Shown here: piece by piece, positions 1 to 27,988 of the stretch
How positions within the stretch are numbered: the first letter of the stretch is position 1
Layout: each line of letters starts with the position of its first letter
Virus record (IMG/VR): IMGVR_UViG_3300013108_000498
Coordinates: 1 to 27,988 of that record
Strand: one strand, 5' to 3'
Source of the DNA: a virus
DNA length: 27,988 nt
Notes under the pieces: generated by a model
Told to the model about the DNA's origin: nothing
Database searches by the model: none
The model's input: the letters and a program-made list of their open reading frames with translations, nothing else
Position numbers and translations under genes: made by a program

Positions 1-258
1 CCACAACTTAGAGGCAAAGTCACAAATTGGACAGTTATCCCCGAATTGTCGTTTTGGGCAAAGAACGCCACCACGGGCTCCATCACCTAGATTATAATGA
101 AAATGGAAAACCTTAAACGGATCTCCATCGTCTGTTGGAACTAAACGAATTTCTTGATCGCCCTCTTGAGGTCGCCAGAAAACGTTATCTGATTTAGACT
201 TCCCTCCAGATTCGGACTCTTGGAGTTTAGCCTTCATTTTTGCCATATCTAATGCCAT
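1..258 (-). CDS. 32: gp32-like single-stranded DNA-binding protein (N-terminal part, cut by window edge)
   Basis: The first 86 codons of a protein that runs off the left edge. It would coat single-stranded DNA during replication and recombination, as T4 gp32 does. The visible part has a zinc-binding set H54, C67, C76, C79; the H-x12-C spacing equals that of T4 gp32 (H64, C77), followed by CPIC and the stretch DFASKLW. The N-terminus carries a charged MAKMKAKL segment that may play the cooperativity role of the gp32 N-terminal arm (inference). The start ATG is chosen because AAGGAG lies 12 bases upstream; two further in-frame ATGs follow at codons 5 and 8. It is the last gene of the replication cluster and is separated from the tubulin-like gene by 59 bases. 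The core OB-fold and acidic tail lie outside the window. Confidence 0.88.
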   Translation of the reverse strand, partial: MALDMAKMKAKLQESESGGKSKSDNVFWRPQEGDQEIRLVPTDDGDPFKVFHFHYNLGDGARGGVLCPKRQFGDNCPICDFASKLW

Positions 259-288
259 ATCTTTTTTTATCTCCTTATTTTAAGGTGA

Positions 289-308
289 GGTTAGCAAATC
301 TCCCAACC
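289..308 (-). promoter_or_regulatory. possible hairpin in the leader of the gp32-like gene
   Basis: In the 59-base gap before the gp32-like gene, minus-strand GGTTGG can pair with GCTAACC around a loop (one G-U pair), just after a run of six G. T4 gp32 represses its own translation through a structured leader, so a similar role is possible. The stem is short and alternative pairings exist. Confidence 0.25.
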
Positions 309-317
309 CCCCAATTA

Positions 318-1151
318 TTACTTCTGTATTATAGAAGTATGGTTTAAACAATAAATGTAATCTTGATCGTAATCCGTTTCATAAATTCCGTAAGTAACTC
401 TGTAACCGTCTTCTTTTTGAGAAGCTATTGCTTTTCGTATCTTACTCATTAATTCGGGATCCGTTTCAATCTTCGTCTTATTGTGTGTGTAATAATACAC
501 GATATCGGACACGCTGTCAAGAGAAAAAAACATCTTATCTTCATTTTTTTCCAAATCGCTCATGCCGATGGTAGTAATTCTTGCCCCAACTGGTAAAGTG
601 CTGAAGGTATTGGTTAATGATTTATTGTTATTATAAACATTAATCATATGGAGAGTCGAAACAATCATTTGATTAATCTTACTATAATAATCTTTGATGG
701 AAACCCCGCCAAGAATTGATTCAATCTCCTCATTGGAGGTCAAATATAATCTTTCAAAAACACCAGAACGCGCATATTCCTGAAATACATTAAAAACTAA
801 TTTCTCTAACTTCGCTTGGGTTTCATTAAGTAATGATAGTTCCGGTCTGATATACAAAACATTAATATTGCACTTATTTTTTAAATAACGCAAAACCCCT
901 AGCGATGCTGAGGAAATTTTTCCACCCCCACCCACGACAAACAAAATATCACCACGGACACCTCGGAAAAAATGCTGAAGTGTGGGCAGTTTTTCTTCAT
1001 AATCTTCAATCTTTTCAGGCTCTTTTAAGGGAAGTGTGGTCTTGGTCTTCTCCAAGCCAACATCGATTTTTTTGATAGAATATTGAGGATATTTGGCAAA
1101 CTCGTCTGCGATGTTACACCCAGCGTTGCCAAGACCGATGATAGTATCCAT
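318..1151 (-). CDS. divergent FtsZ/tubulin-superfamily protein
   Basis: 277 residues, shorter than FtsZ or phage PhuZ. Residues 6-13 (GLGNAGCN) fit the T1 nucleotide loop GxGxxGxN of FtsZ. Residues 67-90 (GDILFVV, GGGG, then SSASLGVLRYLK) sit where FtsZ has the GGGTGTG T4 loop, but the classical T/S-G pattern is lost. Residues 135-170 (LYLTSNEE, ILGGVSIKDYY, INQMIVSTLHMI) follow the FtsZ segment that begins LITIPND and continues into the central helix. Residues 180-200 replace the T7 loop NxDxxD; here it reads NTFSTLP, so both catalytic aspartates are absent. By family knowledge it may bind a nucleotide and form filaments; hydrolysis looks doubtful. Its ATG overlaps the MazG stop by one base (TAATG), implying coupled translation. 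A different Rossmann-like fold is the main alternative. Confidence 0.62.
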   Translation of the reverse strand: MDTIIGLGNAGCNIADEFAKYPQYSIKKIDVGLEKTKTTLPLKEPEKIEDYEEKLPTLQHFFRGVRGDILFVVGGGGKISSASLGVLRYLKNKCNINVLYIRPELSLLNETQAKLEKLVFNVFQEYARSGVFERLYLTSNEEIESILGGVSIKDYYSKINQMIVSTLHMINVYNNNKSLTNTFSTLPVGARITTIGMSDLEKNEDKMFFSLDSVSDIVYYYTHNKTKIETDPELMSKIRKAIASQKEDGYRVTYGIYETDYDQDYIYCLNHTSIIQK

Positions 1152-1462
1152 TATTCTGATACTTCCTCAAGAATGATTTTGTCGTGAAACGATCCGCGAG
1201 TGATTTTTTTGAATTGAGTGGTGGCTTTCAAGCCTGTCCAATTATACTCTGTTAACAAAGCATCTATTACTTCCTGAATATCAGCGAGTTCTTCTACGCA
1301 GGGTGTTTCGATGAATTCGGAAGTTTCTTCTTGAAGTTTTTCCATTAATTTCTGACGATATTCTTTGGTGTCTGCGATCCTGAATTTGCAGGTTCTACCT
1401 TTTTCTTTAATAATTTGAGGGATACGATCCCTTACAAGCTTGTCATAGTGTTTGGTGCTCAT
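1151..1462 (-). CDS. MazG-like nucleotide pyrophosphohydrolase
   Basis: 103 residues, a normal length for a single-domain MazG/PRA-PH-type all-alpha enzyme. The N-terminus YDKLVRDRIPQII (6-18) is the signature of the subfamily often annotated as phosphoribosyl-ATP pyrophosphohydrolase-like. The metal-binding acidic pairs are visible: EETSEF near residue 45 and EELADIQEVIDAL at 57-69. Enzymes of this fold hydrolyse NTPs or dNTPs to monophosphates and pyrophosphate; in phages they are thought to adjust nucleotide or alarmone pools, but the substrate cannot be read from sequence. The start codon overlaps the polymerase stop (ATGA), and the stop overlaps the tubulin-like start, so the three genes are probably translated as one coupled unit. 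Confidence 0.88.
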   Translation of the reverse strand: MSTKHYDKLVRDRIPQIIKEKGRTCKFRIADTKEYRQKLMEKLQEETSEFIETPCVEELADIQEVIDALLTEYNWTGLKATTQFKKITRGSFHDKIILEEVSE

Positions 1463-2661
1463 CGGAATTTCCTCATATTGCCAAAGTTTGTTCCCAAGCT
1501 GGCATTTACTTTAAATTTACCCAAGTCGGTATTGCCGAATTCTTTTATTAAATCTTCTAATAAATCTTTGTCATTGCGATCAAAATCAATTACCATACTA
1601 TCATGAATCAGCCCCATTGTAAAGGACTTTCTATTCTTTAACATTTTATTTACTGCGATTGCTCGCCTTAAAAACGTGTCGGAAGTTGTGCTTTGGATGA
1701 TCGCATTTAGAGAATGGAATTCATCAGCTTTTATCCTGCGACCGAAAGGGTTTACTATCTCTGTTCCCGTCCAGTATTTACGTTTAACCCCTTTCTTACT
1801 ATAATACCTCTCAATTTCAGGGATACCAAGAGAAACATTCGGCGGACCATAAAGCCAACTAAAGATCTTGCGTTTAATTTCATCTCTGTCCATTACATGA
1901 TCAGACAATTTGTTTAAGATTTTTCCATTCCATTCATGGATATCCATCTCTGGCTGATCAACTCCGTTCAATGCCAAGAGGCATCTTAATTCTGCTGCGT
2001 TAAAATCCAATTCAATAAACCAATCATTCTTTGGCTGGATTATCTTTCTATAATTCTTGTCCATTGTAAGGATTGGGAATGAATCCTTCTTTGTAGTTAA
2101 CCTTCCTGTGATTGTTCCAAAGACATTGTACTGAACATACGGGCTTGTCCTCTGAAGTTTTTCTTTAAACTTTCTTGTGCGCAATTGATGCAGAGATTCA
2201 TCTAATCCTGATGTGTTTAATATTAATTTATTCTTTGATATCCCATCAACCAATTCCGACAACTCAACCATGAAATCATAGTTTCTTGGTTTTTCATTTG
2301 TCTTAAGAATGTGTTCTGTGATTTGTGACTTTACTTCAAAGAATTCCATAACAAAAGATTCAGGAACAAGATCATAGAAGCAATAATCATTATAATTAAC
2401 TTTTCCAGTTTCAAAGCTTTTAAGAAATGCTAAATGTTTTTGTTTGACTTTCTCCCATTTATCTTTTAAAATGTCAGGACAACTTTGATCCAATGATTTT
2501 CCGTTAACATATAAAGATGCGTAATCAATATCATAATCTTTTAAAGAAGAATTGTATGACCATGTTTGTGTTAGGGAGTCAAAATCAGGATCGTTAATAA
2601 TTTGTTTGTTTGAATATATACTCGAACAAATTTGTTTGTTATCTATTATTTGAAATAACAT
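1459..2661 (-). CDS. polA-like: family-A DNA polymerase, compact (polymerase domain only)
   Basis: 400 residues. Three polymerase motifs are clear: motif A at LDFNAAELR with catalytic D219; motif B with R259, K263, F267, Y271 and G272 in the R-x3-K-x3-F-x3-YG spacing of the O helix; motif C IHDS with catalytic D354. The usual glutamate after D354 (HDE) is serine, and the G after F267 is serine. TGRL at 185-188 and N319/Q323 match further conserved positions. I see no 3'-5' exonuclease domain; the first ~150 residues are not recognisable, and the protein is much shorter than T7 polymerase or Klenow-type enzymes. Proofreading, if any, must come from another gene. T4 relatives normally replicate with a family-B enzyme, so this points to a mosaic replication module. 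An accessory role is possible. Confidence 0.9.
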   Translation of the reverse strand: MLFQIIDNKQICSSIYSNKQIINDPDFDSLTQTWSYNSSLKDYDIDYASLYVNGKSLDQSCPDILKDKWEKVKQKHLAFLKSFETGKVNYNDYCFYDLVPESFVMEFFEVKSQITEHILKTNEKPRNYDFMVELSELVDGISKNKLILNTSGLDESLHQLRTRKFKEKLQRTSPYVQYNVFGTITGRLTTKKDSFPILTMDKNYRKIIQPKNDWFIELDFNAAELRCLLALNGVDQPEMDIHEWNGKILNKLSDHVMDRDEIKRKIFSWLYGPPNVSLGIPEIERYYSKKGVKRKYWTGTEIVNPFGRRIKADEFHSLNAIIQSTTSDTFLRRAIAVNKMLKNRKSFTMGLIHDSMVIDFDRNDKDLLEDLIKEFGNTDLGKFKVNASLGTNFGNMRKFR

Positions 2662-2667
2662 GTTTTA

Positions 2668-2690
2668 GATCCTATCATATTTGATGGATC
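2668..2690 (-). promoter_or_regulatory. hairpin covering the polymerase Shine-Dalgarno
   Basis: On the minus-strand RNA, GAUCC-AUCA pairs with UGAU-GGAUC around the loop AAUA, with one bulged A: nine base pairs. The only good Shine-Dalgarno of the polymerase gene, AGGA, lies in the 3' arm (2670-2673). The hairpin overlaps the stop codon of the upstream 377-residue gene, so ribosomes ending there could open it. Confidence 0.42.
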
Positions 2691-3822
2691 ATGTCAATGT
2701 GAATTTATTGAAGGTATTATAAATGATTGATCTTGCTTGGTTTAATTCTTCATTTTTTGCCAATGATACTGATTGGAAGATTAGATCGTTCATCTCTTTC
2801 GAAGTCAGAACTCCGGGCTGTTCATTTGCTAACATTTTAACATAATATCCCACCCAAAAAGAATCGGGATATTGATCGAGAAACTTGTCTTCAAACAAAA
2901 TCTCTCTTGGTATTGTCTTTGTTAATGTTCTGTGGCATTTGCCATAGTATTCATAAATAAAGATATCAGGATTTGATTCCACATAGGTCCGATATGATTC
3001 ATAAAGAAATTCTTTTATGTGAGACATATCAGTTTCGTGAGTTTTGGTGTAGGAAATATCATAAAGGTTCAAGAATGACACTCCAGACTTTTCCATATAG
3101 CCTTGCATCGCAGGTGAGTTTAGATCTGCAATTAAACGCCAAGGCGCATTCTTATCGATCTTAAATCCAAATTTTTGCGCAACAGAAGTATAGCAGTCAA
3201 AACAATTTTGCTCCATGTAAAAAAGTTCTTTGGTCATATCATCTGCATGATTCGCACTAGAGAGTTCTATCATTATTCCAGAAATCAGGGGTGAAATCAG
3301 GGTGGATGTCAAATAATTTGTTAAAGTTATTGGAGTTATTGAACCAAATTCTTCCATATATTTATCGAAAGCGGTCAAGTAGTCGCCAAAAGATATGATT
3401 TTATTTTTACGATTGGCAACCTCTAAATATTCGCCAACAAATGTGTCATAAATATTTCCAGCATAACTTTTCCATCGCAATATTGGATTATAATATCCCT
3501 TAACTGGAACCAAGGATTCAAATACTGTTCCCACTACATCATAAGGTTGCATAAAAATATAGTTTTTACGAAAATCAGAAAAAGCATCAGCAACAAAATT
3601 TAAAACAAAAATGTTCTTTGCGGTATTTGACTCAAGGCGTGTTAAATAGTTTTCACGAGGATAAACAACAGAGCCATCAACACCAACTCTGCCATAGAGT
3701 GGTTTATTATACCACAGATCAAAAGGTGTGACTGGCGCTGAGTATCCATACTCTTTATATGAAAGTCTTTGGCGAAACAGTTCTGCCGCACTTAGATCAT
3801 TATTTCCGTACATGGATGCCAT
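2689..3822 (-). CDS. conserved-looking phage protein of unknown function
   Basis: 377 residues, soluble, with no signal peptide, transmembrane segment or catalytic motif that I recognise. It is rich in aromatic residues (many Y and F) and mostly helical in character; the N-terminal third contains YGRVGVDGSVVYPRENYL and FVADAFSDFRKNY. Residues around 205-225 carry two cysteines (NCFDCY). It lies between the baseplate hub gene and the polymerase gene, so it could be a minor virion protein or the first gene of the replication group. The ATG at 3822 lacks a clear Shine-Dalgarno; a second in-frame ATG lies at codon 4. An ACTATTTA-type motif sits 12 bases upstream. I do not assign a function. Confidence 0.8.
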   Translation of the reverse strand: MASMYGNNDLSAAELFRQRLSYKEYGYSAPVTPFDLWYNKPLYGRVGVDGSVVYPRENYLTRLESNTAKNIFVLNFVADAFSDFRKNYIFMQPYDVVGTVFESLVPVKGYYNPILRWKSYAGNIYDTFVGEYLEVANRKNKIISFGDYLTAFDKYMEEFGSITPITLTNYLTSTLISPLISGIMIELSSANHADDMTKELFYMEQNCFDCYTSVAQKFGFKIDKNAPWRLIADLNSPAMQGYMEKSGVSFLNLYDISYTKTHETDMSHIKEFLYESYRTYVESNPDIFIYEYYGKCHRTLTKTIPREILFEDKFLDQYPDSFWVGYYVKMLANEQPGVLTSKEMNDLIFQSVSLAKNEELNQARSIIYNTFNKFTLT

Positions 3823-3834
3823 TTGTTTATATTA

Positions 3835-3844
3835 TTAAATAGGA
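3835..3844 (-). promoter_or_regulatory. recurrent motif, TCCTATTTAA variant
   Basis: In the 28-base gap before the 377-residue gene the coding strand reads TCCTATTTAA, ending 12 bases before the ATG. It shares CTATTTA with sites before the scaffold, neck, sheath and small tail genes. Confidence 0.3.
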
Positions 3845-3850
3845 CATTTA

Positions 3851-6322
3851 TCAACTTATTGATTTCTTGGCAGCATTATTCGCTTTTTTGATTTGAGTAT
3901 TGCTCCACTTTTCAAGACCCAGGAGAGCATTTTGGGGTAGAGCGTCAAAAGTAGTCATGTAACCTCTTGAATCTAGCGTGTGTGTAACTTGTAGGACTTG
4001 ATAATACCCACCCAAGCCAACATTAGATGCCCATTCATATTTATTAATACCCCCTGCTATATCCGTGGTTATGCTATCCGGCAAACCAAGAGAGCGAGGG
4101 TTTATATAAATATTCATCCCATTTAAAATGAGAGGGTTTCCAAACATTTCTACACGACAAGAATAGAGTCCAGCCATAGCTAGATTTCCTCCACTATTAT
4201 CTGCGTTATTTACTATATTTTCGGCGATTAAAGAAGGGGGAAGTCCATGTCTTACAAAACGAACACTTTTCAACAACCCCTTGTTATTTCCAATATAAAA
4301 TGTCGGAACTGAATGCTCACTATTGTATGCAAGGCGTGTTGCTATATCACTAGCTCTAGTTGGTAGCGGTGGTGCGGACGTATCTCCCTGCAATAACATA
4401 TATTCCTTATATTCTGTTGTGGAACCGTCTTCATCAGAGGATCTTTCCCATCTGGCTTCTGTCAATTCCTCTAGAGAAATATTTTTTGTCACTCCTTTTT
4501 TCCAGATCTCATCCAGTATGTCCGACGCTGGCATTCGGAATTTGTACATGGTCGCCCGATCACTTGTCCCCAGTGGCTTTCCCCCAAATACACAATTCTT
4601 AAAAGCCAATGGAACTAATTCAGTACCTATGTGAGTTAAAAAGCTTGTGAGAGAATAATTTAACTTGTTTGGACCCCACACAACTTTGTCCCAGAACATT
4701 TGAAATGTGCTAAATGAAATTGGTAAATCAGCCAAAGACATTGTGTGTCTTTCCTGGGTTAACGGATTTTTGATCTCTATGGTTCCAAGGATGACTCGTA
4801 CTTTGTCCCACATTTTTTGAGCTTGCTGCATTCGTCTTACAGATAGACTTGGCGGGCAACCTTCTCCGATTTCTGGTCTATCATGAATTATTGTAAGGGC
4901 TGCTTCAATCAAATCGCCCAAAAAGAAAAAGTTAATTCTGCGCTCGCCTTGTCCCGATTCTTTAGACAGAGAACTTTGAAACGCTTTTCCCCACTCTGCT
5001 TGCATTTTGTCCCTTGACTTTTTATCATTCCCTGCTTTCTTGATGATCTCTTTTGCTTCAGAAATTGGATGAGTGTCAACACCTTTGGTCCCCCGTTTTT
5101 TAACACTCTTGTATATAGATATCACCACCTGTTTCCTGAATTCATTAGCCTTGTACATTTTATTACCAAGTCGCTTATGCTTGGTATTTTTTGCCATCTG
5201 CCTCTTTGCCTCAACATAAGACACCAAAACATCTTCAGGCAAATCTATATAAAACATGCGACCGCCCTGATCTTCATCATCACTTGCTTCATTAAAATTT
5301 AAATTTTCCATAATGGTGAATAAGGACACCCAAGCATCCTTGGCAGAGATAGAACTCAAATCACTTAAAGCCTGTTGAATACCCGCTTGGGTTCTCTTTT
5401 TTTCTTTTTGCACTGCTTCTTCAGAAACTAGACCATCTTTAGCAGATTTTCTACTTTCTTTGAGCTGGCGAGAGAGGCGATCTTTTTCGCTTGTTACAAC
5501 TTGTGACTGAATGGAGTTGTCGGTGGCAAAAAAGAGATCAAGTTCTGCTCCCTGTTGAGAAGTAGCATCTAAATTGCCAGTAAAATTAATAGAAATCTCT
5601 ATCTCGCCAGACTCCTGAAGATCGATCTCATACTGATAACTTTGCATAAACACTACATGCTTTAATGATCTAATCATCTTTAATTCAGAGGAATTAAAGA
5701 GGGTGTTATTACTATCATCTGGCACTTGCCAACCTATTTCAATTTTTATTGGGTATCTCCGTACAATATCAGCAGCCAACATTTCTTCTTGAGATGGGTA
5801 GGTTTGTCCGCCATGTTCGGTGTGTAATAAATCTGAAAACCGGATGTCCCCTGGTCTTGTCATGAAGAAAGCTTCCAAACTTTGACAATACAGTTTCAAT
5901 TCCCCAGATTGGTTTGCCCGTGATTCTGTGTGCTTACCCTCATCGCGCATCTGAAGGCTTCTAAGGGAAACTGCGGTGCCGCGCCCTTCGATACTGTTTG
6001 TAATTGAATCGACAGTTTGAAGGGTGTTAAGAGGGAATTGTACTGATGTTCCATCTCTCAACATTTTGTAGATCTTTATCTTCGGAACAAGCAAAGAGAG
6101 TTGAGCAGGAGTAATTTGATTAAAACGAAGACCTTTAGAGAAAGGAGCTAATACTAATCGGTTTACTTCTGCTCCCGGAGCGCCACTAAGTTGAATGAAG
6201 CGCGTGTATGGTGGCGGAACCCACTTCTCCCCTCTTTTTACAGTGTTTTTAAAAAGGTGAATGTTGTCTAAAATAAATTCTTGTTCGGTGAATGTTACAG
6301 TCTTTGGTTTTCTTCTCGCCAT
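3851..6322 (-). CDS. large baseplate hub-like virion protein (gp27/gpD-like C-terminus)
   Basis: 823 residues. The C-terminal ~150 residues resemble hub proteins of contractile tails (T4 gp27, P2 gpD, VgrG base): the segment GGYYQVLQVTHTLDSRGY followed by MTTFDALP is typical of the end of the second hub domain, where a thread is closed before variable ends. A charged, probably coiled-coil stretch lies at about 275-325 and a lysine-rich stretch at about 375-450. The protein is about twice the length of T4 gp27, so the middle (about 300-600) looks like an extra domain of unknown role. Its Shine-Dalgarno GGAG is inside the last codons of the LysM gene, two bases upstream, and both follow the tape measure and tube initiator, the usual place of hub genes. 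I see no lysozyme or peptidase motif. Hub identity is inferred from context and the C-terminus. Confidence 0.65.
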   Translation of the reverse strand: MARRKPKTVTFTEQEFILDNIHLFKNTVKRGEKWVPPPYTRFIQLSGAPGAEVNRLVLAPFSKGLRFNQITPAQLSLLVPKIKIYKMLRDGTSVQFPLNTLQTVDSITNSIEGRGTAVSLRSLQMRDEGKHTESRANQSGELKLYCQSLEAFFMTRPGDIRFSDLLHTEHGGQTYPSQEEMLAADIVRRYPIKIEIGWQVPDDSNNTLFNSSELKMIRSLKHVVFMQSYQYEIDLQESGEIEISINFTGNLDATSQQGAELDLFFATDNSIQSQVVTSEKDRLSRQLKESRKSAKDGLVSEEAVQKEKKRTQAGIQQALSDLSSISAKDAWVSLFTIMENLNFNEASDDEDQGGRMFYIDLPEDVLVSYVEAKRQMAKNTKHKRLGNKMYKANEFRKQVVISIYKSVKKRGTKGVDTHPISEAKEIIKKAGNDKKSRDKMQAEWGKAFQSSLSKESGQGERRINFFFLGDLIEAALTIIHDRPEIGEGCPPSLSVRRMQQAQKMWDKVRVILGTIEIKNPLTQERHTMSLADLPISFSTFQMFWDKVVWGPNKLNYSLTSFLTHIGTELVPLAFKNCVFGGKPLGTSDRATMYKFRMPASDILDEIWKKGVTKNISLEELTEARWERSSDEDGSTTEYKEYMLLQGDTSAPPLPTRASDIATRLAYNSEHSVPTFYIGNNKGLLKSVRFVRHGLPPSLIAENIVNNADNSGGNLAMAGLYSCRVEMFGNPLILNGMNIYINPRSLGLPDSITTDIAGGINKYEWASNVGLGGYYQVLQVTHTLDSRGYMTTFDALPQNALLGLEKWSNTQIKKANNAAKKSIS

Positions 6323-6323
6323 A

Positions 6324-6662
6324 TTAGACTCCGATTCGATCTAAAAATGTTTCAAGCGGTGTTGGAATTAAAATAACGTCTCCTAACCTTAAATGAGACT
6401 CGGTGGGAGCTTTATTGAACCACGCGATCACCCACCATAGTTCAGAATCTCCATAATAGCGATGGGCAAGTTTATAATATCTGTCCCCGACTTTCCAGGT
6501 ATGAGAGATTCCGCTTATATCAACCATTTGAGAGGGATCGAGGTGTCGAAGAATCGGAGTAAAATACTGTCTTATAAATTTTACGTTCCTTTCTTTGAAC
6601 TCATTCTCGTATTGTTCTGACGAGTTTGTGCCAATCGGAGTTGTGCTATATCTTGAGGTCAT
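6324..6662 (-). CDS. 53: LysM-domain baseplate protein (gp53-like)
   Basis: 112 residues. The second half is a LysM module: HTWKVGDRYYKLAHRYYGDS, then ELWWVIAWFNK, and the closing LGDVILIPTP. T4 baseplate wedge protein gp53 contains such a fold, and P2-type phages have a LysM tail protein (gpX) beside the hub gene gpD, so either comparison predicts a small baseplate component next to the hub. The N-terminal 50 residues include a charged helix with EQYENEFKERN. The start follows AGGAATG, which overlaps the stop of the preceding gene, and the stop is two bases from the hub gene, showing tight co-expression. No signal peptide is present, which argues against a secreted peptidoglycan hydrolase. 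Confidence 0.82.
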   Translation of the reverse strand: MTSRYSTTPIGTNSSEQYENEFKERNVKFIRQYFTPILRHLDPSQMVDISGISHTWKVGDRYYKLAHRYYGDSELWWVIAWFNKAPTESHLRLGDVILIPTPLETFLDRIGV

Positions 6663-6671
6663 AAATCATTC

Positions 6672-7757
6672 CTATGGGTTGTAACCGAGATCTCCTAGGC
6701 GTTTCGGACCATCTACTCGCGGAGTCGGTGAGGGCTTAAAAGTCCCGATGCCTTGGTTGAGCATCGACTCCTCAAGCCGCACCGTGCGATCAGCGTCACT
6801 TGTTTTTGTAAGCCCCGTCTCTGCCTCCATTGCTGCCCACTGAACTTCATTATAACCCGTCACAAGATCCGGAGCGGGCTTCATCTTCAATCGCGCTTGG
6901 GAGCCTGGTGTGCCTCTTGCACCACCACCCCTGGCATTAACGTCGGGAGTTGCCGTTATTTGTTTTTTCTCTTTTTCCTCATAATCGGGATTGGGAACTT
7001 GGCTTGCAACATTGCTAAAATTTTGTGTTCCCACGAACTCTCCATAAGGAAAGAGTTGACTCTGCGGCTGATACCATTCAACTGCGGTTGCCGTTGTTAA
7101 TTTTTGTGAGGTTGGTGCGGTTTTGCGTTTAGGTTTCGTTTTTTCCTTTCTCCAACCCAACGCATGTTCATGAATAACATCCATCTGAACACTGACTGCC
7201 AGCTCTTTTGGAAATAAAATAGGAATTCCTGCTGCGTCTTTAGTTGTAAAGACACCAGGCTCCAGAACCGGCGCAAAACTAAAGCCTTTTGTCGCACCCA
7301 TTAACCCTGTGCCATCGGTTGCATTCTGTGCCCAATTCATAAACTTCAGCTTTATTAACGGGGCAGCCTTCATTGTCTGGGCTCCTCCCGATCCGTCAAA
7401 CGTGGGGTAAAGCATTTGAGAAAATGTTGACATTTTAACCATATTGCTCTTGGCTTCTTCTAGTGATGCTGCCACAACTTTAAAAGTAACTTGAAGGTGG
7501 CGCGTTGTTTGTTGAAACATCTGAATGTTATCCATCCTGCCATAACCCGCCTGTGATTGCCATTTGGAGGAAAACTGATCTTGAAATTGTGTTAAAAATG
7601 CTTTAAATTCGACTGTTGTTCCCGTGGGGACGTGAGTAAACAGGATGACTTGACCGGCATTCTTGAGAGCATCTGACTGATCATCAAACGTTCCACCAAG
7701 TCCGAGAAATCTCCCTCCCTGACTCAATCCTTTTCGTACATTTGCTATTACTGGCAT
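6672..7757 (-). CDS. tail tube initiator / baseplate tube-like protein
   Basis: 361 residues. The N-terminal ~200 residues contain VILFTHVPTG, FKAFLTQFQDQFSSKW, GRMDNIQMFQQTTR and LQVTFKVVAASLEEA, a pattern I associate with tail proteins that cap the tube on the baseplate (roles of T4 gp48/gp54, P2 gpU or Mu gp43). After a lysine-rich linker near residues 205-220 the C-terminus is glycine/proline-rich, low in complexity and probably flexible. Position between the tape measure and the LysM/hub genes supports the role. The start has a strong GGGAGG site and lies 28 bases after the tape-measure stop. Exact family membership is inferred. Confidence 0.6.
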   Translation of the reverse strand: MPVIANVRKGLSQGGRFLGLGGTFDDQSDALKNAGQVILFTHVPTGTTVEFKAFLTQFQDQFSSKWQSQAGYGRMDNIQMFQQTTRHLQVTFKVVAASLEEAKSNMVKMSTFSQMLYPTFDGSGGAQTMKAAPLIKLKFMNWAQNATDGTGLMGATKGFSFAPVLEPGVFTTKDAAGIPILFPKELAVSVQMDVIHEHALGWRKEKTKPKRKTAPTSQKLTTATAVEWYQPQSQLFPYGEFVGTQNFSNVASQVPNPDYEEKEKKQITATPDVNARGGGARGTPGSQARLKMKPAPDLVTGYNEVQWAAMEAETGLTKTSDADRTVRLEESMLNQGIGTFKPSPTPRVDGPKRLGDLGYNP

Positions 7758-7777
7758 CTTATGCTTCCTCCCTATAG

Positions 7778-7787
7778 AATAAATACT
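7778..7787 (-). promoter_or_regulatory. recurrent motif, AGTATTTATT variant
   Basis: The coding strand reads AGTATTTATT 20 bases before the tube-initiator ATG, overlapping the tape-measure stop codon. It differs by one base from the copies before the sheath and scaffold genes. Confidence 0.28.
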
Positions 7788-10254
7788 ATCCCAATTTAGT
7801 TCCTAACTCTTTATTTAAGGCATTTACCAGAGGAAGTGAGCTTGCAAGTTTTTCTCCATCCACATAAAGATTAATTGGTCCTGATGCAGCTGCGTTTTGG
7901 TTTCCACCATTCATTAAAGAAGATGCGATTGCCATCGCACTCATTCCTGGTGGAACCATTACAATTCCTTCATCATTTCGCACAATTGCTCGGGTGAAAG
8001 ATCCTCCACTATGTTTGGTTCCGAGAGTTTGCTTTAGGTTCTCAATAAGATCGTCGGTGTCACTCTCAAATATCTGCTTGGCTGCGGCTTCTCCGAAATG
8101 TTTTCGCAGAATTTGACCCACACGAGTTCCTTGGACTCCACCCAGAAGTGATGGATTGCCATTCCCCAAGAAACCTTTAGAATCATCATATTTTTGCTGG
8201 GCTTCGACAAATTGTTTTAAATCAAATGCTGCTAACTCGCGACCCGATTTTGATTGCAGTCGTTCTCGTATACCACCTGACATTTGTAAGGAGCGTTGCA
8301 GGTTGGCTGTCCCAGTACCGGCGAGATTGACACCCGCAATTGTAGTAGTTGCTTCAAACTCTTTGCCGAAAAAGGCGATAGTGTCTCCAAACTCTGAAAG
8401 TAAAAATTTTCCTGTTTCTCGAATAAAGCTCTTAACTTCGCTTTTTAACACCGCGATAATCCCTTTCAGTCCCCCACCTTGTGCCGCAGTTGCTTTTTGG
8501 ATTGTCGTAAAATAAGATGAAACAATCTCGTAACCATCTTTCACTTGCTGAGAAAAATAAGCAAAGTCACTGCTGAAACTACCAGTCGGTCCAAAATAGG
8601 TAGCCACAGTATTTATGGCGTCAGGGATCTTAACCTTCATAAATTTATAAAAGTCTTCAACATAAGATAACCACTGCCAACCCTCTTTTTTCTTCATAGT
8701 CCCTAACCAGGTACTGATTGTGTTGTCCAATCGATAAAGGTGGGTGGTTGTGTCTTTTATAAGATCATCCCATCTACCCCAATATTGTGAGACATAGACC
8801 AATGCAGCGATCAAGCCTGTGCCTGGGCTCGTGAACATCCCCAGCACAGGACTTAATATCCCCGAAAATTGCGATACGGCAAATGATGTAGCTACCAATT
8901 TTAGTTGAAATTTGGCAAAGTTTGTAATAGTTGATTTAGTTGGAGCATCTAGTTGATCCCACCATTTCACCACATCTTTTATGCGCAAAGCAAAGAAATT
9001 AAACATGTCGGTGATGCCTTTGCCGCCTTCACCGGACATCATAAATTTACCGAACTCTTTCATGATAGGTAAGAATTGGTTTCCAATAATTCGTGAGGTT
9101 CTTTCGAAAAATGCCGACCATCGTTCGGTAAGTTTCGCTCCTTGGTTTATCGCTTTATTTAAATTTTGTTGAGCAAGCTCAGCGGGTGTTAGTTTTTTTC
9201 TATATTTTTCGATTACACTATCGGGTGCTCCCATGGCTTGATAGAAAGTAGCCATATCTTTAAAGCCCATTTCTTGCATTATGTTCTTGCCACGGAACCG
9301 TCCGAACTGTTCGACCGACAACCCTGTGAGTTTAATGTTTTCCCTCAAGATTTCAATTCTTTCATTTTCGTCCGCCGCGAGCATCTTAACAGAATTTAAA
9401 TAGGGTCCACCCAAAAGCATATTTAGTTTAGCAGTTTTTTGAGCAGCTGATTCAAAGGTGTCAAAACCAGATGCGACACCAAGTAGTTCACCCATTTCAA
9501 CTCCAGTGGCTTTTGACTGTGCAGCTAGTTTATAAAAAACATCTTCTGCACTTCGACCCCAATGCATTAATTGTGGCATGATTGATGTATAATCACTTGC
9601 CATTTTTTGAGGGGCAATTCCCAAAGATAATGCAGATTTCGTCATCCTCGCGGTTGCCTTCTCCATTTCTTTATCTGTCATTCTTAGAGCTTTGCCCATA
9701 AGTTGATAGTTTTTTGCAGTTGTTTCTTGAGAAATTCCTAATCTTGTTAGTGAAGCAGTTTGTTGTGCGAGGGCTTTTTGGATCCTTGGAGAGAGATCTG
9801 AAAAATCAGAGTAAGACTCATGTAAAGCTGTAAAAGTTTTGGTAGCTTCTTCAGTGGACAACCCAAGACCACTAAGTGCGCCTTGCAAACTTATTGCAGC
9901 CTTAGCATATTGTTCTGTTTGTCCTGTTGCACGTTGTAAATTCGCTCGAAGGTCGTCCACTTTGGTGGCAGCATCTACAAAACTTTCAAACCAACCTTTG
10001 GTTCCGAATGCTTGGGCTGCTTTGGATGTGGCGTCCGAAAATTCTTCAAACGGCTCAGTCAGTTTCTCGACTGCACCCTGGAGTGCCTGGATAACTTTGG
10101 TCAGCCCTTCGGCGGCAGCGGCAGTACCAGCGACAGCTGCACCAGTTCCGGGGGCTAGGCTTTCAGCACCAACTGTTGCACCTGCATAAATCGCAGATCG
10201 ACCAAGAACCCCTAATCGACTTCGATTGCCACCACCACCAGGACCGTTAGCCAT
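7786..10254 (-). CDS. tail tape measure protein
   Basis: 822 residues. Length, alternating helical regions, a glycine/alanine-rich start (residues 1-50) and long amphipathic helices through 60-400 fit a tape measure protein, which sets tail length and is ejected ahead of the DNA. Typical stretches include TATRMTKSALSLG-like helices around 200-215, a domain with ERWSAFFERTSRIIGNQFLP near 380-400, and a more hydrophobic region at about 455-490 that may insert in the membrane. It follows the tail assembly chaperone pair and one small gene and precedes the tube initiator, the standard tail gene order. At about 0.15 nm per residue, the general rule for this family, the tail would be about 120 nm long. 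The start follows AGGAG within the end of the upstream gene. Confidence 0.88.
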   Translation of the reverse strand: MANGPGGGGNRSRLGVLGRSAIYAGATVGAESLAPGTGAAVAGTAAAAEGLTKVIQALQGAVEKLTEPFEEFSDATSKAAQAFGTKGWFESFVDAATKVDDLRANLQRATGQTEQYAKAAISLQGALSGLGLSTEEATKTFTALHESYSDFSDLSPRIQKALAQQTASLTRLGISQETTAKNYQLMGKALRMTDKEMEKATARMTKSALSLGIAPQKMASDYTSIMPQLMHWGRSAEDVFYKLAAQSKATGVEMGELLGVASGFDTFESAAQKTAKLNMLLGGPYLNSVKMLAADENERIEILRENIKLTGLSVEQFGRFRGKNIMQEMGFKDMATFYQAMGAPDSVIEKYRKKLTPAELAQQNLNKAINQGAKLTERWSAFFERTSRIIGNQFLPIMKEFGKFMMSGEGGKGITDMFNFFALRIKDVVKWWDQLDAPTKSTITNFAKFQLKLVATSFAVSQFSGILSPVLGMFTSPGTGLIAALVYVSQYWGRWDDLIKDTTTHLYRLDNTISTWLGTMKKKEGWQWLSYVEDFYKFMKVKIPDAINTVATYFGPTGSFSSDFAYFSQQVKDGYEIVSSYFTTIQKATAAQGGGLKGIIAVLKSEVKSFIRETGKFLLSEFGDTIAFFGKEFEATTTIAGVNLAGTGTANLQRSLQMSGGIRERLQSKSGRELAAFDLKQFVEAQQKYDDSKGFLGNGNPSLLGGVQGTRVGQILRKHFGEAAAKQIFESDTDDLIENLKQTLGTKHSGGSFTRAIVRNDEGIVMVPPGMSAMAIASSLMNGGNQNAAASGPINLYVDGEKLASSLPLVNALNKELGTKLG

Positions 10255-10260
10255 TTTTTA

Positions 10261-10527
10261 TTAATCTCCTAGAGGCCAGACAATTCCTGTTGAATTTTCA
10301 AAATTCTCAATCTTCTCTTCCAATAATGCTCGTTCAGTTTGGGTTGAAGAATGTTCTTTGCCATGCTCTAAATATTTTTCAAGAAATCTTTTTTCCTGCA
10401 ATAGTGTCTCCACAAAAGTGTTTACATATTTTTGACTTCCCTTAATAGAAATCGGCTGCGAAGCGAGTCCCATGGTAGCTTGCAAGATATTCTTTACAGT
10501 ATTTGAAAAATTGTTTATATCTTTCAC
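10261..10527 (-). CDS. small protein of unknown function between tail chaperone and tape measure
   Basis: 88 residues from a GTG start at 10527, chosen because GGAG lies eight bases upstream; an upstream in-frame TTG at 10557 would add ten residues but has no ribosome site. The protein is mostly helical and charged: an N-terminal helix (NNFSNTVKNILQATMG), a turn, then a coiled-coil-like helix (LLQEKRFLEKYLEHGKEH, ERALLEEKIENFE) and a short C-terminus ending IVWPLGD. It stands alone after a terminator with its own ACTATTTAA motif, so it may start a transcript that includes the tape measure. A tape-measure chaperone or minor tail role is only a guess from position. Confidence 0.75.
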   Translation of the reverse strand: MKDINNFSNTVKNILQATMGLASQPISIKGSQKYVNTFVETLLQEKRFLEKYLEHGKEHSSTQTERALLEEKIENFENSTGIVWPLGD

Positions 10528-10544
10528 AATAAAATCTCCATATA

Positions 10545-10554
10545 TTAAATAGTC
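10545..10554 (-). promoter_or_regulatory. recurrent motif GACTATTTAA, just after a terminator
   Basis: The coding strand reads GACTATTTAA, identical over ten bases to the copy before the gp13-like gene. Both copies lie a few bases after a terminator and 17-20 bases before a start codon, the place where a new promoter would be expected. Confidence 0.42.
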
Positions 10555-10560
10555 CAATGA

Positions 10561-10592
10561 TTAAAATAAAAAACCTCCATTACAGAGGTTTT
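10561..10592 (-). terminator. intrinsic terminator after the tail chaperone genes
   Basis: Minus-strand RNA forms AAAACCUC / GAGGUUUU (eight pairs) around the loop UGUAAUG, followed by UUAUUUU, so the 3' side carries six consecutive U. It begins a few bases after the stop of the 84-residue ORF. On the other strand the T tract is shorter. Confidence 0.75.
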
Positions 10593-10594
10593 AA

Positions 10595-10849
10595 TCAGGG
10601 TGCGCGATAAGGAAGAGAGGCATTTTTATTTTGCGACTTTTCCAAATCTTCTTTTTCTCTTTGGAATTCTTTACCTATGCGCTTGACCCACCACTCTCGT
10701 AGTTGGACGGGCAAACTGTAAGATTCGATAAAGCTCCATCCACCGTAATGCTTTAAATAAAAAAGCTGTTCGTAGACGTACTCGCTATACGAATCACTTA
10801 GGCCAAAAAAAGTTAGCCGAGAAAGGGATATCAGTTTCATTTTCGGCAC
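10595..10849 (-). CDS. tail assembly chaperone second ORF, likely made by +1 frameshift (gp51/GpT-like)
   Basis: 84-codon ORF overlapping the end of the gp26-like gene by 56 bases in the +1 frame. Its own possible starts (GTG at 10849, ATG at 10840) have no Shine-Dalgarno. A run of seven T in the shared region (10805-10811) lets tRNA-Phe slip from one UUU to the next in the +1 direction just before a UGG codon. Slippage would give a fusion of about 342 residues: 273 of the upstream protein plus 69 here. The helical segment YEQLFYLKHYGGWSFIESYS, then LPVQLREWW, and a charged C-terminus resemble the second part of tail chaperones. Long-tailed phages commonly make such a fusion between the tube and tape-measure genes (usually -1, -2 in Mu). 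Independent initiation or coupling remains possible. Confidence 0.7.
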   Translation of the reverse strand: MPKMKLISLSRLTFFGLSDSYSEYVYEQLFYLKHYGGWSFIESYSLPVQLREWWVKRIGKEFQREKEDLEKSQNKNASLPYRAP

Positions 10850-11624
10850 CGCAATTGCTGCATTCGAATTGAAACGTCATGTCTACATCTGGTCTTGCTC
10901 TATCATATTCTTTACGAAGATGAGTAGCATCCATGGCAGGCATTACATCCACAAATTCCTCGACTTTACTCCTTTCGACTACACCATTGAGAGAAACAAT
11001 AATCATCTTATATTGATCTGTCATTGTTGTGTCTGGTAATTTTAATTTTCGTCTTTTTTCGGACTGGGCTAAAAGATAAGACTCATCTTTTCCGGTTAAC
11101 AAACAACACTCTGCCTCAACTCCAGTCTTGGGGAGTTTGATGAAAAAAGTACCCCGTTCAGAGAAACGTATATCATCTGCTGTTTGTTTGGACACGATTT
11201 CATTAAGTTCAAAATCATGTTCCGCTGAATGTCCGCAATTATCACAAGAAATCTGTGCTTCATAGTTTGCTCCAAATCCGCTAATTCGGGCAGCGACTAC
11301 CAGAGCATTTTTATCTCCTGTGAACATTTCATCAGCTTTGATACTCTTATCAAGTAAAAGGCTCTCAAGCATTCTATCAATGGCGATCCCTTTTTTCAAG
11401 AGAGCTTTTGATGTGAGAATGTCGGTTTCTTTTGCACTCATATATCTCATCTCAACTTCTTCTACATTATGTAGAGGGTGGTGAGGTGGATAAAATTTGC
11501 CCTTTGTAGGCAGTTCTACAAATTCAGTGGGTATTACAAAATTTAAAAGTGAATTTGAATTTTCGATTGGCGGCGTATCGCCTTCTGATTGAACCCCTAG
11601 TCGAGATTCATTATTTCGTGGCAT
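10794..11624 (-). CDS. 26: gp26-like baseplate / tail assembly chaperone protein with zinc-ribbon cysteines
   Basis: 276 residues, of the T4 gp26 (T4 base plate protein) family: FVELPTKGKFYPPHHPL at 35-51, RYMSAKETDILTS at 60-72 and the helical stretch after it are typical. Two cysteine knuckles, CDNC (127-130) and CSNC (255-258), could bind one zinc ion. It lies directly after the tube gene and upstream of the tape measure, the position of GpG-type tail chaperones; T4 gp26 itself is tied to baseplate hub assembly. The last codons cross a T7 run that may shift a fraction of ribosomes into the downstream ORF. The start has AGAGG nine bases upstream, preceded by a 53-base AT-rich gap in which I see no clear terminator. 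Confidence 0.82.
   Translation of the reverse strand: MPRNNESRLGVQSEGDTPPIENSNSLLNFVIPTEFVELPTKGKFYPPHHPLHNVEEVEMRYMSAKETDILTSKALLKKGIAIDRMLESLLLDKSIKADEMFTGDKNALVVAARISGFGANYEAQISCDNCGHSAEHDFELNEIVSKQTADDIRFSERGTFFIKLPKTGVEAECCLLTGKDESYLLAQSEKRRKLKLPDTTMTDQYKMIIVSLNGVVERSKVEEFVDVMPAMDATHLRKEYDRARPDVDMTFQFECSNCGAENETDIPFSANFFWPK
10805..10811 (-). other. candidate +1 ribosomal frameshift site (U7 before UGG)
   Basis: Codons read AAC UUU UUU UGG in the gp26-like frame. Moving one base forward keeps UUU in the P site and continues GGC CUA AGU into the 84-codon ORF. The gp26 frame stops three codons later. Confidence 0.5.
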
Positions 11625-11677
11625 GTTTACCTCTGTTTTTAAAAAGTTTTAAAATTTTATTTTCCTTGTGTGTAAAA

Positions 11678-12214
11678 TTAGACGGATAAATTAGATGGCA
11701 GCTTGCCAACTGGTTCCATAAATTCAACACCAGCATTATCATACCTCAAACTGACTGCAATGTTTAGCATTGTTTCGTTTTCATATGATAAGTCTCCAAA
11801 AGTCGCACTCTTGATCCAGGCATTTTTGATAAACCACTTTTCTTTTACATTACCATCAGCATCAATTGTTTGAATTTCAATTTGCCGCATAGCTTCCGTT
11901 GCCTTCTTTTTTGAGATAGTATCATAGCTTGTTGCAGAAGGAAGTTTATATCCTGAATTTTCAAGAAGCCCCATAATTTGGCGGGTTCCATTGTCTGCAT
12001 CACCTACTGTATCAACAATTGTAAAATCAATCTCATTCCATGTGACGCGACCAGGATAATAAAAGGTGTGATTAAGATATTGATGCGGTGTCTCCCCTAT
12101 AGTAAACGAAGGTTTTTTAACCGACTTTATAAGATATGGTTGAAAACCAGTAATTAGTAGTAGAAACCTATATGAACGCTTAGGTTCTAATTGTGCGTCA
12201 TTCCAAAATGCCAT
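11678..12214 (-). CDS. 19: tail tube protein (gp19-like)
   Basis: 178 residues, close to T4 gp19 (163). The tube protein stacks into hexameric rings inside the sheath and forms the channel for DNA. Recognisable parts are the N-terminal strand FLLLITGFQPYLIKSVKKPS (18-37), the central YYPGRVTWNEIDFTIVD, and the C-terminal WIKSATFGDLSYENE followed by MLNIAVSLRYD, which ends in the strand typical of tube proteins. It follows the sheath gene with 42 bases between, as in T4 and most contractile phages. AGGAGAGG stands before the ATG, one of the strongest ribosome sites in the window, in keeping with a protein needed in high copy. Confidence 0.92.
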   Translation of the reverse strand: MAFWNDAQLEPKRSYRFLLLITGFQPYLIKSVKKPSFTIGETPHQYLNHTFYYPGRVTWNEIDFTIVDTVGDADNGTRQIMGLLENSGYKLPSATSYDTISKKKATEAMRQIEIQTIDADGNVKEKWFIKNAWIKSATFGDLSYENETMLNIAVSLRYDNAGVEFMEPVGKLPSNLSV

Positions 12215-12232
12215 TTATTATCCTCTCCTAAA

Positions 12233-12252
12233 AATAAGTAGTTGCTACTTAT
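12233..12252 (-). promoter_or_regulatory. perfect 8-bp inverted repeat between sheath and tube genes
   Basis: ATAAGTAG and CTACTTAT form a perfect hairpin with a three-base loop; on the minus strand it is followed by five T and then the tube ribosome site. The 3' arm reads ACTACTTATT, one base away from the recurrent ACTATTTATT motif. It may be a weak terminator, an mRNA stabiliser or a binding site. Confidence 0.4.
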
Positions 12253-12256
12253 CAAT

Positions 12257-15217
12257 TTAATCCTCAAAAGCCGCCCCAGAGTTTGTAATTACAAAGTCAA
12301 TTGCAATAAACTCAATGGATTTAGCAGGCTTAAGATAAATCTTTGCATACATAATATTCCTATCAATTAAGTCAGGTGTTGTAGTTGTTTTATCTAGTTT
12401 CACTTTGAAGTCTTCTAGTCCTAAACGAGTTTTTACACTGTCTAAGAATGGAATAACTTGACTTGTAAACCGATGCCACGTTACTTCAACATTCTGGTCG
12501 AAAAGCAATCGAGCTGCCATACGTGAAATCTCTTTCTTTAGATAAATCATCAATCGGCGTACATTCACTCGGTCTAGAGCAGATGGCGTCTTTTGAAGCG
12601 TCTTTTGTCCAAAAATAACGATTCCTTCTGCTGGGAAAGATGCTATAGGATTAATGTTTGCCTCGTATAAATCATCTCTATCCTTAGAAGTTAAGCGTTG
12701 TTTCACACCAATTACAGGAAGACCGGCAGACCCTTCGGTTAAGCCACCTCTTGTAAAACCAGCGGGAGCGAACCACAATTCTGAATCTGTTTGCGCACTT
12801 GAATACGTGCCAACCGCTGCAATCGATGGTGGACCCCAAAAATCAAGCCCACTATTCTCATCAACATATCGCAACCATGGGAAGTATGTTACTCCGTAAC
12901 TGTTATTAATAACTCTGTCATCTAACGTTGACACAGCGGTTGAAACAGAGCCGCGAATGGCACTATTAGAATCGCTAGAGTAATAAGCTGACCGATCCTC
13001 GCGTGGCGTATAGTTTCCAGCAATATCAATTACTGCTAAGGAATCGCCTCGATTCTCACTTACATTTAGAATATGATTTGTAATTCCGCTTGTAGTAATT
13101 CCCGGTGCTGTCATCATATTGCACTCTACAACTTCTGGGTCTGCGCAAGAATCAATTGCCATTTTTACCGAGTTAAAAGCATAACTTGTAGTTTCAGTAA
13201 ATGTTGTTGAGTTATTTCCGCCAAGACTCCAATCATTGAAAGGATCTCTTTCTTCAATATCTACGCCGTCAAACCCACCAAATAATGGCATCGTAAACTT
13301 AGTAAAATCTGCATCCAGAACACCCTTGTATGTGGGTGAAGAACCGGTAGAGGTTAAAGAAACTCCCGCACGGCGAGAACCAGAAACCCAATAGGCAGTG
13401 GCAGATGCTGTTGTTGCTGTAATTCCAGAAGTAATAGTAGAATGACGTGTCACATCATCCAGTGTAAACACATACTCATACTCTGTAGGACCGGAAGTTG
13501 TGTTTGATGGGGTTGCTGCGCCTGGGTCTGCAACCCTTAAGTCATCTGGCAAACCTCCGACCACATCCACATAAGAAGGTTCAAAGCGTGTCGAACTTCC
13601 AGAAATAGTGGTATCAAGACCAAAATAAGCATCAGTTGGTGATGACAAGTTGCCATTTTCTGTAGTGTGTCGTAGGTATGTCTTCGGGTACAAAAATGCA
13701 CCTTGGAAATTACCGAGGAACTGTACAATCCCATGTCCACTTCCACCCCCATATTGCTCCAAGACTGCGTTTGTGTTAGCGCCCGCAGTAATTCCCGCAT
13801 TGTTTGGAGTCAAGGTGTGTGTAAGTGTATCCGCCGATGCGGTAACTCCAAATCCACGGAAACGTAGTGGACCATAATAACCAAAAGGTAATGTTTCTTC
13901 AGGAATTGCGCCTGCATCTACATCTGAGTGCATTACAATATAAACATATTTTGATTTATTTGCAAAATTGCCATATTCCCGATATCGCCTATCCGTATCA
14001 CTCCACTCTACATACGAATCACCAATCTTTCGGGCGACATAGTTAGCAGAATTTGGATTAAGATTACAATTGGTAAAACTCTCTAGAACAGTTGGGTCAT
14101 TATCACTATCTTTTGAGGATCGAATTTCTACTGTGAAGCTGCCAAATGGTGAAAATTCATTGGCTGCGGCATTAAGATCTCGAATAGAAATCTTAAGATT
14201 TTTTTGATTCCATGAACCGCCCTCAAGACTCCTAAACCTAAATAACTTGTTGATATTGTTATTAAGGGGTCCAAATGTACTATAGTTTCCTAAATCTTGA
14301 GAAATAACCCAACCCGTCGATGCTTTAATTAAACTAGATTGATTAACATTAGTATCAGTGACACTGTTGGCTAGAGGTAAGATTACACCGAAGACTCGGC
14401 TGTCACTCCCGCCCGTATTTGTTATGAATTCATCAACGGCTCTGTCATATGTTTCCCCAAGCACGTAACTTTTACGATTGGCTGTGGCATATTGTCGATT
14501 GTTGGGGTCGATGAGCGTAGGGTTGGTATTAAAAACTTTCCTAATATATTTTTTAGAATTTTCATTGAAGTTGAAACTGATAGTTTCAGCAACTCCACCA
14601 GCAGAACCACTCCTAACCTGTGCCAGAAACTCTATTCCTGTTCCTCGACTTTGAATTAGATGCCCTGCGGAAGCAGTTGTTGTAGTTCCACCCATGGTTC
14701 CAGAAAGATCAATTCGTCCAGTATCACAATAAAAAGTTGCTGCGAGTGTACCGGTTGCAGGCGTGGTCGCGGGCGAACTAGCTGAATTAATCAACCACAA
14801 TCCAAATGCACCACCATTTGCGTAGGCTCCATCGTGTGAACCGCCAATTTTCCAACCTGCGACACCGCCGGTTGTTGCGTCTGTATTTGCTTTACCAAGG
14901 AGTCTAACAAATGTAACTGGGTTATTATTTCTAAGCCACGCTTGAGCAGCATAAGCGCCATATGTGGGGGATAATCCAAATACACCATCCCTCCAAATAT
15001 CTCCTGTTTTGTTGCCCGCTTGAGGCATACCAAAAATTTCTACAAATTCCGAAAATGAATCGACTTTTGTGGGGCGCAATGCAGGCCCTCGTAATGTTGT
15101 CCCTACAATTACCGGTCCTACTGGTTCCGGTGATTGGGGTAGTTGGGAATTGTCAATTTCTGCAATCTGAATTCCAGGTGAAATAAATCTAAATTTATCA
15201 ACGCCAGTTTTAGCCAT
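12257..15217 (-). CDS. 18: tail sheath protein (gp18-like), unusually long
   Basis: 986 residues against 659 in T4 gp18. The N-terminus FRFISPGIQIAEIDNSQLP (9-27) followed by GPVIVGTTLRGPALRPT (about 34-50) and SFSEFVEIFG is the standard sheath start. The C-terminal 150 residues form the conserved core: FPAEGIVIFGQKTLQ, SALDRVNVRRLMIYLKKEI, and the final strand that joins neighbouring subunits (IEFIAIDFVITNSG). The region between about 130 and 700 is much longer than in T4, rich in G, S, T and N, and likely carries extra surface domains that decorate the tail. The gene starts after AAGGAG. A large leader (83 bases) with an ACTATTTATT motif precedes it, so it may be the head of a transcript. 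Confidence 0.94.
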   Translation of the reverse strand: MAKTGVDKFRFISPGIQIAEIDNSQLPQSPEPVGPVIVGTTLRGPALRPTKVDSFSEFVEIFGMPQAGNKTGDIWRDGVFGLSPTYGAYAAQAWLRNNNPVTFVRLLGKANTDATTGGVAGWKIGGSHDGAYANGGAFGLWLINSASSPATTPATGTLAATFYCDTGRIDLSGTMGGTTTTASAGHLIQSRGTGIEFLAQVRSGSAGGVAETISFNFNENSKKYIRKVFNTNPTLIDPNNRQYATANRKSYVLGETYDRAVDEFITNTGGSDSRVFGVILPLANSVTDTNVNQSSLIKASTGWVISQDLGNYSTFGPLNNNINKLFRFRSLEGGSWNQKNLKISIRDLNAAANEFSPFGSFTVEIRSSKDSDNDPTVLESFTNCNLNPNSANYVARKIGDSYVEWSDTDRRYREYGNFANKSKYVYIVMHSDVDAGAIPEETLPFGYYGPLRFRGFGVTASADTLTHTLTPNNAGITAGANTNAVLEQYGGGSGHGIVQFLGNFQGAFLYPKTYLRHTTENGNLSSPTDAYFGLDTTISGSSTRFEPSYVDVVGGLPDDLRVADPGAATPSNTTSGPTEYEYVFTLDDVTRHSTITSGITATTASATAYWVSGSRRAGVSLTSTGSSPTYKGVLDADFTKFTMPLFGGFDGVDIEERDPFNDWSLGGNNSTTFTETTSYAFNSVKMAIDSCADPEVVECNMMTAPGITTSGITNHILNVSENRGDSLAVIDIAGNYTPREDRSAYYSSDSNSAIRGSVSTAVSTLDDRVINNSYGVTYFPWLRYVDENSGLDFWGPPSIAAVGTYSSAQTDSELWFAPAGFTRGGLTEGSAGLPVIGVKQRLTSKDRDDLYEANINPIASFPAEGIVIFGQKTLQKTPSALDRVNVRRLMIYLKKEISRMAARLLFDQNVEVTWHRFTSQVIPFLDSVKTRLGLEDFKVKLDKTTTTPDLIDRNIMYAKIYLKPAKSIEFIAIDFVITNSGAAFED

Positions 15218-15260
15218 CTATGTGAATCTCCTTGTTAGGTATAAAATACTTAATTTCTCT

Positions 15261-15270
15261 AATAAATAGT
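15261..15270 (-). promoter_or_regulatory. recurrent motif ACTATTTATT before the sheath gene
   Basis: Identical over ten bases to the copy before the scaffold gene. It lies 43 bases before the sheath ATG in an 83-base gap without other strong signals. Confidence 0.38.
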
Positions 15271-15300
15271 AGGTTATTGCCGCAAAAGCCAAATGAAACT

Positions 15301-16194
15301 CTAAGGCTCATATTTTCCGTTTTTCCAGTCAGGCTCATCACCAAATATAGTTCTTTCGCGTGGTATACTAACCTGGACTGCGTTTTCTCTAATAACAATA
15401 TTGGGTTGTTTAGCGTTTGCAGTAGCTCCAACCAAATAACCAAGTACGTTTACTGTTATTTGAGTCTCATATATTCTTGGTTCTTCCCCCAATTGATTAA
15501 GATTGTTTGTGACATTAAAATTTTGATCCATAAACGCTTCATATCGATGACCGTCATGACCAATAAGGACTTTATAGTTTATACCGCCCGTGTTCACAAT
15601 ATAAGGTTGCAAGATTTCATTCATTTGTTGTTGATATTCCGTTCTAGCGGTTATAACATACTTAATTTCAACATATACTGGCATCGGAACCGTAATCGTT
15701 TCATAAACGATTTTTTTGTTCTTTTTTTTGCTAGGAAAATTAATTTGTTGACCACCAGTTGCACCCGCATTACCTGCGATCTTGCTTGCTTTCCTATATG
15801 CGTCTGCGTTTAAAAAATTTGAGGTCTTTTCTTGGTTGACCCTTCTCGCAATTGTTACTGAGCCACCTTTGTTGTCGGGGACTGGTGGGACATTACCATA
15901 AAAAACACCCTTTTTTTGGGGGTTTTTGTTGATACTATCTCTCTGCACGGTTATCATTGGAAATATCAAAGCACCATCAGAATCTCTTAAGTTTTTATCA
16001 TTTTTGACCTGCCAAGAACGCTCACCAGCGACCCACACAGTTGGAACTTTCTTAAACCCTTTGTTAGTTGTACAAAAGACATTCATTTGATCTTCAACCC
16101 AGCTAACCACAGCGTAATCAATGGTTTCAAAAGTCGAAGGCTTAAAAGGCATAATCTTTTCAATTGTGCCACTAACATTGCTGATATCTTTCAT
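15301..16194 (-). CDS. 15: tail terminator / proximal sheath stabiliser (gp15-like)
   Basis: 297 residues (T4 gp15 has 272). gp15 forms the ring that closes the tail and joins it to the neck. The first part has KKVPTVWVAGERSWQVKNDK and GALIFPMITVQRDSI, matching the early gp15 strands; the second has YVEIKYVITARTEYQQQMNE, then ILQPYIVNTG and the strand with GHDGHRYEAFMD, corresponding to the gp15 stretch ending in PYFQPHFN. A lysine-rich loop (KKKNK) lies between about residues 150 and 160. It begins two bases after the gp14-like stop, with GGTAAG as a weak ribosome site, and is followed by the sheath gene, so neck and tail genes are continuous here. Confidence 0.85.
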   Translation of the reverse strand: MKDISNVSGTIEKIMPFKPSTFETIDYAVVSWVEDQMNVFCTTNKGFKKVPTVWVAGERSWQVKNDKNLRDSDGALIFPMITVQRDSINKNPQKKGVFYGNVPPVPDNKGGSVTIARRVNQEKTSNFLNADAYRKASKIAGNAGATGGQQINFPSKKKNKKIVYETITVPMPVYVEIKYVITARTEYQQQMNEILQPYIVNTGGINYKVLIGHDGHRYEAFMDQNFNVTNNLNQLGEEPRIYETQITVNVLGYLVGATANAKQPNIVIRENAVQVSIPRERTIFGDEPDWKNGKYEP

Positions 16195-16196
16195 AA

Positions 16197-16685
16197 TTAC
16201 TTACCGTCGAATACTCCCTGTCGCGCTCTATTACATTTAGCTGAGATTTCTAACTGATTCTCTACTTGACCGAACAGACTTGTCGTTTCTGATGTTGTTA
16301 CAATCTCGTAATAATCTCCTCCGTATAGGATAAAATCACCCTCACGAACATACAAGTCTTGATCTTCTTGCAATCTCCTTTCATGAAAGTGGCAAGTTAA
16401 GGAGTATAATCGATCAACCCCGAAATTGGTTGTTGTTGTTTCGGTCCCGGTCCAATCAATCAATACATTTACTTTTATGGGTGGTAAAAAGTTTTTTGTA
16501 ATTGATTCACCATAAAGGGGGTGAAAATCACTATGCTCCACACTTATGGGATAATAGAGAATGGTTTGACCAATAACACGCTCGATAAGTTCATCATTTA
16601 CCTGTTTTACCAAGTCCCTTTCTTTCTTGTTGAAAAAAAGTGGTGGGGGTGGATGATCTGGTCTGTTCCATTTATTATCCGCCAT
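16197..16685 (-). CDS. 14: neck / head completion protein (gp14-like)
   Basis: 162 residues, shorter than T4 gp14 (256). The helix RDLVKQVNDELIERVIGQTI followed by YYPISVEHSDFHPLYGE resembles the early gp14 segment that ends in YYMPREYVS. Later, LYSLTCHFHERRLQ and REGDFILYGGDYYEIV match the gp14 strands around GDLIYF. It probably forms the ring between the gp13-like adaptor and the tail terminator. Order gp13, gp14, gp15 is kept as in T4. Its ribosome site TTTAGGAT lies inside the final codons of the upstream gene. The C-terminal part of T4 gp14 has no counterpart. Assignment rests on position plus modest similarity. Confidence 0.7.
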   Translation of the reverse strand: MADNKWNRPDHPPPPLFFNKKERDLVKQVNDELIERVIGQTILYYPISVEHSDFHPLYGESITKNFLPPIKVNVLIDWTGTETTTTNFGVDRLYSLTCHFHERRLQEDQDLYVREGDFILYGGDYYEIVTTSETTSLFGQVENQLEISAKCNRARQGVFDGK

Positions 16686-16689
16686 GATT

Positions 16690-17982
16690 CTATCCTAAAT
16701 AAATTCCCATAGGAATATTAATTTGCGTTGTTTTAGCCGATTCTGCCATTGTTGCATCTTTTTCAACCATGGCTTGATAAGTAAGTTCATCCAATAGAAC
16801 TTTTAATTCGTCTTTTAGAAAATTTTGTTCTTCCTTAGCCTGTGATGCAAGTTCTGAGGAATTTAATGTCACCGAATTCCCAGGAATAGGAATAGAGCCA
16901 AACTTCCCACGAACTTGAGCCAACATTTCTTTTGAAACAGCCAAAGCATATTTCCTAATCCACTGCTTACCCATACTGTTAATATTTTCATAAGGGATAT
17001 TTGCAAAAGGCAGCGTGTTTAGGTTGTTAATACCATCTACACCAGACTTTCGGGTTGCTTCTTCGGTCCACGGGTCGGTTGGTACAGTAAACTCAAACCA
17101 CATTTTCGTTGGAGAACCAGCTCCTGGTGTGCTGGGTGGTGGGTAAATTCTAATCCTGTTATCTCGAATCTCATAAGAGTAGTGGGAAGCTCTTGTATAA
17201 AGATTGGTTTCAAACGCCATTGATTGAAGCTTATTCTGCCACGCCGGAACAACTTCAAACGTAGATTCATCTGAATATTGCCCATAAGTGAAAAGATTGC
17301 CCACAACATTTAATCCACCATAATAGCCATAAAACCTCCACATTGCTCCGGGAGACTTATAGTAGACACGACGGATTTCGATTCTTTTATTATTGATACT
17401 ACCCGTGAAAGATATATCGGAGTCCGCTGAAGAAGATACCGACGCATCTTGAACAACTTTTTGTAAATCATAATCTTGCTTATTATCTTCCATGGAGAAA
17501 GATGCTGAATAAATGCGGGTATCTCCGAGGGCAGCACCTTCAGCAAGACCATTAGAAATGTGTTTGCTTGCTGCAAAAGTAAATTTGGGGTATTTTAAAG
17601 ATGCTTGAGTTCCTCCCAAGCTTGAAGACAGCTCTCCTGACTTTAATTGTCCATCATGGTCGAACGTACCAGTAGTTGCACCCAGGAAACTAGATAGCAC
17701 GTTTTTTGCTTGATGATTGTTTACGATATAAGAATACTCTAATATAGCCGCTTCGTAAGATGTATAAACATTTTGTTCTGTTAATTCAATATCCAGAACA
17801 TCACCACCAAGCATCTTGTATGTAAGAGCTACCTGATCCACCGCACCTGAAATAAAATCTGTTGATCCTAAATAAATTCCATAGGGAAGTGCCGTGGAGG
17901 TGACATTCGAATAAGTTCCTGTTGCTGGCAAAACATAGGGGCTTGTTTTTTGAACTGGTGATAGAGTGGGTGGTGCTGGCAT
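16690..17982 (-). CDS. 13: neck adaptor / head completion protein (gp13-like)
   Basis: 430 residues (T4 gp13 has 309). Placed between the major capsid and gp14-like genes, it should form the adaptor ring under the portal that seals the filled head. The C-terminal helical part contains WIRKYALAVSKEMLAQVRGK, then FGSIPIPG and a long helix (QAKEEQNFLKDELKVLLDEL), features of gp13-type and related adaptors. The middle is beta-rich with many Y residues. An insertion at about 95-190 is rich in S, G and D. The pentapeptide GIYLG occurs at residues 35-39 and again as the last five residues, encoded by a shared 16-base DNA repeat. It begins the neck/tail transcript after the capsid terminator, with AGGAGAG as ribosome site. 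Confidence 0.75.
   Translation of the reverse strand: MPAPPTLSPVQKTSPYVLPATGTYSNVTSTALPYGIYLGSTDFISGAVDQVALTYKMLGGDVLDIELTEQNVYTSYEAAILEYSYIVNNHQAKNVLSSFLGATTGTFDHDGQLKSGELSSSLGGTQASLKYPKFTFAASKHISNGLAEGAALGDTRIYSASFSMEDNKQDYDLQKVVQDASVSSSADSDISFTGSINNKRIEIRRVYYKSPGAMWRFYGYYGGLNVVGNLFTYGQYSDESTFEVVPAWQNKLQSMAFETNLYTRASHYSYEIRDNRIRIYPPPSTPGAGSPTKMWFEFTVPTDPWTEEATRKSGVDGINNLNTLPFANIPYENINSMGKQWIRKYALAVSKEMLAQVRGKFGSIPIPGNSVTLNSSELASQAKEEQNFLKDELKVLLDELTYQAMVEKDATMAESAKTTQINIPMGIYLG
16692..16707. repeat. 16-base direct repeat, copy 1
   Basis: ATCCTAAATAAATTCC, identical to 17865-17880, at the 3' end of the gp13-like gene. Both copies encode GIYLG in the same frame. Confidence 0.7.
17865..17880. 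repeat. 16-base direct repeat, copy 2
   Basis: ATCCTAAATAAATTCC, identical to 16692-16707, near the 5' end of the gp13-like gene. Confidence 0.7.
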
Positions 17983-18001
17983 TTATTTACTCTCCTGTAT
18001 G

Positions 18002-18011
18002 TTAAATAGTC
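18002..18011 (-). promoter_or_regulatory. recurrent motif GACTATTTAA, just after the capsid terminator
   Basis: The coding strand reads GACTATTTAA, ending 19 bases before the gp13-like ATG and starting about 17 bases after the T tract of the capsid terminator. Same ten bases as at 10545-10554. A promoter restarting transcription for the neck/tail genes is the simplest reading. Confidence 0.42.
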
Positions 18012-18028
18012 AAAAAGGTTCTTAAATG

Positions 18029-18067
18029 AAAAAAAGAAAACCCCACCTTCCATAAAGAAAGGTGAGG
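18029..18067 (-). terminator. strong intrinsic terminator after the major capsid gene
   Basis: Minus-strand RNA forms an 11-pair stem (CCUCACCUUUC with GGAAGGUGGGG, two G-U pairs) around loop UUUAU, followed by UUUUCUUUUUUUC. The two G-U pairs become C-A mismatches on the opposite strand, so it works mainly leftward. It should limit read-through from the highly expressed capsid gene into the neck genes. Confidence 0.85.
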
Positions 18068-18100
18068 CATTCTAAAAGGTTTAAGTTATGTATTGATGAT

Positions 18101-19777
18101 TTATACTAAATCTTCAACAATCACAAGACCGTACATGTCAGGTCTAACCATCTTTTTACCATATCGAGTCATCACACCCTTGCGAGGTGTGAAGTCATCT
18201 GGTCCAAAAATGGTCGGAGTGACTTGTAGGGGCACATAAGGTGCATAGACATATCCACTTTCGAGGAAGCTATTACCTTTGCGACCAACAAGAATTACAT
18301 TTCGTGGGAAATACGGATCAACGTAGATGTCCCATTTCTTGCTCAGTGAGCCAACCTTAACTGCGCCCGCTGTTCCGCGATTTTCATCGGCGGTTGTATC
18401 AGCACGGAAACCACTTGTAAACTCTAGGATGTTTGCAACCTCTGGGCTTGTGACCAAGAAGTTTGCTCCACCACGCAAAGTTTTACGGTGAATTTGTGCA
18501 GACACATCGTTAACAGTTTCTAGAAGTGTTTCATACCACTCCGAAACTGTTCCGGTGAAATCAGGGAAGAGAGACTGATTAACGCTTGCCCCAGTAGCTC
18601 CTACAAATTTACCAGGTAGTCGCGACCAATAAAGAGTACCAGCGGAGGCACCCTTGACCAAATCTTCTAAGATTTCTTGATCAATTTCTAGCGCGATTGT
18701 TTCACTAAGAATTCCAGTAAGCTCAACCTCTGCATCCATATTGTGATATGCATTAATATCCTGTTGCAATTCTGGTGTCCATCTTGCTTTCAACTTTTTA
18801 GTGATAGCAGTAATTGAAACACTGTCAACCTTGATATCAATCTCAGGAATAGCAACGTTGTTTTCAAGACCCCAGACCTGTGTACCAACTACGCCACCAA
18901 GTGAACCATTGGTAAAATCGTCATCGATAACGAAGTCAGCAGCTACGGCACCATTGAGTGCGGTCGCCATTTGAGCTGCTGTGCTCGATCCAGTATTTTG
19001 CGCCACAACAATGATCTTGTTATCAGCAACAGTACCTGAAAGTCGCGTGAGGCGACGGACGGTAGTTCCGTGATCCAGATCGGTCAGACGAATAGTGACA
19101 AAATCTTTCATATTAAACTGTGCGGCACTCAGTGGAGTCAAGTTAACCTCTGCAACAGCAACAATTGTTCCGGAGAGATCCGGATCATAATTAACAGCTT
19201 TCGAAAGTTGTCCTTGTGAATCTCCACCATCAAGACCGGTGCCTACACCACCAACAGTACCAGACAATAACATGGTTGTGGCAATAGTTGCACTACCTGT
19301 TGGGGAAGAGTAACCGTTATTCAAGGCGTAAAAACTCTTTTCAGCATTGTCGCCAGTAAGACTAACACCACCAGTAATTTGGTTGCCAATCTTTCCGCCG
19401 CCATAAATTGAGTCACCCGAAGTATAAGCACCCTTTGTTGTTCCGTAAGTAAAGTCTAGAAAGAAAATAAGACCAGATGGCAAGCTCATAGGCTGAACTG
19501 ACACTAGCTCGTTTGCAATTAGACCACCAAACACTCGACGTACAATAGGAAATGCAACTGCTGCAAATCCTTCTACGTCTCCTGCTGCCATTGACGAAGC
19601 TTCACGAAGAAGTTCCTTGGCTTGATTTTCGAGTAGAGCTGCCATAGCATTTCGGCTATGATCGGTGCCCAACCCTTCCAAAAGACCAGTCTTATCCCAC
19701 TTATTGAGAAGAGCCTGTCCTTCTTTTTGGACATCACGTTTCATGATGCCCTCAGTTAGTTTTTCAATAATACTCAT
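18101..19777 (-). CDS. 23: major capsid protein (gp23-like)
   Basis: 558 residues (T4 gp23 has 521). It forms the head lattice after cleavage by the gp21-like protease. Diagnostic stretches: FPIVRRVFGGLIANELVSVQ (77-96, like T4 VRRAIPNLIAFDICGVQ), QPMSLPSGLIFFLDF, ARWTPELQQDINAYHNMDAE with ELTGILSETIALEI (the most conserved gp23 block), and YAPYVPLQVTPTIFGPDDF, PRKGVMTRYGKK near the end. The sequence LLRE-A at 56-60 fits the gp21 consensus (L/I)-x-E before A/G/S and lies near the T4 cleavage site (E65), so the mature chain probably starts at A60. A segment rich in G, S and T at about 110-310 may be the inserted domain. TTAAGGAG lies upstream of the start; the scaffold gene ends 14 bases before it. 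Confidence 0.95.
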   Translation of the reverse strand: MSIIEKLTEGIMKRDVQKEGQALLNKWDKTGLLEGLGTDHSRNAMAALLENQAKELLREASSMAAGDVEGFAAVAFPIVRRVFGGLIANELVSVQPMSLPSGLIFFLDFTYGTTKGAYTSGDSIYGGGKIGNQITGGVSLTGDNAEKSFYALNNGYSSPTGSATIATTMLLSGTVGGVGTGLDGGDSQGQLSKAVNYDPDLSGTIVAVAEVNLTPLSAAQFNMKDFVTIRLTDLDHGTTVRRLTRLSGTVADNKIIVVAQNTGSSTAAQMATALNGAVAADFVIDDDFTNGSLGGVVGTQVWGLENNVAIPEIDIKVDSVSITAITKKLKARWTPELQQDINAYHNMDAEVELTGILSETIALEIDQEILEDLVKGASAGTLYWSRLPGKFVGATGASVNQSLFPDFTGTVSEWYETLLETVNDVSAQIHRKTLRGGANFLVTSPEVANILEFTSGFRADTTADENRGTAGAVKVGSLSKKWDIYVDPYFPRNVILVGRKGNSFLESGYVYAPYVPLQVTPTIFGPDDFTPRKGVMTRYGKKMVRPDMYGLVIVEDLV

Positions 19778-19791
19778 TGTATTAATTCTCC

Positions 19792-20997
19792 TTAAATTAT
19801 TCCAGCAAGTCTTTTCATGCGCTCGGAAGCAGATTTAGAAACTTGCTCTTTATCTTTGTTTGATTGTAAAATAAGCCGATTATTTTTACTTACAGCCTCA
19901 CTCAAATTCTGGGGAGCTGATTGCTCTTTTGAAGTCAGTGATTCTTGCAAGGTTTCATAAATAACCTTAGCTTCTTTGTTTGATTTCGCGTTTGAAATCG
20001 CTTCGACAAGTTTTTCTTTTTGTCGCTCATTCAAGGAGGAGGATTCCAGAATACGATTCTGATATACCAATTTAGCATTGGCTGTGTTTAATTCAGTCAG
20101 CTTATCACTGACTTGACGGGCAACACTCTTAAGTTCATTATGAACTTTTGCAAGCCTATTCTTATCAGACTTGAGAGATTTTACTTGCTCTTCTAAATTT
20201 GCGATCTTTTTTACAGCATTATTAAAAGCTTCATTTTCTTCTTCTTTAACTGTATCTTCTTCGGCGGCAGCTGCGATGTTAATTGCATCTGTTTGCTCAA
20301 TGGTTGTGGGGTGAGTCGTCCCCATCATTCCACGAGGTACAACTTCTAAGTCTACCTCTAGAATTTCTGCGATGGCTTCTTGGAAGACTGCCTCATCAAT
20401 TTCAATTTCTTCCTCAAAAACTTTTCCACCCACTTTTCCCTTTTTTTCATAATCAATAGGGTTATCTTCATCTTCTTCGGTGGTTTTTGCAAGTGACGGT
20501 TGTCCTTTGACACCACCCTTTGTTTCCTCCACCATTTCCTCGCCATCAGTATCTTCTTGTAAAAGATTTTCAAAATCAGCTACACTCACTTCATAGACTG
20601 CTTCTTCAGTTTCATTGGAGTCTGTGGCAGCACTAACTGCTTCCATTAGTGCATCTAGGTCAAGAATAATAGTATCATCTGGTGCTCCACCAGTTTCTTG
20701 TTCTGTGGCTTTGAAAGGGATATCGCCAACAATCGAATCTTGCTCACCGCCCTCTTCCGCAGGTGACATACCTAAAAGATTGTCGGTTCCAGCTGTTTCG
20801 GGTTCTGCCATGGGGTCCGCCAAAGGGTCCGCCAAAGGGTCCGCCAAAGGGTCCATATCCTGCTCTAACAAAGCATTAACAGCTTCTTTGATTTCTCCTG
20901 AATATTTCTCTAACACTTCTTGTTCTGCGTTTTTGATAGCAGCTTCCTTAAGGGCTTGCGCATCGATTACGGCTTGTTCTAACATTGATGATGACAT
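19792..20997 (-). CDS. 22: prohead core scaffold protein (gp22-like)
   Basis: 401 residues, strongly acidic in the middle and mostly helical, the character of T4 gp22, which forms the prohead core and is degraded by gp21 after assembly. The N-terminal helix MLEQAVIDAQALKEAAIKNA (5-24) with YSGEIKEAVNALLEQ is typical of these scaffolds. Residues 49-64 hold a PLAD tandem repeat. Residues 255-330 form a long coiled coil (EEQVKSLKSDKNRLAKVHNE, then SDKLTELNTANAKLVYQNR). The C-terminus ends SASERMKRLAGII, a basic tail likely to meet the capsid. Several L/I-x-E sites (for example ILE-S) could be gp21 targets. It directly precedes gp23. The start follows TAGGAG. Confidence 0.88.
   Translation of the reverse strand: MSSSMLEQAVIDAQALKEAAIKNAEQEVLEKYSGEIKEAVNALLEQDMDPLADPLADPLADPMAEPETAGTDNLLGMSPAEEGGEQDSIVGDIPFKATEQETGGAPDDTIILDLDALMEAVSAATDSNETEEAVYEVSVADFENLLQEDTDGEEMVEETKGGVKGQPSLAKTTEEDEDNPIDYEKKGKVGGKVFEEEIEIDEAVFQEAIAEILEVDLEVVPRGMMGTTHPTTIEQTDAINIAAAAEEDTVKEEENEAFNNAVKKIANLEEQVKSLKSDKNRLAKVHNELKSVARQVSDKLTELNTANAKLVYQNRILESSSLNERQKEKLVEAISNAKSNKEAKVIYETLQESLTSKEQSAPQNLSEAVSKNNRLILQSNKDKEQVSKSASERMKRLAGII
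20813..20854. repeat. 12-base tandem repeat in the scaffold gene
   Basis: Three perfect copies of GGGTCCGCCAAA and half of a fourth. On the coding strand they encode the PLAD repeat. In-frame expansion or loss would change linker length only. Confidence 0.9.
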
Positions 20998-21027
20998 TTA
21001 AATCTCCTAATAGTAATAGTTGTCTCA

Positions 21028-21037
21028 AATAAATAGT
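21028..21037 (-). promoter_or_regulatory. recurrent motif ACTATTTATT before the scaffold gene
   Basis: Coding strand ACTATTTATT, 30 bases before the gp22-like ATG in a 99-base gap. The same ten bases precede the sheath gene. I see no terminator in this gap. Confidence 0.38.
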
Positions 21038-21096
21038 GTGTAAGAATGGTAAAATGCTATAATAGTGGGAGAACTGCGCAAGAACTATTAAATGTT

Positions 21097-21498
21097 TTAG
21101 CCGACACCAGACGATCCGGACCAGTTATTTGTAATTTCAGTTGTGCTAATTCCTGTTAGTCCCGCAATAATATCACAATTTGTACAAGCTCCTGTGAGAT
21201 ACATTCTAGTAACTTTTAGTTCAAGTCTTTGTGTCATGGTATTTGTATAATCACCCTTGTCTTGGCTCACGGTAAAATAGTTATTTGTGTCGAATCCGTT
21301 TGCAGAAAAGGCGACCTTTACATCTCCATCAGTTGTTGTATCGTGATTTGTTACAGTGATCCATCTTGTGATCGATGGAAAGGAGACTTCCAATGGACCA
21401 CTCGTGTAAATTGACACATCAACGCCTCCACTAAGAAATGGTTTTCCTGAAACTTGATAAGAGCCAACAGACCCTAAACCGGCTTTATTGTATGTCAT
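21097..21498 (-). CDS. small virion protein, possible head decoration
   Basis: 133 residues with no membrane segment. The N-terminus YNKAGLGSVGSYQVSGKPFL, the beta-rich middle (SITRWITVTNHDT, VKVAFSANGFDT, YFTVSQ), a stretch LELKVTRMYLTG and the ending NWSGSSGVG describe a compact beta-sandwich-like protein of the kind often seen next to capsid genes in marine T4-like phages. A CTNC motif lies near the end. It sits immediately upstream of scaffold and capsid genes, so a capsid-binding role is likely, but I have no direct functional evidence. Start chosen at the ATG after AAAGAGGAA. Confidence 0.62.
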   Translation of the reverse strand: MTYNKAGLGSVGSYQVSGKPFLSGGVDVSIYTSGPLEVSFPSITRWITVTNHDTTTDGDVKVAFSANGFDTNNYFTVSQDKGDYTNTMTQRLELKVTRMYLTGACTNCDIIAGLTGISTTEITNNWSGSSGVG

Positions 21499-21529
21499 AA
21501 TTTAAATTCCTCTTTCTATAATTAGTTTT

Positions 21530-21736
21530 CTAATCATCTCTTTCTTTTTTTTCTTTACGCTTTTGTTTTTCAATTTCTATTTGGCGTTGAGCTTCTTTTT
21601 CTCTACGAATTTCGGAAGGCTTTTTAAAATATCTTCTTTCGAGATATTCTTCAACAATTCCAATTTTCTTTGATTTTCTTATGAATCTTTTAATGAGGTT
21701 TTCGGTAGATTCGTTTTTTCTTTTTCTAACTTGCAT
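21530..21736 (-). CDS. rpsU: phage-encoded ribosomal protein bS21 homologue
   Basis: 68 residues from the ATG at 21736, which follows GTAGG and gives the bS21-like start MQVRKRKNES. An in-frame ATG at 21760 would add eight residues overlapping the upstream gene. The sequence tracks bS21 throughout: NESTENLIKRFIRKSKKIG (basic helix), IVEEYLERRYFKKPSEIRR (the conserved middle with Y/F-x-KPS-x-x-RR) and a charged C-terminal helix. bS21 binds the 30S platform next to the anti-Shine-Dalgarno end of 16S rRNA; phage copies have been reported in aquatic phages and may alter ribosome choice of mRNA. Here it lies within the head operon, between a core-type gene and the decoration gene, so it should be made late. 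The C-terminal third is more acidic/lysine-mixed than in bacteria. Confidence 0.82.
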   Translation of the reverse strand: MQVRKRKNESTENLIKRFIRKSKKIGIVEEYLERRYFKKPSEIRREKEAQRQIEIEKQKRKEKKERDD

Positions 21737-21741
21737 CTTGC

Positions 21742-22161
21742 CTACTTTAATTGACCCCATGCACCACCGGCAATCTTCATAATACCACTGATGTCCACAC
21801 CGGGATCACTTGGATCATGATCTCGTAGTGCTCCATGTTGTGACGAACTAGAGGAGTCTCGGCTGTGCATTGGGGTTGTTCCTTCAAAGATGCCCTCTAA
21901 ACCAGCAGATTGTTGTAAACTCTTTTTCGTTTCTTCTAGTTGTTTTCTTGCTTCGTTAAGAGCTTCGCTACGATGTGGAGCTTGAACTTGTTTGGTAGCT
22001 TTTTTCTCTACTATTTGTTGAGGAACAGGAGTTTGTATACTTGACAAACCTTGTGCAACCTCGGATATAATTCCAGAAAGAGTTCCATCTTCAAAGATAA
22101 CCTCTTTAATGCACTCTTTAATAAGAGGCTTTAAGATCTTTTTTAAATCATTCTTGTTCAT
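21742..22161 (-). CDS. small prohead core-type protein
   Basis: 139 residues. The N-terminal helix NDLKKILKPLIKECIKEVI (4-22) with FEDGTLSGIISEV is typical of small proteins in head clusters of marine T4-like phages; the middle is a charged coiled coil (EALNEARKQLEETKKSLQQS) and the C-terminus is serine-rich. IFE-G at 91-94 matches the cleavage rule of gp21-type proteases, supporting a prohead core protein that is cut during maturation. The start codon overlaps the gp21 stop (ATGA), so production should be tied to the protease. T4 has small core proteins gp67 and gp68 in the same part of the cluster, but sequence does not prove homology. Confidence 0.7.
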   Translation of the reverse strand: MNKNDLKKILKPLIKECIKEVIFEDGTLSGIISEVAQGLSSIQTPVPQQIVEKKATKQVQAPHRSEALNEARKQLEETKKSLQQSAGLEGIFEGTTPMHSRDSSSSSQHGALRDHDPSDPGVDISGIMKIAGGAWGQLK

Positions 22162-22763
22162 TTGTCACCAATAATATCGTTTAACATACGGTTTAGCCGA
22201 TCTGCTTTAGACCAAATTCTTTTTTCTTTAGATTCGTTCATCATCATATATGCGCCCTGTGTCGAAGGTTCCGACACAATATCGAAACAAATCAATTGAA
22301 AGTCGTCCTCTACCATCGTTTGACCTTGAGATTCGCGCACAGAGCCTAAGCCGCGAGATGAAATGCCAAGCATTACTCCATCATTAATTAATGATTCCAA
22401 GATTTTACCAGCAGGAGTTGAAAGGACTTTGATTTTGCCCATCAGGTCTTTGCCTTCCCACCAGATGGATGTAACCATGTGAGATGCATTTTTAAGATTA
22501 ACTACAGAATCTTCAGGATGATCAAGTTCTCCACAGGCTCGGTTCTCTTTAACAGCTTTCATATAATTTTTTGCTTCACGTTGTAGAATAGGGGCTGGAT
22601 AAACTCGACCGTTACCATTTTGTTCGTCACAACGCTGCATCACACCTGAAAGAAATGTCGCTCCATTTTTAACTTGAATCTTTTCTTCTTCGGTTAAGAG
22701 GTCTTGGCAAACCCCTCCCGAACAAAGTTCATAATATTCCCTTAAAAGATATTTATTGCTCAT
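22158..22763 (-). CDS. 21: prohead core protease (gp21-like)
   Basis: 201 residues (T4 gp21 has 212). A serine protease of the herpesvirus-assemblin-like fold that digests the scaffold and trims the capsid protein. Catalytic residues can be placed: H82 in GELDHPED, S135/S136 in MLGISSRGLGSV, and D161 in FDIVSEPS. The early segment GVMQRCDEQNGNGRVYP is also typical (N-x-N-G-R-x-Y). The C-terminal 25 residues (SKADRLNRMLNDIIG) probably form a helix that inserts in the core and is removed on activation. The start follows GGGAGAG within the end of the upstream gene, overlapping by 11 bases. Confidence 0.95.
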   Translation of the reverse strand: MSNKYLLREYYELCSGGVCQDLLTEEEKIQVKNGATFLSGVMQRCDEQNGNGRVYPAPILQREAKNYMKAVKENRACGELDHPEDSVVNLKNASHMVTSIWWEGKDLMGKIKVLSTPAGKILESLINDGVMLGISSRGLGSVRESQGQTMVEDDFQLICFDIVSEPSTQGAYMMMNESKEKRIWSKADRLNRMLNDIIGDK

Positions 22764-23310
22764 CTGTCTCTCCCTCTTTTACCCATTTAACGCCACCAAC
22801 CTTGGTTCCTTCAGGCGGCGCACTCACTTTTCGTGGCATTACCCCCAATTCTGTTTCGGTTGAACGTGGTCTTTGAGATTTTCCAGTCATTACGCATCGT
22901 GACACCACATCGAGTGCATTAGAGATCTCTTCTTCGGTACAATCTTGTTCTTGCTCTTTGATTTGTTGCGATAATTCCTGCATGATTTGTTCAACTTGAG
23001 TGGCTTGCTTTTCTTGTAGTGGCTTTAAAAGCTCTTTCGGTGTTTCTCCATCTGCCAAATCGGGATGACTATCTAGCATAGTCCAGAATTTAGCCAATTT
23101 TTCGTGTATATCTTCAAAATCCTCGGAAACATCTTGGTCGTCTGGCATTGAACCGCGATAATCGTGTACAGAATCCAAAGCTTTTCCAACCAATAAATAC
23201 ACTATAGATGCAATTGGAACTTCTTCATCGTGAAGTTTACGATCTTGGCTGTGTAAATTATCTATTTCTTCTAAAATTATCTTTTCCAATCGTTTTTTAC
23301 TAATTTTCAT
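22753..23310 (-). CDS. acidic helical protein of the head cluster, unknown function
   Basis: 185 residues. The first 16 residues, MKISKKRLEKIILEEI, form a basic amphipathic helix common at the start of several proteins of marine T4-like phages. After it the protein is acidic and helical (DDQDVSEDFEDIHEKLAKFW; QVEQIMQELSQQIKEQEQD), then ends in a proline/lysine stretch. It sits directly before the protease and overlaps it by 11 bases, and its ATG overlaps the stop of the 37-codon gene (ATGA). Acidic, helical, core-like composition suggests a scaffold or internal head protein (compare T4 gp67/gp68), without sequence proof. A GC-rich hairpin lies just upstream of its ribosome site AGAGGAAG. Confidence 0.75.
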   Translation of the reverse strand: MKISKKRLEKIILEEIDNLHSQDRKLHDEEVPIASIVYLLVGKALDSVHDYRGSMPDDQDVSEDFEDIHEKLAKFWTMLDSHPDLADGETPKELLKPLQEKQATQVEQIMQELSQQIKEQEQDCTEEEISNALDVVSRCVMTGKSQRPRSTETELGVMPRKVSAPPEGTKVGGVKWVKEGETDEQ

Positions 23311-23420
23311 ACCTTACTTCCTCTTAGTGCGGGCGCAACCCGCACGGGCTTGCAACCAGATTTACAGCGGCGAACTGGTCGCAGCACTCGTTTCTTTGTT
23401 TTATAACAATTATTAAACAT
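23307..23420 (-). CDS. unreported 37-residue, very basic cysteine-containing protein
   Basis: An ATG at 23420 with a strong site (AAAGGGGAAAGC) opens 37 codons ending in TGA that overlaps the next ATG (ATGA), while its start overlaps the upstream stop by eight bases. The product has 12 lysine/arginine and no acidic residue, with C5, C19 and C23: MFNNCYKTKK, then RVLRPVRRCKSGCKPVRV. Without this gene the interval would be the only sizeable gap in an otherwise gapless cluster. Charge suggests binding to DNA, RNA or the acidic core, but no family is recognised. It is more GC-rich than its neighbours near its end. Non-coding use of the interval, for example an RNA hairpin, is the alternative. Confidence 0.62.
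   Translation of the reverse strand: MFNNCYKTKKRVLRPVRRCKSGCKPVRVAPALRGSKV
23327..23345 (-). promoter_or_regulatory. GC-rich perfect hairpin upstream of the 185-residue gene
   Basis: GTGCGGG pairs perfectly with CCCGCAC around a five-base loop, inside the last codons of the 37-residue gene and about 17 bases before the next start. It is not followed by a T tract, so it is not a typical terminator; it may slow ribosomes or protect the mRNA. Confidence 0.45.
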
Positions 23421-23712
23421 TGCTTTCCCCTTTGACTTTAAAATTTATTCCTTCGTCGCCAAAAACCATACTCAAAACATACGATGTCCCAGAACTAACA
23501 CATGCTAATAAAAAAGCAGTAGTAATAGAATATTCAAATGTAAATAGTTCTGTATATTGGTTAATTGCCCACAAAAAGAGTCCAACCCACCAACCCATAC
23601 ACATGGAACAATGAAAGAAGTGGTGAGAGGGTCGGATTTTGTTAAATATACTTCCAAATACTATAATTTGCGTAAGACCATAAGCCGCAAGCACAAATAG
23701 CAATAAGTTCAT
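23413..23712 (-). CDS. small integral membrane protein with HCSMC motif
   Basis: 99 residues with three likely transmembrane helices: residues 2-21, about 40-58 and 62-83. Between the first two lies IRPSHHFFHCSMCMGWWVGL, a C-x2-C pair followed by GWW, a pattern also seen in small bacterial and phage membrane proteins of unknown function (DUF1360-like; from memory, not confirmed). The tail after residue 84 is hydrophilic (DEGINFKVKGESN), probably cytoplasmic. The start overlaps the previous stop (TAATG). T4 proheads assemble on the inner membrane, with gp40 helping portal initiation; a membrane protein next to the portal genes could act similarly, but that is speculation. Confidence 0.75.
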   Translation of the reverse strand: MNLLLFVLAAYGLTQIIVFGSIFNKIRPSHHFFHCSMCMGWWVGLFLWAINQYTELFTFEYSITTAFLLACVSSGTSYVLSMVFGDEGINFKVKGESNV

Positions 23713-24242
23713 TAGTAATATCCATAACCACTTAAATAACGCCGGATTCGAGATGGAGTGATAGAACCCTTCTTTGGTTCTTCAGGGACTTCACCAAGTT
23801 CGGTAGAGTCACCCGGATTAGGATCCACCAGGTGATCTTCAAATTCATTCTCTATAAACTCTTGCATCTCTAAATGCGGAGTTTGAGAATCAATAAATTT
23901 TTTGGTAGAATATAAAACTACTTGCGCTGCACTAACGTTTTCGTCAATAGGTTCCTCATATTTCCCTTCTAAACTCCCAAATACATTACCACTCTGAATT
24001 GAACTGGGGGTAACGACACCCTCATTAACAAGATGTCTAAAATAGGAATTTTGAATTCCATATATCTCATCACTCAAATCATCTTTAGGAAATGTAACAA
24101 TTTTATTGAGCGTTGTGTCAAGAATAATGTCGATTAATCGATGATCTAAGATCATAATTTTACCATCAAGTGTTTTTCTAACTTGAAGCTCTATTTTTAT
24201 GCTCGGCTCGGGTTGCGGCTCAATATTTATTTTAATCGACAT
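23712..24242 (-). CDS. head-cluster protein of unknown function
   Basis: 176 residues, acidic. The first part, IKIELQVRKTLDGKIMILDH and RLIDIILDTTLNKIVTFP, looks like a small alpha/beta domain with repeated I/L-rich strands; the middle has EIYGIQNSYFRHLVNEGVV; the last third is acidic and disordered, ending in a basic, aromatic tail (SRIRRYLSGYGYY). It overlaps the preceding gene by 11 bases and the membrane-protein gene by one base. The layout of an ordered domain, acidic spacer and basic tail occurs in portal- or core-interacting proteins, but no family is recognised. Confidence 0.72.
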   Translation of the reverse strand: MSIKINIEPQPEPSIKIELQVRKTLDGKIMILDHRLIDIILDTTLNKIVTFPKDDLSDEIYGIQNSYFRHLVNEGVVTPSSIQSGNVFGSLEGKYEEPIDENVSAAQVVLYSTKKFIDSQTPHLEMQEFIENEFEDHLVDPNPGDSTELGEVPEEPKKGSITPSRIRRYLSGYGYY

Positions 24243-25059
24243 TTACGGATGATTCCTTCACCAAAGCTTGAATTTTTATAATCTCCTCGACCATCTCTTT
24301 ATTGGGCGGCTGGGATTTATAATGCTCTAAAATATCGATCACCTTTTTTACTCCCTGGGACATTTCTTGATCTGCAATAAACTCCTCGGTCTTTAGAGAA
24401 TTTTGCAACTCTTTTTTCAAGCGTCCGATTTCTTCATTTAGGTGAGATTTAAGCTCTAAACCATTATTATTAAAAGAGGTAATAAATTTATTTAATAAAA
24501 TTTTCTGTTCTTCAAACAATGTGTCGCCATACTTTTGGTTAAACTTGGAAACAAAAGATTTGTACACCAAGTTATCGACAGGAACCATTTTTCTCTCTTG
24601 ACCAATGGAAGCCATTTTTTCTATTAACTCATTTTCTAAGAGAACTTTAGATTTGACAGAAACGCGGTTATTGAAAATTTGAGCTATAGATGCTAAATCT
24701 TTGTAGTTGGGAATAAAATTTACAAAAACTTCGTTAGATAAAGATTTTCTAATATGTCGAGTTAGTTTATTTTGCTCAGAAATCAACTGTTTCTTGTTTA
24801 TATTAGAGTGACGAACTTTAACCTCACTCAAAATCTTCTCAGCTATCTTTGGTTGCACATTCTTTGTGTGTGTAATAGCATGATATAATTTTAATTCTTT
24901 ATACATTTCTGTATTGGCGCTAAACGATTCCTTAATAAGATCGGTAATGCTTTTTTGTTTTGCGGCATCTTTTGACAATACACATTTTGTCAATTCTTGA
25001 ATTAAGGTTTCATATAGGAAAGCACTATTTCTCTTCTTATTGTGTTTAAACTTTGTCAT
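24232..25059 (-). CDS. helical head-cluster protein directly after the portal, unknown function
   Basis: 275 residues from the ATG at 25059, chosen because AGGA lies seven bases upstream; the longer reading from 25098 has no ribosome site and lies inside the portal gene. The protein is almost entirely helical and lysine/glutamate-rich, starting with the basic FKHNKKRNSAFLYETLIQEL. Other helices include KLTRHIRKSLSNEVFVNF and HLNEEIGRLKKELQNSLKTE (coiled coil). No catalytic motif, cysteine cluster or membrane segment is visible. The 14-base overlap with the portal end implies coupled translation and a function linked to portal or prohead assembly. Confidence 0.78.
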   Translation of the reverse strand: MTKFKHNKKRNSAFLYETLIQELTKCVLSKDAAKQKSITDLIKESFSANTEMYKELKLYHAITHTKNVQPKIAEKILSEVKVRHSNINKKQLISEQNKLTRHIRKSLSNEVFVNFIPNYKDLASIAQIFNNRVSVKSKVLLENELIEKMASIGQERKMVPVDNLVYKSFVSKFNQKYGDTLFEEQKILLNKFITSFNNNGLELKSHLNEEIGRLKKELQNSLKTEEFIADQEMSQGVKKVIDILEHYKSQPPNKEMVEEIIKIQALVKESSVNVD

Positions 25060-26998
25060 TTTTATTTTCCTGCTTATTTTTACTGGCAAGATTTTCAATT
25101 ATTTTTTGGATTTCTATATCATTTTCCAAAATCTTTAATTCTTCTTGCCTATATTTTTCCTTATAATTAGTTTCCTGATTTTCGTAAATTCCTTTTGACA
25201 AACCTTGAAGTCCATCTGTCCATCCCTTATGAATATTTCGTGGAGTGTTTTTCCCCACTTCCTCTGCATATTTTCCTTTGTAACTACGCTTGCGAGCACC
25301 CATATCCCTCTTGTCAGATTTAACGGGCTTGTATTTCTTACCTTTTGATTTTGGAGTTGTCCTCTCAGATGGTTTCGGAGTTTTCCATTGTAAATCGTTG
25401 CGCTTTCCAGGTTCGGCAAGGAGCACCTCGTCTTCGCCGCCAAGTTCTTCGCCTGTGTCACCACCTTCACCTTCGATCTCGTCGCCGAGGTCATCACCTC
25501 CTAAGAGATCATCACCGCCAGCTTCACCAGCAGCCATTTCACCAGATGCTTCTTGTGTTGCCACTTCGAGTGCTGCATCTAAATTTCTATCGTAGAACAT
25601 CTCCCTTTGGTTTCGGACAACTTCTTGTTCCGACATGTCGAATATATTCTTCGAAACCCATCTTCGACTAAAAAAGCCTTCTGTTGCTGTACTGGCAATT
25701 TCAAATTTTGTTCTCCAGTGTTCTAATTCTTGCAGCTCGGCAAGTTTTGATGGGGCGTTCAAACGAAGTTTAAAAGAAATAAGATCCTTATTTTTGTACC
25801 CTAAAGTATATAAATGAATCACAGCTATTTTTTCTAATTCTGAGACAACACTTCTCTGAAGGCGACTAATGGTTCGGGCGAAACGAATATCCCTTTGAGC
25901 TAGAGTAGTCTTATCTTCTGACCCTTCATCACCTTGGGTAAGATAAGATGCGGGTATCTTTAAAGCTGAAAAGAGTTTATCTCTTAAATATTTAACGTCA
26001 TCAATGTCACCCGTATAGGTTCCACCTGGTAGGGATTCAATTTTTGTTCCGGCTTGTCCGCCACGAACAGGGATAAAATAATCTTCATCGATACTCATGG
26101 GGTTATATCTCAAATCCACACGCCCAGTATCTTGATCGATTACTTGATTTCTTTTCATTTGAGTAACAATTCTTTGCATATGCTGCTCAACTTCGTTCTC
26201 GGGAATCCCGCCCACGTCAATATAAAAAACACGACGTTCAGGCGAGCGTACCACTCGATACGCCATCATAGCGTCTTCAAGCAGCATTAACTGTCGCCAG
26301 ATTCGCCGCGATGATTCCAAACACGAGGTTCCATAGGGTGCATATTTATCATTGCCAAGAATTCTAAAATGTGCCACTTGCCAATTTTCAAAAGTAAGAC
26401 CACCAGAATTCCATTGAAATTGGACATAATTGGGGTTCGTCTTGTCTTCCCCTTCTAAACGTTCGATCTCTGCTGGGGGCAAACCGATAACTGACTTAAC
26501 CCCCAAAGTCTCGTCGATATCGAGATAAAGAAAGTAATCGCCATATTTACACATACTTCGACACCAGCCATAAAGATTGAAGTCAATATTTAAAATACTG
26601 TAAAATAGATCGTGCAAAACTCCTTTAATTTCTTCATTGGGGCAGTTTACCGTTAAAAGTTTTTGAAGGGGTGAAGAAACTGTCATCTCATCTGCATAAA
26701 TGTCCATAGCAGACGCAATTTCAGGCATATACTCCATTTGATCAAAGTCTACATATCTTTCTGCTCGGGCAACATTAGAGGTAGAATTCGCATAAACATT
26801 GTCAAAAGGATTATAGGTTGATTTTTTAAAACTTAATCCAGCAGCAGATTGAAACTTATATTTATCTAATTGCCATCTTTTTAATTGCCTTGGATTCTGT
26901 CGTTGGTAATTTGTAATTGGTCCCGAAAGTAATCTAGTGAGAGCTTTAAATAAAAAAGATTCCGGATTGTGTGTATTTTTTTTGTTTCTATTTTCCAT
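25046..26998 (-). CDS. 20: portal protein (gp20-like) with long charged C-terminal tail
   Basis: 650 residues against 524 in T4. Portal dodecamers start prohead assembly and form the DNA gate. The core runs to about residue 480 and includes YVDFDQMEYMPEIASAMDIY (82-101), WRQLMLLEDAMMAYRVVRSP (234-253), RRVFYIDVGGIP (255-266) and DIDDVKYLRDKLFSALKIP (331-349), all strong gp20 signatures. After it comes an extra tail: acidic and glycine-rich at 485-528 (many D and E in GGDDLLGGDDLGDEIEGEG), basic at 530-575, then a helix at 608-650. The start lies just after the terminase stop, with AAAGGTTG upstream; the gene begins before the head-core genes as in T4, but sheath and tube genes are not in between. 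Confidence 0.95.
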   Translation of the reverse strand: MENRNKKNTHNPESFLFKALTRLLSGPITNYQRQNPRQLKRWQLDKYKFQSAAGLSFKKSTYNPFDNVYANSTSNVARAERYVDFDQMEYMPEIASAMDIYADEMTVSSPLQKLLTVNCPNEEIKGVLHDLFYSILNIDFNLYGWCRSMCKYGDYFLYLDIDETLGVKSVIGLPPAEIERLEGEDKTNPNYVQFQWNSGGLTFENWQVAHFRILGNDKYAPYGTSCLESSRRIWRQLMLLEDAMMAYRVVRSPERRVFYIDVGGIPENEVEQHMQRIVTQMKRNQVIDQDTGRVDLRYNPMSIDEDYFIPVRGGQAGTKIESLPGGTYTGDIDDVKYLRDKLFSALKIPASYLTQGDEGSEDKTTLAQRDIRFARTISRLQRSVVSELEKIAVIHLYTLGYKNKDLISFKLRLNAPSKLAELQELEHWRTKFEIASTATEGFFSRRWVSKNIFDMSEQEVVRNQREMFYDRNLDAALEVATQEASGEMAAGEAGGDDLLGGDDLGDEIEGEGGDTGEELGGEDEVLLAEPGKRNDLQWKTPKPSERTTPKSKGKKYKPVKSDKRDMGARKRSYKGKYAEEVGKNTPRNIHKGWTDGLQGLSKGIYENQETNYKEKYRQEELKILENDIEIQKIIENLASKNKQENKNDKV

Positions 26999-27001
26999 TT
27001 A

Positions 27002-27988
27002 TCAACCTTTTATGAGCCATCCAAAATTTTTATAATTTTCTTGTGCTTTTCTTATTTTATCAAATGTTTCTTCACTTTTGTAGCCATGCATTCCACGAAT
27101 TGTTGTATTTAATTTTGTGTTTGAAGTAACCATAGAATTTAAAAAAGCCCTTTTATATTGTAAGTCTCGTTTGTTTTCTTCTAAAACAGTATCTCGCACC
27201 CAACATGCAATAGAGAGGGACATGACAAGATCATCATTATACCCTCTTTGAGCTTCTGGTCTGCCGTTTCTCCAAACAAAGGTCTTTAGTTCTTGAAATA
27301 CTCTTATGGAATTTAGAGTAATTAGTTCATTTCTTATGAATTCCTCTAGTTTAGCAACAATGAGGGGGCGTGTTTTTTGCGAGGTTGTAAATCCGGCGAT
27401 TACATTTGTCGCTCCTTCGGCGCGATAATGCTCTACGTACTCATGACTTCCTTTAGTAGAGTAATATAAATTTGGATAACCGGCATCAATGAGTTTTTCC
27501 AGAACTGAATAACCAATGTTGTTATTCTCGACAATGACCATTGCATCTCCGTACTCTTTTCCTGCATCGAATAATATTCGCGCAAACAAGTCTGTGGTTG
27601 GCTTGCCGCGATATTCTGCGACTTGTTCCATAGTTTTGGTATCGAAGATATGAAATACCGAATAGTCATTACCATCACCACGAGCGACATCGCCTACCAG
27701 TAAGTATTTACTCTCTGGGTCATATTCTTTCCAAATCCAAAAATTTCTATCAAAACCTGTTTGATGCTTAGGATCACAACACAACTGTTCTATTTTATTT
27801 AAATTATCTGGATGAATAACTGTTTCACCTGAAGCATTGAAGTTACACTCATACTCCTGGGCTACTCGACGGCGAGAAAGATTTCTTGTTGTTTCCTCAA
27901 ACCATGCTTGGTCACGTTCGGGGTGAAGCGTCCAATGCAATCTTGTGGGGTGAAAATCATTTTCTCCATTGTCTGCCGATACATAAGT
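27002..27988 (-). CDS. 17: terminase large subunit (gp17-like), C-terminal part, cut by window edge
   Basis: About 328 residues of the C-terminal part; the reading frame is open to the right edge, so the ATPase domain lies outside. The RNase H-like nuclease domain, which cuts DNA during headful packaging, is visible with its acidic residues: D in LLVGDVARGDGNDYSVF, E in MVIVENNNIGYSVLEKL and D in RGYNDDLVMSLSIACW. Before it is the linker HWTLHPERDQAWFEETTRNL and VAQEYECNF, like T4 gp17. The final ~60 residues have FLNSMVTSN, TTIRGMHGYKSEE and end KNFGWLIKG. The TTG at 27938-27940 is internal, not the start, because coding continues upstream. It ends four bases before the portal start. Confidence 0.96.
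   Translation of the reverse strand, partial: TYVSADNGENDFHPTRLHWTLHPERDQAWFEETTRNLSRRRVAQEYECNFNASGETVIHPDNLNKIEQLCCDPKHQTGFDRNFWIWKEYDPESKYLLVGDVARGDGNDYSVFHIFDTKTMEQVAEYRGKPTTDLFARILFDAGKEYGDAMVIVENNNIGYSVLEKLIDAGYPNLYYSTKGSHEYVEHYRAEGATNVIAGFTTSQKTRPLIVAKLEEFIRNELITLNSIRVFQELKTFVWRNGRPEAQRGYNDDLVMSLSIACWVRDTVLEENKRDLQYKRAFLNSMVTSNTKLNTTIRGMHGYKSEETFDKIRKAQENYKNFGWLIKG

Follow-up and report, generated by a model that had tools for sequence, protein, structure and literature searches.

The window, by which we mean the whole viral contig of 27,988 bases analysed here, encodes a predicted divergent member of the tubulin superfamily that lies among phage DNA replication genes. The features that make tubulins dynamic are gone from its family, which nevertheless stays with replication genes. 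We give roughly even chances to the reading that this protein is a guanine-nucleotide-binding replication accessory, which would work without the usual GTPase cycle and act as a scaffold or adaptor, not as a dynamic filament; the reading draws on family alignments and predicted models. A more specific form of it, in which the tubulin fold would serve as a subunit of the replication machinery, as a non-hydrolysing, guanine-nucleotide-dependent accessory of the small family A polymerase and the single-stranded-DNA-binding protein (SSB), is put forward tentatively, and we would sooner doubt than accept it. If true, a relative of tubulin would work in DNA synthesis and not in a dynamic cytoskeleton. 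The gene and its neighbours are as follows.

318..1151, minus strand: tubulin-fold gene, 277 aa; open reading frame with ATG at 1151; AlphaFold2 pLDDT 94.1, pTM 0.92
1151..1462, minus strand: candidate MazG-like NTP pyrophosphatase, 103 aa; 1-base overlap with the tubulin start
1459..2661, minus strand: small family A DNA polymerase (PolA), 400 aa; Pfam DNA_pol_A 2.7e-11; 4-base overlap with the MazG-like gene
1..258, minus strand: start of a gp32-like SSB, named from sequence, the rest lying beyond the window edge
2689-3822, minus strand: gene upstream of PolA (cl4/cl5 by position); no Pfam match
3851-6322, minus strand: gene upstream of PolA (cl4/cl5 by position)

Read in the frame of the tubulin gene, the plus strand at 318..1151 contains many stops. 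The preliminary description of this DNA had already placed a MazG gene and a polymerase beside the gene, and both neighbours stand. The MazG motif is EExxE...ExxD, and in the MazG-like ORF E45, E46, E49, E58, and D61 are invariant in 18 aligned rows; Pfam gave no match above its cut-off for this ORF (only PRA-PH, at E 0.3) and a search of PDB sequences retrieved no relative. All 18 rows of PolA share D219, K263, Y271, and D354, which we take to resemble motifs A, B, and C, and the 400-residue protein is a candidate minimal phage replicase. The polymerase domain is the only one that Pfam recognises in it. The putative SSB was named from its resemblance to gp32 and from an annotated "ssDNA binding protein" in the matching slot of phage immuto; a representative relative of the window SSB had no Pfam match. 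The upstream genes cl4 and cl5 evolve fast, with mean identities of 27% and 26% (22 and 7 loci), against 47% and 51% for the tubulin in the same loci. The remainder of the window reads, in our interpretation, as a T4-type structural module, and its terminase and capsid protein match T4-type phages.

A single-sequence scan of viral contigs detected relatives of the tubulin gene at 44 loci, with best-segment identities of 33-100%, the copy in L002 being identical to the window gene. Three relatives with about 89% identity gave dN/dS values of 0.051-0.055, and for a fourth, L006, saturation precluded an estimate. Relatives at 44 loci, a dN/dS of about 0.05 and a confident model together confirm that the tubulin-fold ORF is a real gene, beyond chance. 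With an alignment as query, viral contigs encoded relatives at no fewer than 590 of at least 599 matched stretches, 80 of which were kept. No match was found when three family members were compared by tblastn with 50,697 phage records, and one peptide pattern searched in bacterial genome contigs gave five pattern matches, none of them a relative, a search by which distant members may be missed. The family is so far known from viral contigs only. All seven long contigs (102-185 kb) carry one full tubulin gene each; in one of them the gene is in two pieces, and one has an extra 50-residue match (E 0.004).

Viral contigs also contain FtsZ itself. An FtsZ alignment found 70 viral-contig loci with real FtsZ (L218-L287), with identities of 42-53% in 68 of them and of 66 and 71% in the remaining two, both short; these are either phage-borne or bacterial contamination. 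A single-sequence scan of viral contigs with E. coli FtsZ gave no pattern match. The 50-75 kb region of phage 201phi2-1 (L139) has no annotated tubulin and was left out of comparisons.

The preliminary description took the product for a divergent relative of tubulin and FtsZ, encoded by a T4-type phage, and expected a tubulin, FtsZ or TubZ structure to match over residues 1-200. The structural searches bear this out, and the matches to CetZ, TubZ, and FtsZ in fact extend over model residues 1-277. The AlphaFold2 model of the window protein, built with 29 family sequences, has the confidence values listed above. With Foldseek against the PDB, FtsZ and TubZ structures filled the best 50 rows (best E 1.5e-12). 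In VIA-align, the model matched CetZ 3zid (Z 24.4, rmsd 2.9, 255 residues aligned), TubZ 2xka (Z 22.9, rmsd 3.0, 272 aligned) and FtsZ 2r6r (Z 21.9, rmsd 3.7, 267 aligned). A second model, of a relative with 34% identity to the window protein (L037), reached pLDDT 92.9 and matched CetZ with Z 24.7 and both FtsZ and TubZ with 23.5. In both models the best 50 fold rows belong to the tubulin superfamily over nearly the whole chain (Z 20.8-24.4 and 21.5-24.7), and the best CetZ, TubZ, and FtsZ rows lie at most 2.5 Z apart. PhuZ is absent among the best 50 PDB structure rows of either model. In BFVD, the best viral match was A0A6J5RW92, a 452-residue "FtsZ Cell division GTPase" of an uncultured Caudovirales phage, and PhuZ of phage Noxifer came fourth. 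Prediction thus confirms a two-domain tubulin fold joined by the core helix H7. This fold was read from monomer models, in which a non-canonical interface is invisible.

Sequence comparison gave a much fainter signal. Searches of Pfam, PHROGs and PDB sequences with the window protein and its family, and of NCBIfam with the window protein, returned no tubulin match above cut-off; Pfam Tubulin (PF00091) did not match anywhere in the window even when E values up to 10 were allowed, and 13 of 14 control genomes did match. Among 29 members, Pfam reported Tubulin in one (E 0.039), weak DEAD matches in seven (best 0.0087), TrkA_N in four (best 4.7e-4), and PA_Ig-like in one (3.1e-4). We built a family profile of 157 members, taken from 191 loci and the window after removal of identical rows, and compared it by hhalign with FtsZ and PhuZ; CetZ and TubZ were set beside the family by fold alone. 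Against nine PhuZ sequences the probability was 61% (E 8e-5, as a pair comparison), in a match that covers residues 4-100 only, with T1 and T4 aligned. A profile of eight FtsZ sequences, namely that of E. coli K-12 and seven from phage-collection records resembling bacterial DNA, gave 0.7-1.0%. As controls, PhuZ against FtsZ reached 81 and 93%, and three PolA comparisons 0.1-0.4%. A smaller, 41-member profile gave 0.9% against the single phiKZ PhuZ sequence. Taken together, these values make distant homology likely, and PhuZ appears nearer than FtsZ, the other family in the profile comparison, through a weak link.

That Pfam Tubulin does not match the window protein, together with the weak DEAD and TrkA_N matches among the 29 members, might instead suggest a Rossmann-like protein that is unrelated to tubulin and resembles it by chance. 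Given that all of the best 50 fold rows of two models are tubulins in the broad sense, and given the weak PhuZ profile link, we consider this extremely improbable. The FtsZ comparison bears on another alternative, that of a decoy or poison of host FtsZ, which would block division during infection. Other phages carry small FtsZ inhibitors, and the protein does have the FtsZ fold (Z 21.9); however, a profile match of just 0.7-1.0% makes co-assembly by mimicry unlikely, and the gene sits inside a replication operon. We regard a decoy as highly unlikely, and among a decoy, a filament and a nucleotide sensor (the latter two are discussed below) it seems the least likely.

The segments that correspond to the functional loops of tubulins are listed below, with their conservation in the 157 sequences.

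1113..1136, minus strand: T1 phosphate loop GLGNAGCN, residues 6-13; G6 in 155/157, G8 in 156/157, G11 in 155/157
903..932, minus strand: degenerate T4 loop GGGGKISSAS, residues 74-83; G75 in 141/157, G77 in 131/157, S80 in 132/157
762..782, minus strand: QEYARSG, residues 124-130, at the end of H5; Q124 in 157/157, R128 in 157/157, S129 in 156/157
732..734, minus strand: N140, opposite FtsZ N165 in a low-probability alignment; N in 147/157
630..698, minus strand: core helix H7, residues 152-174, with N160; helix in the model, N160 in 148/157
582..629, minus strand: slot of the T7 loop and H8, residues 175-190; no helix and no conserved acid

The T1 loop has the GxGxxGxN form that had been read from the window sequence, and the glycine-rich, T4-like loop followed by a helix was likewise recovered: in the model, GGGGKISS (residues 74-81) has a strand before it and a helix after it. 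The equivalent loop in E. coli FtsZ is GGGTGTG (residues 105-111). Across the 157 sequences the T4 signature GGGTG(S/T)G gives way to a GxGx[IV]S pattern; PhuZ, an accepted phage tubulin, also deviates from this signature. Residues 171-190 contain no conserved acid in the 157 sequences, the highest share of D or E being 0.61, at position 188; the catalytic acids of T7 are invariant in eight FtsZ (D209/D212) and in nine PhuZ (D201/D204). The earlier observation that the T7 aspartates and the GTG part of T4 are missing therefore holds for the family as a whole. In both models (window and L037) a coil or short strand takes the place of H8 and a hairpin that of H9, element names that we assigned from the order of elements. 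In 41 sequences the entropy of residues 177-190 is 2.50, exceeded only by residues 39-42 (2.57).

We also considered residues 171-176 (NVYNNN, compared with NVDFAD in FtsZ) as the T7 loop. This placing is doubtful, as a near-gapless alignment of H7 ends with FtsZ N207 at residue 181, and the acids were for this reason counted over all of 171-190. Residues 171-176 have an entropy of 1.49, against 1.72 overall, and N171 is present in 151/157; being more conserved than average, this region may have its own function.

Other parts of the protein are strongly conserved. G6, G8, G11, E52, L84, Q124, R128, and S129 are each kept in at least 151/157 sequences and P103 in 139/157, and the residues of the presumed pocket (the T1 glycines, E49, E52, G75, G77, S80, P103, N140, and N160) in 131 to 156/157. 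QEYARSG forms the core of the most conserved stretch of the family, residues 122-130, with an entropy of 0.48 against 1.72 overall in 41 sequences. A central block following FtsZ around its IPND segment and core helix had also been proposed. N140 and N160 fall opposite N165 and N186 of E. coli FtsZ (FtsZ segment 160-194) in an alignment with a probability of 0.7-1.0%. With this in mind, the putative guanine-contacting asparagines N140 and N160 seem to be kept.

In tubulins, T7, H8, and H9 carry the canonical longitudinal and lateral contacts. This matters for the alternative that the protein is a true cytoskeletal filament of new geometry, which would position or compact replicating phage DNA in the manner of PhuZ or AlpC. 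PhuZ centres the phage nucleus, and the weak sequence link to it (hhalign 61%), the full tubulin fold and the location within a replication operon all speak for such a filament, as does the precedent of the prophage actin AlpC, a cytoskeletal-fold protein that supports viral DNA replication (PMC4446434). Against it, T7, H8, and H9 are degenerate here, and few segments are as poorly conserved as residues 177-190 (entropy 2.50). Canonical protofilaments have T7, the base of H8 and S9 in the same space (PMC3678025); because this part is degenerate in the family, a PhuZ-like dynamic filament is less likely than a static polymer, an oligomer or a monomer. A filament of new geometry is thus conceivable, though we lean against it.

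In the genomes, the usual gene order is small gene, large gene, cl4, PolA, (MazG-like), tubulin, SSB, UvsX/RecA, 5'-exonuclease, DnaB. Among 124 loci selected by the tubulin, SSB is present in 120, PolA in 106, UvsX/RecA in 98, exonuclease in 67 and DnaB in 36, the counts of the outer genes being limited by contig ends; one locus (L001) consists of the tubulin gene alone, and some contigs are present twice. The SSB cluster follows the tubulin in 120/124 loci. Representatives of the downstream genes were recognised by Pfam as RecA (3.6e-39), 5_3_exonuc_N (1.8e-28), and DnaB_C (1.9e-20). In the reverse direction, an alignment of PolA (17 tubulin-linked sequences and that of immuto) retrieved at least 549 relatives among at least 599 stretches, of which the best 80 were kept. 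A tubulin lies downstream in 75 of the 76 testable loci among these best 80, within 600 bases in 69 and at 763-2,632 bases in six; of the remaining loci, one is without tubulin and four are too short to tell. The exception, L182, is the sole PolA-selected locus with more than 1.5 kb downstream (1,618 bases seen) and no tubulin. As these are the best-scoring PolA relatives, on contigs partly shared with the tubulin-selected set, distant PolA may differ. This arrangement suggests a role in replication, although neighbourhood alone is no proof. It also weighs against the filament reading: PhuZ is non-essential and missing from one-third of its phage family (PMC10299810), whereas the present gene occurs in 75/76 of the PolA-selected loci.

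PolA was considered as a specific partner of the tubulin. The correlation between the two, 0.909 in 26 loci, fell to 0.625 in 100 dereplicated loci, where gp32 reached 0.604 and the bootstrap interval of the PolA-gp32 difference was -0.045 to 0.092. With the covariation gone at 100 loci, no specific partner is indicated.

The MazG-like gene is an optional neighbour, present in 32/124 loci and absent from 92/124. The coupling of the tubulin to a MazG enzyme that had been suggested for the window is seen there as two adjoining ORFs and does not extend to most of the family. In L050 (779-1951) the MazG-like and tubulin genes form one open frame of 391 codons with no stop, which may be a fusion or a small assembly or sequencing error; L013 has a similar MazG-like tail, with the genes separate. 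These observations bear on the idea of a nucleotide sensor, which would read the level of GTP/GDP (or dGTP) and, jointly with the MazG-like NTP pyrophosphatase, tune the polymerase. Conservation of the guanine-side residues but not of the T7 acids would suit a sensor, as would the MazG-like gene in 32 loci and the single frame of L050; its absence from the other 92, and the chance that the lone fused frame is an error, make us consider this role improbable.

Returning to the accessory reading, we propose that the reduced tubulin-fold protein would be made from the phage replication operon and would bind guanine nucleotide in the usual pocket, as the low-probability alignment suggests; counting against GTP binding, the phosphate-holding T4 loop is degenerate. 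In the usual cycle, hydrolysis of the GTP in one subunit is set off by the T7 loop of the adjacent one. With the T7 acids missing this cycle would be impossible, and hence no dynamic filament like those of FtsZ and PhuZ would be expected. The protein would rather be a nucleotide-dependent scaffold or adaptor of replication proteins, serving phage DNA replication, and may contact them through the invariant QEYARSG patch. It could act singly, as a small oligomer, or within a static polymer of non-canonical type.

Among known systems, PhuZ of the phiKZ-like jumbo phages is likewise a phage-encoded tubulin fold with T1 and a non-canonical T4 (GGASGST in phiKZ). However, PhuZ of phiKZ has 327 residues, whereas this family ends at about 277 and has no long C-terminal extension; PhuZ keeps the LDxxD aspartates of T7 (D201/D204), whereas this family has no conserved T7 acids and, in the models, no helical H8 or H9; and, unlike PhuZ, it is housed in a T4-type replication operon. 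By fold, archaeal CetZ and the TubZ of plasmids and phages score highest (Z 24.4 over 255 residues and Z 22.9 over 272, respectively), with 14-19% identity to the window protein and listed chains of 330-414 residues. Both CetZ and TubZ keep the GTPase loops. FtsZ shares the fold (Z 21.9), and its core segment around IPN and H7 aligns with the family at low probability, but it has GGGTGTG and D209/D212, both missing from this family, whose neighbours are replication genes. A0A6J5RW92, compared by fold alone, has a TM of 0.81 by query length, yet it is 452 residues long and 16% identical. FtsZl1 and FtsZl2 are likewise divergent families of the superfamily, found in bacteria and archaea; FtsZl1 departs from FtsZ around S6-T7 and in the C-terminal domain, and its context is membrane remodelling (PMC2875224). 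The signature GGGTG(S/T)G is in the FtsZl1 match region and was used to find FtsZl2 (PMC2875224); the present family is without it. Phage tubulins are known mainly from jumbo and plasmid-like phages (PMC7824862). Since FtsZ-labelled proteins of uncultured phages are already public, FtsZ-like genes in such phages are not new as such; in the open-licence PMC literature we found no description of the reduced family, its missing T7 acids or its place in a replication operon. Being small and predicted with confidence, the protein lends itself to asking whether tubulin folds can function in the absence of a GTPase-driven filament, and also what Far-T4-type phages need for replication.

The assignment to this phage type comes from the capsid protein of the window, whose best records are an uncultured phage, Flavobacterium phage immuto, Microcystis phage Mel-JY01, a second uncultured phage, and Rhodothermus phage RM378. 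RM378 scores 260 bits, against 174-179 for cyanophage and Stenotrophomonas phage rows. RM378 is a member of the Far-T4 clade (PMC4360716), and we call the window phage Far-T4-type because its capsid protein is near that of RM378. Far-T4-type phages, as typed from the window's contig alone, would then carry this tubulin. Far-T4 phages are common in water, and their hosts are uncertain (PMC4360716); the main text of that article does not contain "FtsZ", "gp32", or "UvsX", and its count for "tubulin" is 0. None of immuto, Mel-JY01, RM378, and the two uncultured records has a detectable copy of the tubulin (5/5); for the three named phages, this counts against the accessory reading. The cultured, syntenic phage immuto carries PolA, two small ORFs, SSB, RecA, exonuclease, and DnaB. 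Near the SSB genes of immuto and Mel-JY01, two small proteins (L125:1346-1801 and L127:36675-37064, respectively) share, by eye, the motif VHRKKESNT[LM]YTIN[SA]LN, and they make up a small family, as yet without a name, in phages that lack the tubulin. Mel-JY01 also has an annotated ribosomal protein S21 gene (L127:7184-7411).
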